This document shows positions 1 through 64,000 of a stretch of DNA of 64,000 bases, in pieces. Numbering within the stretch: position 1 is the stretch's first letter; every line of letters starts with the position of its first letter. The notes beneath the pieces are model-generated. The model saw only the letters and a program-made list of their open reading frames with translations, had not been told where the DNA came from and did no database searches. The stretch is from Oscillospiraceae bacterium. GTDB taxonomy: Bacteria; Bacillota; Clostridia; Oscillospirales; Acutalibacteraceae. The stretch is from positions 1 to 64,000 of the forward strand of contig SVOY01000005.1 in NCBI GenBank assembly GCA_015066105.1. Reading direction: 5' to 3'. The translations under genes were made by a program, and so were the position numbers.

Positions 1-80
1 TCGGAGGTTAAGTTTTTTCTCTACGTTTTTGTGGCTTGCCATTGCTCGCCACGTTTTATTTTTACTAAAGCTTTTTTATT

Positions 81-110
81 CCCCCGGTAGAACCGGGGGT
101 TTTGTCTTTG
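81..110 (+). terminator. Rho-independent terminator of an off-window gene
   Basis: A perfect 8-bp stem (CCCCCGGT / ACCGGGGG) with a three-base loop is followed by a T-rich run. It probably ends a plus-strand transcript entering from the left. Nothing else codes in the first 200 bases. Confidence 0.6.
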
Positions 111-115
111 CTGAA

Positions 116-210
116 GACCAAAAAAGCTGAAACCCCTTGATATTCAAGGGGTTTCGGGCTTTTGGTCTAAATTAAGACCTCATCATGGAGGTACGTCCAT
201 TTTAGAACCG
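116..210. repeat. tRNA-Cys 3'-end/terminator repeat, copy A
   Basis: A long palindrome with outer arms GACCAAAA/TTTTGGTC and inner arms AAACCCCTTGA/CAAGGGGTTT is followed by CATCATGGAGGTAC, which matches the sequence at the 3' end of the true tRNA-Cys gene (32210). A degraded T-arm (TTTAGAACCG) follows. The stop codon of the GH43 gene lies inside this degraded tRNA-like stretch. Related copies are near 19.6, 27.0 and 32.0 kb. Confidence 0.6.
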
Positions 211-1098
211 TAAATTTACCAAAAGCTCATACTCCTGTTCGGTAATATAAAGAACTGAGCCGTGTCGAGGATTCAGATGATTAAGAGAAAACCTGCTTTC
301 ATCGACTTTACTGAAATTCATCAAATCCGTTGTTTCCTGCATAAAATATCCACCCTTTCGGAATTGATCAGCAATCATAACAAACTTATCTGTACCAAGT
401 ATTCGGTATATACAGTTGCCCTCCAATGCGGTATCAGCAACCGAAACTTTGTTCGAAGCAGGTTCATAATACGGACCATCAGGTCTTTCTGCCACGCAAT
501 AGCAAATTGCTTCTTTTTCGCCGTCAGCCTCATATAGATAATATTTTCCGTTATGCTCTATTATATCGGCATCAATGGCACACATTCCGCTTTTTGGCTT
601 AAAAAGCACTTGCGGCGGAGTAATAAAGGTGTGAAAATCTTTTGTGTATGCATACCAAATGATCGTATCAAGGTCATCATCAGCGTTATTGTGAGTCCAA
701 TAAATCATATATTCATTTTTGAATTTATCAAATATGACTTGAGGTGCCCAAACTCTATCAGCATTCTTTGTTTCTTCAAAGTTTGAAAAATCAATTATTC
801 TTTCGTTTGTCCAATGTACAAGGTCAACACTGTCCCACATAACCATTGAGTTATTGTTTGCCCAACCCTCTTCACTTTTCATATCTGTTGCGATTATATG
901 AAAAACGCCATCGTTATCACGAAAGATAAAAGGATCCCGGCAACATTTTTTGCCTTTAGTCTGAATTATTATGGGCTTATTTTCATTAACTGCAGTAAAG
1001 TTGTATCCGTCCTTTGAAACAGCAAAATGAACGCGCTCTTCATGAGGACGATTGCCAACAAAATAGCAGAAAAGATATTTTGAAAATTCTTTAACCAT
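202..1098 (-). CDS. Glycoside hydrolase, GH43-like (arabinosidase/xylosidase type)
   Basis: About 298 residues forming a single five-bladed beta-propeller-type domain with no signal peptide, so probably intracellular. It has motifs usual in GH43/GH32-like enzymes: CCRDPFIFRD near residue 50 (catalytic-base region), WAPQVIFD in the middle and DADIIEHNGKYYLYEAD further on. I start it at the ATG at 1098 because GGAGGTGG sits about five bases upstream; the GTG at 1107 lies inside that ribosome binding site. It is the last gene of the hydrolase run, 35 bp after the GH31 gene. Substrate is unknown; cleavage of alpha-arabinosyl or beta-xylosyl residues is inferred from the family. Its stop codon falls in a tRNA-derived repeat. 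Confidence 0.75.
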   Translation of the reverse strand: MVKEFSKYLFCYFVGNRPHEERVHFAVSKDGYNFTAVNENKPIIIQTKGKKCCRDPFIFRDNDGVFHIIATDMKSEEGWANNNSMVMWDSVDLVHWTNERIIDFSNFEETKNADRVWAPQVIFDKFKNEYMIYWTHNNADDDLDTIIWYAYTKDFHTFITPPQVLFKPKSGMCAIDADIIEHNGKYYLYEADGEKEAICYCVAERPDGPYYEPASNKVSVADTALEGNCIYRILGTDKFVMIADQFRKGGYFMQETTDLMNFSKVDESRFSLNHLNPRHGSVLYITEQEYELLVNLRF

Positions 1099-1133
1099 AA
1101 TAACCACCTCCGTAAATATAAATTTGCATTATT

Positions 1134-3086
1134 TTACTCGAAACATTTAATAACATCTGAGCCTGATTTTACAAATGCTATAAACTTGTCAATCTCTGCA
1201 GTTATTTCATAAGAGCCTTTTGTATAAACCTTTTTATCCTTTGTGAGAATCCATTCTCCGTCAGGAATATACACAGTTTTTATTGTTTGTCCTTGCTCTA
1301 CGATTGGTGCGAAGATGATATCATCACCGAACATATATTGTGTTTCAAGTGTGTAACAAGTTTTATCATCAGGGTACTCAAAGAACATTGGTCGCATTAC
1401 GGGATAGCCTTTTTCACTGGCAATATCCATTTGACTTTTAATGTATGGTCTTAGCTTTTCACGAATGAAAATCAGGTTTTTAAGAATTTCAAAAACCTCT
1501 TTACCAAAGCTCCAAATTTCGTTAGGATCGCCGCTTGGCTCTTTAAGTCCCGGAGTTGGCTCAAAATGACGGTTCCGCGAACCGTGAAGTCGCATAACAG
1601 GGCTGAAAAGTCCAAATTGGAACCAACGTACAATAAGCTCTTTAAAGTAATCGCTTATAATATCGGCTTCGTAAAAACCTCCGATATCAGTATTCCACCA
1701 AGGGATTCCGCACATAGACATATTAAGCCCTGCTTTAACTTGGCAAGCCAGACTTTCAAATGTAGATTCAATATCACCCGACCACACAAGAGAACCAAAT
1801 TTCTGGCTGCCTAAATATGCACAGCGAGTAAGAGTGATTATGTCATCCCTGCCAATAGATTTAAAGCCGTCATAAGCCATTTTGGAGTAGTAATACGGGT
1901 ACAGAAGTGCCACCATATCGGCTCTGCCCTTATACCAAATCAGGTTGTCAAAATGTTCAGGATGGATTTCCGGCTCAGCTTCGTCAAACCAAAGAGCATC
2001 AACACCATTATCTATATAGTTCTCTTTTAATTTGTTCCATACATATTCTCTGGTAGCGGGATTTGTAACATCAATTTCACCCTGCCAACCATAGAAATCG
2101 AAAACTCTGTCAGAACCGCGAACAGTACGCATAAGCATATTGTTATTTCTCATATACCAATAGTTTTCGCTGTGTTCATTTATTGTGGGCCACATAGACA
2201 CAATGAGCTTTACGTTCATACTGTGAAGCTCTTCGGTCATAGCCTTTACGTCTGGCCAGTATTTCGGGTCGAACTTATAATCTCCTTGCTCTGTCCAATG
2301 AAAATAGTCAGCTATTATTACAGAAAGAGGTATACCCAGTTCCTTGTATTTTCTTGCCACTGAGAGCAATTCTTCCTGCGTTTCGTAACGAAGTCTGCTC
2401 TGCCAGAAGCCTGTAGCCCATTCAGGCATTTTCGGCGCATAACCTGTCAAATCGGAAAGTGTGGTGCAAACCTCTTTAGGTGTACCTGCCATAACAACAA
2501 AGTCCATGAATTTACAACAGTCACAACTCCAGCGAGTACGGTTATTTGAAAGCTCACAAAGCCCTGTCGATGGGTTGTTCCACAAAAATCCGTAACCTAA
2601 TGAAGAGTACACATAAGGGATTGTGCATTTTGCATTCACATTACGAATATCAATTGACGAGCCTTTAAGGTCATATTCGTTATCCCAACTGTGTCCAAGT
2701 CCAAGGAAGTGTTCGTCCTTATCGGGCTCAAAGGTAACACGAGCAGACCAAAGACCACTTCCTTTGTTTTCAAAATGGCGATAGTTGCTTTTAAAAGTAA
2801 GTTCAGGTTTTTCTTCAAGGATTTTCTTTTCATTCACAAAGAAAGTGAGTTTTCCGTTACCTTCAATTTTAACCTTTAATGTGCCACAAGTAAGGGTTAC
2901 AAAATGCTCAAACTCCTCGATTTTCGCATCTGCCTTTTGCGGCATAAGAGTATAGTTTTCATCAATTATTTGACAATCAGGAAAAGATTGAAAACGAATT
3001 GCACTCTTGCCACAGGGAGTAATACGTATAAGCTCTGTATATCGCATTAATAACAGTTCGTTATTGTTTATAACAAGATTTTCCAT
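1134..3086 (-). CDS. GH31 alpha-glycosidase (alpha-xylosidase/alpha-glucosidase family)
   Basis: 650 residues, somewhat shorter than YicI-type alpha-xylosidases. It has the GH31 (beta/alpha)8 barrel: GFWQSRLRYETQEELLSVA starts the barrel, ALWFDEAEPEI carries the expected catalytic aspartate nucleophile, and VWSGDIESTFESL carries the acid/base aspartate. No signal peptide is seen, so it should act on imported oligosaccharides. Start at 3086 is preceded by GGAG. The gene lies 550 bp beyond the phosphoesterase at 3637 and may have its own promoter. Exact substrate (xylosyl or glucosyl) cannot be read from the sequence. Confidence 0.85.
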   Translation of the reverse strand: MENLVINNNELLLMRYTELIRITPCGKSAIRFQSFPDCQIIDENYTLMPQKADAKIEEFEHFVTLTCGTLKVKIEGNGKLTFFVNEKKILEEKPELTFKSNYRHFENKGSGLWSARVTFEPDKDEHFLGLGHSWDNEYDLKGSSIDIRNVNAKCTIPYVYSSLGYGFLWNNPSTGLCELSNNRTRWSCDCCKFMDFVVMAGTPKEVCTTLSDLTGYAPKMPEWATGFWQSRLRYETQEELLSVARKYKELGIPLSVIIADYFHWTEQGDYKFDPKYWPDVKAMTEELHSMNVKLIVSMWPTINEHSENYWYMRNNNMLMRTVRGSDRVFDFYGWQGEIDVTNPATREYVWNKLKENYIDNGVDALWFDEAEPEIHPEHFDNLIWYKGRADMVALLYPYYYSKMAYDGFKSIGRDDIITLTRCAYLGSQKFGSLVWSGDIESTFESLACQVKAGLNMSMCGIPWWNTDIGGFYEADIISDYFKELIVRWFQFGLFSPVMRLHGSRNRHFEPTPGLKEPSGDPNEIWSFGKEVFEILKNLIFIREKLRPYIKSQMDIASEKGYPVMRPMFFEYPDDKTCYTLETQYMFGDDIIFAPIVEQGQTIKTVYIPDGEWILTKDKKVYTKGSYEITAEIDKFIAFVKSGSDVIKCFE

Positions 3087-3362
3087 TGAATCATCTCCGT
3101 AAAGTCTTATTTCCAGGATAATTATATCACACCTGATGCGAAATCACAATAGGGGAGTCGGGTGTCCCGCCAAAACATCTTCACTATTACTTCTTACTTA
3201 TTACTTCCAAAAATCGACCCGAAGATTAGTGAAAAGTGAAGAGTGAAGAAGTAATAAGTAAAAATCGACAACCTTCTGTCGAAGATTGTCGATTTTTGAG
3301 ATTACAGCCCAATTTAGCAACAAACCGATAAATTGGAATTTGTCTAACAGTCAAACTGAAAT
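3087..3362. other. Non-coding gap with inverted repeats
   Basis: No convincing gene is seen. A 12-bp inverted repeat ACTTATTACTTC (3196-3207) / GAAGTAATAAGT (3248-3259) lies in low-complexity CTTACT-type sequence, directly beside a terminator hairpin. It resembles a degraded non-autonomous element. Similar low-complexity sequence follows the CCA transferase gene at about 54,108. Confidence 0.4.
3260..3297 (-). terminator. Terminator hairpin
   Basis: A perfect 12-bp stem AAAAATCGACAA / TTGTCGATTTTT with a 14-base loop, symmetric in A/T tails, so it could stop transcription in both directions. It probably ends the small gene at 3363-3518 or the long operon on its right. Confidence 0.6.
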
Positions 3363-3518
3363 TTATCTTTTCTTATATGTCGCTACAATTCCAACTACAG
3401 AAGCCAAAAAAGTAATCGGTGCAATTCTTACAAACAAGAACTCAAACCCATGCATTATTGTTCCCGCCACCGCCAACTCAGGATCATTGTAATTCCAATC
3501 CAGATAAGAACTACTCAT
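3363..3518 (-). CDS. Possible small membrane protein, perhaps a gene remnant
   Basis: A 51-codon minus-strand frame from an ATG reads like a real protein: a polar start with DWNYNDPELAVAG, then two apolar stretches (HGFEFLFVRIAPITFLASV and VVGIVATY), ending in YKKR. The frame stays open for 15 codons before the ATG (SFDLIVLVS), and a neighbouring frame upstream also looks protein-like, so it may be the 3' end of a frameshifted larger membrane gene. There is no clear ribosome binding site. A possible promoter (TTGAAA-16-TACAAT) lies near 3590-3620. Function unknown. Confidence 0.35.
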   Translation of the reverse strand: MSSSYLDWNYNDPELAVAGTIMHGFEFLFVRIAPITFLASVVGIVATYKKR

Positions 3519-3636
3519 TGATACAAGCACGATAAGGTCAAAGCTGAGACCTTGCCTTACATTTTACTCTTACATCGTACAATATTGTATCAGTATGTTC
3601 ACTTTTTTCAAATAACGTTGCAGTTTTTTGTTTGCT

Positions 3637-4899
3637 TTAGTCCGGATATACAATTGTTCTGCCTGTAAAGAATTCTATCACTGCATGCCAGAGCATCATA
3701 CAGATTTTCTGAGCCTTACCCTTAACTGCAAGCTCGAAAGCAATTCTCCATGAATACTTATCGCCGTTATCCTTTGCATTTTTTATGTAATCAAAGTCAA
3801 AGACATCATAAAGGCGCTCAACTCTTGTTATGTATTTTGAGGTATCCTTTTCGTCAATTTCAACGACACGGTAACCGTACTGAGTTGTGTAAGCGACGCC
3901 CTTGTAACGTGTCATGGGAGAGGTGTAAATATCAATATTCTGATTTCTTACACCGAAGGCATTTGTGTGGTCGTGGCCCGTAAACATTGCCAGTACATCA
4001 CCTGTTTCAACAAGAGCGTCAAACTGACCGTCGTTGTAATAACCGGAACAGGGCTTTTCGTTAAGCTTGCCGTAATTGACCTGCTCGGGGTCAAACATAT
4101 AATATTCGCCTTCATTATAAATGTGCGGAGTTGCATAAGGCTTCTTTGAATCTACCTTTTTAAGAACATCATAGATTTCGGGTACAATTATATGCTGAAA
4201 AACAACAGAGTTAACGGTTTCACCGCCGTTTTCTTCTTTAAGCTTTGCTGCTGTTTCTTTGTACCATTTAATCTGCTCTGTGCGTACTCGGTCATAATGT
4301 CTGGGCTCATCTTCGTCATAATCTCCTGAGTCAAACACCCAGAGATTAAACTTGGTTTTGTCACTGTCGGAAGCAAGCACGGGAATATTGAACGTAGCGC
4401 AGTTTTTGAAATCCGAACTGTCATCGGCAGATATTACACAAGAGAAGGTATTGTAATATTCCATAATATCTTTTCTTGTCATGGGACCCTTCTCTGCATC
4501 GTGATTACCGAAGGTTACGGCAACGGGAATCTTTCTTGACTCAAAGATATTCATAAGAGCATTGATAAGTTCCTTTGTCTTTTCGGGGTCCTCGTTAGGA
4601 TGTGTATTATCGCCTGTGAGCACAACAAGGTCGGGTTTTTCCACATCGCAGGCTTCTGCAATTACCCATACCGATGCATCAAAATGCTTGTCATAATTAA
4701 GATGAGTATCAGCAATATGTAATATTTTAAGCTTACCGTTTTCATCGAATCTTATTGTTTTATCGGTTTCATTCTGAGCATTTGCAGGGCTGAAATCAAT
4801 ATTTGTGTTTTCAGGGTCCATTTCAAAATAGATTATTGATGCCGCAAAGAGGGCAACCAATACCGCAAAAATGATGAGAATTTTTATTGTTTTTGACAT
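3637..4899 (-). CDS. Membrane-anchored metallophosphoesterase
   Basis: 420 residues with an N-terminal membrane segment (about residues 6-24) and an outward-facing calcineurin-type phosphoesterase domain. Metal-binding motifs appear in order: HIADTHL (D-x-H), VLTGDNTH (GD-N), FGNHDAEKG (GNHD), QHIIVPEIY and FTGHDHTN (GHDH). This set matches purple-acid-phosphatase-29-like enzymes. Start at 4899 has AAGGAG six to eight bases upstream. It follows the GH13 gene by 12 bp in one operon. It probably removes phosphate from an extracellular substrate; which one is unknown. Confidence 0.8.
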   Translation of the reverse strand: MSKTIKILIIFAVLVALFAASIIYFEMDPENTNIDFSPANAQNETDKTIRFDENGKLKILHIADTHLNYDKHFDASVWVIAEACDVEKPDLVVLTGDNTHPNEDPEKTKELINALMNIFESRKIPVAVTFGNHDAEKGPMTRKDIMEYYNTFSCVISADDSSDFKNCATFNIPVLASDSDKTKFNLWVFDSGDYDEDEPRHYDRVRTEQIKWYKETAAKLKEENGGETVNSVVFQHIIVPEIYDVLKKVDSKKPYATPHIYNEGEYYMFDPEQVNYGKLNEKPCSGYYNDGQFDALVETGDVLAMFTGHDHTNAFGVRNQNIDIYTSPMTRYKGVAYTTQYGYRVVEIDEKDTSKYITRVERLYDVFDFDYIKNAKDNGDKYSWRIAFELAVKGKAQKICMMLWHAVIEFFTGRTIVYPD

Positions 4900-4911
4900 T
4901 ATAACATCTCC

Positions 4912-6798
4912 TTATTCAGCAGATTTCATTCTGTAAATATTTACTTCATAAGCACGAAGCTTATCTGAAGAAAGGGAATAATTTGAAAGCACACATTCAC
5001 CTTCAGCATATTTTGGTCTGTCGATTTCGTTTTCTGTAAGGTTCATTTCAATATAGAACTTTCCTTCGTCTGACTCTCTGTAAAAACAATAGGTTTCGTC
5101 ATTTGTTTCAAGAGGTCTGAAATCCCCGTAAACCAAAGTCGATTTGTTTTTCTTGCGTAGTTCCATAAGCCTTCTGTAATAGTGAAACGTACTTGATTCA
5201 TCCTGAAGCTGAGCCTTTACATTACACTGCTTATAGTCACCATTAACACGAAGCCAGGGTGCACCCGTTGTGAAGCCTGCGTTTTCACTGTCATCCCAAG
5301 GGACGGGAGTTCTCGCGTTGTCCCTGCCGCCTGCAAGAATTTCTGCAAAAACATCCTCAGGGCTTCTGCCCATTTCAATGTTTTCGTTGTATCTGTTTAC
5401 AGCCTCAACATCACGTATTTCACTCATATCCTTGAAATCGCAGTTCATCATTCCTAATTCTTCACCCTGATAAATATAAGGTGTGCCGCGTCCCGTAAGA
5501 ACCATTGTGCCCAGAAGCTTTGAAAGAGGCTTTCTGAATTTCGGGTCGGGATTTACCTTTGACACCATTCGCGGATTATCATGATTTTCGATAACCAACG
5601 ACGGCCAGGATGAACCGCAAAGAGAGATCTGATAATCTATAAGTGCTTCCTTTAAATATTTAAGGTTATATTTATAATCCTGATATTTGGATTTGCCCGG
5701 ATTTTCAATATGGTCAAAAAGGAATGCCTGACGGACTTCTCCACGGGATTCGTCGGAAATGAGCTTTACCATTTCAATACCCGTACTGCAGGGCTCTGCA
5801 ACGCAGAAGGAGCCGGGGAAGTTTTTAAATGTCTTTTCATTAAGCTCACCGAGATATTCGTGAAGTCTCGGTCCCCATGAGTAATGCTCGGCACCGCAGC
5901 CGAAAAGCTCGGCAACAGCCGGATCACCGTCAGGAAGTCCGGGAGTTTTTGAAATAAGAGTAATAACATCCATTCTGAAGCCGTCAACACCCTTTTGGAG
6001 CCATCGGGAAACCATACCGTAAACTTCTTTTCTCAGCTCAGGATTATCCCAGTTAAGATCCATCTGCTTGCTTGAGAAAAGATGCAGTGCCCACTCGTCA
6101 AGCTCGGGATAGTAATTCCACGCAGAGCCCGAGAAGAATGATGTCCAGTTATTCGGAGGGATTCCGTCACCCTTGCCTTTACGGAAGAAGTAGTAATTCT
6201 TATACTTTTCGTCACCTGCAAGCGCCTTTTTGAACCATTCGTGTTCATCGGAGGTATGATTTACAACAAGATCCATAATCAGCTTCATTCCACGCTTATG
6301 GATTTCAGAGAGCATTTCGTCAAAATCATCCATTGTGCCGAATTCGGTCATAATTTTCTGATAATCACGGATGTCATAGCCCATATCATCATTGGGTGAA
6401 TCGTAAATGGGGCTGAGCCACAGTACATCAACACCTAACTCTTTAAGATAGTCGAGCTTTGAAATTATGCCTTGCAAATCACCGATTCCGTCACCGTCTG
6501 AATCCATAAATGAACGGGGATAAATCTGATAGATAACAGCTTCCTTCCACCATTGGGGAGCTGTTTCACTTTTTGATATAACCTTTTCAGGATTACCGTT
6601 CAGAATATCAAGAAGATATTTTTTCGATTTGTCTGTGACTTTATCAGTGAGAAGTTCACCTAATGTCTTTTGGCAGAATGCCACATCCGAGAGAATAGCA
6701 GCATCTAAGTTTTTACGGTAAACTACCTTTTGAGCAACATCGTAACCGACAGGATTGTTAAGCACCTCAGAAAGAGTGCTTTCAGAAGTAATTTTCAT
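4912..6798 (-). CDS. GH13 alpha-glucosidase / oligo-1,6-glucosidase with N-terminal extension
   Basis: Hydrolyses alpha-glucosidic bonds in small oligosaccharides, by family. About 628 residues. The GH13 domain begins near residue 83 with AVIYQIYPRSF; then come DGIGDLQGI, GVDGFRMDVITL (nucleophile Asp), FCVAEPCS (acid/base Glu) and VIENHDNPR (third catalytic Asp). The first ~80 residues are an extra helical module (TLSEVLNNPVGYDVAQKVVY, then TLGELLTDK) that is not part of the usual GH13 fold. I choose the ATG at 6798 because GAGGG lies eight bases upstream; the longer frame to 6813 has no such signal. It lies 27 bp after the transporter gene. Confidence 0.85.
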   Translation of the reverse strand: MKITSESTLSEVLNNPVGYDVAQKVVYRKNLDAAILSDVAFCQKTLGELLTDKVTDKSKKYLLDILNGNPEKVISKSETAPQWWKEAVIYQIYPRSFMDSDGDGIGDLQGIISKLDYLKELGVDVLWLSPIYDSPNDDMGYDIRDYQKIMTEFGTMDDFDEMLSEIHKRGMKLIMDLVVNHTSDEHEWFKKALAGDEKYKNYYFFRKGKGDGIPPNNWTSFFSGSAWNYYPELDEWALHLFSSKQMDLNWDNPELRKEVYGMVSRWLQKGVDGFRMDVITLISKTPGLPDGDPAVAELFGCGAEHYSWGPRLHEYLGELNEKTFKNFPGSFCVAEPCSTGIEMVKLISDESRGEVRQAFLFDHIENPGKSKYQDYKYNLKYLKEALIDYQISLCGSSWPSLVIENHDNPRMVSKVNPDPKFRKPLSKLLGTMVLTGRGTPYIYQGEELGMMNCDFKDMSEIRDVEAVNRYNENIEMGRSPEDVFAEILAGGRDNARTPVPWDDSENAGFTTGAPWLRVNGDYKQCNVKAQLQDESSTFHYYRRLMELRKKNKSTLVYGDFRPLETNDETYCFYRESDEGKFYIEMNLTENEIDRPKYAEGECVLSNYSLSSDKLRAYEVNIYRMKSAE

Positions 6799-6825
6799 AT
6801 ATATTTCCCTCAACAGTTTGTTTTA

Positions 6826-8337
6826 TTATTCGCCAATGGCTTCCTTTGTCTGTCTGATTGATTCGTTTTCCTCGTGTCGTTTTTCACGCATTTCTGCAAG
6901 TTCACGATACATCTGTTCTTTCTTTTCACCCTCAATATCATAAGATGTTTTAAGGATAATTGCTTTAAGAACATTTGCAAGAGTATAACCGAAGAGAAGG
7001 AATGCGAGGATTTTAAGACAGGTGTCAAGGTATGTAGGCTGAGCCTGCATTGTTTTGACAAGGTCACCTTCGGCAGATGAAAGGTAGCCTGCCCAGGCAA
7101 TCATATAGGGAACTGCAAGGTCTCTTAAATAAATGCATGCAGAGTTGACCCAACCGGGAACAATACCCTGGATTGCTTCGATTCTTTCGCCTGTCTGCCA
7201 TTCAAGATAATCATAGAATTCAACGTCAAAGTGAGATTTTGAAAGCTCCTGAATACCGATACCGATACCAAAAATGAAATAGAATATATAGAAGAATATA
7301 CTGTTCCAACCTTCAAAGAATCTGATACCCATTTTTGATTCTGCAAAGCAGATGCCGAAAAGCACAAATGAAGCAACAGGTGAATAGATACCACAGAATT
7401 TGAGAAGCTTTGTTGGTTCATATTTTTTTGAAAGTTTAGTAGTGATAAGATTACCAACTACAGTACCGATAGCTGTAGGAAGTGTAAGAAGAAGATTCTT
7501 TGATGAACCAACTGTAATTGCTGCAAGATATGTAGACATCTTTCCAAGCATTGCAAATGCATTAACCCACTGCATTGCGTGGAAAGCACGGTAGTTTTTG
7601 TACTTGAAAAGAGTAAACATTGCCTTTGATACTTTTACCTTTGGCTTCTTTGGAAGTTCAATTCTTTCTTTACAGAAAATACCGCACATAAGGTTACCAA
7701 AAGCAGTAACAGAAGCTGCAACAATTGCAAGAGTCATATACATCTGGTTCTTGTCGTCGCTGAAAAGACCGTAAATAAATGTACCGAGATAAGCTCCGCC
7801 ATATCCGATATAGTATGATAACTGCCAGATTGTAGCAACAGTTTTCTTTTCTTTGTGGTTAGGTGAAATTACCTGAACAAGATTCTGGCTGTGTACGTTG
7901 AATACGTTGAATGCGGACTGACAGCAGGCTATACCGTAGCGGAGAAGATTCATCTGCTGAATTGTCCATCCCTGCGGAACGTAGAAAAAGAGAACCGTAA
8001 GCATAAACGTAGGAACAAGACAGATGAAATACCAGTGACGGTATCTGCCGAGGCTTGTTTTCCAGTTCTGTACTATAAAGCCGCCTACAATACCGAAGAG
8101 AATACCCAGAACGGTAGTAAGGGTTGTCTGAACGGCAAGAATATCTGCAATTCCGTCAGAATCAACACCTGCAGGACCGTAATAAAGCTCATGCAGGAAT
8201 GCTGCTGCAAGTGAGCCTGTAAGAGTTGTTCCGAACATACCTCCGGCACGAGAGAGCAACACACAAAAATATTCAAATTTTGATATGTATTTTCCCTCTG
8301 TAGTTAAAAGAGTTTTTTCTTGAGTTTTTGACATCAT
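6826..8337 (-). CDS. MFS/GPH-type sugar transporter
   Basis: 503 residues with about twelve apolar membrane segments and the cytoplasmic charged ends typical of the glycoside-pentoside-hexuronide:cation symporter group of the major facilitator superfamily. It is the only sugar transporter in the locus, so it probably imports the rhamnose-containing or glucosyl oligosaccharides handled by its neighbours. Two ATGs lie side by side at 8337 and 8334 behind AGGGG. A 100-bp gap on its upstream side holds a TATAAT-like box, so it may have its own promoter. Confidence 0.8.
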   Translation of the reverse strand: MMSKTQEKTLLTTEGKYISKFEYFCVLLSRAGGMFGTTLTGSLAAAFLHELYYGPAGVDSDGIADILAVQTTLTTVLGILFGIVGGFIVQNWKTSLGRYRHWYFICLVPTFMLTVLFFYVPQGWTIQQMNLLRYGIACCQSAFNVFNVHSQNLVQVISPNHKEKKTVATIWQLSYYIGYGGAYLGTFIYGLFSDDKNQMYMTLAIVAASVTAFGNLMCGIFCKERIELPKKPKVKVSKAMFTLFKYKNYRAFHAMQWVNAFAMLGKMSTYLAAITVGSSKNLLLTLPTAIGTVVGNLITTKLSKKYEPTKLLKFCGIYSPVASFVLFGICFAESKMGIRFFEGWNSIFFYIFYFIFGIGIGIQELSKSHFDVEFYDYLEWQTGERIEAIQGIVPGWVNSACIYLRDLAVPYMIAWAGYLSSAEGDLVKTMQAQPTYLDTCLKILAFLLFGYTLANVLKAIILKTSYDIEGEKKEQMYRELAEMREKRHEENESIRQTKEAIGE

Positions 8338-8437
8338 ATCATCCCCTAAATTTTCTTTTAATTAATTATATCACAAAAAAAATTACATGCCATAGATTTT
8401 TAAATTTTATTAAACGGAATGTCTGTTTTTATTATTT

Positions 8438-9262
8438 TCAAAATATAACATCAACAATAATAGGATAATGGTCTGAAGGATACATATCCATTACAGTATT
8501 TCGAATGATTTTGTATTTGTCAACTCTTACATTTTTTGAAACAAAAGCATAGTCAATAGGTCCATTTGCATCCTCCTTAACTTTGCCATATCCGTGAAAT
8601 GTTATACCATCATCACTGTTATCGGCAACAAACTTTGAATCATTTGTTTTCATAAGCATTTTACCATAAGCTTCACCTGTTGGTTCAGCATTAAAATCAC
8701 CTGTACAAACAACAGAAAAACCACTTTTTTCAAGTTCGTCAATTTTACTATTAAGGACATCTGCCTGTAAAGCTCTTGAAGCATCACTAACATGGTCAAG
8801 ATGTGTGTTTATGTGGGCATATTTAACGCCTGTTTCTTTGTTTTCAAGAACTGCCCATGTTGCAATTCTTGTGCAAACCGATTCCTCATACTTGGTGTAT
8901 TTTTCTTCAGGTGTATCACTAAGCCATATTGTACCACTATCGAGAAGTTTAAACTTGCTTTTAAGATAGAAGACTGCACTGTATTCACTGTTTACGTCTT
9001 TATCTCTATGCTCACCAACATATGCATAATTTTCAAGTCCGGACGAGAGAATATCCATCCATTCTCCCGTTGCCTCCTGAACACCAACGGAATCAGGGGA
9101 ATACTGTTCAATTATAGCTTTTGATATAACAGAACGATTTTTTACACTACCTTCTTCGTCATCGCAATATCTAAGATTAAATGACATAACTCTTGTAGCA
9201 TCATTTTTTTTAGGGGGAATACCATCGATTATAATCTCACCAAAATCGATATCTTTAATCAT
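8438..9262 (-). CDS. Endonuclease/exonuclease/phosphatase (EEP) family hydrolase
   Basis: 274 residues, one EEP domain. Visible motifs: MSFNLRYCDDEEGS near residue 26 (metal-binding Asn), GVQEATGEW (Glu), AHINTHLDHVSDASR, VVCTGDFNAEP (GDFN) and YPSDHYPIIVDV at the end (SDH). This is the Mg-dependent phosphodiesterase/phosphatase set found in sphingomyelinases and inositol phosphatases as well as DNases. No signal peptide is seen. Start at 9262 follows AAAGGAG. The setting among sugar enzymes argues for a phosphorylated sugar or lipid-linked substrate rather than DNA, but this is inference. Confidence 0.75.
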   Translation of the reverse strand: MIKDIDFGEIIIDGIPPKKNDATRVMSFNLRYCDDEEGSVKNRSVISKAIIEQYSPDSVGVQEATGEWMDILSSGLENYAYVGEHRDKDVNSEYSAVFYLKSKFKLLDSGTIWLSDTPEEKYTKYEESVCTRIATWAVLENKETGVKYAHINTHLDHVSDASRALQADVLNSKIDELEKSGFSVVCTGDFNAEPTGEAYGKMLMKTNDSKFVADNSDDGITFHGYGKVKEDANGPIDYAFVSKNVRVDKYKIIRNTVMDMYPSDHYPIIVDVIF

Positions 9263-9290
9263 AAAAAGCTCCTTTTAATACTGAAATAAT

Positions 9291-12200
9291 TTAATTTATA
9301 CCGGGAGTTTTGAGAATACCTGTGGTACGAAGAACATATTCATAGCTCCAGTTGATTCCCTCGGTTCTCCAGGCACCGGGACCGTGCCATTTTTCATTCA
9401 GATTTACAAGATGAAGCGGGCCGAATGAGTTATAGCGGTGAGTATAAAGCTTTAAGCCTATCTCGTGTTCACCGTCAGGAATACCTTTGATTTCAAGAGT
9501 GTACGGCGGATAAATAATATCGCCCTTAATTTCACCGTCAATACTCACTTCAACAAGTGCTCCCATATAGTCACTTGCATTAACTGTAAGACTACCGTTT
9601 TCAGTTTTTTTCTTGATTTTATATGTAACTGCACCTGAATAGAATGGAAAGCCCTGATTAAGCAAAGAACCAAATGCTATTTTTTCGGGAAGCTCAGTAA
9701 CAACTGCAACAGAGCCCGCTACTCTTACACCGAAATCACCGAGAACAAACACATTTTCAAGACCTGCAGTTTCACCGAAGGGAAGAGTTATCTCAAGTAC
9801 ATTTTCGCCCTTTACAATGTTACCAAGCTTCATTCTGCCGATTGAAATATCGACATAGAATCCTTCCTCTCGTTGAGTAATTTTTTCACCATTAAAGATT
9901 ACATCTGCAACATCAGCATCCTCAAGAGCAAGAACTGCGCCATCATAATCTATTTCACTCTTGAACGTAAATTTAAGCGTTGCCTTGTGGTCCTTTGGAC
10001 GATTTCCTAAAACCCACGGCTGAACAACACGTCCGCCTCTTTTTATTATGCCAAGACGTTCTCTTATGAGGTTATCAAGACGAAGCACTTCTTCTTTTGG
10101 AAAATAGTCCTTATCATCGTCAATTTTCCATTGTGCCATATCAAGAACAAGCACATTTTCTTCAGACAACTCATAATCACACATTTCACAAAGCTTTTCA
10201 CCTGAGGTTGAAGGGATATGCTGTGCTTTTTCACAATCAGTTTTACCATCAACGAGTTTGAGAAGAATTGAGTCATAACCAAAAATACGATAACGGATAA
10301 TGGTCTTTCCTTCTCGGTATTCTGCTTTAATCGGTTTAATTTCACCATTTTCTGTGTTGTAAATTTCAGGTGAAAATGTGCCATTCAGAATAATTTGAAT
10401 ATCTTTACCGTTATCTATATGCTTGTTATCAGGTTCTTTTGAAGGGCAGATGAAAAGCCATTTGCAGTCATTGTCTTCACGGAGCTGATATATGTAATTA
10501 TCCGTAAGTTTTCCGTTAGCATATCTTATTGTGAGAGTTCTTACATCCTCAAGTGCTGTGAGAAGTGATGCACGAGAAAAGTAGATTTTTTCACTCTCTT
10601 CAAAAAGTGATTTTGCATAATCAGAAGGTACAGCATCAACAAGTGAAGGTGCATCACCCATAAAAATAAGTTTACCACCATTTTCGCGGAATTGCTCAAG
10701 TCTTTCAACGGTTGTTTTTCTCAAAGTTTCACAACCGGGAACGATTATTGCATCATATTCCATCTTTCCAACCTTAAGAGGCGCATTTCCTTTTTCGCAG
10801 AGAGATGGGAGAAGCGACTCTGAAATAAAGTTGAAATCAATACTGCCCTCAAGAAGCCACTTTGTAACGTTGGAAAACCTTTCATCAAGACTTTCTCTGA
10901 ATATTGCCGATTTGTCATTAGGTCCCCAATGAAGCCAGAAGCTTTCAACGGGATGAATAACACCCACTTTTACAACAGGCTTGCCTCGTGTAAGTGCAGT
11001 GTTTACTCTTGCGAAATGATCTTCAATAAGATTATATTTTTTGTACCATGGTGACTGATAGTGGATTGAAGCAGGATAATCTCGTTTTGCTTCACCCTTC
11101 ATCGCATACCACGAAAGATGAGGGACACGGATTGTAACGCCAAGACAAGCCTGCCAGTCGCCCTGATGCTTATATGTTCTGAAATCACAGTCCCAACCTG
11201 TTACACCGTAAAGCTCTGAAAGCATACCCTCATAACCGTACTGATGAACAGCAGACTGTGTCTGTTTTGCAGTAGTAAATTCATGCCGATTGCAAAGCAT
11301 ATCAATGCCGGGAAGCTTAAAGCTTCTGTATGAACGCATAGCTTCACCAAGTGCAGCAGTCTGTGAATTAAGTGTAGGCTCTTCCATCATATGTCCCGTA
11401 AGGGCGATGCCGTTTTCCTTGCACCAATTACCGACAGTATCAGCGAATGAACTTGCAAAAAGTTCTGCAATAAAGTCATGATATCTGTAACGGTGCACAG
11501 AGGGTTCAGAGCCGGGCTTATCCCAGAACACTTCGGGAAGAGTGTCGAAGATATCCTCGCCGTACATTTCTTTATAGAGCTCAGGAACCTTATCAGTCCA
11601 CGGCATTGTAATATCCATTTTATCAAATGAATTGTTAAGAACTCTTTTCCTTGTGAACTGAGGCTCATCAGTGAAAATAGCGGGAACTGTTTTATCAAAT
11701 TCATCTCCTACTTTGTCTTTATATTTTTCATGGGTTACTTCGATGAATTTTTTAACAGCCTCACGGCTCAATGTGTCAAGATATGTCTGATTGTTATACC
11801 AGCTTGAGGGTGTGTGTATTTCAAGAAGGGCGTACCACTTTGTGCCTTCAGCTTCATCGTCCTCGCTGATTTTTTTATATGAAGAAAGAAAGCCTTCATT
11901 ATCAAGAACGACATCATAACAGGCAATAAGCATTCCTCTTCCGCTTCTCCCACCCTCAGAACTGGAGGTGTTTACGGCATAATTTTCGGCTTCTCTGTAC
12001 GGAGTGAAAAAGAGACATCTGCTTCTGTATTTTTCGTCTTTTGTCACAAGTCCGCCTGCAGCACCCGATGGCCAACGGTCTTCGTCATAAAGCCATGCAA
12101 GCATTTCTTCATTTTTTGCTTTAACCACAGTATCCTTGACAAGTTCCATATATTCTTCACTAAGGTACTCGTTTTCAAGACCTGTTCTTACGTGAAGATG

Positions 12201-12365
12201 AAATCCGCCAAGTCCCATTTCCTTGAATACATCTATCTGACGGCATAATTCTTCTTTTGTCAAATATGAGTTAAGTGCCCAGAAAGGTGTTCCACGGAAT
12301 TCAGATGTAGGATTTTTAAAAAGTTCTGTTTTTAGTGATTTTTTAACGTTCTTTTTATATAACAT
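9291..12365 (-). CDS. Large glycoside hydrolase, GH106-like (putative alpha-L-rhamnosidase)
   Basis: About 1024 residues. The N-terminal part (FRGTPFWALNSYLTKEELCR, then MGLGGFHLHVRTGLENEYL and DEDRWPSGAAGG) matches the large group of GH106-type rhamnosidases and relatives, and the C-terminal third looks like beta-sandwich sugar-binding domains. No signal peptide is seen. The rhamnose catabolic genes upstream in the same run support a role in freeing L-rhamnose. I take the ATG at 12365, six bases after AAGGTG; the GTG at 12374 is part of that ribosome binding site. The family call is moderate because the catalytic glutamates cannot be placed with certainty by eye. Confidence 0.65.
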   Translation of the reverse strand: MLYKKNVKKSLKTELFKNPTSEFRGTPFWALNSYLTKEELCRQIDVFKEMGLGGFHLHVRTGLENEYLSEEYMELVKDTVVKAKNEEMLAWLYDEDRWPSGAAGGLVTKDEKYRSRCLFFTPYREAENYAVNTSSSEGGRSGRGMLIACYDVVLDNEGFLSSYKKISEDDEAEGTKWYALLEIHTPSSWYNNQTYLDTLSREAVKKFIEVTHEKYKDKVGDEFDKTVPAIFTDEPQFTRKRVLNNSFDKMDITMPWTDKVPELYKEMYGEDIFDTLPEVFWDKPGSEPSVHRYRYHDFIAELFASSFADTVGNWCKENGIALTGHMMEEPTLNSQTAALGEAMRSYRSFKLPGIDMLCNRHEFTTAKQTQSAVHQYGYEGMLSELYGVTGWDCDFRTYKHQGDWQACLGVTIRVPHLSWYAMKGEAKRDYPASIHYQSPWYKKYNLIEDHFARVNTALTRGKPVVKVGVIHPVESFWLHWGPNDKSAIFRESLDERFSNVTKWLLEGSIDFNFISESLLPSLCEKGNAPLKVGKMEYDAIIVPGCETLRKTTVERLEQFRENGGKLIFMGDAPSLVDAVPSDYAKSLFEESEKIYFSRASLLTALEDVRTLTIRYANGKLTDNYIYQLREDNDCKWLFICPSKEPDNKHIDNGKDIQIILNGTFSPEIYNTENGEIKPIKAEYREGKTIIRYRIFGYDSILLKLVDGKTDCEKAQHIPSTSGEKLCEMCDYELSEENVLVLDMAQWKIDDDKDYFPKEEVLRLDNLIRERLGIIKRGGRVVQPWVLGNRPKDHKATLKFTFKSEIDYDGAVLALEDADVADVIFNGEKITQREEGFYVDISIGRMKLGNIVKGENVLEITLPFGETAGLENVFVLGDFGVRVAGSVAVVTELPEKIAFGSLLNQGFPFYSGAVTYKIKKKTENGSLTVNASDYMGALVEVSIDGEIKGDIIYPPYTLEIKGIPDGEHEIGLKLYTHRYNSFGPLHLVNLNEKWHGPGAWRTEGINWSYEYVLRTTGILKTPGIN

Positions 12366-12391
12366 ATTATTCACCTTACGATATTGTGAAT

Positions 12392-13720
12392 TTATTTAAG
12401 TGTAAATTCAGCATTATTATCCGAAAAGCCTTTATTGTTTCCGATAGTGTTAAGAAGCATACTTCTTAAATCAATTTTTTCACCATTTTTGCTAAGTTTA
12501 GGTTCAACCTTTTTAAGCACAAATGAAAATCTGTCAAGAATACCTGCAAGAAGGTTATATCCTGCTGTCCCCTCAACATAAGGCATATCACCTGTAAATA
12601 TGCTTAAGCCGACTTCACCAACAAAATCTGAAAACTTTTTCTTGTCAAATTCTTTATCTCGTTTTAAGCAAAGCAAACGCTTAAATGACTTAACCGTCAT
12701 TTTGTCAAAGCGCTTTCTTGCAAATGCCTTAAGGTGCTTTACAATTCCGTTTCCACCGCCCAGTGCGCCACGTACTCTTACAATAATTGCAGTTGAAAAA
12801 TGATTATCAAAATACTCTTGAGGTGTAAGACCGTTTAAGTCCCATCCAAAATCCGGCACATCAAGTGATTTAACCTTAAGAACAGAATTTTCATCTATGG
12901 TGATTTTTCTGTATTTTGCAGGACTTCCCACAAGAGCAGATGTGCATACATCAATGAGGCGGTTGCCTTTTTCTGAATAAAACTCGTTTATGCTTTGAAT
13001 ATGCATATGACCTGTGAGCACAAGTTCAACTCCGTTATCAGCAAGAAACGAAGCAATCTTTCTCCAATCCTTTATTTTTGCATCTCCAACTAACTCAAAA
13101 ACAGGTACAGGTGGAATAATCGGATAGTGACAAATTGCAAAAACAGAGCAGTTGTCTTCTTTGGCTTTATCCAGTTGTTCCTTTGCCCAAGACAAGAGTC
13201 TGTCGTCCATCGTACCTTTTGGTTGGCCCTTACTGTCACAATGAATTGCGAGCATTCTGACACCACTACTGATTTCTACAACATAAGAGTGTGTCGGCTC
13301 ATCAAATGCAATAGCATCACCATAACCGAAATCGCCATACATTTCACACAAATCGTCATAGTCTGTACCCTCAACAGGCGCACGACCATCACCTTTTAAG
13401 ACATAGGCAGAGTCGTTATAATCGTGACCGGCTGTTATAACATAAACTTTTTTACCATTTTCTTTAAGTCTATAAAGCTCTTTCAGAAACCCATTATGAC
13501 TTTCTTTTTCACCATTTTTTACAAGGTCACCTGGAAGAATAACAATATCAGTTTCTTTGTCTTCAATAATTTTGTCGAAAGTTGAGCTTATAATTGCACC
13601 ACTTTCCTTAACAAAATACTGTTCTGTGACCATATTTTTTTCAAAAGCTTCTCCACCGGGTTCCAACACATTGTTCAAATAATGTGTATCGGTAACAAGA
13701 TAAAAGCTGATAGGCTTCAT
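12392..13720 (-). CDS. Cytoplasmic metallophosphoesterase
   Basis: 442 residues, calcineurin-like. Metal motifs: YLVTDTHYL (D-x-H) at residue ~8, VILPGDLVKNGE (GD), VITAGHDYND (GHD in place of the usual GNHD), AICHYPIIPP and LVLTGHMHIQ (GHxH). A C-terminal extension of about 150 residues is of unknown function. There is no signal peptide, unlike the other phosphoesterase of this locus. Start at 13720 has AGGAG seven bases upstream; the longer frame to 13741 does not. It lies between the GH37-like and GH106-like genes with short gaps. Confidence 0.75.
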   Translation of the reverse strand: MKPISFYLVTDTHYLNNVLEPGGEAFEKNMVTEQYFVKESGAIISSTFDKIIEDKETDIVILPGDLVKNGEKESHNGFLKELYRLKENGKKVYVITAGHDYNDSAYVLKGDGRAPVEGTDYDDLCEMYGDFGYGDAIAFDEPTHSYVVEISSGVRMLAIHCDSKGQPKGTMDDRLLSWAKEQLDKAKEDNCSVFAICHYPIIPPVPVFELVGDAKIKDWRKIASFLADNGVELVLTGHMHIQSINEFYSEKGNRLIDVCTSALVGSPAKYRKITIDENSVLKVKSLDVPDFGWDLNGLTPQEYFDNHFSTAIIVRVRGALGGGNGIVKHLKAFARKRFDKMTVKSFKRLLCLKRDKEFDKKKFSDFVGEVGLSIFTGDMPYVEGTAGYNLLAGILDRFSFVLKKVEPKLSKNGEKIDLRSMLLNTIGNNKGFSDNNAEFTLK

Positions 13721-13781
13721 ATTAATACTCCTATAAATCATTGTTTTCTTTGTTTACAGTTATCTCTTCTTAAATTTATTC

Positions 13782-14990
13782 TCACGTCAAGGAACAAAAA
13801 TCAATATAAACACCGGCCGTCCACCCCATCATAGCAGGAGTTTCATATTCTTTATTATGTGAAACAGTGCCCGTTGTAACATTATATTTTTCCCATAATT
13901 TTCCGGTTTCTTCAAAGACTTTTTCCACTAAACGCTTATATTTTTCAGCTATGCGAAGTGCTTCCTTGCGGTAGCCGTAACGCAAAAGCCCGTGCACTAC
14001 AAAATATTGCAGGCAAGCCCATCCGTTCGGGTAGTCCCACTGCAGACCGTATAAACCCTCTCTTTTTTCACAGCAAGCCACACCGAACTCTGCTTCGATT
14101 TCAGATAATAATTCTACCGTGCGTTCAGCCTCTTCTTTAATGCATACACCTGAAAATAACGGATAAAACTGTGCGGCCGATATAATATCAGCTTGTTTTC
14201 CTGTTTCAAAATTATAATCACAGAAAGCCCCCGATTTATCGTCCCATAAAAGCTTTGTCATCATCTCTCGTCTGCTATTTGCTTTTTCATTCCACATTGC
14301 CTCGCATCCGTTTTTAAGCTCGGCAGAAAAAAACGCCATATCACTTTCCATACCAAACAGCAAAGAATTCAGATCCACCCAAGCATAATTATAACAGTCA
14401 AGCCCCATACGGCTGTTGCAATCCCAACCGCTTTCCGCAAAGGAATACATAGCCTTACCGTAACACTCTGCAATGCTTTCATCATCAGGCTTTTCGATAT
14501 TGAAGCGATTGCATAAAAGTCCGCAAAAGCTCATCAACTCCTCACGGTTAAAGCTTCCGTAATATCGGTTAAGTCCGCAGGGCGTCTGACGTTCATTTTC
14601 CCAGAATTTATACTCTTTTTCAAGAGCCTTGTAACATTCATCAAGCCACCTGATATCTCCCGTCTGCTCGTAAATGCAGCGAACCATTTGTGAAAGGAAA
14701 GGTGGTTGTGAACGGGAAAGATAATAAGTGCGGTTTCCGTTAGGAACAAATCCGAATTTATTTATCAGATAACACATATTATCCACATTATTTTTTGCCT
14801 GTGACAAACGTCCCGATTTTATCAGACCTACATTTGTGAAATAAACATCCCAATAATACATTTCCTGAAATTTCCCTTCTATACAGGGCACAGTATAGGG
14901 ATGCGGCAAGCCTATTAATGTATCATCATCCTCTGTAAATAAACGGGTTGTATTATCCCAATTATTCTCGATATATTCCTTTACATTCAT
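13782..14990 (-). CDS. GH37-like (trehalase-type) (alpha/alpha)6 glycoside hydrolase
   Basis: 402 residues, shorter than secreted trehalases (about 550). It keeps trehalase-like signatures: EMYYWDVYFTNVGL near residue 44, SQPPFLSQMV near 94, SGWDCNSRM (probable acid Asp), LQWDYPNGWACLQ and LWEKYNV (probable base Glu). No signal peptide. Proteins of this group act on trehalose or other alpha-linked sugars, so the substrate is uncertain. Start at 14990 follows GGAGGATGAATTT. It is the first gene after rhaD (37 bp) and belongs to the rhamnose operon. Confidence 0.7.
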   Translation of the reverse strand: MNVKEYIENNWDNTTRLFTEDDDTLIGLPHPYTVPCIEGKFQEMYYWDVYFTNVGLIKSGRLSQAKNNVDNMCYLINKFGFVPNGNRTYYLSRSQPPFLSQMVRCIYEQTGDIRWLDECYKALEKEYKFWENERQTPCGLNRYYGSFNREELMSFCGLLCNRFNIEKPDDESIAECYGKAMYSFAESGWDCNSRMGLDCYNYAWVDLNSLLFGMESDMAFFSAELKNGCEAMWNEKANSRREMMTKLLWDDKSGAFCDYNFETGKQADIISAAQFYPLFSGVCIKEEAERTVELLSEIEAEFGVACCEKREGLYGLQWDYPNGWACLQYFVVHGLLRYGYRKEALRIAEKYKRLVEKVFEETGKLWEKYNVTTGTVSHNKEYETPAMMGWTAGVYIDFCSLT

Positions 14991-15027
14991 AAATTCATCC
15001 TCCGCAAATAATTGTTTGTCGGGTTGA

Positions 15028-15843
15028 TTATATATTCAGAAAATCCTTTCTGTAATTGACACCGAAGAACTCCGCAAGCTCAACCATTTCTTCATCTTTT
15101 ATTGTGTTGATTCTTGGCAGATGTGCCGTCAGCATAAAAATCTCGGCTGCCTTTTCAACGGTTTCAATGAGTCCGAAGGTTTCGTCCATTGTTTTTCCTG
15201 CGCCGTAAATTCCGTGCATTCCCCATACAACGAGTCTGAAGTATTCCATTTTCTTTGCAGTAGCCTCACCGATTTCATTTGTGCCGCAAAGCATCCAGGG
15301 AAGAACACCTACACCGTCAGGGAACACAACAATACATTCGGTGCACATTTCCCAAAGAGTATGTGTGAATTTCTTTTCGTCTAGCTCGTGAACATAGTTC
15401 ATAGCGAGGGTGTGTGTCGGATGAGAGTGCATTACAACTCTGTTTTCGGGGTCAACCTTAAGCCTTGCCATATGGCTCATAAGGTGCGCAGGTAGCTCAC
15501 TTGTAAATTTACCCCCGTCCTTGTAGCCCCAAAGAAGCTCGGCTGTTGTTCCGTCCTTTGCTATACGGATAATGCCGAGGTTGGTTTCAGGGTCGGACTC
15601 AACATTTTTAAAATACTTACCCGTACCTGTAACAATGAAAATTTTGCCGATAAGGTCGGTTGCATCAAAGCCTGTGGAAATTGTGCGGATGACCTTGTCA
15701 AGGTCAAGATATTCCTTAACCTCATCTTCCTCAAGCATATAGCTGATGTTGCCGCCGTTTCTTTCGTCCCAACCGAGACGGTACATATTGGCGGTGGTCT
15801 TTTTCATTTCTTCCACAAAGGGAGCCGTCATAATATCTTTCAT
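15028..15843 (-). CDS. rhaD: Rhamnulose-1-phosphate aldolase
   Basis: Splits L-rhamnulose 1-phosphate into dihydroxyacetone phosphate and L-lactaldehyde. 271 residues, the normal length for this class II zinc aldolase. RLGWDERNGGNISYML lies near the N-terminus, the zinc motif VVMHSHPTHTLAMN in the middle and LVVWGMHGIYGAG later. The ATG overlaps the rhaA stop as ATGA (15840-15843), so translation is probably coupled. Third step of the rhaB-rhaA-rhaD set. Confidence 0.93.
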   Translation of the reverse strand: MKDIMTAPFVEEMKKTTANMYRLGWDERNGGNISYMLEEDEVKEYLDLDKVIRTISTGFDATDLIGKIFIVTGTGKYFKNVESDPETNLGIIRIAKDGTTAELLWGYKDGGKFTSELPAHLMSHMARLKVDPENRVVMHSHPTHTLAMNYVHELDEKKFTHTLWEMCTECIVVFPDGVGVLPWMLCGTNEIGEATAKKMEYFRLVVWGMHGIYGAGKTMDETFGLIETVEKAAEIFMLTAHLPRINTIKDEEMVELAEFFGVNYRKDFLNI

Positions 15844-17081
15844 ACTCTTTTTACCAATACTTCCTGTTCATATTTTTTTACTTCTGCGAGATAATCCTTG
15901 GGAGTGCCTTCTCTTTCGAGATACTCGTTCCATATATCACCGAGGGGCGCTGTTTTCATTTCCTCCTGAAGATACATTATCTCTGTAAAATTGCTTTCAT
16001 TCTGTAACTGCTTCAGCTTTTCGTCGGGCTGTAAAAGTGCGAAAAGCAGAGCCTTCTGCACGCTTCTGACACCCGTTACCCATGCGGAGATACGGTTGAT
16101 TGATGCATCGAAATAGTCCGTTGCAATAAACACTCTGTCAAGTGCGTTATTCCTCACGATTTCCTTTGCAATCTCTTTTGTTTCGTCGTCGAAGATAACC
16201 ACATGGTCACTGTCCCAACGGACTCCTCTTGTAACATGAAGAGCAATCTTTTCGTTAAAGAGGAGAAGTGATGAAATCTTATCGCTTACCATTTCCGTGG
16301 GATGATAATGACCGTTATCCATAAGAGGTGTGATACCCTTGTAATCTGAATAAGAAAGGCAGAATTCAGCCGAGCCTACGGTGTAGCTTTCAAGACCAAT
16401 GCCGAATACCTTTGATTCCAAAGTTACATATACCATTTCTTTATTGTACGGTGTGTCGAGAATTTCATCAAGGCTCTTTTTGAATCTCATTCTCGGTGAA
16501 AGTCTGTCAGCCGGGATATCCTTGTAACCATCGGGAATCCATATATTCATTACACAGGGTACACCTGTTTCTTCTGCAAAATATTCTGCAATTTTAAGGC
16601 AGGCTTTACCGTGATTGACCCAATATGTACGCACTTCTTCGTCGGGAGAAGAAAGGGTGAGATTATCTTTTACCATAGGATGTGAGAAGAATGTTGGGTT
16701 AAAGTCGATACCCATATTTCTTTCCCTTGCAAAGTCCACCCATTTTTTAAAGTGCTTCGGCTCGATTTTATCTCTGCCGACTGCTTCACCATCTTCAAAA
16801 AAGGCATAAGAGGCGTGAAGGTTTAATTTCTTTTTGCCGGGCATAAGTGAAAATGCCTTGTCATAGTCTGCCATAAGCTCATCGGGTGTTCTTGCCTTGC
16901 CGGGATAGTTGCCCGTAGTCTGAATGCCTCCGGAAAGTGCCTCTTTACTGTCGAAGCCGATAACATCATCGCCTTGCCAGCAGTGAACCGAAACGCATAC
17001 ATTTTTAAGTGCTTCAAGTGCTTTTTCTGTATCAATTCCGTATCGTGCATATATTTCTTTTGCTTCACTGTATCTGCTCAT
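15840..17081 (-). CDS. rhaA: L-rhamnose isomerase
   Basis: Converts L-rhamnose to L-rhamnulose. 413 residues, matching the family (about 415-420). Motifs: VHCWQGDDVIGF near residue 33, GKARTPDELMADYDKAF, LNLHASYAFFE, GIDFNPTFFSHPM (metal-binding region) and LMDNGHYHPTEMVSDKISSL. Its ATG overlaps the rhaB stop as TGATG and uses an AAGGAGG inside the end of rhaB. Downstream it overlaps rhaD by four bases. Confidence 0.95.
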   Translation of the reverse strand: MSRYSEAKEIYARYGIDTEKALEALKNVCVSVHCWQGDDVIGFDSKEALSGGIQTTGNYPGKARTPDELMADYDKAFSLMPGKKKLNLHASYAFFEDGEAVGRDKIEPKHFKKWVDFARERNMGIDFNPTFFSHPMVKDNLTLSSPDEEVRTYWVNHGKACLKIAEYFAEETGVPCVMNIWIPDGYKDIPADRLSPRMRFKKSLDEILDTPYNKEMVYVTLESKVFGIGLESYTVGSAEFCLSYSDYKGITPLMDNGHYHPTEMVSDKISSLLLFNEKIALHVTRGVRWDSDHVVIFDDETKEIAKEIVRNNALDRVFIATDYFDASINRISAWVTGVRSVQKALLFALLQPDEKLKQLQNESNFTEIMYLQEEMKTAPLGDIWNEYLEREGTPKDYLAEVKKYEQEVLVKRV

Positions 17082-18454
17082 CAGTTTGCCTCCTTAATGT
17101 CAAAAGTTGCTTTTATTATCTCTCTGGCTTCGGTGAGAGAGATTTTTTTATCATACATAATCTGTGAAAGTATGTTTCCTGTTGCCGTGGCTTCCATAAG
17201 ACCTGTGTATACCTTTTTGCCTGTGTATTCTGCCGTGAGCTTATTGAGGTACTTATCCTTACTGCCGCCGCCGACAATATGTATTGATTTTATTTCTTTT
17301 CCACTGATAGTTTCGATTTCCTCTACTGCTTTTCTATATGAATCGGCAAGGGAATGATAAACACTTGAAAGCACGTCAGCAAGGGGTAAATCGGGTTTGC
17401 CCAGATAATTTCTGATAGCCTCAATCATATTTTCGGGAGCAACAAACTCAGGTGCGTTGGGGTTAATCTTTTCGGTGAATGTACTTCCTGCCGCAAGGTT
17501 CATCATTTCATCATAGGTAAGCTCCTTGTTTATGTTTCTGCGGATATTCTGAAACAGCCACATACCCATAATGTTTTTAAGGAAACGGAAGCGATATTCA
17601 ATTCCTCCCTCATTGGTAAAGTTAGCTTCAAGTGCCTTTTCGGTGAGTACGGGAACAGGATTTTCTGTACCTATGAGGCTCCAGGTGCCTGATGAAATAT
17701 ATACACTTTCACCGTCAACGGGGCAAGCCGCAACAGCAGAAGCCGTATCGTGTGACGGGCAAAGAATAACCGTACTGTCAAATCCGATTTCAGCTTTAAC
17801 TTCATCTGTGAAATTGCCAACGACTGTGCCGGGGAGAGAAAGCTCGCAGAAAATGCCTTCAGGTAAGTCGAGCTTATCAAGAATATATTTATCCCACCGC
17901 TTACTTTCAGCATTTACAAGATTAGCTGTAGTTGCGTTGGTGTATTCGTTTCTGATTTGTCCCGTCAGCTTAAAGGAAAGGTATTCGGGCATCATGAGAA
18001 AGTGTCTTGCCTTATCAAGCTTTCCGCTGAGCTTATCCGAATAAAGCTGATAGATTGTGTTAAAGCTCTGTTTCTGTATCCCCGTTCGTGAATAAAGCTC
18101 TTTTTGAGATATTATCTCACCGACAGCCTTCATGCTTTTTTCTGTCCTGCCGTCACGGTAGGACACAGCGGGGAGAATTTCCTTTTTGTTCTCGTCAAGA
18201 AGCACATAATCTACGCCCCATGTATCAATGGCGATTGTCTTGGGAATCTTACCGATTTCAGCGCATTTTTTTAAACCTGCTTTCACTTCTGAAAAAAGAC
18301 TTTCGATATCCCACACGAGTGTGCCGTTTTCATTTTTTATATTGTTGTCAAATCGGTAGATTTCTTCAAGGCAGAGCTTGCCGTTTTCAATGTGACCGAG
18401 AATATGTCTGCCCGAAGAAGCACCGATGTCTATGGCTAAATAATATGTTTTCAA
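17081..18454 (-). CDS. rhaB: Rhamnulokinase
   Basis: Phosphorylates L-rhamnulose to L-rhamnulose 1-phosphate with ATP. 457 residues of the FGGY kinase fold: AIDIGASSGRHILG at the N-terminus (phosphate 1), AIDTWGVDYVLLD, SHDTASAVAACP and HIVGGGSKDKYLN (adenosine part). The start codon is TTG at 18454, supported by GGTGGAGAAG just upstream and the lack of any in-frame ATG nearby. First gene of the rhamnose operon, divergent from the AraC-type regulator. Its -35 box is poor (see the intergenic entry), suggesting activator control. Confidence 0.93.
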   Translation of the reverse strand: MKTYYLAIDIGASSGRHILGHIENGKLCLEEIYRFDNNIKNENGTLVWDIESLFSEVKAGLKKCAEIGKIPKTIAIDTWGVDYVLLDENKKEILPAVSYRDGRTEKSMKAVGEIISQKELYSRTGIQKQSFNTIYQLYSDKLSGKLDKARHFLMMPEYLSFKLTGQIRNEYTNATTANLVNAESKRWDKYILDKLDLPEGIFCELSLPGTVVGNFTDEVKAEIGFDSTVILCPSHDTASAVAACPVDGESVYISSGTWSLIGTENPVPVLTEKALEANFTNEGGIEYRFRFLKNIMGMWLFQNIRRNINKELTYDEMMNLAAGSTFTEKINPNAPEFVAPENMIEAIRNYLGKPDLPLADVLSSVYHSLADSYRKAVEEIETISGKEIKSIHIVGGGSKDKYLNKLTAEYTGKKVYTGLMEATATGNILSQIMYDKKISLTEAREIIKATFDIKEAN

Positions 18455-18488
18455 ATCTTCTCCACCTTAATATAATTATTTCATTGTA

Positions 18489-18583
18489 ATTATACCACTG
18501 AATCAGCATAAAACGAAAGGTCCTTATTTGCTTAAAAAAGTGTCCTTATTTGTATTGATTTTTCTGATATGAAAATGTATAAT
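18489..18583. promoter_or_regulatory. Divergent rhaB / regulator promoter region with direct-repeat operator
   Basis: For the regulator (plus strand): TTGATT (18555-18560), 17-bp spacer, TATAAT (18578-18583). For rhaB (minus strand): TATAAT at 18494-18489 but only TTCGTT at the -35 place. Between them are two copies of GTCCTTATTTG, 18520-18530 and 18542-18552, whose starts are exactly 22 bp apart, i.e. two DNA turns, directly beside the weak rhaB -35 box. This is the layout expected of an AraC-family activator site. Confidence 0.7.
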
Positions 18584-18600
18584 CGAACAGAGGTGGTTAT

Positions 18601-19554
18601 ATGATAAACCGTGAAATCCTTAAAGAATTGATTCCCATAACCGACGAGGAACAGTCTATATTAGACGGAAGAAGCACAGTAGACAGCAGTATTTATACGG
18701 AAAACGATGATAATATCATTTCATCCAGAAAGCTTCTCAAGGACGGAAAGCTCATTACAATCAGAACACACACAAGATTCATTCATTTTCCCGAGCACAC
18801 CCACGATTTTGTTGAGGTAGTCTATATGTGTTCAGGCAAAACAACACATGTTATAAACGGAAAAACTATCGAGCTGTGTGAAGGAGAGTTGTTATTTCTC
18901 GGACAGAATGCTAAGCAGGAAATCCTTCCCGCATCAGGAAATGACATAGCGGTAAACTTTATCATTCTCCCTCAATTTTTCGACAAGACACTTGAAATGT
19001 TAGGTGCTGAAGAAACGCCCCTTAAAAAGTTTCTGATAGAGTCTCTTTTCAAAGAAGAAAATGCAGGCTATCTCCACTTCAGAGTTTCGGATGTTTTGCC
19101 TGTACAGAATCTCATTGAAAATTTACTTTGGACACTCATCAACAACACATCAAATAAAAGAAATATCAATCAGACTACTATGGGACTTCTTTTTATGCAG
19201 CTTCTCAATCACACAGACAAGCTCGCATATCAGTCAAAGGAAGAAGCCGCCATACTACAGATTTTCAAATACATAGAAGAAAATTACAAAAACGGCAGTC
19301 TTACCGAGGCGGCAAAACTGCTTCACTACGACTTTTATTGGCTCAGCCATGAAATCAAAAATCAGACAGGAAAGACCTATACTGAACTTTTGCAAGACAA
19401 AAGGCTTTCGCAGGCGGAGTATCTTTTAAAGAATACGAAGATAGGTATTGATGAAATTTCAAAAGCCGTGGGATATGAAAATAAAAGCTATTTCCACAGG
19501 ATATTCGCAAAACAGTTCGGTATGAGCCCGAAGAAATATAGGGATATTGAATAG
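18601..19554 (+). CDS. AraC-family regulator of the rhamnose operon
   Basis: 317 residues. The N-terminal cupin-like sensing domain includes FPEHTHDFVEVVYMCSGKTT (about residues 60-80). The C-terminal pair of helix-turn-helix motifs includes LTEAAKLLHYDFYWLSHEIK and IDEISKAVGYENKSYFHRIF, followed by MSPKKYRD, the usual AraC ending. Start at 18601 follows GAGGTGG by four bases. It is divergent from rhaB with direct repeats in the shared gap, so it most likely senses rhamnose and activates rhaB and the genes behind it. It is followed by a strong terminator. Confidence 0.85.
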   Translation: MINREILKELIPITDEEQSILDGRSTVDSSIYTENDDNIISSRKLLKDGKLITIRTHTRFIHFPEHTHDFVEVVYMCSGKTTHVINGKTIELCEGELLFLGQNAKQEILPASGNDIAVNFIILPQFFDKTLEMLGAEETPLKKFLIESLFKEENAGYLHFRVSDVLPVQNLIENLLWTLINNTSNKRNINQTTMGLLFMQLLNHTDKLAYQSKEEAAILQIFKYIEENYKNGSLTEAAKLLHYDFYWLSHEIKNQTGKTYTELLQDKRLSQAEYLLKNTKIGIDEISKAVGYENKSYFHRIFAKQFGMSPKKYRDIE

Positions 19555-19555
19555 C

Positions 19556-19700
19556 AATAAAAAAAGACCTGTTTTTCAGAAATCACATTTCTTTAAAACA
19601 GGTCTTATATATTAGTTTTTATTCAGTTTTGCACATTGCCCCGGTTCAAATCCGGGTGGTTTAGAACAAAGGCGATTTGGGAACCAATTATGGAATCAAT
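19556..19700. repeat. tRNA-Cys-like repeat, copy B (partial)
   Basis: Contains the hairpin AAGACCTGTTTT/AAAACAGGTCTT (19564-19606), which also serves as terminator of the AraC gene, then CCCCGGTTCAAATCCGGG at about 19640, an exact tRNA T-arm, followed by TGGTTTAGAAC and GCGATTTGGGAACC. The right half found in copies C and D (AAAACCCTTGAT palindrome and GGAGGTACCACCC) is missing here; the IS element follows shortly. Confidence 0.55.
19564..19606 (+). terminator. Terminator after the AraC-type regulator
   Basis: A perfect 12-bp stem AAGACCTGTTTT / AAAACAGGTCTT begins 10 bases after the regulator's stop codon and is followed by an A/T-rich tail. Confidence 0.65.
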
Positions 19701-19724
19701 TCTATTATTAATATTACATTCTCC

Positions 19725-20980
19725 TTGAGTTCACTTTTCTCTTAATTTGTTATATTATTAAAACAAAAACCAAGGAGATTTAATGATGTCAAAAGTATAT
19801 TCAAAAGAGGAAAAAGAAAAAGTAATAAACTTGTGCTCTTCGGGTGTATCAGTTACTCGAATATCAAAAGAATACGGGCTTGCTCGAAGTACAGTTTACG
19901 CTTGGATTAAAGAATATAATGAAAAATCAAGACGAAAAAAGCCAATTGATATGCATGAGGTACTTCTGCTTAAACAAAAGTGCGAACAGCAAAATTTAAT
20001 GATTGAAATACTGCAATCCGTATCATGTTCGCCTGATGCTCCTCAAAAAGAAAAATATGAAGCAATAAAAGAGCTATCCGAAAAATATAGTATTACTCTG
20101 CTATGTAAAGCTTTACGGGTTCCCAAAGGTAGTTATTATAACTATATACTCAGAAATAAAAACGAAAACACGTTAGCGGCACAAAAACGCGCCGAGGTTA
20201 CTCCGATAATTGAAAAACTGTTTAATGGCAGTCAACAAATTTATGGTGCCGGAAAAATTCATGCAATTCTTAAAAATATGGGTTATCTAATAAGCGTAAA
20301 TACCGTTGCCGCAATTATGCATGAAAATGGTTGGTTTTCTATACGAGGTGGAGCCAAGAAAAAATATCTTCAGCTTCAAGAGCGTAAACGTAATATTTTG
20401 AAACAACAGTTCACTGTAAGCAAACCAAACGAGGTTTGGGTTGGTGATGTTACGCAATTTCAATATAATCAACGTAATTATTACATTTGTGTTATTATTG
20501 ACCTTTATGCGAGAAAAGTTGTCAGCTACAGAATATCTTTATCAAACAGCACGCAACTGACAAAAGGAACTTTCAAAAAAGCATATGAAAGCAGAAAACC
20601 AACTAATCTGTTATTTCATAGTGACCAAGGCAGTAATTACACATCCAAATCATACACCAGTTACTTAAAAGAGCGTAACGTAACTCAATCATTTTCGCGA
20701 GCACATACACCATATGATAATTCAGTCATAGAGTCTTTCTTTAAATCATTGAAATCAGAAAAACTGTATCGCACTGATTTTCGTTCAGAGCGTGAATTCA
20801 AAGAAGCAATAAAAATTTATATTTGTAACTATAACAGCAATCGTCCTCATGCGGCATTAAGCTATAAAATACCCGATGAATATGAAGAGATATATTTTAG
20901 CAAGCATCAAAATTTTTGTGAATACCAATCGAACACTAACGGTTCAGATTTTTGATATTTCACATTTTTGACTCACATTT
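19725..20980 (+). mobile_element. IS3-family insertion sequence, ends approximate
   Basis: One transposase gene is flanked by short possible inverted ends: TGAGTTCA at about 19729 and TGACTCA near 20969-20975. The match is short and no clear target duplication is visible, so the exact ends are uncertain. It sits between a truncated repeat copy and the dehydratase operon. Confidence 0.6.
19783..20955 (+). CDS. IS3-family transposase in a single reading frame
   Basis: 390 residues. The N-terminal helix-turn-helix (VSVTRISKEYGLARSTVYAW, residues 25-44) and a coiled-coil stretch correspond to OrfA. The C-terminal rve integrase core has the DDE triad in WVGDVTQF, FHSDQGSNY and DNSVIESFFKSLKSE, corresponding to OrfB. 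In most IS3 elements the two parts are joined by a programmed -1 frameshift; here they are in one uninterrupted frame. All catalytic residues are present, so it may be active. Preceded by AAGGAG at about 19773. Confidence 0.9.
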   Translation: MMSKVYSKEEKEKVINLCSSGVSVTRISKEYGLARSTVYAWIKEYNEKSRRKKPIDMHEVLLLKQKCEQQNLMIEILQSVSCSPDAPQKEKYEAIKELSEKYSITLLCKALRVPKGSYYNYILRNKNENTLAAQKRAEVTPIIEKLFNGSQQIYGAGKIHAILKNMGYLISVNTVAAIMHENGWFSIRGGAKKKYLQLQERKRNILKQQFTVSKPNEVWVGDVTQFQYNQRNYYICVIIDLYARKVVSYRISLSNSTQLTKGTFKKAYESRKPTNLLFHSDQGSNYTSKSYTSYLKERNVTQSFSRAHTPYDNSVIESFFKSLKSEKLYRTDFRSEREFKEAIKIYICNYNSNRPHAALSYKIPDEYEEIYFSKHQNFCEYQSNTNGSDF

Positions 20981-21068
20981 TCAACTTTTTTGGTTTTTGT
21001 GTAGTTTTGAAGGAAAATAAAAAAGCAGCCCTAAAGCCGCTTAAATTCTATGTTTATAGAAAAGAAAA

Positions 21069-21107
21069 AACCCTCTATCGAACACTTAAGGTTCAGATTG
21101 GAGGGTT
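21069..21107 (-). terminator. Terminator of the dehydratase operon
   Basis: On the minus strand, stem AACCCTC / GAGGGTT with a 25-base loop is followed by TTTTTTC. It lies just beyond the last small gene of the operon. The rest of 20,956-21,115 shows no gene. Confidence 0.55.
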
Positions 21108-21115
21108 AATTCAAC

Positions 21116-21292
21116 TCAGAATCGACGGTCACGGGGAACTTTGTCTGTTATTTTGTTGAAGATTTTGTATAACAGGAACATTATCTTATTATCGAGATTC
21201 AGCCAGTATACTGCCTGAATAGCCACGAAAGCAACAACTGCCAACACAACAAGAGCTATAATTATCTTAAATAAAATGATTAGTATACTCAT
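21116..21292 (-). CDS. 58-residue membrane protein ending the dehydratase operon
   Basis: A short gene with a strong ribosome binding site (AAGGAGGAG, four bases before the ATG). The N-terminal half is one long apolar helix (ILIILFKIIIALVVLAVV, continuing to AIQAVYW) and the C-terminal half is positively charged and helical (KIFNKITDKVPRDRRF), so it should sit in the membrane with the tail inside. It starts 12 bp after the upstream gene and is followed by a terminator, so it is the last gene of the operon. Family not recognised. Confidence 0.7.
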   Translation of the reverse strand: MSILIILFKIIIALVVLAVVAFVAIQAVYWLNLDNKIMFLLYKIFNKITDKVPRDRRF

Positions 21293-21304
21293 AACTGCTC
21301 CTCC

Positions 21305-22843
21305 TTACCAGCCCTTGGAATCGTCGAAATCGAGCAACGATTCGTCAAGGGGTTTTTCGTTCATAACAGAGAACATAAATTCGTTAAACTGCTTTCTCAT
21401 TTCATTACGCGGAATCGCACGCGGGTCAATAAGATCGTGTGAAATCCAAACCAAAGGAATATTTCTCTCATTGGCAATATCCTGAATCATACCCGTCATG
21501 GATTTGCTGCCCTTACAGGTGATGTCATCATAGAAGACTATCATATCACAGTTAAAGCGTTCGTATTCTTCAAACATTTCCAACAAGTTTTCATATCCGC
21601 CTACAAGGTGACGGCGCATAATAGCCTGCTCCCAGAGCTGTGCAACACCCCAAAGTGCTTCTTCCTTGTCATCTTCGGAAATAAACTCGTGATGAGACAT
21701 ATTATTGAGAACGGCAACGGTGTTTACACCCCAACACTCATACATCCAGGTGGAAAAATGCATATAGTATGATGACGGAGCACCGCATACAAGTGTTCTG
21801 TAGCGTGTCTTGGGACGAACGTTGATTTTTTCCTTAACGCACTTTTCGCAGATTTCAAGCATCTCTCTGCCAATTTTTGCACACTCTTTATTAAGACCGC
21901 TTGAGAAGGAAAGCTGGAAAGAACGGTAAAGCAGATTAGGCACGCTCGGCACGGGATAATAGGGAGATTTTGCGAGTTCCCATAATTCGTGCTGAATACG
22001 GGTTTCCTCGTTGTACTGACGGACTGTCTCAAAAAATGCATCCCAATCGAAGGTTTCACCGGTGCAATCTTCGATAAATTTGATAACCTCTTTAACGTGA
22101 GCGACTGCATATTCTCTTGTGTCCTCATCCTTCCAACGCATAGGTGTACAGCCCTGAATCGAAGGCACCTTGAGTCGGCGCTCTACCACCGATGAGTTCA
22201 TAACTGAGGAATCGCAGGGTGCGTTACTCGTAATAAGACAGGCACCGTAATACGGGAGCTGGTCGTCTATAGCAACACCGCAGATTGCAGAGGAGTTTCT
22301 GCAAGAGTCTGACGGAAGTCCGTAAGAATCAATGATATCTGTAAAATAGTGACCTGCATGCTGGTCATTGGCAGTAGCAAGAATGTGGAAATAAGGCTCC
22401 TCAACTGCATTTTGAAGATTCGGAAAGCCTCCTATGAGAATGGGAGATGCATCCTGCTCGAAAATTACGGTTTTCTTGGAATACTCATTTTCACCGAAAC
22501 GCTCATCGGTTTTCAGAATCTGAATCAGAGCCTTAACATTACTCTTCAATAGGAACTGCATATATTTATGTGCAATCAATAAAGCCTCACCGTGGGCATC
22601 ATCAATGGTGCGGTCAACCATACTTCCGCTTCCGAGATAAGGTGCCATCCAGTGATAGTAAGTTAATGCCTTGAAAGCACGCACAGGGTCAGCCTTAAGA
22701 AGCTCGCCGCTTATCTTTTTTTCGGTAAGCCATTCCCTGAAATCAACCCAGGAATCCTTGAAGCCCTTCCATTTTCTGTAACGGGCAAGCTCATAACCGT
22801 TATAAAAACGCTTTCTGCTGCCGAAGTTTTTCTTTTCAGCCAT
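21305..22843 (-). CDS. 2-hydroxyacyl-CoA dehydratase family protein, larger subunit
   Basis: 512 residues, related to the HgdA/HgdB/BcrC superfamily that binds [4Fe-4S] or double-cubane clusters. Possible cluster cysteines lie in SDSCRNSSAICG, YYGACLITSNAPCDSS and SIQGCTPMRW, roughly the middle of the N-terminal half. A second alpha/beta domain follows (TLVCGAPSSYYMHF; CDMIVFYDDITCKGS). I start it at the ATG at 22843, behind GGGGAG; it overlaps the preceding gene by eight bases, so translation is probably coupled. Members either remove water from 2-hydroxyacyl-CoA or reduce other small molecules; the substrate here is unknown. Confidence 0.8.
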   Translation of the reverse strand: MAEKKNFGSRKRFYNGYELARYRKWKGFKDSWVDFREWLTEKKISGELLKADPVRAFKALTYYHWMAPYLGSGSMVDRTIDDAHGEALLIAHKYMQFLLKSNVKALIQILKTDERFGENEYSKKTVIFEQDASPILIGGFPNLQNAVEEPYFHILATANDQHAGHYFTDIIDSYGLPSDSCRNSSAICGVAIDDQLPYYGACLITSNAPCDSSVMNSSVVERRLKVPSIQGCTPMRWKDEDTREYAVAHVKEVIKFIEDCTGETFDWDAFFETVRQYNEETRIQHELWELAKSPYYPVPSVPNLLYRSFQLSFSSGLNKECAKIGREMLEICEKCVKEKINVRPKTRYRTLVCGAPSSYYMHFSTWMYECWGVNTVAVLNNMSHHEFISEDDKEEALWGVAQLWEQAIMRRHLVGGYENLLEMFEEYERFNCDMIVFYDDITCKGSKSMTGMIQDIANERNIPLVWISHDLIDPRAIPRNEMRKQFNEFMFSVMNEKPLDESLLDFDDSKGW

Positions 22844-24038
22844 TCTGCTCTCCCCTTTCTGCAATTTTCAGCTCAAGTGCTTCAACAAAGGCCTGGAAGC
22901 GGGTACGCAGCTGACCTGTTGAAGTGTTGACATATTCCTTTTCAATACCCATACAAGGTAAACCGTAGTCGCTTTCCATTACATGCTGACAATACATACG
23001 CTCGTATTCCCAATATTCACAGAATTTCATCTGCTGAACAATGAGTCCGTCTGCATTATAATCCTCTGCGAGCTTTTTGAGATACTGCTTTCTGCCGTGA
23101 ACCTTTTCGGGATTCATAAATCTCGGGCACTCGTTGGTATCAATATAGTGTCTTGCAATGGCATTCATTGCGGTTTCACCGTCACGGATTTCTATTTCCT
23201 CCCTACCCGGAAGTGAACCGAAGCAATATCTGTCCGCAACAACAAAAGCACCACAATCCTCAATAAGCTTGGTAAAATAAGGGTCATCGTTCTCACCGCC
23301 TGCAAGAACAACCCTCACACGGTACCAAGGAGATTCATCGGGAACTCTGGTTTTCAGTTCTTCAAGTGTTTCTTTTAAATAGGGCATAATTAAATCGTGG
23401 GGACAGCATTCGCTGACAAGCTCAATAAGATGGAACTCATAGCCTGTGAGAGGAGGATTTTTAAGCTTACGGTAGTTACCGATTTCAGTAACTACGCGGC
23501 AAAGCTCGTTGTGTTTTTCGATTGCCTTGCGCAAAGCGTCATCCGAAACATTAACCCCATAAGCCTCATTCAGACGGTCAAGAACATGCTTTTTCAGCTG
23601 TTTTTCATAATGCTTTACAGCATAATCTTTAGTTACAAAAGGAGCATCCACGTGAGAAACAAAAAACTTTTCGTTCTGCTCTTTAACAAGGTCAAGCATC
23701 TCAAAATGCTCGTGGGAACGGTGCATCATTCCGCAGGTTTCTGTGCTGAGAAGTGCAGAAAAGAAGTTGTAACCACCCTCGATTGCAAGCTCAAGAATGC
23801 TTCGTGAATACATACAGGTCTTTTCAGACATATAATATGTAGCAATAGCTGTATCAGCTATGCCGGGTGCCCTCAGACGAACTGAAAAACAACCGTCAAG
23901 ATTCATAAGCACCTCAGGTATGTAATAGCATGAATAGCCGAGAGCCAGCTTGCCGTCAGACAGGGCTTTATCTACCAATTCATTTTTTACTTCCTCAAGA
24001 AGATTTTCGAAAAACACACGATATTTTAAATCTCTCAT
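22836..24038 (-). CDS. 2-hydroxyacyl-CoA dehydratase family protein, smaller subunit
   Basis: 400 residues, the HgdB/BcrC-like partner. Motifs: LGYSCYYIPEVLMNLDGCFS near residue 33, TYYMSEKTCMYSRS, LLSTETCGMMHRSHEHFE, then the second domain with VVLAGGENDDPYF, GAFVVADRYCFGS and LIVQQMKFCEYWEYERMYC. The cysteines in the first three motifs are placed as cluster ligands are in the family. It starts 3 bp after the activase gene. The pair resembles a heterodimeric dehydratase or a double-cubane-cluster reductase. Confidence 0.8.
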   Translation of the reverse strand: MRDLKYRVFFENLLEEVKNELVDKALSDGKLALGYSCYYIPEVLMNLDGCFSVRLRAPGIADTAIATYYMSEKTCMYSRSILELAIEGGYNFFSALLSTETCGMMHRSHEHFEMLDLVKEQNEKFFVSHVDAPFVTKDYAVKHYEKQLKKHVLDRLNEAYGVNVSDDALRKAIEKHNELCRVVTEIGNYRKLKNPPLTGYEFHLIELVSECCPHDLIMPYLKETLEELKTRVPDESPWYRVRVVLAGGENDDPYFTKLIEDCGAFVVADRYCFGSLPGREEIEIRDGETAMNAIARHYIDTNECPRFMNPEKVHGRKQYLKKLAEDYNADGLIVQQMKFCEYWEYERMYCQHVMESDYGLPCMGIEKEYVNTSTGQLRTRFQAFVEALELKIAERGEQNG

Positions 24039-24041
24039 TTT

Positions 24042-24832
24042 TTAAAATCCGCCTTTCTTTCTCGCAAATTCAGCTGCACCCAACGCACCCATAAGCTGAG
24101 GGTCAACAGCTAATTCAATTACTTTAGTCTTTAACACTTTTTCAATCGCTTTCTTCAGACCTTCATTTTTGGCACAGCCGCCTGTAAGCGTAATGCTGTT
24201 GATAGCACCTGCTTTTTTCGCCATAATAAAGCAACGCTTGGCCACAGCCATCTGAATTCCTGCTGCAATTTCCTCGGGAGCCTTTCCTTCGCCCACAAGG
24301 GCAATAACCTCTGATTCTGCAAATACGGTGCATTGAGCAGTAACGGGAATTGCATTCTTTGCTTTAAGCGAAAGCACAGAAAACTCCTCAAGTGTCATTT
24401 CAAAGGATGTGCCATAGCTTCGTAGAAACGGCCTGTACCTGCGGCACACTTATCATTCATAGCAAAGTTTTTTACTGTTCCGTCAGGAGCAACTGCTATA
24501 CCCTTTACATCCTGACCGCCGATATCAATAATAGCTTTCACCTCGGGATTTGTAACATGTACGCCCATAGCATGGCAGGAAATTTCAGACACATTCTCGT
24601 GTGCAAAGGGCACACGGTTTCTTCCGTATCCCGTGCCGACTATATAAGACAGATCCTCCGGTTTAGAAATGCCGTCAACTTGTGAAAGACAGCTGTCAAC
24701 AGCCTGAACAGAGGACTGTTCGGCATTGATTTTACTGCGCTGAATTGTGGATGCAACAATTTTTCCGTTTTCATCTAAAATAACCGCTTTTGTGTAGGTT
24801 GAGCCTACATCACAGCCTGCAAAATATTTCAT
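24042..24832 (-). pseudogene. Acyl-CoA dehydratase activase (HgdC/BadF type), frameshifted
   Basis: The ATPase that should drive electrons into the dehydratase pair. The first frame (24832 to about 24410) carries CDVGSTYTKAVILDENG (ATP site), IDIGGQDVKGI and NDKCAAGTGRFYEAMA (cluster Cys). It then runs to a stop, while the next frame continues with SFEMTLEEFSVLSLKAK, ITLTGGCAKNEGL (second cluster Cys) and LMGALGAAEFARKK to 24042. Adding one base near 24,410 restores an activase of normal length (about 263 residues) and spacing. So this is either a recent one-base deletion or a sequencing/assembly error. RBS AAGGAATG precedes the ATG at 24832. Confidence 0.85.
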
Positions 24833-24839
24833 ATCTTAA

Positions 24840-25025
24840 TCATTCCTTTATCAGTATAATGTTTTCCATCAGGTCAATGTCAAATATTTTCCCCTGCAAT
24901 ACAGTGCGTACTCCCATAAGGTCATAAACAACAAGTTCATCCTCTTTACATATAACACGGGCAACATTTTTCAAAAGAAAAACATTTTCATCATCACTCT
25001 TTTTATAAATTGATGAAAGGCACAT
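24840..25025 (-). CDS. CooT-type small nickel-binding protein
   Basis: 61 residues. It begins MCLSSIYKK, with the Cys at position 2 that acts as a nickel ligand in CooT proteins, and has the family's small beta-rich pattern (NVARVICKEDELVVYDLMG ... LQGKIFDIDLMENIILI). CooT is known from CO dehydrogenase maturation. GGAGGG lies six bases before the ATG, and the gene lies between the His-rich gene (2 bp) and the activase (7 bp). Confidence 0.75.
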   Translation of the reverse strand: MCLSSIYKKSDDENVFLLKNVARVICKEDELVVYDLMGVRTVLQGKIFDIDLMENIILIKE

Positions 25026-25027
25026 TA

Positions 25028-25252
25028 TTATCCCTCCGCTTCTTTTATTGCCTGATTGATTTTTTCGGTTGAATCGTTTAAAAGTGTAACAGCCTCTTTA
25101 ATGAGCAATGCCACATTATCGGAAAGCGAAGAAACAGTTTCCATAAGTTCTTCAGCATGGTGAGCATTATGATGTGCCATATATTTAAGTAAGGCTATTG
25201 TTTCTTCGGCAGAAACGCTGTTATGAGTGTGATTACAATGATTATGTTCCAT
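25028..25252 (-). CDS. Small histidine-rich protein (possible metal binder)
   Basis: 74 residues starting MEHNHCNHTH, with a second cluster YMAHHNAHHAEEL. The rest is helical and acidic. The His/Cys-rich start suggests binding of nickel or another transition metal; its place beside cooT- and cooC-like genes supports a role in metal handling. I use the ATG at 25252, behind GGAGAG, rather than the longer frame to 25312, which overlaps the upstream gene. Named family not recognised. Confidence 0.65.
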   Translation of the reverse strand: MEHNHCNHTHNSVSAEETIALLKYMAHHNAHHAEELMETVSSLSDNVALLIKEAVTLLNDSTEKINQAIKEAEG

Positions 25253-25253
25253 T

Positions 25254-25973
25254 TTATCTTCTCTCCTTTTCCATTTTGAAATGTAGTTCCCGTAAGCCCT
25301 CGACCTCATCACAAACAGGCTTCATTTTGCATGAAGCGCAATCCAACTCATCCAGTTGTAAGGTGCTGTGAACTGCATCGGTAATTCTTTTAGCCTTTTG
25401 TGCAAGAGCCGAAAGTCCCCGGTAATCAAAGTCTTTCTTTGTAATAAATACAGTCCTGACAGATTCAACATCGTCATTTTCCTTAAAGGCACGAATCAGA
25501 CTGCAACCAATATTCATAAACGAAAGAGGCTGTTCTGAATTTAAAACATCCTTTGCTACACGCACCTGTTCCTTTGATGCAGACGGTGAAATACGGATGT
25601 GATAGCCTTTCGGATAAATCTGAAAAGCAGTAAAGCCTATATTTTTAAGCTGTTCGTAAGTCAACTCTTCTTCATTCTTTTGCTTCAGACTGACAAAAGT
25701 CAGATGCGCAAAAGGAGTATCCTCTGTTATTTCATTCAAATCCGGCCCGTATAAAATCACTTCATCCCGCACAGACAGCAAATCGGTAAACACTATACTG
25801 CCGACCGAAGGTTTTCCGCTACCGCCCAATTCGTAGGCTGTATCACTTCGGAACAAAATTGCATTTTTGTCACCGCTTTCAGCGCAAAGTTCAGTATCAA
25901 ATAAAACCGATTTATCAACAACTTCAGGTAGCAGCGAAAGCATTTTTTCTGTTACATCAGCAAATATTTTCAT
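25254..25973 (-). CDS. Cysteine-containing protein, weakly acetyl-CoA synthase-like
   Basis: 239 residues, soluble. The C-terminal ELDCASCKMKPVCDEVEG (about residues 208-225) gives a C-x2-C-x5-C set able to hold an iron-sulfur cluster or metal, and the middle part (YPKGYHIRISPSASKEQVR) looks slightly like the CdhC/AcsB acetyl-CoA synthase family. I do not see the full A-cluster ligands, so it is not a complete synthase. ATG at 25973 follows GGAGG and lies 2 bp after the CooC-like gene. Function not established. Confidence 0.5.
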   Translation of the reverse strand: MKIFADVTEKMLSLLPEVVDKSVLFDTELCAESGDKNAILFRSDTAYELGGSGKPSVGSIVFTDLLSVRDEVILYGPDLNEITEDTPFAHLTFVSLKQKNEEELTYEQLKNIGFTAFQIYPKGYHIRISPSASKEQVRVAKDVLNSEQPLSFMNIGCSLIRAFKENDDVESVRTVFITKKDFDYRGLSALAQKAKRITDAVHSTLQLDELDCASCKMKPVCDEVEGLRELHFKMEKERR

Positions 25974-25975
25974 AA

Positions 25976-26734
25976 TCAGTTTTCCTCCAAGAGTGAAAAC
26001 AGAGCCTTTTTGGCTCCCTGATACAGCACAGATTCAGCATCCAAGTTAAAAACGCTTTCTCCCTGCATATCGTTTTCTGACTGGTTTTCATCTTCTCCGA
26101 TTACCGAAAGCACTCTCGGAATACCTAAAACCGACTCAGCATCAAATGAACTTCTTATCCTATTGAAAATAACCCCGCATTTTTTACAGGTTATCAGTTT
26201 ATCCGCTACCTCTTTAATGGTAGATATAACCTGTATACCCTTTTTACTTCCGTCGCTCACAAGCACCAGATATGTGATGTTTTCCATCACACGGCGATTG
26301 ATTTGTTCTATACCTGCTTCACCGTCAATAACAACAAAATCGTAATTTTCACAAAGCATTTCAATTACCTGTTTAAGATAAGCATTAACTTTACAGTAAC
26401 ATCCTGCTGCCTCAGGTCTGCCAATTGCAAGAAAAGAAATATTATCTTTTTCAACAATAGCATCCATCAAATGAAATTTAGCCTCGCTTAAAAGCTCAAT
26501 AGCCTCTGTTGTTTTACCTTGTTCGATATTCTCTGCAATCTGCACACGAATGTCATCAAGAGTAAGTGCCGGCTGCATTTGCAAGGCCGTCGCAAGCCCG
26601 ACAGCCGGGTCAGCATCAACGGCAAGAATTTTTTTATCGGGAAAAGATTCAGATAATACTCTGATAAACGCTGCGGAAAGAGATGTTTTTCCTACACCGC
26701 CCTTTCCCGCAAAAGCAAAGATTTTTGTTTGCAT
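25976..26734 (-). CDS. CooC-type MinD/ParA ATPase (nickel insertion)
   Basis: 252 residues. The N-terminal deviant Walker A FAGKGGVGKTSLSAAF, AVDADPAVGLATAL and FVVIDGEAGIEQINRR place it in the CooC branch of MinD/ParA ATPases, which load nickel into CO dehydrogenase using ATP. ITCKKCGVIFNR provides a CxxC, as dimer-bridging metal sites in CooC do. The ATG at 26734 is chosen because AAGGTG is six bases upstream; earlier starts lie in or at that site. First gene of the eight-gene operon, behind a perfect 10-bp inverted repeat. Confidence 0.8.
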   Translation of the reverse strand: MQTKIFAFAGKGGVGKTSLSAAFIRVLSESFPDKKILAVDADPAVGLATALQMQPALTLDDIRVQIAENIEQGKTTEAIELLSEAKFHLMDAIVEKDNISFLAIGRPEAAGCYCKVNAYLKQVIEMLCENYDFVVIDGEAGIEQINRRVMENITYLVLVSDGSKKGIQVISTIKEVADKLITCKKCGVIFNRIRSSFDAESVLGIPRVLSVIGEDENQSENDMQGESVFNLDAESVLYQGAKKALFSLLEEN

Positions 26735-26767
26735 AAACATCACCTTTGAACTATATCAAATATTTGA

Positions 26768-26810
26768 TACTCATACAGATTTTGTGTATGAGTAATTATT
26801 GTTTATATAG
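26768..26810 (-). promoter_or_regulatory. Operator-like inverted repeat and -10 box before the CooC operon
   Basis: TACTCATACA (26768-26777) and TGTATGAGTA (26785-26794) form a perfect 10-bp inverted repeat with a 7-bp spacer. Just upstream in the direction of transcription is TATATA (about 26803-26808). A repressor bound here would block the start. A second small palindrome, ATCAAATATTTGAT, lies nearer the gene. Confidence 0.5.
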
Positions 26811-26947
26811 TAGCACACAGATGAAAAAAACACAACAAAAAGGGTACAGAAATCCAAAATTTGTCAACTTCATAAAAAAACATCAAAATTGATTGTTTAC
26901 TCTGACAACCTATAATTTCAATAATGAAAATAATCTGTTTGCCTGCA

Positions 26948-27195
26948 ATAAAAAATACCCGTTTTAAGAAATCGTATTTCTTTAAAACAGGTCTTATGTA
27001 TAGTATTTTTATTAAATTTGCACATTGCACCGGTTCAAAGCTGGGTGGTCTTAAAAATGGCCATTTTGGGACTATTGGGAAATAGTCGTTTTTTTCGGCA
27101 TAAAAAAGCCGAAAACCCTTGATTTTACAAGGGTTTTCGGGGACCGTCGCAATATTGCGAAGTAATTATGGGAGTACCACCCAAAAGTAAACCAC
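26948..27195. repeat. tRNA-Cys-like repeat, copy C
   Basis: Elements in the same order as copy D: an AAAACAGGTCTT hairpin, a T-arm-like CACCGGTTCAAAGCTGGGTGGTCTT (27028-27052), then GAAAACCCTTGATTTTACAAGGGTTTTC (27110-27138) and ATGGGAGTACCACCC (27168-27182), a degraded tRNA-Cys 3' end in the same orientation as the true gene. No protein gene is seen in 26,811-27,249. Confidence 0.6.
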
Positions 27196-27249
27196 ACTTA
27201 TGTAACGGCAGCCGCCGAGGATTTTTTCCCGGCAGTTGCATTAAATTGA

Positions 27250-29082
27250 TTATTTAAAAAATGACACTATCATTTTTATAAGAGTAATTAACCAGCATAT
27301 GTATTTTGGTATGCCCTCTTCTTCGTGAACAGGTCTGCCGCAATCCTCGCAGAGAAGTATTTCATCGCAACGATCGCAAGTTGTATTGCCGTCTTCGTTG
27401 ATGTGACCGCCTAAATCGGGGATAACTTCCTGTACTATTGTCATATCGTCACAGCGTGAGCAGTGCTGACCTGCTGTGAGACCTGTTTCGGTGCACTTGG
27501 GAGCAACATAAGCATCGATAACTATATCGTGATCAAGAGCTGCTTTTTCTACATAAGTTGTGTAAGTACAATCTGTACAGTATTCATATGCATCCCAACC
27601 GATCTCTGTGCAAGTGTTTGCTTTTGCTTCAACATTCACGATTTCATGTGATGCAGGGATTTCTACATAAGTTGTATAGTCACATTCTGTGCAGTATATG
27701 TAAGCGTCCCAACCAACTGTTGTACAAGTCTTTGCCTTTGCATCAACCTGAGTGATAACATGGCCAACAACACTATCAGAAATATAAACCGCTGTACCGA
27801 CAGTTGCTTTGCACCAATATAATTTGCCGCATTCAGGGTTCTGTAAGGTTTTGCCTGTTTCACCCTCAAGTTCTGTATCTTTTATAACACTGAATTCAAG
27901 TTCAACGGGATTTTCCGCGTCGATCCTCCACGTGGCAACTGTAACTCTTTCATCAGCATCGAATTGAATTGTTGCGGTCTTTTCATTTCCTAACATCAAA
28001 AAATAATTACCGACTCTTAAGTCTACAAACTTTAGATCTGAATCTGTTGAAACCTTTAATATGTCGCCTTTTTTAAAATCGTATTCAAATAAATACCTGC
28101 TGGAAAAATCAACATCATAACTACCGATATTTTCTTCTTCAACTTCATACCACTGGAAGGTTGCAGCGGGATTATTGAAGTCAACTGTATAATTGTTTTC
28201 TGCAGAAGGCTGCTGAGTGAAAGCATTTCGTGCCATGCAGACATACTTTGTATCGCGTTCTTCGTCATACTCTGTTTTTTCATGGAATAAGTAGCCGTAA
28301 CCCGCTTCTACGTTAATTTTATATTTTTCAGCGTCCTCGGCAGATTTGATTCCTTTTAAAATTTCAATCTTACCCAAACAATCAATTATTGAATCTATTT
28401 CCAGAGCATCTCCTGTATAGTCTGTTACATCAATAATCATTTCCTTACGATCTGTATAACTGGACAGCCGAAGCTCAATCTGAGCATAACCCTCTCCGCT
28501 TTCAAGAACTACATCACCAAGTTTCAATGTTTTATCTATATCGTAACTATTACAGCAATACACAGCATAACCGTTGCTTACAATTTTACCACCGTAAAGA
28601 TTTGCACTTGCCCACGCTGCACTTATAGAGTAACGTTCTGTACCGGTTGAAGTGTTTTCTATAGTACCGCCGTAAAGGCTGAAAACTGCCGTCACATTAT
28701 TGGCCCGTATAGTAGTGTACTGCCTTGAGGTGATTTTGCCTGTTTTGTCTGTTGAAGTATCATAAACAGATAAAGGAGCATTCAAATTAATATCGCAGTC
28801 ATTCAAATTCCATATATATCCGTTGAGGTCGAGGACTGCTTCGCCTTCAACAAAAAGATAAACAGTTGTTGAAATATCTTCTGTCAGTTTATATTTGCCT
28901 GCAGGAAGATCGTATGTACTACCACTTTTTTCCGCCACCTCACCATCGATATAAAGCACACCGTCAACATCTGTGAGCACCTTAGCGTCGCTGAAATCAG
29001 GTATTTCATCTGCCGCAAAGGCAAAGGGTACGGTTGTTGCAATCATCAAGATTGCAAGGATGATTGATAATGTTTTTTTCAT
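27250..29082 (-). CDS. Exported beta-helix-like protein with Cys-rich repeats and shared C-tail
   Basis: 610 residues. Signal peptide of about 24 residues ending FAFAAD. The middle is a probable right-handed beta-helix (YGGTIENTSTGTERYS, NLYGGKIVSNGYAVY). Then come repeats of the form HxIVxVxAKAxTCTExGWDAYxYC (about residues 440-570), each with several cysteines. The end is LLCEDCGRPVHEE plus an apolar helix (YICWLITLIKMIVSFF), shared with the next two genes. Start behind AAAGGAG. The signal peptide and leader DNA are nearly identical to those of the gene at 30635, pointing to recent duplication. Function unknown; cell-surface display is inferred. Confidence 0.75.
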   Translation of the reverse strand: MKKTLSIILAILMIATTVPFAFAADEIPDFSDAKVLTDVDGVLYIDGEVAEKSGSTYDLPAGKYKLTEDISTTVYLFVEGEAVLDLNGYIWNLNDCDINLNAPLSVYDTSTDKTGKITSRQYTTIRANNVTAVFSLYGGTIENTSTGTERYSISAAWASANLYGGKIVSNGYAVYCCNSYDIDKTLKLGDVVLESGEGYAQIELRLSSYTDRKEMIIDVTDYTGDALEIDSIIDCLGKIEILKGIKSAEDAEKYKINVEAGYGYLFHEKTEYDEERDTKYVCMARNAFTQQPSAENNYTVDFNNPAATFQWYEVEEENIGSYDVDFSSRYLFEYDFKKGDILKVSTDSDLKFVDLRVGNYFLMLGNEKTATIQFDADERVTVATWRIDAENPVELEFSVIKDTELEGETGKTLQNPECGKLYWCKATVGTAVYISDSVVGHVITQVDAKAKTCTTVGWDAYIYCTECDYTTYVEIPASHEIVNVEAKANTCTEIGWDAYEYCTDCTYTTYVEKAALDHDIVIDAYVAPKCTETGLTAGQHCSRCDDMTIVQEVIPDLGGHINEDGNTTCDRCDEILLCEDCGRPVHEEEGIPKYICWLITLIKMIVSFFK

Positions 29083-29120
29083 TGTTTTTCTCCTTTCTGG
29101 GATTTGATAAGTTATATGTT

Positions 29121-30635
29121 TTATGCAAACATTGATTTAACAATGTTGATAAACATAATGATAAGACAGATTAAGTTCTGAGCAAAGCTGTCGTCGTGTA
29201 CGGGTCTGCCGCAATCCTCACAAGTGAGCTGTTCGCCGCCGTTGTCGCACTTGCCGTCGCCGTCAGCGTCGGTGTGAGTGAGTGCAGGAACAGTTTCCTG
29301 AATAATTGTCATAGCATCGCAGCGTGAGCAGTGCTGACCTGCAGTAAGACCTGTTTCTGTGCAAGTGGCAGCTACTGCTTCGTCGATAACGATGTCATGA
29401 TTGAGAGCTGCTTTTTCTGCGTAGGTTGTGTAATCACAGGCTGTGCAATACTCATAAGCATCCCAACCGATTTCTGTGCAAGTGGGAGCCTTTGCATCAA
29501 CTTCAACTATATCATGACCGAGTGCATAACCGGTAACATATTTTATAGTTTCGTCACATGTTGAACAATACCATTCAGTTACTTCGTCATCCGTGCAGGA
29601 TGCCGATATATTGCCCTGTTGTACGCAATAATGCATTGATACGTTCTGCCATTCAAATTCACTCATAGGTCCTTCATAAATTTCTTGGAACTGTCTTTCT
29701 GTACCGAGATAATGTACTACTGAATCCAATGCCATAATACCATCTCTCTCTATTGTTTCAACTGTATCAGGAACTACCACTGAGCCACCAACAAGTTTGA
29801 TTGTGTTCTCAGGTATTATTTTTACGCCATAAGGAACAACACACTTATAATCCGTAATTTGTGCACAAATAAGAGTACCGTCTATTTTGCTGAAGAAGCT
29901 TCCGTTCGCAACACTTACATATTCGTTGTCTTTGTCTGCTATTACTTCAACCGGAGTCTTGATATTTGCGAAAATATCTTCACCAACAGAAGAAAGCTTT
30001 GCCATTCCGATATCTAATATTTTAAGAGATTGGCATTGATAGAATGCTTCTTCACCAATTTCCTCAACACTATCAGGCAAAACAACTTTTTCGATATATG
30101 GGCAGCGATCAAAAGCCTTCTTATTTATTTTCACAACACCGTCAGGTATATTGTATGTACCGCTGAATGCTTTACAAGCAACCCTAAGCAACTCTTTACC
30201 GTCTTTTGAAAAGAGAACATTGTCAACAGATTTATAATATTCATTATCTTCTGAAACAGTTATTGTTTCAAGGTCACGGCAATAGAAGGTAGTATAGATC
30301 GGTCCGATACTCTTAACATCCTTGCCTATAGATATTGATGTAGCGAAAAAACAGCCATAAGCAGTGTAATTAGCCATACTTGTTACACCGTCTTCAATTA
30401 TGATTTTTTTAATATCATTTGTATAGCCATACCATGGTCGTTTAGCGAGGGTAGCAAAGTTTTGCATGTCACCTGTACCGCTGATAGTAAGTGTACCGTC
30501 AGAGTCAAGAGTCCATTTTACATTTCCGCCGTTAGCGCCGCAATTACCGCTTTTAACGATATCAGCCGCAAAGGCCATGGGGATTGTGGTTACAATCATT
30601 AAGATTGCAAGGATGATTGATAATGTTTTTTTCAT
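29121..30635 (-). CDS. Exported BspA-like leucine-rich-repeat protein with shared C-tail
   Basis: 504 residues. Signal peptide ending MAFAAD. GTLTISGTGDMQNF begins a BspA/LRR_5-type region (repeats such as IPDGVVKINKKAFDRCPYIE and LPDSVEEIGEEAFYQCQSLK, about residues 40-300). Two Cys-rich repeats like those of the neighbour follow (TCTEIGWDAYEYCTACDYTT), then LTCEDCGRPVHDD and an apolar tail ending KSMFA. BspA-type LRR proteins often bind host or bacterial surface proteins. ATG behind AAAGGAG, 39 bp after the ubiquitin-like gene. Confidence 0.8.
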   Translation of the reverse strand: MKKTLSIILAILMIVTTIPMAFAADIVKSGNCGANGGNVKWTLDSDGTLTISGTGDMQNFATLAKRPWYGYTNDIKKIIIEDGVTSMANYTAYGCFFATSISIGKDVKSIGPIYTTFYCRDLETITVSEDNEYYKSVDNVLFSKDGKELLRVACKAFSGTYNIPDGVVKINKKAFDRCPYIEKVVLPDSVEEIGEEAFYQCQSLKILDIGMAKLSSVGEDIFANIKTPVEVIADKDNEYVSVANGSFFSKIDGTLICAQITDYKCVVPYGVKIIPENTIKLVGGSVVVPDTVETIERDGIMALDSVVHYLGTERQFQEIYEGPMSEFEWQNVSMHYCVQQGNISASCTDDEVTEWYCSTCDETIKYVTGYALGHDIVEVDAKAPTCTEIGWDAYEYCTACDYTTYAEKAALNHDIVIDEAVAATCTETGLTAGQHCSRCDAMTIIQETVPALTHTDADGDGKCDNGGEQLTCEDCGRPVHDDSFAQNLICLIIMFINIVKSMFA

Positions 30636-30674
30636 TGTTTTTCTCCTTTCGGGAATTTGATAAGTTATATGTTT

Positions 30675-31112
30675 TTATGCAAACATTGATTTAACAATGT
30701 TGATAAACATAAGGATAAGGCAAATAATATTCTCTGCAAAGCTGTCACCGTGTGCGGGTCTGAGGCAATCAGGGCAGGTTTCGTCAGGTGTCGGTGTTTC
30801 TTCCTCACCGCGAATACGTAAAACAAGATGAAGAGTTGATTCCTTCTGAATATTGTAATCCGAAAGAGTTTTTCCTTCCTCAAGCTGCTTTCCGGCAAAA
30901 ATCAATCTCTGCTGATCGGGAGGAATTCCCTCTTTCTCCTGAATTTTTGCCTTAATAGCATCAATAGAGTCATTAGGTTCCACTTCAAGGGTTATAGTTA
31001 AGCCCTCGAGGGTTTTAACAAAAATCTGCATAGCTGATGCAGACAATGTCATTGTGAGCATCATTACTACAGCCAACAGTAATGATAATGTTTTCTTTAA
31101 TGTGTTTTTCAT
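30675..31112 (-). CDS. Exported ubiquitin-domain protein
   Basis: 145 residues: signal peptide 1-27 ending SASA, then residues 28-103 align with eukaryotic ubiquitin without gaps, 64 of 76 identical by my count. Cleavage after ASA would place ubiquitin Met1 exactly at the mature N-terminus. The hydrophobic patch (Leu8, Ile44, Val70), Lys6/27/29/33/48/63, Arg72, Arg74 and Gly75 are kept; Lys11 is Leu and Gly76 is Glu. A 42-residue tail follows with CPDCLRPAH and an apolar helix ending KSMFA, shared with the next two proteins. It lacks the free Gly-Gly needed for conjugation. It starts four bases after the TetR stop codon. Export is predicted; the target is unknown. Bacteroides fragilis is known to export a ubiquitin homologue (BfUbb). 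Confidence 0.92.
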
Positions 31113-31116
31113 TGGT

Positions 31117-31842
31117 TTATTCTCCTTTCGGGAAATTAGTCTTTATATCGAGTTCCTTGAAAACACTTTGCACCGCCTCTTTTGCAACGGTTGCAAAGTC
31201 AATTTTTTGAATAAATTCAAGCGCTTCATTGATTATTTTCTCTTCTGCCTTGTAAATACGCAACAGCATTGTTACGAGTCTTTTTGCTTTTGACTCAATA
31301 GTAAAATACATATCGCAAGGAATGGTCATATATGCTCTCATTATGCCCATTGAAGCGATTTCAGTTTCGTAAAAATCCTTAATTTCAAAAGTCGGGAATA
31401 TTTCACTGAAAGCTTCATACATCATATTTGTTCTGCGTTTAAGGACTTCTTCGCTTGTTTTCGGCATTGAATAACCTGAAAGGTAAAGATCTCGCATATA
31501 CTCGTTCATCTCTGCCATATAAAGCTGCAAAACGTCATTGGCTATGAAGATAAGCATACGGTCACCGGTAAGCTTTTTTGAAACAGCATCCGATGCCTCT
31601 GTAACGCCGTCGAGAAACCTTGTTACAAGTAAGCCTAAAATTTCCTCTTTACTGCTGAACTCATAAAGGATTTTGCTTTTCAACACGCCTGAAAGCTTTG
31701 CTATGTCCGTAAATGTGGTACGCTCAAAGCCTTTCTGCATAAACAGTGCCGTTGAAGCGGTAAGGATTTTCCTGTGCAACTCAGCAGTTGCTTCTTCACT
31801 TCTTATGTTCGCCAAATCATCAACTCCATTCGCAATTCGCAT
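31117..31842 (-). CDS. TetR-family regulator, first gene of the ubiquitin-domain operon
   Basis: 241 residues. N-terminal TetR DNA-binding domain: [20 protein letters not shown] (residues ~25-44), [20 protein letters not shown] (HTH) and [12 protein letters not shown]. The C-terminal ligand domain is of the usual size but unrecognised. No strong ribosome binding site precedes the ATG at 31842; a TTG nine codons in, behind TGGAG, is an alternative start. Its last codons (AAA GGA GAA TAA) serve as the ribosome binding site of the ubiquitin-domain gene, so the two are tightly linked. It probably represses its own operon. Confidence 0.8.
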
Positions 31843-31874
31843 TTCGAAACGGAACGCGGTTTGTTTTCATTGTT

Positions 31875-31903
31875 ATATTAACACAAGCAATTAAAACTGT
31901 CAA
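31875..31903 (-). promoter_or_regulatory. Promoter of the TetR/ubiquitin operon
   Basis: TTGACA (31903-31898), 17-bp spacer, TAATAT (31880-31875). The distance to the TetR ATG at 31842 leaves a leader of roughly 25 bases. Confidence 0.65.
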
Positions 31904-31984
31904 TATTTTTACAATTTTGTTAGAATATTTTTTTTACTTCAAGTCTTGCTATACGATAATCGCTCACAAAGCGAGCATTTTCCT

Positions 31985-32209
31985 ATATAAAAAGACCTGT
32001 TTTTTCAGAAGAATAACTTCCTTAAAAATAGGTCTTATGTATGAAAGTATTTAATTTTTAGTGATTTCACCAGTTCAAATCCGAGTGGTCTTAAAAAATG
32101 ACGATTTTGGTTCATTGGGAACACAACCCAAAAAATCGACTTAAAAATGCTGAAAACCCTTGATATATCAAGGGTTTTCGGGCTTTGGTTCACTTTTGGG
32201 TGAACATCA
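31985..32209. repeat. tRNA-Cys-like repeat, copy D, with tRNA operon terminator
   Basis: Hairpin AAGACCTGTTTTT...AAAATAGGTCTT (31988-32036), inverted T-arm-like CACCAGTTCAAATCCGAGTGGTCTT (32068-32092), CGATTTT/AAAATCG arms, then GAAAACCCTTGATATATCAAGGGTTTTC (32152-32179), which on the minus strand is the probable terminator of the tRNA cluster. The true tRNA-Cys begins at once to the right. No protein gene is seen in 31,904-32,209. Confidence 0.6.
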
Positions 32210-32284
32210 TGGAGGTACCACCCGGATTTGAACCGGGGAATAACGGTTTTGCAGACCGTGGCCTTACCACTTGGCTATGGTACC
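32210..32284 (-). tRNA. tRNA-Cys (anticodon GCA)
   Basis: 75 bases including an encoded CCA. Acceptor GGTACCA/TGGTACC, U discriminator as usual for Cys, anticodon loop CTGCAAA, T-arm CCCGGTTCAAATCCGGG. Last of four tRNAs. Its 3' part is the apparent source of the dispersed repeats. Confidence 0.95.
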
Positions 32285-32287
32285 GTG

Positions 32288-32363
32288 TGGAGCGGATGAC
32301 GAGGCTCGAACTCGCTACCTCCACCTTGGCAAGGTGGCGCTCTACCAGATGAGCTACATCCGC
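32288..32363 (-). tRNA. tRNA-Gly (anticodon GCC)
   Basis: 76 bases with encoded CCA. Acceptor GCGGATG/CATCCGC, anticodon loop TTGCCAA, T-loop GTTCGAGCC. Three bases separate it from tRNA-Cys. Confidence 0.95.
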
Positions 32364-32372
32364 ATATTAAAT

Positions 32373-32449
32373 TGGCGACCCGGAACGGGCTCGAACCGTC
32401 GACCTCTAGCGTGACAGGCTAGCGTTCTAACCAACTGAACTACCGGGCC
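32373..32449 (-). tRNA. tRNA-Asp (anticodon GTC)
   Basis: 77 bases with encoded CCA. Acceptor GGCCCGG, with G73 as usual for Asp, anticodon loop CTGTCAC, D-arm TAGTTCAGTTGGTTAGAA. Confidence 0.95.
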
Positions 32450-32452
32450 AAA

Positions 32453-32528
32453 TGGTGGGAACAACAGGGCTCGAACCTGTGACCCTCTGCTTGTAAGGCA
32501 GATGCTCTCCCAGCTGAGCTATGCTCCC
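32453..32528 (-). tRNA. tRNA-Val (anticodon TAC)
   Basis: 76 bases with encoded CCA. Acceptor GGGAGCA/TGTTCCC, D-arm TAGCTCAGCTGGGAGAGCA, anticodon loop CTTACAA. First gene of the tRNA cluster. Confidence 0.95.
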
Positions 32529-32562
32529 ACATTCTTGCCACCGCTCTCGCAGCGACTCGTAT

Positions 32563-32591
32563 ACTATACATCAAAAAAAGATTTTTGTCAA
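32563..32591 (-). promoter_or_regulatory. Strong promoter of the tRNA cluster
   Basis: TTGACA (32591-32586), 17-bp spacer, TATAGT (32568-32563), about 35 bases before tRNA-Val. Confidence 0.8.
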
Positions 32592-32630
32592 TAGTTTTTC
32601 AAAACTTTTTTTGATAAAATCCAAACCCGT

Positions 32631-32777
32631 TTACCAGTTGAAAATCCAGAAGATTCTTCTTGATTCCTCGGCCTCCTCTGCCGCAGAAAGATAGCTGCTG
32701 CTCAGAAGGGCGCCTATTGTTCTGATTCTTTCCAGAAGGGCAGAAAAAATTGATACTGTTCTTTGTATGATATCCAT
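32631..32777 (-). CDS. 48-residue amphipathic peptide
   Basis: A short gene with its own consensus-like promoter (TTGACA at 32840-32835) and AGGACGG seven bases before the ATG. The peptide is one long helix: MDIIQRTVSIFSALLERIRT, then an Ala/Glu-rich stretch (SAAEEAEESRR) and an aromatic end IFWIFNW. There is no signal peptide and no known family that I recognise. It lies between the tRNA cluster and the aro operon terminator. It could be a membrane-active or regulatory peptide; this is inference. Confidence 0.55.
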   Translation of the reverse strand: MDIIQRTVSIFSALLERIRTIGALLSSSYLSAAEEAEESRRIFWIFNW

Positions 32778-32811
32778 AGCTTTTCCGTCCTTTCTGTTAT
32801 TTTATAAGTCT

Positions 32812-32840
32812 ATACTATATCATTATTGCGATTTTGTCAA
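32812..32840 (-). promoter_or_regulatory. Promoter of the 48-residue peptide gene
   Basis: Perfect -35 TTGACA (32840-32835) with TAGTAT at a 17-bp spacing, or TATAGT at 15 bp. The start codon is about 30 bases downstream. Confidence 0.55.
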
Positions 32841-32863
32841 TATTATTCACAGAATAATAAAAC

Positions 32864-32909
32864 ACTTCCCCCGATTGTGTGGTTTTCTTGTCCTTTTTTC
32901 GGGGGAAGT
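32864..32909 (-). terminator. Terminator of the aromatic amino acid operon
   Basis: Stem ACTTCCCCCGA / TCGGGGGAAGT (11 bp) followed on the minus strand by GTTTTATT, about 30 bases beyond the last gene of the operon. Confidence 0.75.
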
Positions 32910-32941
32910 CGGTTTATCATTAACACTGCGTTAACTTATTT

Positions 32942-33973
32942 TCAATAAGCCTCTGCAAGGTCAAAAATAAGTCTTTCCGTCTTTTCCCAGCCGAGGCAGG
33001 GGTCTGTGATGCTCTTGCCGTAAATGCCCTCGCCGATTTTCTGCGCACCGTCCTCGATATAGCTTTCAATCATAAGGCCCTTCACGATTTTGTCAATATC
33101 AGCATTATGACGGCAGGAGTGAAGGATTTCCTTTGCAATTCTCGGCTGCTCAAGGTGCTTTTTGCCCGAGTTTGCGTGGTTGGTATCAACAATTACGGCA
33201 GGATTTTTAAGGTCGCTGTGCTTGTTGTAAAGCTCGGCAAGCTGAGCAAGGTCCTCGTAATGATAGTTGGCGAAGGACTGACCCTTATCGTTTACATAAC
33301 CGCGCAAAATAGCGTGAGCAAGGTCGTTGCCGTGGCTCTTAACCTCCCAGCCTCTGTAAATGAAATCGTGGCTGTGCTGTGCGGCGGTGATTGAATTCAT
33401 CATAACCGAAAGGTCACCGGCAGTGGGATTTTTCATACCCACGGGAATATCGAAGCCGCTTGCCGTAAGTCTGTGCTGCTGATTTTCAACGCTTCTTGCA
33501 CCTATTGCAACGTAGGAAAGAATATCTGAAAGATAACGGTAATTTTCGGGGTAAAGCATCTCGTCGGCACAGGTGAGGCCCGTTTCGTTAACGGCTCTCA
33601 TATGGAGCTTTCTTATGGCAACAATACCCTTGATAAGGTCTGCGGCAGCGTTGGGGTCGGGCTGATGGAGCATACCCTTGTAGCCGTCGCCCGTTGTACG
33701 GGGCTTGTTGGTGTAAATTCTGGGAATGATGAAAATCTTATCCTTTACCTTTTCCTGAAGGTCTGCAAGGCGGCCGATATAATCCATAACCGAATCCTCA
33801 TTATCAGCCGAGCAGGGGCCGATTACAAGAATGAGCTTGCGCTCCTTGCCCTCAAAAATTGCGCGTATTTCCGCATCGCGCTGCTTTTTGATTTCAGCGG
33901 CCTTTTCCGCAAGAGGAAACTCCTCCTTGATAACCTTGGGAATAGGAAGCTTACAAATGAAATCCATATTCAT
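32942..33973 (-). CDS. aroF: 3-deoxy-7-phosphoheptulonate (DAHP) synthase, type I
   Basis: Joins phosphoenolpyruvate and erythrose 4-phosphate, the first step of the shikimate pathway. 343 residues, the AroF/G/H-like length. Motifs: LILVIGPCSADNEDSVMDYI (PEP site) near residue 48, IPRIYTNKPRTTGDGYKGM, GARSVENQQHR, GVKNPT-type segment VGMKNPTAGDL and VDTNHANSGKKHLEQ near the end. It is the last gene of the operon although it is the first enzyme. ATG at 33973 behind AAGGA. The symbol covers the AroF/G/H type; feedback class cannot be told from sequence. Confidence 0.9.
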   Translation of the reverse strand: MNMDFICKLPIPKVIKEEFPLAEKAAEIKKQRDAEIRAIFEGKERKLILVIGPCSADNEDSVMDYIGRLADLQEKVKDKIFIIPRIYTNKPRTTGDGYKGMLHQPDPNAAADLIKGIVAIRKLHMRAVNETGLTCADEMLYPENYRYLSDILSYVAIGARSVENQQHRLTASGFDIPVGMKNPTAGDLSVMMNSITAAQHSHDFIYRGWEVKSHGNDLAHAILRGYVNDKGQSFANYHYEDLAQLAELYNKHSDLKNPAVIVDTNHANSGKKHLEQPRIAKEILHSCRHNADIDKIVKGLMIESYIEDGAQKIGEGIYGKSITDPCLGWEKTERLIFDLAEAY

Positions 33974-33991
33974 AATATTTTCCTTCTTTCT

Positions 33992-34846
33992 TCATTTGTC
34001 AAATTTTTTTCTTCTTTCGGTTGAAGTAATCATCATCTGCTTCATACCGTCAATGTCGTCATTTTTGAGATAAGCGTGAAGCCTGTCAAAATTATCTCTG
34101 AAAAGGTCAATCTGCTCAAGAAGGGCCTTTTTATTCATAAGAAAAAGCTCGCTCCACATTGTCTCGTTGATGTTGGCAATTCTTGTGAGGTCTCTGAAGG
34201 AGTCGGCAGTGTAGCGTTCAAGCCTTTCGTGCTCATAGCAGTTCATCAGGCTGACTGCTATGAAATGGGTAAGCTGGGAAACAAAGCCAATCATTTCATC
34301 GTGGCCCTCGGGCGAAATTTCGCTTATTCTGCCAAAGCCTAAAATCTCACCTATTCTCTTGCAGGCCTCAATGCCCTCGTCGGTGTTACGGCTTGTGGGA
34401 ACAACGAGATAGTTTGCACCGTAGAAAATTCTTTCGTCGCTGTTTTTTATTCCGTAAACCTCACGCCCTGCCATGGGATGAGCCGAGATAAACTCAACCA
34501 TAGGCGGCAGCATATTCTGAATTTTATCAACAATACATTCCTTTACACCGGTTACGTCGGTAACGAGCGTGCCCGGCTTGATTTTATCGCCGTGCTCTTC
34601 AATCCAGCTTACGAATATATCGGGATAAAGGGCGAAGATAATTACGTCTGCCCTTCTTATCATATCCGTATCAACCTCGCAGGAGCACTTTTTAACTATC
34701 TCATGCTCAAGGGCATACGCACAATCCTCGGGATTTTTGGTTATCGCTTCAACGTAATAGCCTTTTTCCGTAAGTCCCCTTGCGTAGCTTCCGCCGAGAA
34801 GACCGAGACCGACTATGAGAAATTTTGTATTCTTACTTATCACCAT
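33992..34846 (-). CDS. tyrA: Prephenate dehydrogenase
   Basis: Oxidises and decarboxylates prephenate to 4-hydroxyphenylpyruvate for tyrosine. 284 residues: NAD-binding LIVGLGLLGGSYARGL at the N-terminus, VTDVTGVKECIVDKI, SAHPMAGREVYGIKNS and SQLTHFIAVSLMNC. A one-activity TyrA without a chorismate mutase or ACT domain. Start overlaps the end of aroA by 14 bases and has GGAGG nine bases upstream. Confidence 0.9.
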   Translation of the reverse strand: MVISKNTKFLIVGLGLLGGSYARGLTEKGYYVEAITKNPEDCAYALEHEIVKKCSCEVDTDMIRRADVIIFALYPDIFVSWIEEHGDKIKPGTLVTDVTGVKECIVDKIQNMLPPMVEFISAHPMAGREVYGIKNSDERIFYGANYLVVPTSRNTDEGIEACKRIGEILGFGRISEISPEGHDEMIGFVSQLTHFIAVSLMNCYEHERLERYTADSFRDLTRIANINETMWSELFLMNKKALLEQIDLFRDNFDRLHAYLKNDDIDGMKQMMITSTERRKKFDK

Positions 34847-36047
34847 ATTCCGTTACCTCCAGGCCCGCCTTTTTCATAACCTCAAAAAAGTCGGGATAGC
34901 TTTTTTTCACCGCTTCGGCACCCTCAACAGCTCCGCCGTAAACTGAGCACAGCACTGCAAGGCTCATCACCACACGGTGGTCGTTGTGGCCCGAAAGCAC
35001 CTCACGGGGCGAATGAAGCTCTGCTTTGAAAACCCTTATTTCATCCTCATCGGCTTCAACAACCGCGCCGAATTTTGAAATTTCCTGCTTCATTACCTCA
35101 CCGCGGTCACTTTCCTTGATTTTCAGACGCCTTGTGCCCGTAAGTGTTACGCCGTTAAGTGCCGCCGCAAGTGCCATCAGCACGGGTGCAAGGTCGGGAC
35201 ACTGCGAAACGTCAAGCGTGGGTGCACCGCATTCAAGTAATTCAAAATACTTTTTATATATACTGTCGCCCTGCAGAGTTTCCTGCGAAAGGCCTTCAAC
35301 CTCAAGCCTGTTGCCGAGAAGCCCGAAGGCATCAAGGAAGGCCGCGTTTGAGCAGTCCCCCTCAACGGTGAAGCTGCCCGCCTTATAGCTCTGTGAGCCC
35401 TTTATGTAAAACTCATTTTCCTTTTCTCTTTTTATATCAATACCGAACCTTGAAAGAGCATCAACTGTCATATCAATATAGCCGAGGCTTTCCGTTTTAC
35501 CCGTAAGGATAATCCGGCTGTCCCTTTCACACAAAGGCAGTGCGAAAAGAAGACCCGTTACAAACTGACTGCTTACATCTCCCCTCAAGGAGAATTCTCC
35601 GCCGTCAAGGCCGCCTGAAAGGCTTATGCCCTCATCAGCTTTTTCGTAATATATGCCTTTTTCCTCAGCAAGCCTTTCATATATTTCCATCGGTCTTTCC
35701 ATAAGTCTGCCGTAGCCCATAAAAAGAGACCTGCCCTTTGCCAGCATTGCAAGAGGGATAAAAAAGCGCAGAGTGCTTCCGCTTTCACGGCAGGAAAAAG
35801 CTCCGCCGCTAAAGCTTTTAGGGTCTGTGCCCCTTATAATTACGGTGTCACCGTCTTTTTTTACCTTTGCACCCAAGGCCTCAAGGCAATCAAGGGTAGC
35901 GAGTATATCCTCGCTGTAGGCTACGTTTTTAATTGTACTTTCACCCTCGCAAAGGCCTGCACAAATGAGAAGTCTGTGTGCCATGCTTTTTGAGGGCGGT
36001 GCTTTTATTCTGCCCGTTACTGCACCGGGCTTTATTTCAACAAGCAT
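34833..36047 (-). CDS. aroA: 3-phosphoshikimate 1-carboxyvinyltransferase (EPSP synthase)
   Basis: Transfers the enolpyruvyl group of PEP to shikimate 3-phosphate. About 404 residues. Motifs: IKAPPSKSMAHRLLICAGL near the N-terminus, SGSTLRFFIPLAML, SSQFVTGLLFALPL, CSNAAFLDAFGL and LKIKESDRGEVMKQE, and GHNDHRVVMSLAVL near the end. I take the ATG at 36047, behind GGGTGAT and four bases after aroQ. Confidence 0.93.
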   Translation of the reverse strand: MLVEIKPGAVTGRIKAPPSKSMAHRLLICAGLCEGESTIKNVAYSEDILATLDCLEALGAKVKKDGDTVIIRGTDPKSFSGGAFSCRESGSTLRFFIPLAMLAKGRSLFMGYGRLMERPMEIYERLAEEKGIYYEKADEGISLSGGLDGGEFSLRGDVSSQFVTGLLFALPLCERDSRIILTGKTESLGYIDMTVDALSRFGIDIKREKENEFYIKGSQSYKAGSFTVEGDCSNAAFLDAFGLLGNRLEVEGLSQETLQGDSIYKKYFELLECGAPTLDVSQCPDLAPVLMALAAALNGVTLTGTRRLKIKESDRGEVMKQEISKFGAVVEADEDEIRVFKAELHSPREVLSGHNDHRVVMSLAVLCSVYGGAVEGAEAVKKSYPDFFEVMKKAGLEVTEYGDK

Positions 36048-36051
36048 ATTA

Positions 36052-36483
36052 TCACCCGATATATTCTGCAAGAAAATCAACGGCCCTTAAATAGCCGTCA
36101 GTGCCAAGACCCGTTATTGTTTTAACGGCGGCCTGCCTTATATAGCTTATCTGACGAAATTCCTCACGCTCTTCAACCCTTGAAATGTGCACCTCAACAG
36201 TGGGTATTGACACGGATTTTACCGCATCAAGAATAGCCACCGAGGTATGGGTATAGGCGGCGGGGTTTATGACTATTGCATCAAAGCAGCCGTAGGCCTG
36301 CTGAATTCTGTCAACAAGCTCGCCCTCATGGTTTGACTGAAAGCACTCACAGTAAATGTTCTTTTCAGCGCAGTAGCCTTCAATTTTCTTTACAAGGTCC
36401 GCATAGGTTTCTTTTCCGTAATGCTCGGGCTCTCTTATTCCGAACATATTTATGTTTGGTCCGTTTATAACAAGAATTTTCAT
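36052..36483 (-). CDS. aroQ: 3-dehydroquinate dehydratase, type II
   Basis: 143 residues, the small type II enzyme that forms 3-dehydroshikimate. Motifs: INGPNINMFGIREPEHYG at the N-terminus (active-site Asn and Tyr), FQSNHEGELVDRI, IVINPAAYTHTSVAI and VEVHISRVEEREEFR (catalytic His). Overlaps the end of the AroE-AroK gene by four bases. Confidence 0.93.
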   Translation of the reverse strand: MKILVINGPNINMFGIREPEHYGKETYADLVKKIEGYCAEKNIYCECFQSNHEGELVDRIQQAYGCFDAIVINPAAYTHTSVAILDAVKSVSIPTVEVHISRVEEREEFRQISYIRQAAVKTITGLGTDGYLRAVDFLAEYIG

Positions 36484-37706
36484 TTCATTTTCTCCGTTAT
36501 TTCTGCCGCGGCATTTTCAGCGTTGCCGTCAATGTGTATTTCATAATCCGCTGAGGATAAGTAAAGGCTGTACCTTTCCTCAAAGCGTTTTTTCAGTGCC
36601 TCATAATTACTTGAAAGCGGTCTGTCATCGGTGGGCACAATATCCGAAAGAGGTCTGTTGAGAAAGAAAATAACTCCGTTTTGCTTAAGTGCCCTTATGT
36701 TTTCCGCCTTAAGCACGGCACCGCCACCCGTAGCAATTACGGCACCGCTTTTTTGCGACGCCTTTTTAACTGCCTCTTCTTCGGCAGTGCGGAAATAGCT
36801 TTCACCCTTTTCGGCAAAGATTTTGCTTATCTCACCGTATTTTTCAACTATCATTTCATCTGTGTCAATAAACTCTCTGCCGGTTTTTTCACCGATAAGC
36901 TTGCCTATGGTGCTCTTGCCGCTGCCGGGCATACCGATAAGCACTACATTCTGCTTTTGTGCCTTTATCTCAATAAGGATTTCATCGGTAAGCTTTTCCT
37001 TTTCAAGGGTCTCACCCGTAAAGCATTCGCAGGCGAGCACAGCCTGAGAAACAAGCATATAAAGTCCGCAGCTGCAGGCAATGCCCTTTTCCTCAGCTTC
37101 AAGGCAAAGCCTTGTTCTGAGTGGGTTATACACAACGTCCGTAACACCCTTCAGCTTACTGAAAAGCGTAAGGTCAACGGGTGAAGAAAAGTTATCGGGA
37201 TACATACCCACGGGGGTTGTGTTGATTATATAATCCGCATCGCCGTGAAGCGCGTATACGTTTTCATAATTCACGTCGCCCTTGCGGCTGACGGTAACCG
37301 TGCTTGCCGCGCCAAGGCTTTGTGCAACGGCCGAGGCCGTTTTTGAGGTGCCGCCCGAGCCGAGAATAAGCACCTTTTTATCCCTGTAATCAAAGCCCTG
37401 CTTTAAAATAAGCATTCTCATACCGCCGAAATCGGTATTGTAGCCGTAAAGCTTACCGTCACGGTTAACAACCGTATTGACCGCGCCTATTTTTTCTGCC
37501 GTAGGCTCAATATAATCAAGATAAGGCATAACCGCCGACTTGTAGGGAATTGTAACATTTATGCCGAGAAAAGACTTCTGCTTCATAAAAGAGGCAAGGT
37601 CGGCCTTTTCCAATTCCCTGAGCTCATATTCATAGCCGCCGATTTTTTCGTGTATCGGCTTTGAAAAGCTGTGGCCAAGCTTTTCACCTATGAGGCCGTA
37701 TTTCAT
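36480..37706 (-). CDS. Fused shikimate dehydrogenase - shikimate kinase
   Basis: 408 residues joining two pathway steps in one chain. Residues about 1-245 are AroE: IGEKLGHSFSKPIHEKI, INVTIPYKSAVMPYLD (catalytic Lys), YGYNTDFGGM and ILGSGGTSKTA (NADP site). Residues about 252-408 are AroK: VLIGMPGSGKSTIGKLIGEK (Walker A), FIDTDEMIVEKYG and VIATGGGAVL. No stop or frameshift separates them. The fusion passes shikimate directly between neighbouring active sites in principle. ATG at 37706 behind GGAAGTG, six bases after aroC. Confidence 0.92.
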   Translation of the reverse strand: MKYGLIGEKLGHSFSKPIHEKIGGYEYELRELEKADLASFMKQKSFLGINVTIPYKSAVMPYLDYIEPTAEKIGAVNTVVNRDGKLYGYNTDFGGMRMLILKQGFDYRDKKVLILGSGGTSKTASAVAQSLGAASTVTVSRKGDVNYENVYALHGDADYIINTTPVGMYPDNFSSPVDLTLFSKLKGVTDVVYNPLRTRLCLEAEEKGIACSCGLYMLVSQAVLACECFTGETLEKEKLTDEILIEIKAQKQNVVLIGMPGSGKSTIGKLIGEKTGREFIDTDEMIVEKYGEISKIFAEKGESYFRTAEEEAVKKASQKSGAVIATGGGAVLKAENIRALKQNGVIFFLNRPLSDIVPTDDRPLSSNYEALKKRFEERYSLYLSSADYEIHIDGNAENAAAEITEKMK

Positions 37707-37712
37707 CAAAAA

Positions 37713-38804
37713 TCACTTCCCGAAAAACTGTGTACCAAAGCGCATTATAAGCAAATCACAAAGGGTAAGTGCAGTAACACTGTCTGCAACAACTCTTGCT
37801 CTGTGAATAATTGCGGGGTCGTGCCTGCCCTTTATTTCAAGGTCGGCATTTTCCATTGTTTTAAAATTAACCGTATTCTGCTTTTTATAAATTGAAGGCG
37901 TAGGCTTTACCGCAAGAGTAAATTCAAGGGGCATACCGTTTGTAATGCCGCCGTTGATGCCGCCGTTATTGTTCGTTACGGCAGTAACCGTCCCGTCCTT
38001 AATTCTGAATTCATCATTAGCCTCAGAGCCCTTCATTGCGGCAAGGCCGAAGCCCCTGCCGAAGGAAACGCCCTTTATTCCGGGAATTGAAAACAGGCCG
38101 TGAGAGAGCATACCCTCAACGCTGTCAAACCACGGCTCGCCCACACCGGCAGGCATACCCGTAACAACTGTTGCAAGCGTACCGCCCACGCTGTCGCCCT
38201 CAGCTCTTGCGCTTTCAATATAAGCAAGCATTTCAGCTCTTGCTTTTTCGCAAAGCACGGGCATTGAAAGCCCTTCAAGTGCTTTTATATCCTCGGCGTA
38301 ATTTTCAAAGTCTCTGTCCTTTATCTCACCCATTGAGGAGATGTGGGTGCCGATTTCAATACCCTTTGACTTAAGCATTGAAATTGCAAGGGCACCTGCG
38401 GCAACAAGCGGTGCCGTAATTCTGCCCGAAAAGTGACCGCCGCCGCGGTAATCCTGAAAGCCGCCGTAGCGCATCTCAGCCGTATAATCGGCGTGACCCG
38501 GGCGGGCAAGGTCCTTTGTAAGTGAGTAGTCCTTGCTTTTTGTGTCGGCATTTTCAATCATAAAGCACACGGGTGTACCCGTTGTTCTGTTTTCAAAAAC
38601 ACCGCTTAAAATTTTAACCTCGTCAGCCTCTCGTCGGGCGGTGGAAATACTGCTTATTCCCTTGCGCTTTTCCATCTGCGCGGCAATAAAGGCTTCGTCA
38701 ACCTCAATGCCCGAGGGCACACCGTCAAGAACACAGCCTATGGCCTTACCGTGGCTTTCGCCGAAAAGGGTAACGGTAAAGCAGTTACCTATGGTGTTTT
38801 TCAT
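37713..38804 (-). CDS. aroC: Chorismate synthase
   Basis: Converts EPSP to chorismate with reduced FMN. 363 residues, the normal length. Signatures: FGESHGKAIGCVLDGVPSG near residue 13, STARREADEVKILSGVF, RPGHADYTAEMRYGGFQDYR and GGGHFSGRITAPLVAAG, and RVVADSVTALTLCDLLI near the end. 13 bp after aroB. Confidence 0.95.
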   Translation of the reverse strand: MKNTIGNCFTVTLFGESHGKAIGCVLDGVPSGIEVDEAFIAAQMEKRKGISSISTARREADEVKILSGVFENRTTGTPVCFMIENADTKSKDYSLTKDLARPGHADYTAEMRYGGFQDYRGGGHFSGRITAPLVAAGALAISMLKSKGIEIGTHISSMGEIKDRDFENYAEDIKALEGLSMPVLCEKARAEMLAYIESARAEGDSVGGTLATVVTGMPAGVGEPWFDSVEGMLSHGLFSIPGIKGVSFGRGFGLAAMKGSEANDEFRIKDGTVTAVTNNNGGINGGITNGMPLEFTLAVKPTPSIYKKQNTVNFKTMENADLEIKGRHDPAIIHRARVVADSVTALTLCDLLIMRFGTQFFGK

Positions 38805-38817
38805 ATTCTCACACCCT

Positions 38818-39810
38818 TTAAATAAGATTCATTATAGCTTCCGTTGTCATTTCATCAAAGTAAAACGAGCCTATTTCATCACATCTGACAACGCTGATTT
38901 TATCTCCGCGGGATTTTTTGTCGTGGCTCATAATTTCCTCCGCTCTGCTTTTTGCAAAGGGGTAGGTCAGAGGAAGACCGACATTTTTCAAAACTGCCCT
39001 TACTTCCTCTTTTATGACTTCTCCGCACATAGGGGGTATACCCAGAGCCACGCACTCACCGTGCAGAAGCTCACCGAAAACGGCACCCTCTATTCCGTGG
39101 CCTATTGTATGGCCGAAGTTGAGGCTCTTGCGAAGGCCCGCTTCCTTTTCATCCTCTTCAACCACACGCTTTTTAATTAAAAGCGAAAGCTCAATTATCC
39201 TGTCAATATTCTTCATATAAGCATCGTCCCTGAAAAGGTCAAAAAGCTCCTTATCAAAGCACATACCCATTTTTATGCTTTCCGCAAGGCCGTTTTTTAT
39301 CTGGCGTTCGGAAAGGGTGGAAAGCACCTCGGGGTCAATTATAACACCCCTTGGCTGATGAAAGGCACCGATAATGTTTTTAACATTGCCAAGGTCAATG
39401 GCAGTTTTTCCGCCGATTGAGGAGTCAACCTGAGAAAGCACCGTTGTAGGAATATTGTAAAAGGCTATACCTCTCATATAGGTTGCCGCCGCAAAGCCTG
39501 CCATATCACCCGTTACGCCGCCGCCTACCGCGATTACTGCATCGCTTCTTGTAAAGGAAAACTCAAGCAGCTTTTCGCATATTGCCTTGTAGGTATCAAA
39601 ATTTTTGCTTTCCTCACCCTCGGGGAAGGTGAAAATAAAGCTGTCGGAAAACTGTTCGGCAACACAGCGTGAATAAGCCTCGGGAACACCCGAATCCGTA
39701 ACCACAAGCACCTTGCCCTTTATTTTAAAGATATCGGCCGCCTTTTTCAAAGCTCCTCTTTCTAAGGTAATGTCATAGCTGTCTGCACCGAGCTTAAGAG
39801 GAATTATCAT
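38818..39810 (-). CDS. aroB: 3-dehydroquinate synthase
   Basis: 330 residues. Motifs: VVTDSGVPEAY, FPEGEESKNFDTY, VIAVGGGVTGDMAGFAAAT (NAD site), YNIPTTVLSQVDSSIGGKT, AFHQPRGVIIDPEVLSTL, and the zinc histidines in LNFGHTIGHGIEGAV and LLHGECVALG. Closes DAHP to dehydroquinate. 19 bp after pheA. Confidence 0.95.
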   Translation of the reverse strand: MIIPLKLGADSYDITLERGALKKAADIFKIKGKVLVVTDSGVPEAYSRCVAEQFSDSFIFTFPEGEESKNFDTYKAICEKLLEFSFTRSDAVIAVGGGVTGDMAGFAAATYMRGIAFYNIPTTVLSQVDSSIGGKTAIDLGNVKNIIGAFHQPRGVIIDPEVLSTLSERQIKNGLAESIKMGMCFDKELFDLFRDDAYMKNIDRIIELSLLIKKRVVEEDEKEAGLRKSLNFGHTIGHGIEGAVFGELLHGECVALGIPPMCGEVIKEEVRAVLKNVGLPLTYPFAKSRAEEIMSHDKKSRGDKISVVRCDEIGSFYFDEMTTEAIMNLI

Positions 39811-39829
39811 TTTTACCCGCCGCCCTTCT

Positions 39830-40912
39830 TTAAATTTTGCAGTTATCCTTGAAGGTGCCTATCATTTTAAGGCGGTCACAGCAGTCAGAAAGCTCGTCGA
39901 GCATATATCTGCCTCTTCTTGACTGAAGGTCGCCCGTAATTTCAACGTAAAAATAATAGGTCCAGATAAGGTCCTTCATCGCACGGCTTTTGATGCTTCT
40001 CATTGAATAGCCGTGGTGACCGATAACATTGATTGCGTGTGCAAGTGCACCTGCCTTATCGGGCACTGTGAAAACTATAATGGAGTGGTCACGCTTTTCC
40101 TTGCAGAGCGTTCTTGAAAGCACAACAAAGCGTGTTGTGTTGTTTGAGGCCTCATTGATGTTTTCTCTTATAACGGAAAGTCCGTAAAGCTCCGCCGTTT
40201 CTCTGCTTGCAATTGCGGCAAGTGAGGGGTCACAGGTGTCAGCAACCTTTTTGGCCGCCATGGCTGTGTTTTCCCAAGCCTCGCTTTTGTAGCCCTGATT
40301 TCTGATATAGTGGGCACACTGGTCAAGGGCCTGCTGATGACTTATTACCCTTGTCACATCCTTTTCCGTTACGCCCGGAAGTCCGATAAGGTTGTGCCTT
40401 ACATCAAGGCTGTAAACTCCGTTGACGTAAAGCGAGCCCGAAAACATAAGGTCGATAACCTGGCCGACCTCGCCCGCACGGCTGTTTTCAATGGGGATAA
40501 CCGCCGCATCACACTCGCCCTTTTCCACAGCCTCATAAGCGGCCTTGAAATCGGGATAGGAAATTCTGTTTCCGTCGGGGAAAATTCTGCCTGCGGCAAT
40601 GTGGGCAAAAGCACCCTCAACTCCGCTGTAGGCAATGTTTGCGCCCTCAAGAATTCTGTGCTGAAAGCGCTTTGAAATTTCCATTGTGTTTTTTATAAAG
40701 GGTATGTAAAACTCCTTGATTTCCTCATCCTCAACGGCCTCAAGGCTGTTTCTGATTACATCCTGCTCTCTTGAAGCGTCAAAAACGGGCAGTCCCCTTT
40801 CCTTTTTATACTCGGCAACAAGGCGTACCGCCTCCATCCTTTTTTCAAAAAGGCGGGCGATTTCCTTATCAGCCTCACTGATTGTTTCTCTTGCTTTTAT
40901 AAGCTTATCCAT
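39830..40912 (-). CDS. pheA: Bifunctional chorismate mutase / prephenate dehydratase
   Basis: 360 residues in three parts: AroQ-type chorismate mutase (1-~85, with EISEADKEIARLFEKRM-like helices and YKKERGLPVFDASRE), prephenate dehydratase (~110-280; IAYSGVEGAFAHIAA, VIPIENSRAGEV and TTRFVVLSR) and a C-terminal ACT domain (HSIIVFTVPDKAGALAHAIN), where phenylalanine feedback usually acts. It makes phenylpyruvate. 24 bp after the aminotransferase gene. Confidence 0.92.
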   Translation of the reverse strand: MDKLIKARETISEADKEIARLFEKRMEAVRLVAEYKKERGLPVFDASREQDVIRNSLEAVEDEEIKEFYIPFIKNTMEISKRFQHRILEGANIAYSGVEGAFAHIAAGRIFPDGNRISYPDFKAAYEAVEKGECDAAVIPIENSRAGEVGQVIDLMFSGSLYVNGVYSLDVRHNLIGLPGVTEKDVTRVISHQQALDQCAHYIRNQGYKSEAWENTAMAAKKVADTCDPSLAAIASRETAELYGLSVIRENINEASNNTTRFVVLSRTLCKEKRDHSIIVFTVPDKAGALAHAINVIGHHGYSMRSIKSRAMKDLIWTYYFYVEITGDLQSRRGRYMLDELSDCCDRLKMIGTFKDNCKI

Positions 40913-40936
40913 AAATTACACCTTATTTATACTTAA

Positions 40937-42124
40937 TTAAAGATTATATTCCTTTGCAAGCCTTTCAAAAGAGGGAAGTGACCTTTTTATCATATCCGTT
41001 GAAACGCAATAGGCCAAACGCACATATCCCGGGAAGCCGAAGGAATCACTCGGCACAAGAAGAAGGTCATATTTTTTAGCCTTTTCGCAAAATGCCGTTG
41101 CATCCGCCTCGGGCGAGCGCATAAACAGATAAAAGGCTCCGTCGGGCCTTGCAACGCTGAAGCCGTATTTTTCAAAGGCATCAACAAGCAGGTCTCTGTT
41201 CTTTTTATAAACGGAAATATCCGAGGTCTGACCCACGCATTTTTTTATGACTCTCTGCATAAGCGAGGGCGCACAGACATAGCCGAGGGCTCTGCCCGCA
41301 CCGCAGACCGACTTATAAACAAGCTCAAAGTCGCTTACCTCATCGGGCACAAGAATGTAGCCTATTCTGTCACCGGGGAGCGAAAGTGATTTACTGTAGG
41401 AATAGCAGACGATTGTATTGTCGTAGTATTTTGTCAGGTAAGGCACCTCAACGTCACCGTAAACAAGCTCACGGTAGGGCTCATCGGAAACGAGAAAAAT
41501 TTCTCTGCCGTACTCCTTCTGCTTTTTTCTTAAAATATCGCAAAGGCCCCTGACGGTTTCTTCATTCATTACAACACCCGAGGGATTGTTGGGAGAATTG
41601 ACAACAACGGCCTTTGTATTTTTTGTAACAGCCTTTTCAAAGGCCTCAAGGTCAATCTGCAATGTATCGGCGTTACACTTAACCTCAACAGGCTTTGCAC
41701 CCGCAGAGGAGATAAAGACCTTATACTCGGGAAAATAAGGAGCGAATATGATTATTTCGTCATCCTTTTCAGCAAGGGCACGGAAGGTGATGCAAAGCGA
41801 GGCCGCCGCACCTGCCGTCATATAGAAATTTCTCATTGAAAAATGGGTGCCGAAACGCTCGTTGAGATTATCGGCAATGGCCTGCCTTGTTTCGTTATCG
41901 CCCACTGCCGAGGTGTAGCCGTGAAGCTCGCAGGAATCCATACTGAGGGTAAGCTCACGGATTGCCTCGTTGACACTTTCGGGGGCAGGAACGCTGGGAT
42001 TGCCTAAGCTGTAGTCAAAAACATTCTCTCTGCCGATTTCTGCGGCACGCATTTTACCGTACTCAAAAATTTCTCTGATTACCGAGCTTTTTGCGCCAAG
42101 CTCATACATTTCCTTTGATACCAT
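40937..42124 (-). CDS. PLP-dependent aminotransferase (class I/II), aromatic operon
   Basis: 395 residues. Class I aminotransferase marks: YSLGNPSVPAPESVNEAI near the N-terminus, MTAGAAASLCITFRAL, VVNSPNNPSGVVMNEET, VSDEPYRELVY (PLP Asp/Tyr) and CYSYSKSLSLPGDRIGY with the PLP-binding Lys. As first gene of the aro operon it probably transaminates phenylpyruvate and 4-hydroxyphenylpyruvate, though aspartate aminotransferase activity is possible. The ATG at 42124 lies behind GACGGTG and about 25 bases downstream of a consensus promoter; the longer frame to 42166 would overlap that promoter. Confidence 0.85.
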   Translation of the reverse strand: MVSKEMYELGAKSSVIREIFEYGKMRAAEIGRENVFDYSLGNPSVPAPESVNEAIRELTLSMDSCELHGYTSAVGDNETRQAIADNLNERFGTHFSMRNFYMTAGAAASLCITFRALAEKDDEIIIFAPYFPEYKVFISSAGAKPVEVKCNADTLQIDLEAFEKAVTKNTKAVVVNSPNNPSGVVMNEETVRGLCDILRKKQKEYGREIFLVSDEPYRELVYGDVEVPYLTKYYDNTIVCYSYSKSLSLPGDRIGYILVPDEVSDFELVYKSVCGAGRALGYVCAPSLMQRVIKKCVGQTSDISVYKKNRDLLVDAFEKYGFSVARPDGAFYLFMRSPEADATAFCEKAKKYDLLLVPSDSFGFPGYVRLAYCVSTDMIKRSLPSFERLAKEYNL

Positions 42125-42157
42125 ATTTTCACCGTCTTTTTCAAAAAATAATGAATA

Positions 42158-42186
42158 ATTATACACCTTTTTTTCATAAAGGTCAA
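42158..42186 (-). promoter_or_regulatory. Promoter of the aromatic amino acid operon
   Basis: TTGACC (42186-42181), 17-bp spacer, TATAAT (42163-42158), 34 bases before the first ATG. Confidence 0.8.
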
Positions 42187-42214
42187 CGATTGATGAATAA
42201 TTTTATCACAAAAC

Positions 42215-42234
42215 CGGAGATTTTTTTCACTCCG
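42215..42234 (-). terminator. Weak terminator-like hairpin between two promoters
   Basis: On the minus strand CGGAG, ten bases, CTCCG, then GTTTTGTG. The stem is only 5 bp. It lies downstream of the upstream promoter at 42283-42311 and ahead of the operon promoter, so it could end a short leader RNA. Confidence 0.35.
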
Positions 42235-42248
42235 CAGTCTCGCTTTAC

Positions 42249-42311
42249 CCCTTTAAACTTTAACGCTTTAAAGTTTAAAGGGATTATAGCACAGAATTTT
42301 TAATTTTGCAA
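42249..42311 (-). promoter_or_regulatory. Second upstream promoter with a 34-bp palindrome
   Basis: TTGCAA (42311-42306), 17-bp spacer, TATAAT (42288-42283). Right after the -10 box is a perfect 15-bp inverted repeat with a 4-base loop: CCCTTTAAACTTTAA (42249-42263) / TTAAAGTTTAAAGGG (42268-42282). Its place over the start site suggests an operator or a 5' RNA hairpin. No T-box or known riboswitch motif is visible. Confidence 0.5.
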
Positions 42312-42330
42312 TAGTTTTTCACAAAAAAAT

Positions 42331-42351
42331 AACGGCCCGAAACGAGCCGTT
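42331..42351 (-). terminator. Terminator of the cysteine-rich protein gene
   Basis: AACGGC, short loop, GCCGTT, then ATTTTTTTG on the minus strand, 17 bases after the stop codon at 42368. Confidence 0.7.
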
Positions 42352-42367
42352 ATAATATTATTTTTAT

Positions 42368-42826
42368 TTATGCTTCGGGGGTATCGCCGTTACCGAGAAC
42401 TTCGTCAATTCTGAGGAATTCGAAGATTGCATCGAATACCATATCAAAGAAATCGGAAATCTTTTTAAGAATTGCCTGGAAGCCGTCAACAAATTGCTCC
42501 TTGTCTTCCTCTGTTATAATATCACCGAGGTTGCTGTTGTCGTCGTTAATGTCCTGGTCGCCTGTTGCGCAATACTTGCAGCCGCAATTACAGCCGCAGC
42601 CGTACATACCGTCACAGTCAGCACAGCAGAAGGCGCCGCCCTCTCTGTAGCAGGTGTTCATCTTTGAAACGTCAACGTTGGGGCAGTATACACAGCAGTC
42701 GCAGGGCTGATTATCAACGTGAACGCCTACACCGCAGGTGCACTCGCCGTCAGCGGCAACGCCTGCAACACCGAGACATGACATAAGCATCAGAGCTGCA
42801 AGAAAAACAGAAATAATTTTTTTCAT
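42368..42826 (-). CDS. Exported cysteine-rich protein with amphipathic C-terminus
   Basis: 152 residues. Signal peptide (MKKIISVFLAALMLMSCLG..., cut near GVAADG). Residues ~27-90 are packed with cysteines, many in CxC, CC or CxxC pairs (CTCGVGV, CDCCVYC, FCCADCDG, CGCNCGCKYC). The last ~60 residues form a helix (FQAILKKISDFFDMVFDAIF). The cysteines could bind metal or form disulfides outside the cell. I start at 42826 behind AAGGAGG; it has its own consensus promoter. No known family recognised. Confidence 0.7.
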   Translation of the reverse strand: MKKIISVFLAALMLMSCLGVAGVAADGECTCGVGVHVDNQPCDCCVYCPNVDVSKMNTCYREGGAFCCADCDGMYGCGCNCGCKYCATGDQDINDDNSNLGDIITEEDKEQFVDGFQAILKKISDFFDMVFDAIFEFLRIDEVLGNGDTPEA

Positions 42827-42878
42827 AATATATTCCTCCTTAAAAAAGTGATAGCTGAAACTACCTATTGATAACTTT

Positions 42879-42907
42879 ATTATAATGAATATTCTGTTAA
42901 AAGTCAA
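42879..42907 (-). promoter_or_regulatory. Promoter of the cysteine-rich protein gene
   Basis: TTGACT (42907-42902), 17-bp spacer, TATAAT (42884-42879); about 50 bases of leader before the ATG. Confidence 0.7.
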
Positions 42908-42930
42908 CTGTTATTTTAATAATTAAGCCA

Positions 42931-43392
42931 TTACTTTTTCTTTTTGAAAATAAGAAGCTTTGAAAAAACGTAATTTATAACAACAACCGCCACGGCAACT
43001 ATTCCCTTGGCGATAAGCTCACCGCCGATTTCAAAGGAGAAAAGCTTTACCGAAATTTCGCTGAAGCTGAGCAAATCAACAAAAAGATAAAGCCCGGCCT
43101 CCTCTATGCCGAGAGTTAAAACCCTTGCGGCAAAAAAGGAGATAACCTCCCTTGCAAGCACACCCGGTTTCCAGCTTTTGCTTTCGAAAACCCAGATTTT
43201 ATTTGTGATATAGGAAAAGGTAACCGCCGCAAACCAGGCAATAATGTTGCTGATTAGATACCTTTCGTCGCCGAGAAGTCTGCTGAAGACCGCAAACACC
43301 CCGATATTCACGGCAGTGGTAAGCAGGCCGAAAATCACGTAGGTTATCAGCTCTTTATATTTAAAAACAAGCTCTTTAATCTTCTTCATCAT
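42931..43392 (-). CDS. GtrA-family membrane protein
   Basis: 153 residues with four membrane helices (ITYVIFGLLTTAVNIGVFAV, IIAWFAAVTFSYITNKIWVF, an apolar segment near 90, and AKGIVAVAVVVINYVFSKLL). TNKIWVFESKS is typical of GtrA proteins, thought to move lipid-linked sugars across the membrane. It overlaps the glycosyltransferase gene by 17 bases, the usual partner (GtrB-like). Confidence 0.88.
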   Translation of the reverse strand: MMKKIKELVFKYKELITYVIFGLLTTAVNIGVFAVFSRLLGDERYLISNIIAWFAAVTFSYITNKIWVFESKSWKPGVLAREVISFFAARVLTLGIEEAGLYLFVDLLSFSEISVKLFSFEIGGELIAKGIVAVAVVVINYVFSKLLIFKKKK

Positions 43393-44326
43393 AGGTTAAA
43401 ATCTCTTTTGCAATAAAAATGGGACGGTCCTTGACCTGAGTGTGAATTTTGCCCGTGTAAAAGCCGAGAATACCGAGAAAAATGCCGGTAAGTCCGAAGC
43501 CGAAAAGCATAAGGCAGGCAAGATAGCCCACGGAAGCGTCAAAAAGTGGACGGATAATATCCGCAAGCAGCACACCGAAAAACAACAGTAAGGAAAGGAT
43601 TATCAGAAAAACACCTGAATATGCAGGCAATTTCAAGGGCATATCCGTATAGGCAATAATGCCGTCAAGGGCGTATCTGAAAAGCTTTGCAAGGCTCCAC
43701 TTTGTCTCACCGCTTTCACGCTGCTTTACGTCATAGGGAATTGCCGTGGTGTTATAGCCCACCCAGGAGAATATACCCTTTGAAAAGCGGTGATATTCGG
43801 GAAGGGCAAGCACGGTTTCAACAACGCTTCTGCGCATTGTGCGGAAATCGCTCGCATCACTTATAAAATCAACCTCGGTTACTTTGTTGACCGTTTTGTA
43901 AAAGCTCTTTTTCAAAAAGGTAAGCAGCTTACTCTCTTTTCTTTCACGCTGATATGCGGCAACCATATCGCAGTCGGGATCCCCGTCAAGAATTCTGCCC
44001 ATCTGCACCGCATAAACGGGGTCCTGCTGCAGGTCGGCATCAATAACGGTCACATACTCCCCTGCCGCCCTTGTAAAGCCGGCATATATTGCCGCCTCCT
44101 TGCCGAAATTGCGCGAGAAGCTTATAACCTTGATTTTTACATCCTTATTTTCGCTGAAAATTTTTCTCAGCCTCTCAGGAGTTTTGTCACGGCTTCCGTC
44201 GTTGACAAAAATTATTTCGTAGCTGTCGGTGTAGCCGAGCATAGCCTTTTTTGCGGCTTCAAAAAATTTTTCAACGTTGCCCTCCTCGTTATAGCAAGGC
44301 ACAACAAGCGAATGCTTAAGCTTCAT
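43376..44326 (-). CDS. GT2 glycosyltransferase, DPM1/GtrB-like
   Basis: 316 residues. N-terminal GT2 domain: VVPCYNEEGNVEKFF, EIIFVNDGSRDKTPERL, YVTVIDADLQQDP (DxD-type metal site) and a region with RQRESGETKWSLAKLF. Two membrane helices lie at the C-terminus (LPAYSGVFLIILSLLLFFGV and a second near 265-285). It probably loads a sugar onto undecaprenyl phosphate, with GtrA as flippase. ATG at 44326 chosen for AAAGGAG upstream; 24 bp after der. Confidence 0.88.
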   Translation of the reverse strand: MKLKHSLVVPCYNEEGNVEKFFEAAKKAMLGYTDSYEIIFVNDGSRDKTPERLRKIFSENKDVKIKVISFSRNFGKEAAIYAGFTRAAGEYVTVIDADLQQDPVYAVQMGRILDGDPDCDMVAAYQRERKESKLLTFLKKSFYKTVNKVTEVDFISDASDFRTMRRSVVETVLALPEYHRFSKGIFSWVGYNTTAIPYDVKQRESGETKWSLAKLFRYALDGIIAYTDMPLKLPAYSGVFLIILSLLLFFGVLLADIIRPLFDASVGYLACLMLFGFGLTGIFLGILGFYTGKIHTQVKDRPIFIAKEILTYDEED

Positions 44327-44350
44327 AAGCGTGCTCCTTTTCAAAAGCTC

Positions 44351-45676
44351 TTATTTTTTATCCCTTTCTCTTATAACAAAACGGGTGGGAGTACCCTCAA
44401 GGCCGAAGATTTCTCTAATCTGATTGTCAAGATAACGCTGATAGCTGTAATGGAAAAGCTCCTTATCGTTGACAAAGCAAACGAATGTGGGCGGACGGGT
44501 TGATGCCTGAGTCATATAGTAAATCTTGAGTCTCTTGCCCTTATCTGTAGGCGGCTGAACCCTTGCGGTGGCCGAGGCAAGAACATCGTTTAGCTTACCT
44601 GTGGAAATACGCATTGAATTCTGCTCGTCCACAAAACGGATAAGCTCAAAAAGCCTGTCAAGGCGCTGACCCGTTTTTGCAGAGATGAAAATAATGGGAG
44701 CGTAGGACATAAAGGAAAAATCAATCATCAGCTTTTTTCTGTAGCTGTCCATTGTTTTGCCGTCCTTTTCAAGGGCATCCCACTTGTTTACGGCAATGAT
44801 ACAGGCCTTGCCCATTTCGTGCGCAATGCCCGCAACCTTTGAGTCCTGCTCGGTAAAGCCCTCAAGGGCATCAATCATAATTACGCAGACGGTAGACTTT
44901 TCGACTGCCATTTTTGCTCTGATTACGGAATACTTTTCAATCTGGTCCTCAACCTTGCTTTTTCTTCTGAGACCGGCGGTGTCAATAAACATAAAATCGC
45001 CGTACTCGTTTGAAATAAAGGTATCCGTAGCATCACGGGTTGTACCTGCAATATTTGAAACAATGGCTCTTTCCTCACCTGAAATGGCATTGATAAGCGA
45101 GGATTTGCCCACATTGGGCTTACCGATTACAGCAACCTTGATAAGGCTGCTTTCCTCTTCCTCCTGCTCCTCTTCGGCGGGAAGATGCTCCATAACCGCA
45201 TCAAGAAGGTCGCCCGTGCCGTGGCCGTGCACCGATGAAACGGCAATGGGGTCGCCGAGGCCGAGATTGTAAAACTCGTAAAACTCAAGCGGTGTTTCAC
45301 CTACGGTATCGCACTTGTTTACGCAAAGCACAATGGGCTTTCCGCTTTTAAGCAGCATTGCGGCAACGTCCTCGTCGGTGGCAACAACGCCCGAGCGAAG
45401 GTCCGTTACAAAAATAATAACCTCAGCACTGTCAATGGCAAGCTGAGCCTGACGGCGCATCTGCTTGAGAATGATATCATCGCTTTTAGGCTCTATACCG
45501 CCCGTATCAATAAGCAGAAAATGACGGTTAAGCCATTCGCAGTCACCGTAAATTCTGTCTCTTGTAACACCGGGAGTATCGTCAACAATGGAAAGACGCT
45601 CGCCTATGAGCTTATTGAAAAGGGTGGATTTGCCCACGTTGGGACGGCCCACGATAGCAACAATCGGTCTTGCCAT
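44351..45676 (-). CDS. der: Ribosome-assembly GTPase Der (EngA)
   Basis: 441 residues, the family length. Two tandem GTPase domains: first GRPNVGKSTLFNKLIGE with DTPGVTRDRIYGD and NKCDTVGE; second IGKPNVGKSSLINAISGEE with NIAGTTRDATDTF, DTAGLRRKSK and NKWDALEKDG. The C-terminal KH-like domain ends in TPTRFVIRERDKK. Needed for 50S ribosome maturation. 12 bp after the DUF512 gene. Confidence 0.97.
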   Translation of the reverse strand: MARPIVAIVGRPNVGKSTLFNKLIGERLSIVDDTPGVTRDRIYGDCEWLNRHFLLIDTGGIEPKSDDIILKQMRRQAQLAIDSAEVIIFVTDLRSGVVATDEDVAAMLLKSGKPIVLCVNKCDTVGETPLEFYEFYNLGLGDPIAVSSVHGHGTGDLLDAVMEHLPAEEEQEEEESSLIKVAVIGKPNVGKSSLINAISGEERAIVSNIAGTTRDATDTFISNEYGDFMFIDTAGLRRKSKVEDQIEKYSVIRAKMAVEKSTVCVIMIDALEGFTEQDSKVAGIAHEMGKACIIAVNKWDALEKDGKTMDSYRKKLMIDFSFMSYAPIIFISAKTGQRLDRLFELIRFVDEQNSMRISTGKLNDVLASATARVQPPTDKGKRLKIYYMTQASTRPPTFVCFVNDKELFHYSYQRYLDNQIREIFGLEGTPTRFVIRERDKK

Positions 45677-45688
45677 ATTCCTTCCTCC

Positions 45689-46996
45689 TTAATTCATACT
45701 GATAATTTCTTCTATAAGAGCATCACCCGAGGATGCGCTTACGGGGCAGATTTTAACCCCAAGCTCCTCCTGTGCCTTTTCAAGGCTGACATTGTCAAGA
45801 AAAAGGTCACCCTCGCTTCTGAGCATAACATCGGGAATAATAAGCTTTTGCCCGAGTTTTCTGCCCTTGAGCTCTCTTATCAGGTCGCCGCCCGTCACAA
45901 GACCCGCAACGGTAACGGTATGACCGTAAAATTCATTTTTGATTTCATATACGTTTATCTCAAGCTCACTGTAAACAGCCGTAAGCTCTTCCGCTACGGC
46001 TTTTATAAGCGGATAAGCCGCACTGCCCGTTGCAAGGCTCACCGAGCCCTTTACGTCAGTATTTTCGTCAAGGCCGGAAATGAAGGTATGTGCCTCCTGC
46101 AAAAAGCTGCGCCACATACCTACACCGTTATCAAGCTGAGGATAGTCCTCGTAGTAGTCCTCGTCGGGGATTTCACGCTGAGCCTTAAGATAAAACTCAT
46201 CGGCGGCATAAACAAGACGGACACCTTCCTTTTCCTTAAAGGATGCACCCATGGTCTCAATTATATCTATAACCTCTGCCGCTGTATGTTGATTGTATTC
46301 GGGCATATCAAAAAGTCCGGCACGGTGCTTTGTTATACCCACGGGCACGGCCGCAATGCTCTGCACCGCAGGATAAAGCTTCATAAGCTCGCTAATGCTG
46401 TAACGCAGCTCCTTGCCGTCATTTATGCCCGGGCAAAGCACAAGCTGAGTGTTGATTTCAATTCCCGCCTCGGCAAGACGGTAAATATAATCAAGGCTTT
46501 TGCCCGCATTTTTATTATTCATCATTTTAACACGAAGCTCCCTGTTCATTGTGTGAACGGATATATTCACGGGGCTTATGTGCATTTTTATGATGCGCTC
46601 AATATCACCGTCGGTAAGATTTGTAAGGGTGATATAATTGCCGAAAAGGAAGGAAAGGCGTGAGTCGTCGTCCTTAAAATAGATACTTTCTCTCATTCCC
46701 TCGGGATTCTGGTCGATAAAGCAGAAAATGCACTTGTTGCGGCAACGCTTCTGCTTATCCATAAGATAGCTTTCAAATTCAAGGCCGATGTCCTCACCCT
46801 TATTTCTGAGTGCGAATTTTTTCATTCTGCCACTATGCTCAAATTCAAGGCAGAGAGTATCCTCCCTGATATAAAAATCGTAATCAAGAAAATCGTTGAT
46901 TTCATTTGAGTTGATGCTTAAAAGCTTATCTCCTGCCCTTATACCCCTGAAAAAGCAGGCAGACCATTTTTTTACATTTTTAATTTCAACAGCCAT
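45689..46996 (-). CDS. DUF512 / PDZ-type iron-sulfur protein (TIGR03279-like)
   Basis: 435 residues. N-terminal PDZ-like part (FRGIRAGDKLLSINSNEIND), then CRNKCIFCFIDQNPEGMRES, a CxxxCxxC radical-SAM-type cluster site, YITLTNLTDGDIERI, and the DUF512 part with TQLVLCPGINDG. A widespread Firmicutes protein next to der, of unknown reaction. ATG at 46996 is chosen for AAAGGAGAGG just upstream; the longer frame reads through the ribosome binding site. Confidence 0.85.
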   Translation of the reverse strand: MAVEIKNVKKWSACFFRGIRAGDKLLSINSNEINDFLDYDFYIREDTLCLEFEHSGRMKKFALRNKGEDIGLEFESYLMDKQKRCRNKCIFCFIDQNPEGMRESIYFKDDDSRLSFLFGNYITLTNLTDGDIERIIKMHISPVNISVHTMNRELRVKMMNNKNAGKSLDYIYRLAEAGIEINTQLVLCPGINDGKELRYSISELMKLYPAVQSIAAVPVGITKHRAGLFDMPEYNQHTAAEVIDIIETMGASFKEKEGVRLVYAADEFYLKAQREIPDEDYYEDYPQLDNGVGMWRSFLQEAHTFISGLDENTDVKGSVSLATGSAAYPLIKAVAEELTAVYSELEINVYEIKNEFYGHTVTVAGLVTGGDLIRELKGRKLGQKLIIPDVMLRSEGDLFLDNVSLEKAQEELGVKICPVSASSGDALIEEIISMN

Positions 46997-47098
46997 ACTG
47001 CCTCTCCTTTCGGGAATATGATTTGTAACAGTGACGAAGCTGTGTCGGAAGCTTGCCGTCAGTATCACACCTCGCACGCAGACAAAATAAGTAAAAAA

Positions 47099-47126
47099 GG
47101 TAGAGTAGCTGTGTTGCTTCTCTACC
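47099..47126 (-). terminator. Terminator after rpmF
   Basis: On the minus strand GGTAGAG, a 14-base loop, CTCTACC, then TTTTTTAC, 19 bases after the rpmF stop. Confidence 0.7.
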
Positions 47127-47144
47127 TCTCAAAGATCCAAAGGC

Positions 47145-47330
47145 TTAGTCTTCGTCCTTAACAACAACCTGCTTGCCCTTGTAATAACCACATTCAGCAC
47201 AAACCTTGTGGGGAACTGTGTATGCACCGCACTGCTTGCATCTTACGAGTGTGGGAGCGTCGAGCTTCCATACGTTTGAACGTCTCTTATCTCTTCTTGC
47301 CTTTGATACTCTTCTCTTTGGTACTGCCAT
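47145..47330 (-). CDS. rpmF: 50S ribosomal protein L32
   Basis: 61 residues. Begins MAVPKRRVSKARRDKRRSN, the usual L32 start, then VRCKQCGAYTVPHKVCAECGYYKG with two CxxC zinc pairs. ATG at 47330, behind AAGGAGGTG; the longer frame to 47351 passes through that site. Pairs with the YceD gene upstream, as in many bacteria. Confidence 0.96.
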   Translation of the reverse strand: MAVPKRRVSKARRDKRRSNVWKLDAPTLVRCKQCGAYTVPHKVCAECGYYKGKQVVVKDED

Positions 47331-47382
47331 CGTCCAGCACCTCCTTATCAAATAATAATAATTTTAAATATAACCTGAATCA

Positions 47383-47874
47383 TCAGTCCTCCGAGTCAAA
47401 AAGTGCCGCCCATCTCGGGTCAACCTCTTTTTTACAGCCGCAGGGACCTTCATTTAAATCTGCTCCGCAGGAGGCGCAAACGCCCTTACAATCCTCTTTA
47501 CAAAGGATTTTGCCCGGCAAAGCGAGATAAATGTCCTCTGATGTGAGTTCGGCAATGTCGAGCTTCATATTCTCAACAAGGATGTAATCGTCATTTTCCT
47601 CATCGTTGAGAGAAGCCACAAGGCCGTGCTCCATATCCACCTCAAAAGGCAATTTAACCGGTACGGCACATCTGTCACAGCAGGTTTCAAGCACAAAGCT
47701 GATTTTTGCACTGACCGTTACTATACCCGCCGTGTTTTTAATTTCGCCCCTGAGCTTAACAGGTGTTGTGAATGGAAACACACCGCCGTACTCATACGAG
47801 GAAAAATCAAATTCACAGTCAAGAGGTATTGAAACTATGCCGCCGTTAAATAAGTTTTCAAGTGCAATAAACAT
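47383..47874 (-). CDS. YceD / DUF177 family protein
   Basis: 163 residues. The C-terminal LALPGKILCKEDCKGVCASC and ADLNEGPCGC with WAALFDSED is the family signature; an earlier CCDRC pair is also present. YceD proteins are linked to 23S rRNA accumulation and are normally co-transcribed with rpmF, as here (52 bp gap). ATG behind GAGGTGAG. Confidence 0.88.
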   Translation of the reverse strand: MFIALENLFNGGIVSIPLDCEFDFSSYEYGGVFPFTTPVKLRGEIKNTAGIVTVSAKISFVLETCCDRCAVPVKLPFEVDMEHGLVASLNDEENDDYILVENMKLDIAELTSEDIYLALPGKILCKEDCKGVCASCGADLNEGPCGCKKEVDPRWAALFDSED

Positions 47875-47981
47875 AACTCACCTCATATTAACGAATAACA
47901 TTATATAGATATAGCTTGCATTTGTCAAGAATAAAAATGAAAATTACCCGATTTTTTATTATTTATTGTAATTTTCTCTTA

Positions 47982-50900
47982 TTATTCAGCCGCGGCTGTA
48001 AGATTTGCCGAATAATAACCGCTGAGAGTCTGTGTTTTTGTTTTTCTCACGGCCTTTACTCTGAAAATATATTTCTTTCCGGAGGGGATTTTGTTTACGG
48101 TAACACTGTTATCCGTAACCTCCTTATATATCTTGAAGGCCTTTTTGCCCGTGTTGTAATAATAGACTCTGTAGGCTGTTGCACCCTTTACCTCATCCCA
48201 TTCAAGGGTAAGGGAATTTTTGGCAGAATCGGCCGTGTGCAGGTTTTTAACCTTCGAAAGATAGGTTGAACATTCAAAATCGCAGACCTTGTTTGATTTT
48301 GAAACAACCTTTCCGTCCTTGACTATTGTTGCCATAACCGTGTAACGCTGAACAGTACCCGGTGTAAGGCCCTTTACGGTATAGCTCGTTTTGCTTGTTC
48401 TTGCAATTCGCCTGAGCTCACCCGTTTTTGAATCAATGCTGTATAGGTAATATCTGTTAACCGCCGAAGAGGGCTTTTCCCACTTAAGGGTATAGGAGGT
48501 ATCGGTTTTATTCTCCTGGGTTATCTTTGTAATGTTATGGGGCTTTGTGTAAAAGCTCTTTTTCACGTGGTCACTCTGCGAGGTGCCCACAGTGCTCTTT
48601 ATAAGAGCCACAACGGAAACGGTTGTATATGCACCGTCCTTAAGCTCCCTGATTCTGACACTTGTTGTTGATGCGTTCACGGCCTTTTTAAGCACATATT
48701 TTCCGTCCTCAAGGGTATAAACAGCGTAGCCCGTTGCGTTTTTCACCTTACTCCACCTTATCACGGCGGTGGTTGCCGTAGGCTCAGCCGTAATATCCGT
48801 AACCTTTGAGGGCTTGACGGCGGCGGTAAAGGTCTTTGTCTTTTCGCTTTCAACCTTTTTATCGCCCACCGTAAAGGTGGCAGTAAGATAGAAATAGCCT
48901 TTTTCGGATTTAGGCAGTGACTTTACGGTGTAATAGCTGTTTTTGGTTTTGCCGATTGCCTTATAGGCACCGTCCTTTTTGTAATAAACGGTGTAATAAT
49001 CGGCACCCTCAATTTTATCCCAGGTAAGTCTGAGAGAGGTAGCCTTGATATCAGCGGCACCGTAATTTTCCACCTTGGGGATAATTGTCTGCGATTTCAC
49101 CTCTGAGGAGTAATCTGAATTTACGTTAAGCTCATCGGTACGCTTTCCGCCGGTGATTCTGAAGGAATAAGCCGTAAGCGGTGAAAGGCCCTTTATGCTT
49201 GCAGTATTCTCCTCTGTCTGAGTTGTAACCACGGCGTTGCCCTTTGCGTCATAGCAGGTAACGGTGTAATAATCAAGAGCCGCATTTTTATCCCAACAAA
49301 GGTCAATGCTGTCAAAGCCCTGCTTTGTTACCTTAAGATTTTTCGGCACGGCGGGCAGGGTTTTTGTCCTGACCTCGGTGCAGGGAAGGCTCTCTGAGCT
49401 TGCCGACTCTCTGAGAGCAACGGCAGTTACGTAAAAGCTGTAATCGGTATAGCTTGAAAGCCCGCTCACCGTAAAGGAATTTGTATCCGCCCTGACTGAG
49501 GTGTAGCTTCCGCCCTCAGCCTTGTAGTAAAGGCGGTAGTAGGCGGCATCGGTATGAGATGTCCAGCTTACGTTTACACCCGTGCTTGTGGGGCTCAGCT
49601 TAAGTCCGCTCACCTTTTTCGGCAGAGTGAGACCCGCCACAAGGGGCGAAAATTCCGAATAAATTTTGCCCTTGTCCGAGTTGATAAAGGAGCGGATTTT
49701 ATATTTTCTCAGTGTCAGCACCTTAAAGCCTTTTACGGTCATTGAGGTTTCCTTGAGGGTTTTGTAGTAATAGGGCTCCGGCTTTTCCGGCGTTGCAACG
49801 TAAATTTCATAACCGTCGCAGGCCTCATTGCCCGTCCAGGTAAGGGTGAAGCCGTTTTCGGTTTTATCCGTAAAGACGAGTGCCGAGGGCGTGGGAGCCT
49901 TTGAGGAAAGGGAAATGAGCTTTGACCAATCGCCGTAAACAACGGTGCCGTCATACTTTGTGTATGCCCTGACAGCAAATTTGTCAGCCTTTTTTGCCTG
50001 AGCAGCTGAAAGGCTGTAGCTTACCGTGCCGAAGGGCACCGTAACAACCTTGGTGTATTCCTTGGTTTTTTCGTCATAGCTCATTATCTGATAGCCCGTT
50101 GCAGCCTTGACCGCATTCCAGGAAAGGTGGCATATGCCGCCCGAATCCTTAATAAAATCAAAGCCGGAAACTGTCTGCGGCTTGATGACAACAGGCTTCT
50201 GCTGAGCCTTTGAGTAATTATATTTGCTGAATTTGTTAAGAGCAAAGGCATCATAGGCCGAGCCCTCGGAAAGGTTGTCAAAGCTTCTCGAGGTTTTGGT
50301 TGAAATTTCCGGCTTTACCATATTTCCCGCCATATCGCTGAGAATATAGCCGTAGCCCGTTGCCTTTTCGTGCTTAGCGGAGCTCACCGTTGCCTTTTTG
50401 CCCGAAACGGTCACCTTGAAGGATGAGGGGTAATAGGATTTGTAGCTGCCCACCTTAAAGCGGATTTCCTCAAAAAAGCCGTAGGAATCGTAAATATACA
50501 GCTTTACGTATCCGTTTTTGAGGAACTTTACGGTGTCGCCGTCAATTATCTGCACCCTTGTCGGGTCTGAGGAGACAATATTATTTTTAACGGAAAGGCT
50601 TTTTGAAAGAGCAATATCCGTCTGACCCTTTGCAACGTAAACGGCCGTTTTAGGCTCCACCCTGCTTGCGGGCACCCAGCCCGTATAGGTTTTACTGCCG
50701 AACTTGAAGGAAATTCTGTACCAATAGGGGTAGGCCAGAATTTCTTCGTAATAGTAAGCATCGGTATCCCTTTTTTCAAGGATTTTTACCTCCTTGTCCT
50801 TGGCAACATAAACCTTTGTGCCTGCAAAGGTGGTAAGTATTTCGTGGTCAACGGAGGGACCCGTTCTTACATAACGGTAATCGCGGGAGATTGTGCCGTA

Positions 50901-52004
50901 CTGCTCTGCCGTTTCGGCGCCCTGAAGGCTGCCTTTGCCGTCAGCATTGCTCATATTATCAAAAACGGGGATTGAGAAGGTAAGGCTCTTTTTGAGAATA
51001 CCCATCTCCTTATAGGCTCTGTAGGTTGAATAGCCCTGAGAAAGAGCACCCGAAAGATTGGACATATACTGGTGGGTATAAAGCTCGTAATCGCTTTTCG
51101 GGTTAACGTTGAAGCGCTGCAGATATCCCGTAAACTGGCCTGCGGAAATATATTCCTCAGCAAGGAATTCGGCACCGCCCATAATTGATTTTTCGGGCGT
51201 TGTCCACGGACGGGAATAGGTGGTCTTTTTGCTTTCACTGCCCGAAGCCCACAAAAGGCCTCTTTCAACCGCACCCGCTCCGTCGGTAGCACCAATGTTG
51301 TAAAAATTATATATACCCGGGTAATTGTCGTTGGTGCCCGAAACGCTTTCACTGCCCTTGCTGCCTACCTCGTTAAGAATTTTTGAAGCAAGGAAGCAGG
51401 GATTGATATTATAGGTCTTGCCTGCCTGATAAATAGCCTGGGCATAGGTTTTTGAGGAGCTTTGCTTTTTGCCCTTTTTGTCAACCCAGGTCATTTTTGT
51501 GCCGCCCATAAAGGAATCCTCAAGCACAGCCTCAACCATATCTACGGTGTAAAGAGAGCTGAAGGAAAGGCTTTCAAACTGAAAAATGCCGCCTATATCA
51601 AGAAAATTACGGGGATCCATAAAGTATTCAACGGCAACACGGCTGGCCGCAACAAAGGAGCCGTCCTTGTAATAGAACCTGTCATTTTCCGCATCATAAT
51701 CATCCGCATCAAGGCTTTTGAATATCCGTGCGGCATCGGGATTATAAACGAGAGCGTAATCGTCGTGCTCATTATCTATAACCGTCTGCCAATCAAGTCC
51801 CGTATAAAAGGGCTCAAAGCTCCATTTGGGATAGTCCTCATGCAGCTGTCTGAGATAGGGACGGTAGCTTTCCGGAAAAGCGGCAAGCTGCTTTTCAAAG
51901 GCATCGTCCGAAGCGGCAAAGGCTCCGACGGCAAATAACACCGCCGCGACCGCAAATGAAAGTGCCGCCGAAAAAAGCACTGATATTTTTCTGTTCTTCT
52001 TCAT
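47982..52004 (-). CDS. Giant exported cell-wall protein: glucosaminidase domain plus FN3 repeats
   Basis: 1340 residues. Signal peptide 1-~30. Residues ~40-340 are a LytB/Acm-type beta-N-acetylglucosaminidase region (QLHEDYPKWSFEPFYTGLDW, PCFLASKILNEVGSKGSES, GIYNFYNIGATDG). An SH3-like region follows near 375-460 (YVRTGPSVDHEIL, WYRISFKFGSKTYTGWVP). Then about eight fibronectin type III domains run from ~590 to the end (e.g. VSGLKLSPTSTGVNVSW, NSLTLEWDEVKGATAYRVYY). It should bind and perhaps cut peptidoglycan. ATG at 52004 behind GAGTGGTG. 39 bp after the DivIVA-like gene. Confidence 0.85.
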   Translation of the reverse strand: MKKNRKISVLFSAALSFAVAAVLFAVGAFAASDDAFEKQLAAFPESYRPYLRQLHEDYPKWSFEPFYTGLDWQTVIDNEHDDYALVYNPDAARIFKSLDADDYDAENDRFYYKDGSFVAASRVAVEYFMDPRNFLDIGGIFQFESLSFSSLYTVDMVEAVLEDSFMGGTKMTWVDKKGKKQSSSKTYAQAIYQAGKTYNINPCFLASKILNEVGSKGSESVSGTNDNYPGIYNFYNIGATDGAGAVERGLLWASGSESKKTTYSRPWTTPEKSIMGGAEFLAEEYISAGQFTGYLQRFNVNPKSDYELYTHQYMSNLSGALSQGYSTYRAYKEMGILKKSLTFSIPVFDNMSNADGKGSLQGAETAEQYGTISRDYRYVRTGPSVDHEILTTFAGTKVYVAKDKEVKILEKRDTDAYYYEEILAYPYWYRISFKFGSKTYTGWVPASRVEPKTAVYVAKGQTDIALSKSLSVKNNIVSSDPTRVQIIDGDTVKFLKNGYVKLYIYDSYGFFEEIRFKVGSYKSYYPSSFKVTVSGKKATVSSAKHEKATGYGYILSDMAGNMVKPEISTKTSRSFDNLSEGSAYDAFALNKFSKYNYSKAQQKPVVIKPQTVSGFDFIKDSGGICHLSWNAVKAATGYQIMSYDEKTKEYTKVVTVPFGTVSYSLSAAQAKKADKFAVRAYTKYDGTVVYGDWSKLISLSSKAPTPSALVFTDKTENGFTLTWTGNEACDGYEIYVATPEKPEPYYYKTLKETSMTVKGFKVLTLRKYKIRSFINSDKGKIYSEFSPLVAGLTLPKKVSGLKLSPTSTGVNVSWTSHTDAAYYRLYYKAEGGSYTSVRADTNSFTVSGLSSYTDYSFYVTAVALRESASSESLPCTEVRTKTLPAVPKNLKVTKQGFDSIDLCWDKNAALDYYTVTCYDAKGNAVVTTQTEENTASIKGLSPLTAYSFRITGGKRTDELNVNSDYSSEVKSQTIIPKVENYGAADIKATSLRLTWDKIEGADYYTVYYKKDGAYKAIGKTKNSYYTVKSLPKSEKGYFYLTATFTVGDKKVESEKTKTFTAAVKPSKVTDITAEPTATTAVIRWSKVKNATGYAVYTLEDGKYVLKKAVNASTTSVRIRELKDGAYTTVSVVALIKSTVGTSQSDHVKKSFYTKPHNITKITQENKTDTSYTLKWEKPSSAVNRYYLYSIDSKTGELRRIARTSKTSYTVKGLTPGTVQRYTVMATIVKDGKVVSKSNKVCDFECSTYLSKVKNLHTADSAKNSLTLEWDEVKGATAYRVYYYNTGKKAFKIYKEVTDNSVTVNKIPSGKKYIFRVKAVRKTKTQTLSGYYSANLTAAAE

Positions 52005-52043
52005 TTGTTCACCACTCAAAATTACTGATATTTTCCGATTTTA

Positions 52044-52589
52044 TCAGTCAATAAATGCAAAGCCCGAAAGAATTGCCGAAACGTCGGCCTCCCTTACAGC
52101 TTCCGGCTTTTTCTCTGCCTTTTCAATTTCGGCGACCTGCGTGCCGAGATAAGAGATTGAAGCGAGAATACCGTCAACAAGGCTGACTGTCTCCTCTTCA
52201 CTTATCTTATCAGCGGCCGCCGTAACCTGCTCGGGCTGTGCGGCAGCATCAAAAAGGCCTTTTTCGCTGAGCTTGTCCATAAAGTCGCCGAGGCTTCTGC
52301 AAAGCTCGTCGGCAACGGTTTTAAGGTGCTTTGTTGCCTGACCGATATCCTTACAGCCTTCTGCCGTAATTCCCTTTTCAGTGTCAGCCTTTTCGGCAGG
52401 CACTGCCTCATCCATAAGCCTTGCGGCATTTTCAAGCTCACGGATTTTTTCGTTGAGGCTGTTCACCGTATCCTCAACCTGCTTTTTATATTCGTAGGAT
52501 TCGTTACGCATTTTTTCGATGTAAGCAATTACATCCTTTCTGTTAAAGCCGAAGGTGGCCTTTCTGAATGAACCGAATTCTTTAGCCAT
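52044..52589 (-). CDS. DivIVA-like coiled-coil protein
   Basis: 181 residues. FRKATFGFNRKDVIAYIEKM at the N-terminus resembles the lipid-binding start of DivIVA-type proteins, followed by a coiled coil (~30-75) and a helical, acidic C-terminal half. Probably linked to septum or cell-wall placement, and its operon partner is a cell-wall protein. ATG at 52589 has only a weak ribosome binding site (AGGCAGTG). Confidence 0.65.
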   Translation of the reverse strand: MAKEFGSFRKATFGFNRKDVIAYIEKMRNESYEYKKQVEDTVNSLNEKIRELENAARLMDEAVPAEKADTEKGITAEGCKDIGQATKHLKTVADELCRSLGDFMDKLSEKGLFDAAAQPEQVTAAADKISEEETVSLVDGILASISYLGTQVAEIEKAEKKPEAVREADVSAILSGFAFID

Positions 52590-52628
52590 AATTTTTCACT
52601 GCCTTTTTGTTCAAATTTATTCATTATA

Positions 52629-52692
52629 ATAATAGCATAAAACAGAATATAATTCAACCGTCTTGAAAAAATTTCACAACAGGGTGTATAAT
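52629..52692. promoter_or_regulatory. Divergent promoters (DivIVA-like gene and CCA transferase)
   Basis: Minus strand: TTGAAT (52657-52652), 17-bp spacer, TATTAT (52634-52629). Plus strand: TTGAAA (52663-52668), 18-bp spacer, TATAAT (52687-52692). Confidence 0.65.
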
Positions 52693-52725
52693 AACGGTAT
52701 GAATCCCGATAAAGAAGGTGAAAAC

Positions 52726-54075
52726 GTGAGTCTTATCCCCGATGAAGCAGGCTATATAATTGACACCCTTATTGCCTGCGGCTACGAGGCCTACTGCGTA
52801 GGCGGCTGTGTGCGAGACCTCATTATGGGCATCCCCGCCAACGATTGCGACATTACAACCAACGCAACAACCGACGAAATAAAAGCGGTCTTTTCAGATA
52901 AAAGAATTATAGAAACAGGCATAAAGCACGGCACGGTAACCGTTATTATAAACTCCGTTGCCTTTGAAATAACCACCTACCGCATTGAAAGCACCTACAG
53001 TGACAACCGCCACCCCGATAAGGTTACCTTCACCCGCAATTTATCCGAGGACCTTTCAAGAAGAGACTTCACAATAAACAGTATAGCTTATAACGAAAAG
53101 GAAGACTTTATTGACCTTTTCGGCGGAAAAACAGACATAGAAAATAAAATAATACGCTGTGTTGGCGACCCCGTAAAGCGTTTTGAAGAGGATTCACTGA
53201 GAATACTCAGAGGAATCCGCTTTGCCGCCACCCTCGGCTTTTGTGTTGAAGAGGAAACAAAAAAAGCTATGCTCAGCTGTAAGCACCTTATCAGAAACAT
53301 TTCTGCGGAAAGAATTTTCACAGAGCTTTCAAAAATGCTGTGCGGAAAAAGCATAGAAAGCACACTCATAGAATTTGCACCCGTTTTAGGCGAGGTAATA
53401 CCCGAAATAAATGCAATGCACGGCTTTGAGCAGCATAATTTTCACCACATTTACGATGTGCTTACCCACACGGCAGTTGTTACGCAAAGCACTCCCCCCG
53501 TTCTGCACCTTCGCCTTGCGGCACTGTTTCACGACAGTGCAAAGCCTTTTTGCTTTTCTCTTGACGAAAAGGGAGTGGGACACTTTTACACCCACGCTTC
53601 AAAAAGTACCCTCATTGCCGAAAGGCGGCTCACTGAGCTCAGGTGTGACAACAAAACAAAGGAAAAGGTTCTTCGCCTTATAAAGCTTCACGATACCCCC
53701 GTTGAGGAAAGCGAAAAAATCATAAAGCGAAGGCTTGCTTCAATGGGCAAGGAGCTCTTTTACGACCTTATCACCCTTAAGCGTGCCGATACGGCAGGCC
53801 TTGCCCCCGAGTTTGCCGAAAGAAGCACCCACTTTGACCGTCTCGAGGCTCTTGCCGACGAAATTCTGAAAAAAGAGGAGTGCTTTTCCTTAAAGCACCT
53901 TGCCGTAAACGGCAGAGATATGCTGAGCCTCGGTTTAAGGGGCAAAGAAATCGGCGAAGCACTTGATTTTCTCCTTGAGGCGGTAATTGACGGAAAGGCA
54001 GAAAACGAACGGGTTATTTTAATAGAATATGCAGAAAAAATAAAGTCAAAGACGACAGACAACAACAAACAGTGA
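52726..54075 (+). CDS. cca: CCA-adding tRNA nucleotidyltransferase
   Basis: 449 residues if started at the GTG at 52726. I prefer this GTG because AAGGTG is six bases upstream and the promoter -10 box lies at 52687, so starts at 52663 or 52699 are unlikely. Poly(A) polymerase-type head: AYCVGGCVRDLIMG, NDCDITTNATTDEIKAVF (DxD catalytic pair), RDFTINSIAYNE and RFEEDSLRILRGIRFAATL. An HD domain follows (LRLAALFHDSAKP). It repairs and matures tRNA 3' ends. Confidence 0.88.
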   Translation: MSLIPDEAGYIIDTLIACGYEAYCVGGCVRDLIMGIPANDCDITTNATTDEIKAVFSDKRIIETGIKHGTVTVIINSVAFEITTYRIESTYSDNRHPDKVTFTRNLSEDLSRRDFTINSIAYNEKEDFIDLFGGKTDIENKIIRCVGDPVKRFEEDSLRILRGIRFAATLGFCVEEETKKAMLSCKHLIRNISAERIFTELSKMLCGKSIESTLIEFAPVLGEVIPEINAMHGFEQHNFHHIYDVLTHTAVVTQSTPPVLHLRLAALFHDSAKPFCFSLDEKGVGHFYTHASKSTLIAERRLTELRCDNKTKEKVLRLIKLHDTPVEESEKIIKRRLASMGKELFYDLITLKRADTAGLAPEFAERSTHFDRLEALADEILKKEECFSLKHLAVNGRDMLSLGLRGKEIGEALDFLLEAVIDGKAENERVILIEYAEKIKSKTTDNNKQ

Positions 54076-54084
54076 ACAATAGCA

Positions 54085-54107
54085 AAACCGCCCCTTAAGG
54101 GCGGTTT
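54085..54107 (+). terminator. Terminator of the CCA transferase gene
   Basis: AAACCGCCC, short loop, GGGCGGTTT, ten bases after the stop codon. It is followed by a low-complexity stretch of CTTACTA-type repeats (54108-54136). Confidence 0.75.
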
Positions 54108-54136
54108 CCTTACTACTTACTACTCACTACTTACTA
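54108..54136. repeat. Short tandem TACTACTTAC-type repeat
   Basis: Four imperfect units of about seven to ten bases (TTACTACTTACTACTCACTA...). A related low-complexity stretch occurs near 3180-3207. Confidence 0.45.
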
Positions 54137-54139
54137 CTT

Positions 54140-54634
54140 TTAAATATTGATATAATAAATATCATTTCCCCTTGACCTGATGAATTTAATAAGGTCATCA
54201 AACTTAAGCCAGAGGAAGGCCGTGTTATCGTTGGGATGAAAGCCTATATAGCCGTCAACCTTTTTCAAATCACTGTCGAGTACAATGTTTACGTCAGCAT
54301 TGTCATCGTTGAGTATGCCGAAGGGTGAAACCTCACCGGGCTCAAGTCCGAGGTGCTTTTTAAGTCTCTCATCCGAGCCGAAGGAAAGCCTTGAGCAGCC
54401 GAGCTGACCTCTTATATCTGCCTGAATGTCAGGGTGCTTATCCTTAAGCATGGAAACAACGTAATGGGTTTTGCCGTTGGCGTTACGCAAAAAGAGGTTT
54501 TTGCATACCTCACCGTCGGTAAAAATGCCGAGCTTGTCCATATCCTCAATTGTGGTGACCGCCTCGTGGTGAATCACCTTATATTCAATGCCGATCTCAT
54601 CAAGAGCCGCGTATACCTTTTCCTGCCCGGTCAC
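54140..54634 (-). CDS. ProX/YbaK-type aminoacyl-tRNA deacylase
   Basis: 164 residues, matching the free-standing domain associated with prolyl-tRNA synthetase. Motifs: EYKVIHHEAVTTIEDMDKLG, CKNLFLRNANGKTHYVVSM (Lys of the active site), LGLEPGEVSPFGILND and IGFHPNDNTAFLWL. Hydrolyses mischarged tRNA-Pro, usually Ala. Start overlaps the previous stop as ATGA. Confidence 0.85.
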   Translation of the reverse strand: MTGQEKVYAALDEIGIEYKVIHHEAVTTIEDMDKLGIFTDGEVCKNLFLRNANGKTHYVVSMLKDKHPDIQADIRGQLGCSRLSFGSDERLKKHLGLEPGEVSPFGILNDDNADVNIVLDSDLKKVDGYIGFHPNDNTAFLWLKFDDLIKFIRSRGNDIYYINI

Positions 54635-55227
54635 TGTGTCACCACCCTTACGTAAGTTGAGGTTTCGTGCTCCTCAAGGTCATACATTGAAAGCTCGTTC
54701 TGCGAAACCGATACTCTGTACATCTTTTTGATAGTTGCGGAATAAATTGAATACTTGATTGTAAGCGTATCACCTTCGAGTGTATAAACGCCCGAGGTTT
54801 TTCCGTTGAAGGGAACACCGAAGCCCGCAAGGTCAACATAGGTCCAGTTGAATTTGCCGCCCTCAAGGAATTCGTAGCCGCTCATACCCGCACTGTCTGT
54901 CCAGGAGCCGAGAATGTCGGATTCAAGGCTGCCCGTTACGGCAGGCGAAGCCGTTGTCTGCGTTGTTGAAGGCTGTGCTGAGGCAGTTGAAGAAGTGTCC
55001 TGAGGCTTTACGGTTGTTGTCTGTGAGGTACCTTGTGTATCACCGGAGGCAACGGGTGCACCCGCCGCGGTTGTGCCCTCACCGCCCTGCTGAGGCTGAG
55101 TATCGGCCGCCGCGGTTGTTGTTTCGTTTTTATTTGAGGTAACAATGCCTACAATGCTCACCGAAGCAACACACACCATAAATACACAGCTTACTATTGT
55201 TATAAGAATTTTATTTATGTTACTCAT
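54631..55227 (-). CDS. Membrane-anchored protein with Thr/Ser-rich linker and DUF5640-like domain
   Basis: 198 residues. One N-terminal membrane segment (ILITIVSCVFMVCVASVSIV), a low-complexity Thr/Ser/Gln/Ala linker (~30-95), then a compact domain starting ILGSWTDSAGMSGYEFLEGG. The same domain (IGSWRDSTGTTGYEFKEDG) occurs in the lipoprotein upstream, so the two are paralogues. Extracytoplasmic; function unknown. ATG at 55227 behind AAGGAAG. Overlaps the ProX-like gene by four bases. Confidence 0.65.
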   Translation of the reverse strand: MSNINKILITIVSCVFMVCVASVSIVGIVTSNKNETTTAAADTQPQQGGEGTTAAGAPVASGDTQGTSQTTTVKPQDTSSTASAQPSTTQTTASPAVTGSLESDILGSWTDSAGMSGYEFLEGGKFNWTYVDLAGFGVPFNGKTSGVYTLEGDTLTIKYSIYSATIKKMYRVSVSQNELSMYDLEEHETSTYVRVVTQ

Positions 55228-55254
55228 ATTATGACTTCCTTTAAAAAACATAAG

Positions 55255-55276
55255 GGAGCATTCAGATGAATGCTCC
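55255..55276 (-). terminator. Hairpin after the lipoprotein gene
   Basis: Perfect 10-bp stem GGAGCATTCA / TGAATGCTCC with a two-base loop, then CTTATGTTTTTT on the minus strand. It may cut transcription before the next gene. Confidence 0.75.
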
Positions 55277-55288
55277 GCTTTTATTTAC

Positions 55289-55729
55289 TTAGGCAGCAAC
55301 GTCCGACTGTGCGGGGTCTGTTGAAGGTTCTGCAGGTGTATAAGCCATATAAACAGTCTGGGTGCCGTCGGTAATATCTGTAAGATACAGAGCATTGTTT
55401 TCAACGTTGAACTTGTATTCCTTGGTGATGGTCTTGCTCAGAAGAGTGTAGATAATCTTCACATTGAAGGTGCCGTCCTCAAGCTCAGTAATGGTATAAG
55501 TACCAACAGTTTCACCTGTATACTTGATGTTGATGATGGGTACAACAACGTCAGCATAGGTGATGATGCATGAGCCGTCCTCCTTGAACTCGTAGCCTGT
55601 TGTGCCTGTGGAATCTCTCCATGAGCCGATGATAAGCTTATCGGGAGACTTGCCGCCGCAAGCAGTAAAAGCTGAGAGAATTACAAGAACGGAAAGAACG
55701 ATGACTGCAATTCTTTTTACATTTTTCAT
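55289..55729 (-). CDS. Lipoprotein with DUF5640-like domain
   Basis: 146 residues. Lipobox ILSAFTAC with cut before Cys24. The mature part begins GGKSPDKLIIGSWRDSTGTT and is a small beta-rich domain of the kind seen in DUF5640 proteins. Paralogue of the downstream gene. AAGGAGG before the ATG and a good promoter. Role unknown. Confidence 0.72.
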   Translation of the reverse strand: MKNVKRIAVIVLSVLVILSAFTACGGKSPDKLIIGSWRDSTGTTGYEFKEDGSCIITYADVVVPIINIKYTGETVGTYTITELEDGTFNVKIIYTLLSKTITKEYKFNVENNALYLTDITDGTQTVYMAYTPAEPSTDPAQSDVAA

Positions 55730-55764
55730 ACCGTAACTTACCTCCTTTTTTATTTGTGTTACAG

Positions 55765-55793
55765 ATTATAGCATATTTTTTGCGGTTTGTACA
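55765..55793 (-). promoter_or_regulatory. Promoter of the lipoprotein gene
   Basis: TGTACA (55793-55788), 17-bp spacer, TATAAT (55770-55765). Confidence 0.6.
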
Positions 55794-55834
55794 GTTAATT
55801 TTATGAAATTTTTTCAGATTTTATTTCTGCAGCG

Positions 55835-55863
55835 TTGAATATGATTTTTTGTTATGATAAAAT
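55835..55863 (+). promoter_or_regulatory. Promoter of the FkbM methyltransferase gene
   Basis: TTGAAT (55835-55840), 17-bp spacer, TAAAAT (55858-55863). Confidence 0.6.
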
Positions 55864-55897
55864 TACACGTAGACCACTCTGAAAGCGGGGTAACGGA

Positions 55898-56953
55898 ATG
55901 ACAGAAAAAATCAAGGAAATCCCCTTATGGGATTATCTTAAAGCCGCAGATAAGCCTATCGTTCTTTACGGCATGGGCAACGGTGCGGATATGATAATTG
56001 AGGTGCTTGACTCACTCGGGCTTTGCTTCAGTGATGTTTTTGCCTCTGACGGCTTTGTAAGGGGACATTTTTTTCACGGCAAAAAAGTGCTAACCTTTGC
56101 CGAGGTCAAGGAGAAATACAAGAATTTTATTATACTTATGACCTTTGCCGTTCACGACAGAGAAACCCTTGATAAGGTTAAAAAAATGAGTGAGGAATAT
56201 GAGCTTTACTCCCCCACCGTGCCCGTTGCGGGCAAGGGACTTTTCACCCTTGACTTTGTTAAGGAAAACGACGCCCTTTTTGATAAGGCTTATGAGCTTC
56301 TTTATGACGAAAGGTCAAAAAAAGACTTTCTGAACGTGCTCAATTTTAAAATAAGCGGAAAGGTCAGCTACCTTTTTGATGCCGAATATGAAAAGCACCT
56401 GCTTTACGAAGAAATACTTCACCTTGACGAAAACGAGGTTATTGTTGACCTTGGTGCCTATGACGGCGACACAATAAGAGAATTCACCGAAGCAACGGGC
56501 GGCAGATATAAAAAAATAATTGCTCTTGAGCCCGATGCAAAAAACCATAAAAAGCTTTGCGCCAAAACAGAGGCTTTGAAAAACATTGAGCGTTATAACC
56601 TCGGTGCGTGGGATAAAAAAGAAACCCTTTTCTTTCAGAAGAAAAATGGCAGAAATTCCCACCAGGCAGATGAAGGCATACCCGTAGAATTTGACAGCGT
56701 TGACAATGTTGTAAAGGATGAGGTTACCTTTATCAAAATGGATATTGAGGGTGCGGAGCTAAGGGCACTTGAGGGAGCAAAACACACAATAAGGCAGTAT
56801 CTGCCCAAGCTTTACATCTGTGCCTATCACCGCAACGAGGATATGTTCACCCTTGCGCTTAAAATAAACGAGCTTTGCGGTAACTATAAGATTTATTACC
56901 GCCACCACCCCTACATTCCTGCCTGGGAATCAAACTTTTATGCGGTAATCTGA
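55898..56953 (+). CDS. FkbM-family methyltransferase
   Basis: 351 residues. The C-terminal half is the FkbM SAM domain: VIVDLGAYDGDTIREFTEAT (SAM site), IIALEPDAKNHKKL and FIKMDIEGAELRALEGAK. The N-terminal ~140 residues look like a separate Rossmann-type part (IVLYGMGNGADMIIEVLDS). Such proteins O-methylate sugars or other small groups, often in surface polysaccharides. Single gene between a promoter and a terminator. Confidence 0.82.
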   Translation: MTEKIKEIPLWDYLKAADKPIVLYGMGNGADMIIEVLDSLGLCFSDVFASDGFVRGHFFHGKKVLTFAEVKEKYKNFIILMTFAVHDRETLDKVKKMSEEYELYSPTVPVAGKGLFTLDFVKENDALFDKAYELLYDERSKKDFLNVLNFKISGKVSYLFDAEYEKHLLYEEILHLDENEVIVDLGAYDGDTIREFTEATGGRYKKIIALEPDAKNHKKLCAKTEALKNIERYNLGAWDKKETLFFQKKNGRNSHQADEGIPVEFDSVDNVVKDEVTFIKMDIEGAELRALEGAKHTIRQYLPKLYICAYHRNEDMFTLALKINELCGNYKIYYRHHPYIPAWESNFYAVI

Positions 56954-56970
56954 GCTGTTTAGCATTATAA

Positions 56971-57005
56971 AAAATTCCCGTATACGCGAGTATTACGGGA
57001 ATTTT
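56971..57005 (+). terminator. Terminator of the FkbM gene
   Basis: AAAATTCCCG / CGGGAATTTT, a 10-bp stem with a 15-base loop, 17 bases after the stop. Symmetric, so it may also serve the gene on the other strand. Confidence 0.7.
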
Positions 57006-57098
57006 ACTATTTAGTTTTATTAGTGATAAAAACTGCCGTGCACCTTAAATTTAAGGCTTAACATCCTTATAAACCGGCTCCCTTACAGCCTTTTCTTC

Positions 57099-58928
57099 TT
57101 AATAATAGCTGTATGATGACATCTGGCTCTGGATGCTGTTGTAAAGATTACGTGCAAGCTTTTCCATTCTTTCATCAACATCAGCTTCCATATCGGCATC
57201 AATTTCGCCGGCCTTGACATTGTCAGCCTCAACAAGCTCCTCAGTGAATTCTGAGTACTTTTCGGTTGCAAGGTCACTTCTGATTGTGTCTGACCAAGTG
57301 GTTGTTTCGGCATCGATGAAGTACATAATGTGGTAACCGTAGGTGGTTTCAACAATACCTACATCGCCTTCTTTTCTTTCCTCGTCAAGTGCCCAGTTTT
57401 CAAACTCAGCTACCATATAGCCCTCGGTAACGTCCTCATAGATACCGCCCTCTGAAGCGTTGCCGTCAGCTGAGTGGAGCATTGCAAGGTTTGCAAAGTC
57501 ATCCTCTGTCTTGTCGCCCTCAAGGTAAGCTGTAAGAACGTCAACGGCCTTGTTGTAGCTTTCAGCATCGGTTACGGGAGTCTTAACGTTGTTTACAACG
57601 GTTACGTCGTACTTGCTTGTGTCAAGCTCCTTAACCTCAACCTCCTGCTTGTCCTCTGTCTTTTCTTCCTTAGCTTCTTCAGCTTCTTCTGAATCTGCTG
57701 TTTCATCTGTAGCTTCTGCTTCTTCCTCAGTGTCTTCCTCCTCGGGGAACTTGATGAGGATGTGTCTTACATCGTAGGTCTTTGAATCGTCAGCCTTGTG
57801 AACGGGCTCAACCATCATATAGACCGTGCTGTCTGTATCTGTGGAAACAACGTAGGTGTCGCCTGCTTTTGCACTCTTGACCCAGTCAAGAAGCTTTTCG
57901 TCTGTTGAGTAGTTTGAAACCTCGCTGTCCTCTTCAAGGGTAAGGCTATCGTCTGTAAGGTAATCCTTATAATCCTCGTCATCTGCAAGCTCAGCATATT
58001 CTGAAGCAATGGTCTTGAAGGACTTTTCGTCAGTAAGCTTTGACTTAAAGGCTTCTGCCTTTGATTTTGCGGCAGCAATCTGCTTGTCGGTTGCCTTTTC
58101 GGCATCCTCATCCTTTTCAACATCAAAGGTATAGCTTCTGAGGCTTACAACACCGTAGTTTTCAATACCCTTTTTGTAGGTTTCCTCAACCTCTTCATCG
58201 GAATAGCTTGCTGCAAATTCCTCCTGCTTTATTTCCATAACCTTCTGTGCAAGGGTCTGCTCTTCCATAATGCGGCGGAAAAGCTTCTCAGTCATACCGT
58301 CGCCGTAGGAAAGGCGGAGATATGCACCGACGGAATACTTGGAGCCATCCTCGTTAACGCGGTTTTCTTCGATTGTTGCAAAGGTCTCATCAACTTTTGC
58401 GTAGTCCTCGTCCTCAAGCTCAATGCCGTTTTCAGCCGCATAGGCAAGGCAAGCCTTTACATACTTGAGTGACTCAATTGCCTGGTGACCGAAGTAATCG
58501 GCATAGGTGGGCTCCTCAATGCCTTCAATTTCACCTGAGAAGGCCTGCTCGTCGGGCATAAGAGTATAGTCGTAGCCTACATACATTGCACCCATACCGT
58601 TGCCGTAGTACATATCAAACTGTGCAGCCTGAGATGCAAGGTTCTGGAGTGTGCTGCTGTAATAGTAAGCATATTCATACTTATCAATTTCAGTGTCACC
58701 GATTGTCATAATAACCTTGTTTCTTTCAAAAACGCCCTTGTTCTTTACAATGCCGCCGGTAATTGCACCGACAATTGCAATAACAAGAACAATTGCTATT
58801 ACAGAAACGATAGTTTTCTGAGTCTTATCGGAGATGTGCTTTTTTGAATTGTTTTTTGCCGCTTTGGCAATACGCTGTTTTCTCTCCTCACGGTAGAGCT
58901 CTGCAGCGCTTTTTTCCTGTTTTGCCAT
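57099..58928 (-). CDS. Membrane-anchored parvulin-type peptidyl-prolyl isomerase / foldase
   Basis: 609 residues. Cytoplasmic basic start, one membrane helix (~45-66, VIAIVLVIAIVGAITGG), then a SurA/PrsA-like chaperone region and a PpiC domain (VRHILIKFPEEE ... ANLAMLHSADGNASEGGIYED ... GIVETTYGYHIMYF). A highly acidic insert (EEDTEEEAEATDETADSEEA, near 395-425) splits the PpiC domain, which is unusual. It helps fold exported proteins. Promoter TTGCTT-17-TAGAAT at 58991-58963. Confidence 0.82.
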   Translation of the reverse strand: MAKQEKSAAELYREERKQRIAKAAKNNSKKHISDKTQKTIVSVIAIVLVIAIVGAITGGIVKNKGVFERNKVIMTIGDTEIDKYEYAYYYSSTLQNLASQAAQFDMYYGNGMGAMYVGYDYTLMPDEQAFSGEIEGIEEPTYADYFGHQAIESLKYVKACLAYAAENGIELEDEDYAKVDETFATIEENRVNEDGSKYSVGAYLRLSYGDGMTEKLFRRIMEEQTLAQKVMEIKQEEFAASYSDEEVEETYKKGIENYGVVSLRSYTFDVEKDEDAEKATDKQIAAAKSKAEAFKSKLTDEKSFKTIASEYAELADDEDYKDYLTDDSLTLEEDSEVSNYSTDEKLLDWVKSAKAGDTYVVSTDTDSTVYMMVEPVHKADDSKTYDVRHILIKFPEEEDTEEEAEATDETADSEEAEEAKEEKTEDKQEVEVKELDTSKYDVTVVNNVKTPVTDAESYNKAVDVLTAYLEGDKTEDDFANLAMLHSADGNASEGGIYEDVTEGYMVAEFENWALDEERKEGDVGIVETTYGYHIMYFIDAETTTWSDTIRSDLATEKYSEFTEELVEADNVKAGEIDADMEADVDERMEKLARNLYNSIQSQMSSYSYY

Positions 58929-58962
58929 TGGGATTCATCCTTTACTAATTTATTATTTTAAT

Positions 58963-58991
58963 ATTCTACACTAAAATGCAGAAAAAAGCAA
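58963..58991 (-). promoter_or_regulatory. Promoter of the foldase gene
   Basis: TTGCTT (58991-58986), 17-bp spacer, TAGAAT (58968-58963). The rest of 58,992-59,156 shows no gene. Confidence 0.5.
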
Positions 58992-59156
58992 GGGTCTTTT
59001 AGCCCTGCAAGAAATATAATTTTTTCTCAACCGTAAATGTAAAGCACGTAATTTAAATTAAATTAAAGTTTTTTGAAAAAGTAACATAATTTTTTTCGCA
59101 AAAGCAGCTATTATCCCCTTAAAAGGACATTAAGCCCTTAAAATTCAGTTAAATAT

Positions 59157-59206
59157 TGACAGCTTCTTTTTTTCTCTCTAAAATTGAATATAGAACAAAT
59201 GTTCGA
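59157..59206 (+). promoter_or_regulatory. Promoter with SOS (LexA/DinR-type) box
   Basis: TTGACA (59157-59162), 17-bp spacer, TAAAAT (59180-59185). Nine bases further is AGAACAAATGTTCG (59193-59206), which fits the Gram-positive LexA consensus GAAC-N4-GTTC, at the place where a bound repressor would block the start site. Confidence 0.7.
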
Positions 59207-59236
59207 CGCGTTGAATGAAAAATCAAGGAGAAATAA

Positions 59237-59857
59237 ATGGCACACAGCGAAAACAGCTTTACGGCCTGTGAGCTTGCAGAGGCAAGGCGCGCCTTTTCAC
59301 TCTGGCAAAGCAAGGCAGACGAAACAATAGACGAATATACGCTGAGAAAACGCAAAACAGAGCTTTACGCACTTGTGAGAGCCGTTATAAAAAACGAGCT
59401 TGACGAAACTCAGCAGAAGTTTGTACAGCTTTACTGGTACGAAAGAAAAAGCCTTGAGGAAATTTCAAAAATAATGAAGCTTGACAAATCCACCCTCAGC
59501 CGCAAGGAAAAGAGAATCAACAGCATAATTTACGAAAAGCTGAAATACGCCGTAGAATACCGTTACGGCAAGGATTTTAACGAAACGGCACGGCTTATCA
59601 TAAAAAGCCGCCGCCCTGCCTGCTGCCCCTTTGAGGGCGAAAGCATAGGACAGCGACTGCGCGCGCTGAGGCTTCGCCAGGAGCTTACTCAAAAGGAAAT
59701 TGCAAGGGTCTCGGGCATAAGCGAGGACCGCCTTGAGCTTATTGAAAAAAGAGGAGCTGAGCTTACGGCCGGTGAGCTGGCGGTATTATGCAGGCTTTAT
59801 TCAACAACGAGCGACTATATTATTTTCGGTAACAGACGGGAAAGGACGGATACATGA
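59237..59857 (+). CDS. Regulator with sigma-70 region 4-like and XRE helix-turn-helix domains
   Basis: 206 residues. Residues ~50-105 look like sigma region 4 (DETQQKFVQLYWYERKSLEE, ISKIMKLDKSTLSRKEKRI). Residues ~135-200 form a Cro/C1-type HTH (IGQRLRALRLRQELTQKEIA, VSGISEDRLELIEKRG). It probably binds DNA as a regulator, not as a full sigma factor, since region 2 is absent. RBS AAGGAGAAATAA. Its promoter has a LexA-like box; it overlaps the next gene by four bases. Confidence 0.75.
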   Translation: MAHSENSFTACELAEARRAFSLWQSKADETIDEYTLRKRKTELYALVRAVIKNELDETQQKFVQLYWYERKSLEEISKIMKLDKSTLSRKEKRINSIIYEKLKYAVEYRYGKDFNETARLIIKSRRPACCPFEGESIGQRLRALRLRQELTQKEIARVSGISEDRLELIEKRGAELTAGELAVLCRLYSTTSDYIIFGNRRERTDT

Positions 59858-60069
59858 GAACAAGTCTTGAAGAGCTTTACACGCAGTATGAGCTTTCAAT
59901 AGAAAAGCAGAAGAAAACAATTGAGGAAAACCGCATAAAATTAAAGGACGCACACCTCAGGCACAACCTCGGAGAGGTTGAACGGCTTAACAGACTGCTT
60001 CGGCTGCTTTATGAAGAAAAGCTGGAGCTGGAGGGTGCGGCAATAGACATAAGAGAATACTTTCATTAA
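59854..60069 (+). CDS. Small coiled-coil protein coupled to the regulator
   Basis: 71 residues, nearly all helical and charged (EELYTQYELSIEKQKKTIEE, LGEVERLNRLLRLLYEEKLE), a likely coiled coil. Its ATG overlaps the regulator's stop as ATGA, so the two are made together. Family not recognised. Confidence 0.65.
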   Translation: MRTSLEELYTQYELSIEKQKKTIEENRIKLKDAHLRHNLGEVERLNRLLRLLYEEKLELEGAAIDIREYFH

Positions 60070-60107
60070 AAAAATTCTGCAATAAAGCAGAATAAAAGCA
60101 AAAAAAT

Positions 60108-60147
60108 AAACAGATGTGTTTGCGTTTACCTGAAAACACATCTGTTT
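60108..60147. terminator. Bidirectional terminator
   Basis: AAACAGATGTGTTT / AAACACATCTGTTT, a 14-bp stem between two convergent genes, with T runs on both sides. A smaller hairpin TTCTGC/GCAGAA precedes it. Confidence 0.75.
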
Positions 60148-60159
60148 TTCTCATTTAAT

Positions 60160-60486
60160 TTATGCGGCAAGCTCGGGTGCTTCTTCGGGGATTTCCTCGG
60201 GAGCCTCTTCGCCTGCTTCACCGTTTTCAGCGTCGCCGGCTTCTAAATCCACAACATGGATTTCACCGCAAAGGGGACATTCCTTCTCGAGTATACCGAG
60301 AATTGTGCCTACGATAAAATGCACCTGAATGAGTGTATCCTTGATAAGGTCAACTGTAAGCTCAACTGTTTCAACCACTTCTTCCATAGTGATTTCGTCA
60401 GCGGCCTCATCAGCTGCAGAAGCGGGCAAAGCCACAAGAGTAAACATCATAACGATTGACATAAGAACTGCTAAAAGCTTTTTCAT
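60160..60486 (-). CDS. Small exported protein with CxxCxxxH motif
   Basis: 108 residues. Signal peptide ending PASAAD (~24). An acidic helix (TMEEVVETVELTVDLIKDTL) is followed by an apolar stretch (VHFIVGTILGIL), ECPLCGEIH (Cys-x2-Cys-x3-His, a possible metal site) and an acidic Glu/Ala/Pro tail. It recalls the short CxxC/His plus helix modules of the exported proteins at 27-31 kb. The promoter is a perfect consensus, so expression should be high. Function unknown. Confidence 0.7.
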   Translation of the reverse strand: MKKLLAVLMSIVMMFTLVALPASAADEAADEITMEEVVETVELTVDLIKDTLIQVHFIVGTILGILEKECPLCGEIHVVDLEAGDAENGEAGEEAPEEIPEEAPELAA

Positions 60487-60517
60487 TGTTCATACCTCCG
60501 AAGGTTTATTTACAGTT

Positions 60518-60546
60518 ATTATACATTTTCGGATTTTGGTTGTCAA
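60518..60546 (-). promoter_or_regulatory. Consensus promoter of the small exported protein
   Basis: TTGACA (60546-60541), 17-bp spacer, TATAAT (60523-60518): both boxes perfect. Confidence 0.85.
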
Positions 60547-60564
60547 GGTTATGGGGTAAATATT

Positions 60565-61872
60565 TTATTTTACTTCAACCGTATAAGCATTGCCTCTGTC
60601 TACCATTCGGAATTCATCAATCTCGCCGTCAAGCTTTTCATACATAACATAAATGTAGTTATCGCCCTCAATAAGCTTTGTTGTATCAAGCTTAACCGTA
60701 AGCTCAGTCTGTTTGCCGTGAGCTACCTCAACATCAGCATAAAAGCTTCCGTCAAAAACAGGCTGAATTTCATTGTTGACAAACAGACTCACTCTGTACT
60801 TACCCGTTGCGCCGTGCAGATTTATTATAAATTCATCGTCACTTACGGCTTTTGTTTTAATCCTTGTGCTGTGACACCTTGCGCCCCACTGCCAATAATA
60901 GCTATCCTTTATTTTCTTATATATAACAGCCGAAAGCCCTTCCACGGTATCATATTGATTATGCTTGCCGTCAGAGTCTGCATATTCATAGCTTTTGTAG
61001 ATTGTTTTATCAAGGTCACTCACTCTGAGCCCTGAATAATTTTTCGTTACCCTTGTTTCTGAAGGAGCATCCTTTTTCATAACGATTTTTATCATCGACT
61101 CAGACTGAACGGTCAACGAAGCAGGACCGCTTTTCACCTTTGAAATATCCGTCGAGCATATATCACAAAGATTATCTGCATTGTCATCATAATGCACGGG
61201 TCTTAACTGCTTATGCTCTGTTTTACACTGAGGATAATAATTAACCTCGGGGTCAAAAACCGCAACAACGGAAAGATACATTTCGTCTCCACACTTACCG
61301 ATGTTCGGTTCAAGGGTGATTTCAAAGCTTTTTTGCCTTCCTTTTTCGTTTCTGAGATAAAGCATTTCTATATTTTCTTGCTCTCCCTCAACAGTTTTTG
61401 CAGTAAAGGTCTGCCTTACGCCGTCAATATAAATCATAATGACCTTGTCCGGCCAAGTCCAGGTTTCACCCGTATCAACAGTATATCTCAGCACAAGTGG
61501 CTTTCCTGTATATTCAAGCTCTTCTTCAACAAAAAATTCTTCGTTCTCGTATGCGCCCTCAGCTTCAATATCAAGCTTTTCATAATTTTCATAGTCGGGC
61601 TCCCGTATAAACAGCCTGAAAAAGCTGTCTCCCCCAAGTGATGCCGAGGCCGTAAAAGCCAGTACAACAGCCAAAACCGCCGCAACAACTGCAACCTTTC
61701 CGAAACGTATTTTTCTTTTTGTTGCCGAATGCTTAAATTCAATCAGCTCTTCCATTTTTTCTTTGAATTCATCACTATAAGATCTTATAATATTTTCTTC
61801 CTTCGGAAGCTTTTCAATTTCTCTTTCAGCCGCTTCTTCAAACGCTTTTCTCAGCAACGGATTCCTTGCCAT
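60565..61872 (-). CDS. Anti-sigma-like membrane protein
   Basis: 435 residues. Cytoplasmic N-terminal ~60 residues (SDEFKEKMEELIEFKHSATK), one membrane helix (~63-82, VAVVAAVLAVVLAFTASAS) and a large outer part. It follows and overlaps the ECF sigma gene by 35 bases, the usual place of the anti-sigma factor. The last ~110 residues (IINLHGATGKYRVSLFVNN ... VKLDTTKLIEGDNYIYVMYE) are shared with the lipoprotein upstream in the same operon. ATG at 61872 behind AAGGAG. Confidence 0.72.
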   Translation of the reverse strand: MARNPLLRKAFEEAAEREIEKLPKEENIIRSYSDEFKEKMEELIEFKHSATKRKIRFGKVAVVAAVLAVVLAFTASASLGGDSFFRLFIREPDYENYEKLDIEAEGAYENEEFFVEEELEYTGKPLVLRYTVDTGETWTWPDKVIMIYIDGVRQTFTAKTVEGEQENIEMLYLRNEKGRQKSFEITLEPNIGKCGDEMYLSVVAVFDPEVNYYPQCKTEHKQLRPVHYDDNADNLCDICSTDISKVKSGPASLTVQSESMIKIVMKKDAPSETRVTKNYSGLRVSDLDKTIYKSYEYADSDGKHNQYDTVEGLSAVIYKKIKDSYYWQWGARCHSTRIKTKAVSDDEFIINLHGATGKYRVSLFVNNEIQPVFDGSFYADVEVAHGKQTELTVKLDTTKLIEGDNYIYVMYEKLDGEIDEFRMVDRGNAYTVEVK

Positions 61873-62395
61873 AATCTTCAATCTCCTTTGATATAATATT
61901 TATAAGCTTTTTTCTGCCTCTTGAAAGCTGCTGCTTCACAGTAGATTCTTTTCTGCACAGCAAGTCTGCCATTTCCTTTACCGTAAGCTCGTTAAGGTAA
62001 TAAAGGCTCAGCACATCACGGTATTTTTCATCAAGATTCATTATTGCGGATACAACAATATCAAAATTTTCTTTTGAGCAAATCATATCAAGCATAGACT
62101 CATCAAAAACCTCGTCAACTTCATCAACAGGCACAGCCGACTCCCTGCTTCTTTTGACAGACATATTGATTGCAGTATTTTTTGCCGCCTTTATACAGTA
62201 AGACGCCGTGCTTACGGAATCAACATCTTCAATCTTTTCTATGTGCCGTAAAATAGCAACAAAAGCTTCGTGCACGGCATCCTCGGCAACGAAGGGATCG
62301 CAGAGAATTCTGCAGGCAGAAATGTACATTCTGTTTTTATATTTCTCATAAATCAGACGAAGCTTCTGCGCTTTTTCCGATGATGCTTCTGACAT
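61838..62395 (-). CDS. ECF-type RNA polymerase sigma factor
   Basis: 185 residues. Region 2: IYEKYKNRMYISACRILCDP and FVAEDAVHEAFVAILRHIEK. Region 4: LDEKYRDVLSLYYLNELTVK and EMADLLCRKESTVKQQLSRG. Preceded by AAGGAGGG and 18 bp after the lipoprotein gene. Likely held inactive by the following membrane protein until a surface signal arrives. Confidence 0.85.
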   Translation of the reverse strand: MSEASSEKAQKLRLIYEKYKNRMYISACRILCDPFVAEDAVHEAFVAILRHIEKIEDVDSVSTASYCIKAAKNTAINMSVKRSRESAVPVDEVDEVFDESMLDMICSKENFDIVVSAIMNLDEKYRDVLSLYYLNELTVKEMADLLCRKESTVKQQLSRGRKKLINIISKEIEDYGKESVAEKSV

Positions 62396-62413
62396 AAATT
62401 GCCCTCCTTTGTT

Positions 62414-63640
62414 TTATTTCACAATATACTTCTGCGGACCCGATGAAAAAATAAGGCTGTTTTCCTGTGTGAAATCGCAGTTAAGCTCTTTGTAATATGC
62501 TTCTATGCGGTTTGCACCCTTCAGCTTTCTTGTATCAATTATAACCGGTATTTCCGCCTGCTGTTTTTCCCCTATTTTTACATCAAGATAACCTTTACCG
62601 TCAAAAGCATTAACTCTTTCTCCGTTAAGATAAAGTGACACTCTGTATGTACCCGGTTTTCCGTGAAGATTTATAATCAGTCTGCTGTCCGGCGATGCCT
62701 TTGCAGTTATTTTTGTTTTTCTTACAAAAGAACCGGACTCTTTACTTATGTAAGAACCAATATCCTCATAGATATAACAAAAAGGATAACACTCAAATAT
62801 TTCAAGATTGTTACTTTCCTCATAAACCGAATAAATTGTTCTGTTCACGGAAGAAACCTTATACAAAGAAGAATCATCGGTTATATCGGCATTTTGTGTT
62901 GAATCGGCATACATCACAAGAGGAAAATTGCCAGAAATTCCGGGTTCAAGATAAATTCCGTAGTCATCATCTTCCTGTGCGATATAGCTTGGTGAAACCA
63001 AAACCGCACATGAAAGGCTTCTTATTTCGCCCTTTTCTCCCACATTAGGCACAAAGGTCATTTTTACCGTACTGCTTTCAAGTGGCTTTAATTCAAGTCG
63101 GTGAATTTCACCTGTCTGACCGTCAATTTCTGTTTTCTGCAAAATCCCGTCCACTTCAACAAACAAACCGAATTCCCAAGCCTTTGAGGATGCGTTAAAA
63201 AGCTGACAGAACACAGTAACAGGCTTTCCGTCATAAGTAAAATACTCTATTGTTTCCGGGTCTTCTGCGGCATTCTCAATACCCTCTTCGTCAAGAGCCC
63301 ACACAAAGTAATAAGACGGATAATCGGGCAGCTTCGCCATTTCTTCAGGCAAAAGCACCTGTGCGGTTGTTTGAGTTGTTGTTGAATATGCAGTTGTTGT
63401 ATTTTCGGTTGTTAAGGTATTTGTTGTTGATGATGAGGTTATCTCCCTCTCAGAAATTGATGTCTCTGCATCTGATGTGGGTTGCGTATTTTCAGCGTTA
63501 ATCGATGTTGTCTGCTCGCTTGTTGAAGCAACAGTAGTTGATGTTGCTTCATTTTCAGGCTTTTTCGCCGTTGAACAGGCACTAAGGGCACAAAATACAA
63601 AAAGCATTGCCGACAGCATTACAAAGATTTTTCTGTTCAT
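62414..63640 (-). CDS. Lipoprotein of the ECF sigma operon
   Basis: 408 residues. Lipobox FCALSACS, then a Thr/Ser-rich linker (~25-100) and a beta-rich outer part. The C-terminal ~100 residues (IINLHGKPGTYRVSLYLNG ... IIDTRKLKGANRIEAYYKE) match those of the anti-sigma-like protein, with the same order and spacing. ATG at 63640 behind AAAGGAAT. Being first in the operon, it may take part in sensing. Confidence 0.75.
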   Translation of the reverse strand: MNRKIFVMLSAMLFVFCALSACSTAKKPENEATSTTVASTSEQTTSINAENTQPTSDAETSISEREITSSSTTNTLTTENTTTAYSTTTQTTAQVLLPEEMAKLPDYPSYYFVWALDEEGIENAAEDPETIEYFTYDGKPVTVFCQLFNASSKAWEFGLFVEVDGILQKTEIDGQTGEIHRLELKPLESSTVKMTFVPNVGEKGEIRSLSCAVLVSPSYIAQEDDDYGIYLEPGISGNFPLVMYADSTQNADITDDSSLYKVSSVNRTIYSVYEESNNLEIFECYPFCYIYEDIGSYISKESGSFVRKTKITAKASPDSRLIINLHGKPGTYRVSLYLNGERVNAFDGKGYLDVKIGEKQQAEIPVIIDTRKLKGANRIEAYYKELNCDFTQENSLIFSSGPQKYIVK

Positions 63641-63750
63641 AAAGCTTATTCCTTTCCTGTAATTTAAAAGGCCTTTCATATATATAAACAGATTGCAATA
63701 TTAAAAAGTTACAAATATTATAAATTTATTTGTTGTTTGCATAAAAAACA

Positions 63751-63770
63751 GCCGCGACTTTCGTCGCGGC
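63751..63770 (-). terminator. Terminator of the probable PEP carboxykinase gene
   Basis: GCCGCGAC / GTCGCGGC with a four-base loop, then TGTTTTTT on the minus strand. Confidence 0.75.
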
Positions 63771-63806
63771 ATTTGATTTTTGTATAATTGACCTCGCCGG
63801 TCAGGC

Positions 63807-63832
63807 GTTACTTTTCTTGCAAGAAAAGTAAC
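63807..63832. repeat. Perfect 26-base palindrome
   Basis: GTTACTTTTCTTG followed directly by its reverse complement, between the last gene and its terminator. No loop, so it is more likely a repeat unit or protein site than a terminator. Confidence 0.5.
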
Positions 63833-63851
63833 CAAAAGAACCCTGATTTCC

Positions 63852-64000
63852 TTATTCAGCTGTGTTAGCCTTGAGAGTTTCAAGCTCTGCACGAAGCTCC
63901 TTGGGAAGCTTGTCGCCGAACTTTGCATAGAACTCCTCAATGCCCTTTGCATCCTCAGCCCAGAGAGCCTTGTCAACGTCAAGAATCTTCTTAAGGCTTT
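63852..64000 (-). CDS. C-terminal end of a probable GTP-type PEP carboxykinase (partial)
   Basis: The last 48 codons of a gene running off the right edge. The peptide (LDVDKALWAEDAKGIEEFYA, then KFGDKLPKELRAELETLK) is similar to the end of GTP-dependent phosphoenolpyruvate carboxykinases. The catalytic part is outside the window, so the call rests on this tail only. Confidence 0.55.
   Translation of the reverse strand, partial: SLKKILDVDKALWAEDAKGIEEFYAKFGDKLPKELRAELETLKANTAE

Follow-up and report, generated by a model that had tools for sequence, protein, structure and literature searches.

A ubiquitin gene of Entamoeba type, predicted to encode an exported protein, in an Oscillospiraceae bacterium

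The ubiquitin gene and its neighbourhood

The window analysed here, i.e. the whole stretch of 64,000 nucleotides at positions 1 to 64,000 of contig SVOY01000005.1 (Oscillospiraceae bacterium, assembly GCA_015066105.1), carries on its minus strand an open reading frame at 30675-31112 that starts with ATG and encodes a protein of 145 amino acids. The protein belongs to the ubiquitin family (Pfam PF00240, 100.2 bits for a cut-off of 25.4) and its gene is the only ubiquitin copy in the source genome. A ribosome-binding sequence, AAAGGAG (31122-31128, minus strand like the gene and all other parts of its apparent operon), ends 9 nt 5′ of the ATG. The translated sequence consists of a signal peptide (residues 1-27; 31032-31112) whose final SASA is followed at once by Met1 of ubiquitin, a ubiquitin domain (residues 28-103; 30804-31031) that alignment and Foldseek assign to the Entamoeba type, and a tail of 42 residues (30678-30803) with a C..C....H motif and a hydrophobic helix (30678-30782), the helix being present in structure models.

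An initial annotation of this DNA had counted 64 of 76 positions identical to human ubiquitin without gaps over residues 28-103. Our recount gave exactly this figure, and a PDB alignment over 75 residues agrees with it. The Leu8/Ile44/Val70 patch, Lys48 and Lys63 are intact as the annotation had said, Lys11 is replaced by Leu and Gly76 by Glu, so that the domain ends in Gly-Glu followed by the tail instead of the Gly75-Gly76 of a modifier. The signal peptide ending in ASA exactly at Met1 was also seen as described, and export, for which this leader is the evidence, is probable. Structure prediction, one of the checks that the annotation had suggested along with a homologue search and a phylogeny, left the ubiquitin part unfolded when run from the single sequence (mean pLDDT 60.9), while with 41 sequences the domain scored about 86-90 and adopted the ubiquitin fold.

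The gene appears to lie in an operon of four genes (27250-31842). A TetR-family regulator (31117-31842; TetR_N, 42.4 bits) is situated 4 bases 5′ of the ubiquitin gene. On the 3′ side, gaps of 39 and 38 bases lead to a gene for an exported BspA-type LRR protein (29121-30635; LRR_5, 72.5 bits) and then to one for an exported 610-aa protein (27250-29082) known from its open reading frame, which had no Pfam match and has a 75% identical counterpart 3′ of the ubiquitin gene of locus L018. This is the run of genes with an LRR protein and a repeat protein that had originally been annotated. A promoter-like site 5′ of the TetR gene (31875-31903; TTGACA and TAATAT with a spacing of 17 and a TG) and a terminator-like hairpin with a T run 3′ of the last gene (27109-27140) would delimit the unit; both come from consensus scans, which found 24 promoter-like sites for 15.9 expected and nine hairpins for 4.4 expected. 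A tRNA cluster (Val-Asp-Gly-Cys; 32210-32528) is found immediately 5′ of the operon. Elsewhere in the window, two overlapping frames at 24042-24832 match a BcrAD/BadFG activator by one half each, and the gene may have been split or have suffered a frameshift.

All three products of the apparent operon that have a leader also have the tail with the Cys/His motif and helix. The tail of the LRR protein is 77% identical to that of the ubiquitin protein and that of the 610-aa protein 31%, with the Cys and His residues kept. One other exported protein ends in the same way, which makes four proteins of the source genome, with two further weak matches of 22.0 and 12.1 bits. The window tail matched no Pfam or NCBIfam model, and from its make-up we would guess that it attaches the protein to the membrane or wall. 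Among nine neighbours scanned with Pfam there was neither a toxin- or immunity-like family nor an E1, E2 or E3 family; two of the nine matched no family whatsoever. A search of the source genome for an E2 was likewise negative, and the same search found none in the controls either.

Seven more loci (L018, L048, L055, L050, L065, L038 and L026) likewise have a TetR gene 5′ of a ubiquitin gene, with identities to the window TetR from 96% down to 24%; Pfam TetR_N was confirmed in L065, L038 and L026. L050 is cut by a contig end, L065 has a truncated ubiquitin frame and the ubiquitin of L038 is divergent. No TetR profile was found 5′ of the gene in eleven Entamoeba-type loci (L049, L051, L052, L053, L056, L057, L059, L062, L099, L019 and L020), of which L056 has a weak TetR match 3′ of the gene on the opposite strand, and L047 starts too near its ubiquitin gene for a call. 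Leader-bearing downstream neighbours were LRR proteins in L047 and L065, the counterpart of the 610-aa protein in L018 and a GLUG-repeat protein in L055, with a match below the cut-off in L048. At L065:3209-6193 the TetR, ubiquitin and LRR genes follow each other in the window order, the ubiquitin frame stopping after residue 56 and looking broken.

The ubiquitin gene might have been the product of a chimeric assembly or of amoebal contamination, a concern raised in the initial annotation, and the source, with 27 contigs and a completeness of 85%, does appear to have been assembled from a metagenome. The frame lies, however, inside a contig of 126,950 bases among ordinary bacterial genes and tRNAs, and has a bacterial leader and ribosome-binding site. 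Its GC content of 0.39 matches that of its operon mates (0.39-0.40 for the four genes), though it is below that of three flanking aromatic-pathway genes (0.44-0.48; window, 0.42). Synonymous divergence among copies reaches saturation. Above all, independently assembled genomes contain the identical leader-ubiquitin junction together with the TetR neighbour, and these copies rule the artefact out to the point that we give it practically no credence. The signal-peptide stretch differs at no base from those of L047 and L048.

Origin of the ubiquitin domain

Human ubiquitin turned out not to be the nearest eukaryotic relative; of the eukaryotic ubiquitins found, that of Entamoeba is closest. Among the matches listed, the best single-ubiquitin PDB chain was 4gsw (147.4 bits; others 132-135), entitled in Foldseek as ubiquitin from Entamoeba histolytica. 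Identity to this chain is 96% over 74 columns, compared with 82-86% for most other ubiquitin chains in the first 50 rows. Of 76 positions, 72 are identical to Entamoeba ubiquitin, and all eight Entamoeba-versus-human differences are present in the window protein.

A tree of 88 ubiquitin domains places that of Entamoeba, with an end branch of zero, in a set of 18 rows (support 96/91), the other members being the window and 16 further prokaryotic rows. The input was 92 loci, namely the best 80 of at least 333 relatives plus 12 IMG/VR loci. Fifteen loci without a leader were dropped (L067, L073, L074, L075, L077, L078, L096, L102, L105, L116, L127, L129, L130, L135 and L138), of which L078 was restored as a eukaryote-like row; the truncated L065 was left out, and the window and seven others were added to give 84 prokaryotic rows (seven from IMG/VR, one labelled Methanothrix). 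Divergent mid-protein ubiquitins from the genus, family and class surveys stand outside the tree. The bootstrap was unsettled (correlation 0.979), and the number of columns is small relative to that of rows.

A second affinity was seen for L027 and L029, which pair in the tree (support 99/96) and are of Trichomonas type. The best single PDB chain for L027 is 5xy3_m (141.7 bits versus about 124 for others), from an entry described as a Trichomonas vaginalis ribosome (PMC8860606). Over the first 71 positions L027 has 69 and L029 63 matches to Trichomonas ubiquitin. A single prokaryotic origin of all 84 prokaryotic rows versus five eukaryotic-type rows was rejected (p-AU 2.0e-6), and thus ubiquitin entered prokaryotes more than once. 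The best explanation of the window gene would be acquisition from an Entamoeba-type gut amoeba. With 72 columns in the tree and only a small number of eukaryotic references, the actual donors may turn out to be different protists of these kinds that have yet to be sampled.

Selection on the ubiquitin domain and loss of its conjugation end

Compared with the window, dN/dS of the ubiquitin part was 0.093 for L047, 0.136 for L048, 0.110 for L009, 0.041 for L050 and 0.047 for L055; by these codon comparisons (0.04-0.14) the domain is under purifying selection. Against the remaining Entamoeba-type loci, synonymous change is at or close to saturation, yet the proteins are still 80-95% identical. The tail is held more loosely than the ubiquitin part, with dN/dS of about 0.4 against L048, 0.5 against L009 and 0.2 against L047.

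Seventeen Entamoeba-type copies were scored residue by residue against Entamoeba ubiquitin. Gly76 is changed in all 17, Gly75 in nine, Arg72 in nine, Leu73 in 11 and Leu71 in eight; not one copy has a Gly-Gly end, and 42% of residues 71-76 are unchanged versus about 94% of the body. The Phe4 patch (residues 2, 4 and 14) is unchanged throughout, Lys63 is intact in 17, Lys48 in 16 and Lys11 in eight copies. Decay has thus struck the conjugation end and spared the body. The Ile44 patch showed no special conservation in these copies (94.8% unchanged versus 94.0% at the other positions of 1-70), and mean entropy over 81 sequences was 0.54 for the patch and 0.63 for the rest. Binding is therefore not singled out by conservation, which counts against a specific role of this patch.

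Relatives in other bacteria

PF00240 was found in nine of 34 genomes of the genus, a patchy distribution that marks the gene as dispensable, and above the cut-off in 19 of 398 genomes of the family and five of 391 drawn from the class. The homologue search that had been suggested returned many bacterial relatives, at least 333 from several phyla in a species-level collection. They were found by two peptide patterns, and the best 80 of 333 were kept, which favours close relatives and the positions within the patterns. The initial annotation was right about a ubiquitin with a predicted export but had overlooked many other exported bacterial ubiquitins as well as the tail common to the neighbours.

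By our own hydrophobicity rule, 60 of the best 80 relatives have a leader directly 5′ of Met1, with alanine at −1 in 57. Eight others have a leader and a short linker, two a leader further upstream (L108 and L122) and ten no leader. Gly-Gly occurs at 75-76 in eight of the 60 and ends the protein only in Dyella sp. OK004 (L069:4001-4228), where a leader precedes a bare ubiquitin of 76 residues that is possibly conjugable given this end; it is likewise the protein end in the IMG/VR locus L128. Nine of the best 80 are named strains without a MAG label, including Dyella sp. OK004, Leeia oryzae DSM 17879 and Ruminococcus albus 8, and all nine have a leader (with a linker in R. albus 8). As to possible carriage by phages, no match was found in 50,697 phage records. 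IMG/VR yielded 12 loci, seven with a leader directly at Met1 and none of Entamoeba type by tree or by eye.

The theme across the relatives appears to be export with ubiquitin as the first domain. Sorting modules above the curated cut-off follow ubiquitin in L103 (Dockerin), L109 (Autotransporter) and L131 (IPTL-CTERM). The PEP-CTERM of L098 exceeds the Pfam cut-off and is slightly below that of NCBIfam, and the T9SS tail of L104 is above the NCBIfam and below the Pfam cut-off. Ends resembling NPQTG or SPKTG were seen by eye in L052, L056 and L027, with model scores below the cut-off or absent. The IMG/VR contigs L131, L132 and L133 encode near-identical proteins of 151 aa with a leader, ubiquitin and an IPTL-CTERM-like end (family scan on L131).

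Other arrangements were also encountered. L061:3902-5040, a Clostridia record from water buffalo rumen, contains a tandem pair of exported ubiquitin genes. Three small ubiquitin-like proteins are encoded in tandem at L037, L044 and L046 (G125:C22:30899-31909); the stretch ALSEEELELVIGG lies 5′ of at least two of them and recalls double-glycine peptide leaders, so that these could possibly be a peptide-export version of the same theme. In L013, L014, L030, L032 and L034 a divergent ubiquitin lies midway in a large protein beside repeats of InlB-like appearance on visual inspection.

Ruminant cecum, colon or rectum is the source of all 11 RGIG records of Entamoeba type and of none of the five other RGIG records among the best 80; those five were obtained from rumen (two), omasum, abomasum or ileum (Fisher p 0.0002). 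The groups were drawn up once the data were known, related records lack independence, and L065 was included through 53 Entamoeba matches in 56 positions. Two of these five, L061 and L083, fall into the next wider tree set of 21 rows.

Discussion

The window protein is most likely a surface-held ubiquitin mimic that would serve in binding and could not be conjugated. The latter had been proposed in the initial annotation and agrees with the Gly-Glu end, the 42 residues behind it and the absence of Gly-Gly from all 17 Entamoeba-type copies. We envisage that an Entamoeba-type ubiquitin gene was captured and turned into a gene for an exported bacterial protein, which the tail would hold at the cell surface after export. 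The bacterium would then display ubiquitin with a free N-terminus, open to ubiquitin-binding proteins and beyond the reach of activation or attachment. With less assurance, the displayed ubiquitin may act as a decoy or ligand in encounters with bacterivorous gut protists, and we put the probability of such a protist-directed role at about 0.42. The donors look like gut protists, and this is what a role against co-resident bacterivorous protists would explain. A ubiquitin on the cell surface would, on the other hand, meet cytosolic ubiquitin-binding proteins only upon leakage of the phagosome. Moreover, the anchoring function of the tail is guessed from its composition and the tail is less constrained than the ubiquitin part, eleven other Entamoeba-type loci lack a TetR gene on the 5′ side, and the donor references are few.

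The closest known parallel is BfUbb of Bacteroides fragilis, reported to have a leader ending exactly at Met1 and no terminal glycine (PMC3352274, PMC5705921), to end in a cysteine, to be present in supernatants and to be nearest to viral ubiquitins (PMC3352274). The window protein resembles it in its predicted export, its signal peptide junction at Met1 and its missing terminal glycine. It is no BfUbb orthologue, however, being 57% identical to BfUbb (8hm2, 74 aligned) versus 96% to Entamoeba ubiquitin; BfUbb was absent from our tree. The window gene also differs in its TetR gene on the 5′ side and in the exported proteins that its partners in the apparent operon encode. An antibacterial role has to be considered here, in which the ubiquitin body binds a target in rival bacteria, by contact because the tail anchors it. 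A synthetic BfUbb of 76 aa is reported to inhibit some B. fragilis strains (PMC5705921), and sensitivity is reported to depend critically on one residue of a peptidyl-prolyl isomerase (as cited in PMC12396204). Yet the window protein has the low identity just given, a nearer eukaryotic source and a tail of 42 residues where BfUbb ends with its cysteine at about residue 76 (PMC3352274), and none of its nine scanned neighbours matched a toxin- or immunity-like family (two of the nine matched no family). We consider such a role unlikely.

A ubiquitin that has no partner and is just a sturdy cap or spacer, resistant to proteases, on the free ends of surface proteins would fit the relatives in which it is mostly the first mature domain and is joined to bodies as diverse as LRR, GLUG and InlB-like repeats, dockerin and autotransporter, and also an Ile44 patch whose conservation does not exceed that of the remaining body. 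But a mere cap would have no need to stay about 94% Entamoeba-like in its body despite synonymous sites at or near saturation, and the window protein has almost nothing else to cap, which makes this rather unlikely for the gene studied here. Quite improbable in our opinion is a ubiquitin directed at the animal host, for example one dampening its immune cells. Roles of extracellular ubiquitin have been reported (PMC10892293) and many carriers among the best 80 of 333 come from ruminant guts, but the carriers include strains of Dyella, Conexibacter, Leeia and Methylolobus, genera that suggest soil or water, and the mimic is of Entamoeba and not of mammalian type.

The window protein has the fold of E. 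histolytica ubiquitin (4gsw) and differs from it in its leader, its tail and the loss of Gly76. The products of the bacterial anti-phage ubiquitination operons Bil and CBASS, Pup and Urm1 are prokaryotic ubiquitin-world proteins that are cytoplasmic and conjugated; unlike these, the window protein has a leader and lacks a Gly-Gly end. On R. albus 7 plasmid pRUMAL01 (L012:5932-6672), an exported ubiquitin gene lies amid genes for leader-bearing proteins, downstream of a gene with a phosphatidylinositol-specific phospholipase C domain. Its product, WP_013483628, shares the leader directly 5′ of ubiquitin and neighbours with leaders. It is 74% identical, plasmid-borne, has a different C-terminal domain, and clusters in the tree with further copies of Ruminococcus type outside the Entamoeba set. 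It is already labelled 'ubiquitin family protein', which qualifies the earlier statement that a tailed Clostridia version is undescribed; for the rest the statement stands, as no such description was among the literature matches listed. For exported or eukaryotic-like ubiquitin in Clostridia or in bacteria at large, the matches listed in the open-access literature comprised only BfUbb papers, reviews and unrelated work, with no paper on a wider class of exported bacterial ubiquitins.

Ubiquitin is regarded as a hallmark of eukaryotes, and BfUbb as the one secreted bacterial exception that is well described; in 2017 B. fragilis was counted among a few bacteria with a eukaryotic-like ubiquitin (PMC5705921). 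The present data suggest that it is a recurrent module of exported bacterial proteins, acquired more than once from protists whose lineage can be identified as to type. In the Entamoeba-type group the body is nearly unchanged and the modifier end has been stripped, which sets the role of ubiquitin as a ligand apart from its role as a tag and offers a tangible starting point for asking how gut bacteria may cope with protists that feed on them. As a tentative generalization, with the odds somewhat against it, several phyla may display captured protist ubiquitin on the free ends of exported proteins held at the surface, and gut Clostridia may have acquired it in independent events from two or more kinds of gut bacterivore, the Entamoeba and the Trichomonas type. 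Since named strains carry the gene (Ruminococcus albus 8, Dyella, Leeia), these ideas are testable. If true, each bacterium would show the ubiquitin of its own predators, an unrecognised and recurrent form of cross-kingdom mimicry.
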